A DNA stretch of 33,874 nucleotides. Origin: Candidatus Melainabacteria bacterium. GTDB lineage: Bacteria > Cyanobacteriota > Vampirovibrionia > 2-02-FULL-35-15. Position 1 is the stretch's first letter. Every line of letters begins with the position of its first letter. Positions 1-33,874 of the stretch are shown piece by piece. The position numbers were made by a program, and so were the translations under genes. The notes under the pieces were generated by a model. The model ran no database searches and was not told the DNA's origin. It saw nothing but the letters and a program-made list of their open reading frames with translations. The DNA lies in assembly GCA_023250205.1 (NCBI GenBank), contig JAHFBE010000005.1, positions 16,376-50,249 on the forward strand, written 5' to 3'.

Positions 1-500
1 TCAATTAGGCATAAAGATTGAAATCCACTTGCCTCCAGTCCGCTAAAAACGATTTCATTCCATGTAAAAACTACATCGTCACTGGTTATATGAACACCAT
101 CTGACCACTTGATTCCTTTTCTGAGTTTTACAATTATTGTTTTTCCTTGATCTTTTATTTCATAGCTTTTAGCTAAGTGGGGAATTATTTCTCCGGTGTC
201 GGGATCATCTTCAAATAAACCGTCAAACATAAGTCTTGCAAGAGTACTGCTTGTGTTGTCTGTAGAAGTCCAAAGATTAAATGTTTTTGGTCCAGAACCA
301 AAAACTGATAAGTTTAATGCTCCGCCATGTTTTCCTATTGGAGCTTGAATTTGTTTGTATTCAATTCCGTTTATACCTATGGTCTTTGGTTTTGACCAAG
401 GTTTGGATATTTCTGTATGCTCATTTGCAGAAGTAAAGAGCCAAGAGCTGATAGCAATAAACAAACATAAAATAAACCCTGTTTTAAATTTCTTTTGCAT
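1..500 (-). CDS. Peptide/oligopeptide ABC transporter substrate-binding protein (SBP_bac_5-like), N-terminal part; runs off the window edge
   Basis: Reverse strand from ATG at 500..498 reads MQKKFKTGFILCLFIAISSWLFTSANEHTEISKPWSKPKTIGINGIEYKQIQAPIGKHGGALNLSVFGSGPKTFNLWTSTDNTSSTLARLMFDGLFEDDPDTGEIIPHLAKSYEIKDQGKTIIVKLRKGIKWSDGVHITSDDVVFTWNEIVFSG..., with a signal peptide and the typical 'FDGL...P.LA.SYE....KT...KLRKGIKWSDG...T.DDV.FTW' signature. Not in the supplied ORF track because it is open at the window edge. Confidence 0.88.
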   Translation of the reverse strand, partial: MQKKFKTGFILCLFIAISSWLFTSANEHTEISKPWSKPKTIGINGIEYKQIQAPIGKHGGALNLSVFGSGPKTFNLWTSTDNTSSTLARLMFDGLFEDDPDTGEIIPHLAKSYEIKDQGKTIIVKLRKGIKWSDGVHITSDDVVFTWNEIVFSGLEASGFQSLCLI

Positions 501-852
501 ATTCTCTAATTATCTCTTTCATTGACGTAACAATTTTTAAATGTTCTCCAATTGGAGGTAAAATCTCAAAGGTAATATTTGGGAACTGTAATTTTAATTT
601 GTTTACCTGTTCGGGAATATCTTTATCTAGATGTCCTCCTGATGACATAAACAGAGGTAAAACTTTTATCTTGTTAATTCCATTGTTTGCTAACCCTTGA
701 GTAATGGTAATTAATGATGGTTCAATAAAATCCATATAGGCTAGTGTTGCTTTACCATTACAAGATATTACTAAATCTTCAAATGATTTACACCACTTAG
801 AATCTTTGCTTCCATGAGCAAGTAAAATTAAGCTTGCATTTATACATGCCAT
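484..852 (-). CDS. Sirohydrochlorin chelatase / CbiX-SirB family protein (short single-domain form)
   Basis: 122 aa; 'LILLAHGSKD' N-terminal motif and 'KVLPLFMSSGGHLDKDIPEQV' typical of the CbiX/SirB fold. Its 3' end overlaps the start of the SBP gene by 17 nt. Confidence 0.82.
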   Translation of the reverse strand: MACINASLILLAHGSKDSKWCKSFEDLVISCNGKATLAYMDFIEPSLITITQGLANNGINKIKVLPLFMSSGGHLDKDIPEQVNKLKLQFPNITFEILPPIGEHLKIVTSMKEIIREYAKEI

Positions 853-860
853 GGCATGCC

Positions 861-1598
861 TTATTCTGGAATTACAATCTTCTTCCCTACTGTCAACACA
901 CCAATTTTTTTCATGTTGTTTGCCTTCATTATTTTATTAATGTTTGCAGGGGATGGATTTGAATAATATTTGTTTGCAATAATCCAGAGAGAATCTCCAT
1001 TAGATATTGTATGAAATCTGACTTGTTCGATTTTTGGAATTGCAGATTCAGTGGTTATTACAGGTTTTGTCTCAGGTGCTTTTTTTGAAAATAGTTTTGA
1101 GAAGAAATTTTCTTTTGAAACAGTGATGTTATTTGCTTTATCTTTCAATTGTTTTGTAACTTCTTTATCAACAGTTTTATCAGTCATAAGATTCACTGAT
1201 TTTTGGAAAACAATTTGAGTGTCACTCTTTGCTCTGATTTCATGAACGTTAATTTGGAAATATATGAGCCAGATAAGAGAGGATAAAGCAACTCCACCTA
1301 AAAACCATCCGATGTTTGTAAACATATTGGTTTTATTATTTGTAGTGCTAAGAAACTCTTCTTTGTTTGTAGGCCAAAATGGTTGTGAATTTGTAATTTC
1401 TGGTTTAATTTCTTTATTCTCTTCTATTGAAGGTTCATCTGAGTAGATTGTATCTAGAAGTTCAAACTCTTCTCTGGTATATAAGTCGTTCCTTGGATAA
1501 ATATAATTACCACTTATAACTGCTTCTTTTGACTTACTTAGTCCTTTTAATCTTTTTTGTCTGAACTTACTAATGCTTGGCGTTTTTGTTTCTACCAT
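861..1598 (-). CDS. Single-pass membrane protein with C-terminal LysM domain
   Basis: TM segment 'FTNIGWFLGGVALSSLIWLIYF' and C-terminal LysM 'FHTISNGDSLWIIANKYYSNPSPANINKIMKANNMKKIGVLTVGKKIVIPE'. Confidence 0.85.
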   Translation of the reverse strand: MVETKTPSISKFRQKRLKGLSKSKEAVISGNYIYPRNDLYTREEFELLDTIYSDEPSIEENKEIKPEITNSQPFWPTNKEEFLSTTNNKTNMFTNIGWFLGGVALSSLIWLIYFQINVHEIRAKSDTQIVFQKSVNLMTDKTVDKEVTKQLKDKANNITVSKENFFSKLFSKKAPETKPVITTESAIPKIEQVRFHTISNGDSLWIIANKYYSNPSPANINKIMKANNMKKIGVLTVGKKIVIPE

Positions 1599-1955
1599 CT
1601 ATGAGGTCTCCTAAACTTAGATATTTTACACGTACTCGAACATTTGTATAGGAAGGGAAAGGTAAATAAAATGTTAAATATGAATATATTAGTTAATCTA
1701 ATTAAGTCACAAAGTCAAATTAAAACACCTTTGTTGTCCCAAAATCAACCCTAAAAATCTAATTTTTAGAAATTTTCATTATTTGTTATGCAAAATTCTT
1801 AAATTCACATCAATTTCTATTAAATTGTCTAGTTAATAATAATATCTTAAGGAAAAAATTTAATAATTCTTAGTATGGTGGGTTCTTTTATTGATTGGAA
1901 CTGAAGTTGAGGGATAGCTACATATAATATTGAAACCTTTTTACTTTATATTGGT

Positions 1956-2150
1956 ATGGTGATGAGATTAATACAAAAAAAATCAAAACAACAAAAAATT
2001 CTTAACAAAGAAGAGCCTACATTTAATTTAACAACAAAAAAAGAACTGGCACAGCTTAGGGCTGCTTATAAAAGTGGAAAATTGAAATTTGATTCAAATG
2101 AAGTTGCTAAGGCAATTTTAAATGATTGCAAAAAGGGACTATTGGAGTGA
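1956..2150 (+). CDS. Small FlgM-like (anti-sigma-28-like) protein
   Basis: 64 aa; C-terminal 'TKKELAQLRAAYKSGKLKFDSNEVAKAILNDCKKGLLE' resembles the FlgM C-terminal helix signature ('..i..lr..i..G.Y.vd...iA..ll'). Start codon uncertain (ATG 1956 or 1962). Confidence 0.5.
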   Translation: MVMRLIQKKSKQQKILNKEEPTFNLTTKKELAQLRAAYKSGKLKFDSNEVAKAILNDCKKGLLE

Positions 2151-2153
2151 TGT

Positions 2154-2263
2154 GTCATTGCGAGGGAAGAGACGTTGCATGCAACGTCTCCACAGCAATC
2201 CCGATCTAACTTGCACAAATAGTTTGGGATTGCCACGCCTCATTTTATTCGGCTCGCAATGAC
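2154..2263. repeat. MITE-like palindromic element (family copy 1)
   Basis: Perfect 11-bp terminal inverted repeats GTCATTGCGAG ... CTCGCAATGAC. Internal perfect 22-bp palindrome GAGACGTTGCATGCAACGTCTC (2169-2190). Nearly the whole element recurs inverted at 8375-8465. Confidence 0.9.
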
Positions 2264-2265
2264 AG

Positions 2266-3681
2266 TTATTTTCCAATACAAAACTTCGCAAAGATATTTT
2301 TTATCACTTCATCGCTAATGGTTCTTCCTGAGATTTCATCAAGCTTGGAAATTGCGTTTTTAAGTTCATCTGATATTAGATCTTCTGAAATGTTTTTATT
2401 TGCGAGATCTGTAGAATTTTCAATTGCAGAATTGCATTGTATAAGTAATTCTTTTTGTCTTTGATTGATATAGCAGTATTGAGTATTGCCGCCTTTGGCG
2501 AGCCTCGCCTCTAGCGGGAGTATTGAGTGTCGAGTGTTAAAGAGCGAAGAGGCTTTTTCAATCAATAGTTTTTTCAGCTGAGTAATGTTATCGCCATTTT
2601 TTGCAGATATCAAAATATCAAACCCATTTTTACTGATGTTGCTAGTGTCAACTAAATCAACCTTATTCCCTATAATTATCTTTGATTTATCTTTTATTAG
2701 ATTAGAGAATTCACTTTGATCATGACTCTTGTTGGTTAAATCAAATACTCCTAAAACAATGTCAGAATTCTGGATACTTTGTTTACTTCTTTCAATTCCC
2801 ATTTTTTCGGATTTGCTGGCAGAATCTTTTTCTCTGATTCCCGCAGTATCAACTAAAATAACTGACCAGCCGTCAATTAATATTTTTTCTTCTACCGTAT
2901 CTCTTGTTGTACCAGGTTCATCTGAAACAATTGCTCTTTCACTTTCAAGTAATTGATTTAAAAGACTTGATTTACCTGCATTTGTAGGACCAACAATTGA
3001 AACTTTTATTCCTTCCCTTAGTAGCAGACCTTCTCTAGAATCTTTAATTAATTCACCTATTTCAGATTGTATATTTTTTAAGTTTGCAACTACTTCTTCT
3101 TTACTCATATCAGCTATATCCATAGGAAACTCTACTGAACTTTCAATAGATGTAATTAAGTTAAGAAGTTTTTCCCTAAATCCGACAATCTTGTCTTTTA
3201 ATGATCCTGAAAGTATTTGTGAAGCAATTGAAACAGCTTTTTCATTGTCAGCAGAAATAATCTCGTTTATAGCTTCAGCTTCTGTTAGATCTATTCTTCC
3301 ATTAACAAAAGCACGAAATGTAAACTCTCCATTTTTTGCTTGTCTCACACCATGTTTTAAACATAGATCAAGCACTTGTGATGTTACCTGTAAGCCGCCA
3401 TGACAAAAAATTTCAACAGTGTCTTCAGTAGTAAAACTGTTCGGAGCTTTATAAGGAAGAATAATTACTTCATCGATAGTTTTATCATTATCTTTTATAT
3501 ATCCATGTTGAGCGTACATATGTTCGAAAGAGTATTGAGTATTGAGTATTGGGTATTGAGTTTGAGAGAAAATCTTTTGTCCGATCTTCCAGCTTTCAGT
3601 TCCTGAAATGCGAATAACAGAAATAGCTCCAGTTCCTTTTGGAGTACAGATTGCACAGATTGTGTCGGAGATATTAAACAT
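2266..3681 (-). CDS. mnmE: tRNA modification GTPase MnmE (TrmE)
   Basis: 'DTICAICTPKGTGAISVIRISG' N-terminus, G1 'GPTNAGKSSLLN', 'GTTRDTVEE', 'DTAGIREK', C-terminal 'FCIGK'. Contains two in-frame repeat insertions (2474-2538 and 3530-3560). Confidence 0.97.
   Translation of the reverse strand: MFNISDTICAICTPKGTGAISVIRISGTESWKIGQKIFSQTQYPILNTQYSFEHMYAQHGYIKDNDKTIDEVIILPYKAPNSFTTEDTVEIFCHGGLQVTSQVLDLCLKHGVRQAKNGEFTFRAFVNGRIDLTEAEAINEIISADNEKAVSIASQILSGSLKDKIVGFREKLLNLITSIESSVEFPMDIADMSKEEVVANLKNIQSEIGELIKDSREGLLLREGIKVSIVGPTNAGKSSLLNQLLESERAIVSDEPGTTRDTVEEKILIDGWSVILVDTAGIREKDSASKSEKMGIERSKQSIQNSDIVLGVFDLTNKSHDQSEFSNLIKDKSKIIIGNKVDLVDTSNISKNGFDILISAKNGDNITQLKKLLIEKASSLFNTRHSILPLEARLAKGGNTQYCYINQRQKELLIQCNSAIENSTDLANKNISEDLISDELKNAISKLDEISGRTISDEVIKNIFAKFCIGK
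2474..2538. repeat. Heptamer-flanked palindromic insertion inside mnmE
   Basis: cagtatt gagtatt | gccgcctttggcgagcctcgcctctagcggg | gagtatt gagtgtc gagtgtt; central hairpin GGCGAG-C-CTCGCC. Encodes the non-canonical segment 'NTRHSILPLEARLAKGGNTQYC' just before 'INQRQKELL'. Confidence 0.8.
3530..3560. repeat. 7-bp tandem repeat inside mnmE
   Basis: gagtatt x3 + gggtatt + gag; encodes 'QTQYPILNTQYS' on the coding strand. Confidence 0.88.
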
Positions 3682-3700
3682 CAGATAGATTATATCTGAT

Positions 3701-6325
3701 TTACCCTCTATCTACGGGCTTTTTATCTACTGGTCCTAACTCATCTAGTTTTCTTGATGATGTAACACGATTTCTGCCTTCTTTTTTTGAAATATACATT
3801 GTATCGTCAGCTGCTTTTAATATTTGTTCTTTGTTTTTTGTTTCGTGAGGAGTACCACTGACACCAATACTTGCGCTGAGCGGACCCCATTGAGGATGTA
3901 CAGTCCTATTTAAAGTGTCTAAAATTCTTTTTGCAATTATTTCTGCAGCTTCTAAATTTGTTTCGGGAAGAAGTACGGCAAATTCATCTCCACCATATCT
4001 TGCAACAATATCCATTTGTCTTAAGCATTGTTGTAATTTTCCGCTTACAAGAACAATTGCTTCATCTCCGGCAGAATGTCCAAATTTATCGTTAATAGAT
4101 TTTAAGTGATCAAGATCAATCATAATTACTGCCAGATCTGATTTGGTTCTTTTTGCTCGTTCGACTTCATGATGAAGAGCAGTCTGAAAATAAGCATGAT
4201 TATAAATATTTGTGAGACTGTCTCTTTGAGCTTGGTGTTCTACTTTTGCAAATAAGTCTGCATTTAAAACTGCTACTGAAGCTTCTGATGCAACTCTTTT
4301 TGCAAACTCAATTTCCTTCTCTACAAATTTCCTGCTTCTGTCGCATTGGTGTATGCAAAGTGAACCAATTACCTGTCCTCTTGCTACAAGAGGAACAGCC
4401 AGAAAGCTTTTTAACTGGATTATTTTAAGAATTGATTTTAAAGGTTCTTTTGTGTCCTTGTATCTTTCTTCAATGTTATGTATGTGGAGAATTGAATTTG
4501 CACGTTCAGATTCTGGTAAGTCTTTTAATGATTCAAGCCATTCTTGTTCAAATTCCAGAATTAAGTCGGCGGCTTTGCTTAAATCATTTTCTTTGCTATT
4601 TATATATTCTTGCTCGGTTGCAAGGACTGTAAGAGGTTTTACACTTTTCAACCTTCTAATGAAGCATCTGCTGGTTCCTAAGATTTCACCCAGATCGTGT
4701 GCTGCTCTTGCCATAACAGTAGAAATGTTTAAGCTGTCTCTTATTGCAGAGCTAACCTGATGTAAAAGATTTATTTGTCTTTCTGTTTGTTGAACATGCT
4801 GGTAAAGTTCAGCTTGTGATAATGCCATCTCAACTTGATCAGTAATGGCTTCGATTAGTTGAATCTCTGAACTGGTCCAATTTCGTGGGTGATCAAAATG
4901 TGCTAAAACTAAAAGTCCAATAGTTTTATTCCCTTTGTTTAGAGAACTAGCCAGGTATGATTTACAATCAATCTTATTTAATTCTTCTATTTGTGTGCAG
5001 GAGTTCCCTGATAAGGCAATTGTTTGGTTAATTGGATCTGGAATCAGTATTTTACTCCCTTTGTATAGTTTGTAGTCAAGTTTTAATTCAGCAAGTTTAT
5101 AAGAAAATTCATCTTTTGTTGCCCAGATTGATTTGGCAGTAAATCCTATATCATCATCTTTTTTTATAAATGCTCCACAGGCATTTACTCCGAAAACCTG
5201 TCCTACTTCTCTGGCCGCTTTTTCAAGGACGCCTTCAACTTCAAGGGTATCTCGAATCATTGTGGTTATTGAGTTTAGAAGGAATTCCCTTTGAGCAGTT
5301 GAAAGGCTTTCTTCATAAAGATTTGCCTGGTTTAATATGACAGCAAGATGTCCTGCAATATCCTGAGTAATTCTTAGATCTTCAGTCGTAGCATCTGTGG
5401 CATTCCCTCTCTTTAGACAAATAATGGTTCCAAGCAATTCATTTCTGATAATAACTGGTAGCATAAAAAACAGAGATGGTTTTAAGTCGTGTAGAAATAT
5501 TTTGCTTATTCTCTTGATGTTTTTGTTTCTAAGAGTCATATATTGATTCTTGTATAAAAGTTTTACTATTGGATTATTGGTACTTACCTTATGGACAAAG
5601 CCTTTAAGTGAATGTTTTTCTTCGCTTACTATTTCCTGAACTATCTCCATTTTTTTTTCTTTTGTCATCCATCGTGCAAAATAAACATCTTCTAACTTTA
5701 AAAAGTTATGTATTCCTTTTAAGACAATATCAACTGCTTTCTCTGGTTTTAATATTCCTCTGAGTGAACTTGAAAGTCTTGATAAAAGTAGCAACCTCTC
5801 ATCTTTTGCCTCTACTTGCTTGGAGAGGTCAGATTCTTCAATGATTTTTATTATGTAATTTAATGCGAATAAAAGAGCACTTTTCTCTTCCTGTGAATTT
5901 GCTCTTTTTGGATTGCTGATTAAAATTACCCCAAAGATTTGTTTTGCATATGGGGAAACAATTGGGTAAGCAAATGTATTTAAATCTGAATCCGAAAGAT
6001 TTTTAATGTCAAGTTCAGAAATTGGGATTAAGCTGTTATAAAATCGTGAATCTCTCAAATCAACTTGATTAGCTAAATTCTCTAAAATATGCCCTAAATA
6101 ATTAAATTGTTTTGTACCTGATTTTGAGTTTATTAAATTTATTTGCTCATTTGCAAAGTTTGCATAAATTCCAATACTCTCGATTTCAAAGAGAGACTGA
6201 ATAAAGTTAACCAGAGTACCAATTTGTTCTTTTGCATCAAAGGTACTTGACTGAAGCTCAAGAATTTTATTTAAAAGAACAGATTTTGTGTTCTTATTTT
6301 CTTGTTTTGATTCTTGATTTTCCAT
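3701..6325 (-). CDS. Multi-GAF domain diguanylate cyclase (GGDEF)
   Basis: C-terminal GGDEF domain with intact 'RYGGDEFAVLLPET' and an upstream RxxD (RQMD) I-site. The N-terminal ~650 aa shows about four GAF-like repeats (e.g. 'AIRDSLNISTVMARAAHDLGEILGTSRCFI'). Confidence 0.92.
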   Translation of the reverse strand: MENQESKQENKNTKSVLLNKILELQSSTFDAKEQIGTLVNFIQSLFEIESIGIYANFANEQINLINSKSGTKQFNYLGHILENLANQVDLRDSRFYNSLIPISELDIKNLSDSDLNTFAYPIVSPYAKQIFGVILISNPKRANSQEEKSALLFALNYIIKIIEESDLSKQVEAKDERLLLLSRLSSSLRGILKPEKAVDIVLKGIHNFLKLEDVYFARWMTKEKKMEIVQEIVSEEKHSLKGFVHKVSTNNPIVKLLYKNQYMTLRNKNIKRISKIFLHDLKPSLFFMLPVIIRNELLGTIICLKRGNATDATTEDLRITQDIAGHLAVILNQANLYEESLSTAQREFLLNSITTMIRDTLEVEGVLEKAAREVGQVFGVNACGAFIKKDDDIGFTAKSIWATKDEFSYKLAELKLDYKLYKGSKILIPDPINQTIALSGNSCTQIEELNKIDCKSYLASSLNKGNKTIGLLVLAHFDHPRNWTSSEIQLIEAITDQVEMALSQAELYQHVQQTERQINLLHQVSSAIRDSLNISTVMARAAHDLGEILGTSRCFIRRLKSVKPLTVLATEQEYINSKENDLSKAADLILEFEQEWLESLKDLPESERANSILHIHNIEERYKDTKEPLKSILKIIQLKSFLAVPLVARGQVIGSLCIHQCDRSRKFVEKEIEFAKRVASEASVAVLNADLFAKVEHQAQRDSLTNIYNHAYFQTALHHEVERAKRTKSDLAVIMIDLDHLKSINDKFGHSAGDEAIVLVSGKLQQCLRQMDIVARYGGDEFAVLLPETNLEAAEIIAKRILDTLNRTVHPQWGPLSASIGVSGTPHETKNKEQILKAADDTMYISKKEGRNRVTSSRKLDELGPVDKKPVDRG

Positions 6326-6477
6326 AAGTACCTCTAGGGTCTTTCATTCCACAATACAGACTTTTATCAAACAATCCTATACATAAAATGTACGATATAC
6401 TTGTCCTTAGACCTAAATTTGACAAATTATCAGTGGTTCTTAAAGATATTTTACATAGAGGGGTAGCTGGGGAACAA

Positions 6478-7857
6478 ATGCGAGATAGATTGAATGAATT
6501 AATTAATAAATATAAAAAAAAGGTTGATTATTTAGAAATTAGATTTGAGAATAATCAGGCAAATCAAATTCGTTATTTGGGGAAATCTCTGGATAGTTTA
6601 AACCAGTCAGAAGCTCAGGGTGGTTATGTAAGAAGTTGTTATAAAGGTGGGTGGGGTTTTTGCTCATTTAATAATATTAACAATCTTGAAAAATATATTG
6701 AAGAAACAATTAATCAGTCATTACTTTTAGGTTCTGAAGAAAATGCAAAAACGATTTTAGCGCCGATTTCACCAATACAAAAGATTTTTCCTATAGAGAT
6801 GACAGGGAAAGATCCAAGAAAGATTTCTATTGCAAATAAGGTTGAACTTTTTAAACAGTATAACGAATTGATAAATTCTTATTCTGAAAAAATCACTACT
6901 TCAGCTGCAAGATACAATGAAAAAATTCAAGCAGTAACTTTTTTAAATTCTGAAGGAACTCATATAGAACATGGCTGGGTAGATATGGAAGCAAGATTTT
7001 CTGCTACTACTCAAAAGAATGGAATGATTCAGGTAGCGCAGGAATCATTGGGATCTCGAAAAGGATTTGAGGAAATTGAAAATCTTGATGAGCGTTTAAA
7101 ACTAATGTCAAAAAGGGCAGTCGATCAGCTAGAACTTAAGTCTCCAAAGGCAGGGACTTATACGGTGGTTATTGATCCCATTTTAACAGGGCTTTTTGTT
7201 CATGAAGCTTTTGGACATTTGTCTGAAGGGGATTTTATTTTTGATAATCCTGCTATGCAGGAGTTTATGACTTTTGGGAAAAAATTTGGAGAAAAGTTCT
7301 TAAACATTTTAGATGGTGGAAAAGTGAAAGATCATAGAGGATCATTTTTGTTTGATGATGAAGGAGTTCCTTCTCAGGATACTTACCTGATAAAAGAGGG
7401 GATTCTTGTTGGTAGATTACACAGCAGAGAAACAGCCGGTAAATTAAATGAAAAACCTACAGGAAACGCTCGCTGTCTGGATTATAGATATCCTCCAATA
7501 GTTAGAATGACTAATACATGGATAGAGCCTCAGAAGAATTCTCCGGAAGATTTGATCTCTGATATTAAATTGGGTATTTGGGCTGGAAACTGGCTTGGTG
7601 GGCAGACAAATGGTGAGATGTTTACTTTTGCCAGTGGTGAAGCCAGAATGATAAGAGATGGAAAACTTGCTGAGCCGGTTAAGGATGTAAACCTTACTGG
7701 AAATGTTTTTCAGACTCTAAAAGATATTGAAGGAATATCAAATGATATGTATTGGGATGAGTCTGGTGGATGTGGGAAATTTGGTCAGAGTGGACTTTCT
7801 GTAGGAGTAGGTGGTCCATCAATTAGAATTAAAAACATGGTTGTAGCTGGGGAATAA
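6478..7857 (+). CDS. tldD: TldD/PmbA-family metalloprotease, TldD-type
   Basis: 'HEAFGHLSEGDFI' zinc/metalloprotease motif and 'GGQTNGEMFTFASGEA..I.DGKL..PVKDVNLTGNVFQTL'. ORF is open from 6388; the start at 6478 (MRDRLNELINKYKKKVDYLEIRFE) matches the family N-terminus better. Confidence 0.9.
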   Translation: MRDRLNELINKYKKKVDYLEIRFENNQANQIRYLGKSLDSLNQSEAQGGYVRSCYKGGWGFCSFNNINNLEKYIEETINQSLLLGSEENAKTILAPISPIQKIFPIEMTGKDPRKISIANKVELFKQYNELINSYSEKITTSAARYNEKIQAVTFLNSEGTHIEHGWVDMEARFSATTQKNGMIQVAQESLGSRKGFEEIENLDERLKLMSKRAVDQLELKSPKAGTYTVVIDPILTGLFVHEAFGHLSEGDFIFDNPAMQEFMTFGKKFGEKFLNILDGGKVKDHRGSFLFDDEGVPSQDTYLIKEGILVGRLHSRETAGKLNEKPTGNARCLDYRYPPIVRMTNTWIEPQKNSPEDLISDIKLGIWAGNWLGGQTNGEMFTFASGEARMIRDGKLAEPVKDVNLTGNVFQTLKDIEGISNDMYWDESGGCGKFGQSGLSVGVGGPSIRIKNMVVAGE

Positions 7858-7863
7858 AAATTG

Positions 7864-8001
7864 TTAATGTGAAGACTTGGTTTTCTTTTCTTTCAATTCT
7901 TTTGCTTTCTTTTCCAAAGAATAATAGAGATAAAAAATGCCACCAAGGAAGATTGACATAACAAAAAAAGGCATAAAAATATTTAACAATTCTGGACTCA
8001 T
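7864..8001 (-). CDS. Small single-pass membrane protein (45 aa), second gene of small-membrane-protein module 1
   Basis: Translation MSPELLNIFMPFFVMSIFLGGIFYLYYSLEKKAKELKEKKTKSSH*. ATGA 4-nt overlap with the stop of the 7998..8222 gene. Same architecture (short N-terminus, one TM, Y-rich end, lysine tail) as 10304..10426. Absent from the ORF track; the listed 7829..8011 is an alternative frame. Confidence 0.75.
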   Translation of the reverse strand: MSPELLNIFMPFFVMSIFLGGIFYLYYSLEKKAKELKEKKTKSSH

Positions 8002-8222
8002 TTCTCTTCACCTTCTACAGCTATTTCATAGCCTCTTTGAATAAAGCATATACCAATGGCCAATAGTATCACACTTCCTGTTAAATCAACATAGAAGCTA
8101 TTTGTTAAATTTCTAAAACCACCTTCAAGTAAATTTATTACTAATCTTCCTAGTGGAGTTATAAGTGAAAGCCCCATAATTTTAAAGATTTCTGCTCTGT
8201 ATTTATATCCATTTAGACTCAT
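7998..8222 (-). CDS. Small membrane protein (74 aa), first gene of module 1; paralogue of 10099..10311
   Basis: MSLNGYKYRAEIFKIMGLSLITPLGRLVINLLEGG...GSVILLAIGICFIQRGYEIAVEGEEK. Shares 'KYRA.xF.I.G..L...G' and 'IQRGYE' blocks with the 70-aa protein at 10099..10311. Confidence 0.8.
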   Translation of the reverse strand: MSLNGYKYRAEIFKIMGLSLITPLGRLVINLLEGGFRNLTNSFYVDLTGSVILLAIGICFIQRGYEIAVEGEEK

Positions 8223-8288
8223 GCTTTTAAAATATAAGCACCAGTTATTTCAAGAATCAATAGATAATTCTCTCTAACTTTATAAACT

Positions 8289-8305
8289 TGTAACCGTGGG
8301 TTACA
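8289..8305 (-). promoter_or_regulatory. Operator-like dyad upstream of module 1
   Basis: TGTAAC-CCACG-GTTACA read in the gene-sense (minus) direction, 66 bp upstream of the ATG. 15/17 identical to the dyad at 10048-10064 upstream of the paralogous module. Confidence 0.6.
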
Positions 8306-8374
8306 TTAGAAGATAAATATTTTCTAAGCTTTGCAAATGTGAATTAAAGCGTGCTTGTGGTTAGGGAGTAATTT

Positions 8375-8465
8375 GTCATTGCGAGCCGAATAAAATGAGG
8401 CGTGGCAATCCCGATCGGGACTGCTGTGGAGACGTTGCATGCAACGTCTCTTCTTTCGCAGTGAC
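8375..8465. repeat. MITE-like palindromic element (family copy 2, inverted relative to copy 1)
   Basis: gtcattgcgagccgaataaaatgaggcgtggcaatcccgatcggga...gagacgttgcatgcaacgtctc...gcagtgac. Reverse complement of 2154-2263 apart from ~19 nt missing internally and a few substitutions. Confidence 0.9.
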
Positions 8466-8549
8466 ATAAAGTCAAAGGATCGAAAACAAACATTGAAACT
8501 TTGACAAAAATTCAAATAGTATAAATTTTATTTTCATATAATTTCCTTT

Positions 8550-33874: not shown

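Follow-up and report, generated by a model that had tools for sequence, protein, structure and literature searches.

The mnmE gene studied here lies in a 33,874-nucleotide stretch of a Candidatus Melainabacteria contig (the window) and carries two in-frame segments of GAGTATT-type heptamers, raising the question of how such sequence entered an otherwise conserved GTPase. The initial annotation took the segments for two insertions of one repeat family and for a peculiarity of this gene. Comparison with related genomes makes it very probable that they are traces left in permissive loops by the recurrent, layered insertion of very small repeats.

The mnmE product and its two heptamer segments

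The mnmE open reading frame encodes a complete MnmE, and judged by its sequence the protein still looks functional. Pfam matched TrmE_N (2.7e-38), the G domain and MnmE_helical (6.3e-44), which together with the C-terminal C[IV]GK define MnmE/TrmE proteins, and an orthologue alignment showed the GTPase motifs and the C-terminal FCIGK to be intact. The closest solved structures are all MnmE, the best being 1xzp (E 3.5e-90), and the nearest named MnmE matches share only about 40% identity. No benefit of the repeat segments to MnmE is claimed.

Both segments read letter for letter and in frame as first described, encode the peptides given for them, and belong to one heptamer family foreign to canonical MnmE (Table 1). 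Their description as two insertions fits one segment better than the other. Site B, in the linker between the G domain and the C-terminal helices, is 11 to 12 residues longer than in the congeners G001 and G002. The loop at site A ranges from 6 to 20 residues over nine family members, so that its 15 residues here, compared with 17 in G001 and 7 in G002, do not clearly amount to an insertion; site A is a simple array, and its loop varies naturally in length. An AlphaFold model built on 14 sequences gave pLDDT values below 50 at residues 42-54, covering site A, at residues 383-389 and 392-400, covering site B, and in two other short stretches (252-259 and 467-471).

Table 1. mnmE and repeat features of the window, in window coordinates
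Feature	Position	Strand	Description
mnmE (trmE)	2266..3681	minus	471 aa; identified by ORF, Pfam, PDB relatives and orthologue alignment
Site B	2474..2538	minus	five-unit heptamer array (35 bp) plus nested 30-bp element; encodes NTRHSILPLEARLAKGGNTQYC
30-bp hairpin element	2489..2518	minus	CCGCCTTTGGCGAGCCTCGCCTCTAGCGGG (+ strand reading); inserted at TG^A
Site A	3530..3560	minus	(GAGTATT)3-GGGTATT-GAG array; sense ACTCAAT; about residues 42-51
GCATGAA / TTCGTGY heptamer family	15371..15449	.	two inverted arms; hairpin

Site B also proved not to be simply built on the 7-bp unit, as had been proposed. In the 65-bp block, heptamers of the GAGTATT type flank GGCGAG-C-CTCGCC, and cutting out 30 bp around this palindrome leaves CAGTATT-GAGTATT-GAGTATT-GAGTGTC-GAGTGTT, exactly 35 bp with the 7-bp period perfectly restored. 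Site B is a heptamer array into which a distinct mobile hairpin of 30 bp has been inserted at TG^A. BLAST found no second full copy of the composite site in the genome of origin (G000). Directly 3' of mnmE, window positions 2153-2264 hold a TGTCATTGCGAG...CTCGCAATGACA repeat enclosing a second palindrome, AGAGACGTTGCATGCAACGTCTCC, an apparent nested repeat.

Dispersed heptamer arrays and a precisely inserted 30-bp element

Heptamers of the mnmE type are scattered through the genome of origin. At two or fewer mismatches, GAGTATTGAGTATT occurs five times in the window, a number reached by none of 100 shuffles. The genome-wide count called for at the outset gave 21 places in the 2.08-Mb assembly at one or fewer mismatches, against one for the reversed control, and exact GAGTATTGAGTATT, a two-unit match, occurs nowhere among 59 relatives, two of them congeners. 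Work on the genome of origin drew on stretches totaling about 1.02 Mb. Thirteen arrays were placed in this genome. Eight of these lie in genes: two in mnmE and one each in alaS, eno, priA and the genes for uracil-DNA glycosylase, prephenate dehydrogenase and an agmatine-deiminase-like protein (Pfam-confirmed). All eight in-gene arrays have the ACTCAAT sense, the stop-free orientation (two-sided p 0.008), and this unit is stop-free in all three frames.

The 30-bp element consists of a 5-bp outer stem, a 3x3 internal loop, a 5-bp inner stem and a 3-nt loop, with CCGCC and GGCGGG at its ends. It is present in 8 of 11 genomes of the family and in none of 10 from other families (reversed control, 0 matches); a covariance model run on 386 genomes of the phylum matched family members only, and a plasmid collection and viral contigs gave zero matches. 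Loose thresholds yield about 26 distinct copies, a list in which three copies, those of a TCGCC...AACC subtype, may belong to another repeat. Copies of the typical CCGCC form mostly have TG before and A after. Compensatory stem changes, tried as support for the hairpin, failed to appear; the variants are mostly wobble pairs.

Removing the element restores the neighboring heptamer period at 7/7 or 6/7 positions in nine copies and at 5/7 in one more; besides the mnmE copy, the junction period is 7/7 in four copies and 6/7 in four others. Heptamer contexts, roughly 0.06% of the sequence, hold about 10 of the 23 typical copies, and the element favors other repeats as targets. The majority of copies fall within open reading frames, where the main reading is PAEGEARQGR, and the consensus has zero stops in six frames. 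Being ten codons long and without a stop in any frame, the element is frame neutral on insertion, and the reading frame is kept in the other conserved genes that were compared. Copies in genes favor one strand by about 14 to 5, too weak a bias for any interpretation.

Orthologous empty sites were found for two copies. In alaS, the empty site GGCAATTCATGAATTG of G002 corresponds to GGCAATTCATG-[30 bp]-AATTG in G001. In a gene for an FeS protein, the empty site AAAATTGAAGA of G000 corresponds to GATTG-[30 bp]-AAGA in G002, and the gene of G001 likewise lacks the 30 bp. Both pairs record an exact 30-bp gain at TG^A; together with period restoration, they fix the ends, length and target of the element. 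Since empty sites are seldom available, mobility of very small repeats is hard to prove; in the alaS pair, one repeat is seen both without and with a second element. The nesting in alaS is stepwise: G000 lacks a HELPQQ segment, G002 has the segment without the element, and G001 has both. In a separate case, one loop of a queG-like gene (L088, L252) contains a GGGGC...GCCCC palindrome in G000 and another, different one in G005, that of G005 being split by the 30-bp element.

Loop hotspots, alternative readings and a possible mode of spread

The genome of origin has a second heptamer unit, GCACGAA/GCATGAA, whose arrays form hairpins with two inverted arms; those in carB and pgm are examples. Within the window, a hairpin of this family lies just upstream of the open reading frame at 14285-15391, overlapping its called start, with ssb on the other side; its + strand folds at -36.6 kcal/mol (z -6.7). 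The true start of that frame is probably MKYCVLGAG, further in than called. The carB hairpin folds at -56 kcal/mol (z -8) on the non-coding strand, and stronger folding of that strand is compatible both with avoidance of stops and with selection against hairpins in the mRNA. In carB (L133:14420-14499) the heptamers form an insert of about 35 residues in two inverted arms, and the same loop holds a different heptamer hairpin in G001 and a TCACTGCGAG repeat in G003. The units of G001 differ (CAGAGAT), and 13 of 13 arrays sampled in that genome overlap open reading frames.

Both mnmE loops likewise carry other repeats in related species. At site A the loop consists of heptamers (ATTCTCG) in G001 and carries an octamer array in G008 and a palindrome in G009, and the site B loop of G008 holds a GTAG-type palindrome. 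Across six loops, a significant palindrome or tandem repeat was found in 14 of 50 relatives' loops and in 2 of 136 control segments, two segments that fell on the loops themselves having been excluded (Fisher p 2e-7); all five genes had been picked for having G000 arrays, G000 was left out of the count, and loops are naturally variable places. Some loop palindromes start with GTAG, the tag of RAYT-type REPs (PMC3733652), and GTAG-type palindromes fill several of these loops. Such sites are permissive, in that a number of unrelated small repeats land there and persist. With same-unit arrays in six other conserved genes and other heptamers or palindromes in the relatives' loops, mnmE becomes one case of recurrent nested invasion rather than the oddity it had seemed.

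Three other explanations of the mnmE segments were weighed. Plain microsatellite slippage, by which both sites would be ordinary heptamer repeats grown in place and the hairpin a chance GC-rich interruption, draws on the fact that heptamers are the commonest 5- to 11-nt simple repeats in many bacteria (PMC4679880, PMC4692102) and on the repetitive site A loops of G001 and G008. It is unlikely: 13 separate GAGTATT places with no exact two-unit match among the 59 relatives require dispersal, not local growth alone, and a chance hairpin is contradicted by dispersed relatives that share its ends and target and by exact 30-bp empty sites. Very unlikely is a reading of the segments as functional MnmE additions kept by selection, through a changed contact with tRNA or MnmG or through a regulatory mRNA hairpin. 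The gene is intact, the inserts lie in low-confidence loops, and site B sits at the junction of the G and helical domains, as this reading would have it; however, the segments are missing in the sister G002 and replaced by unrelated repeats in G001, G005, G008 and G009, the same units occur in unrelated proteins, and folding of the sense strand is no stronger than that of shuffles at site B (z -0.85) and absent at site A.

The chance that the segments are an assembly artifact, an alternative raised when they were first described, is close to negligible. The draft is metagenome-like, in 83 contigs at 86.5% completeness, and units could be miscounted with short reads; against this, the segments fit within a read and keep the frame, and misassembly is unlikely since the pattern recurs, with other units, in separately assembled relatives.

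For recurrent, layered insertion, the analysis shows that the repeats are dispersed and lie in frame, that the 30-bp gain is precise and has empty sites to match, that nesting occurs, that the element is restricted to the family and that loops are hotspots; from this we infer a mode of spread. In the first layer, a species-specific heptamer array of ACTCAAT sense is dispersed to many loci of its genome, and arrays, once seeded, may expand by slippage. In the second, at site B only, the family-specific hairpin interrupts the array exactly where TG meets A, adding ten residues with the frame kept, which MnmE presumably tolerates where the loop is disordered. The hairpin may move as a folded single strand with trans-acting machinery, and selection would purge insertions outside loops or in a stop-containing orientation. 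As to such machinery, no mobilizing enzyme could be linked to the element, and no Y1 transposase match was obtained in G006, the genome richest in element copies. Y1 transposases are present in some genomes; the Y1_Tnp match of G000 is weak, and inspection by eye found neither a heptamer array nor the 30-bp element beside it. One contig of G000 (L231, C29) encodes, at about 1132-1716, a Y1-transposase-like gene with in-frame repeats of its own, of the GGGCAAACACATTGGTTTGCCC type.

It is tentatively proposed that this lineage-specific, ten-codon element is among the smallest precise insertion elements known, one that targets TG^A inside other repeats, is open in six frames, and so can spread among essential coding genes and leave them intact, producing protein loops that are layered and species specific. 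How a 30-bp sequence moves without an enzyme of its own is now a directly testable question, and such insertions would be one natural way for essential enzymes to gain new loops.

Relation to known small repeats

The GAGTATT arrays resemble the heptanucleotide STRRs of Calothrix, Nostoc, Xanthomonas and Beggiatoaceae (TAACTGA) in being degenerate tandem 7-bp units, species typical, at many dispersed loci, and with inverted arms; paired inverted heptamer arms are known from the P6b stem of the Nostoc trnL intron (PMC4476775). Heptanucleotide STRRs and long simple-sequence repeats are, however, described as mainly intergenic (PMC4692102, PMC4679880), whereas 8 of the 13 GAGTATT arrays lie in genes and in frame.

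Like Rickettsia palindromic elements (RPEs), the 30-bp element is palindromic and sits in frame in unrelated housekeeping genes, but RPEs are about 150 bp long (PMC10969869) and some end in CGTC (PMC3733652), whereas the element is shorter, ends in CCGCC and GGCGGG, and has TG^A inside other repeats as its target. Intragenic GTAG/CGTC REPs are also short palindromes, of 20 to 40 bp, some of them inside genes (PMC3733652); the element differs in carrying neither tag and, as it seems, in having no linked RAYT gene.

Intragenic REPs, RPEs, heptanucleotide repeats and small dispersed repeats (SDRs; Elhai et al. 2008, Genome Res, cited in PMC3116915) have each already been described. The combination seen here, in which a frame-neutral hairpin of exactly 30 bp lies nested in heptamers inside essential genes, did not turn up in the limited literature searched. 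The SDRs of Nostoc and its relatives are reportedly very small dispersed hairpin repeats of 21 to 27 nt, precisely inserted, and are said to lie commonly within tandem heptamers and to be nested in further repeats. The element described here is likewise a dispersed, precisely inserted hairpin embedded in heptamer arrays or other repeats. It differs in length, the two empty-site comparisons and period restoration in mnmE giving 30 bp in a comparison made by description, and it belongs to another lineage, where it resides mostly inside conserved protein genes and leaves their reading frames unchanged.
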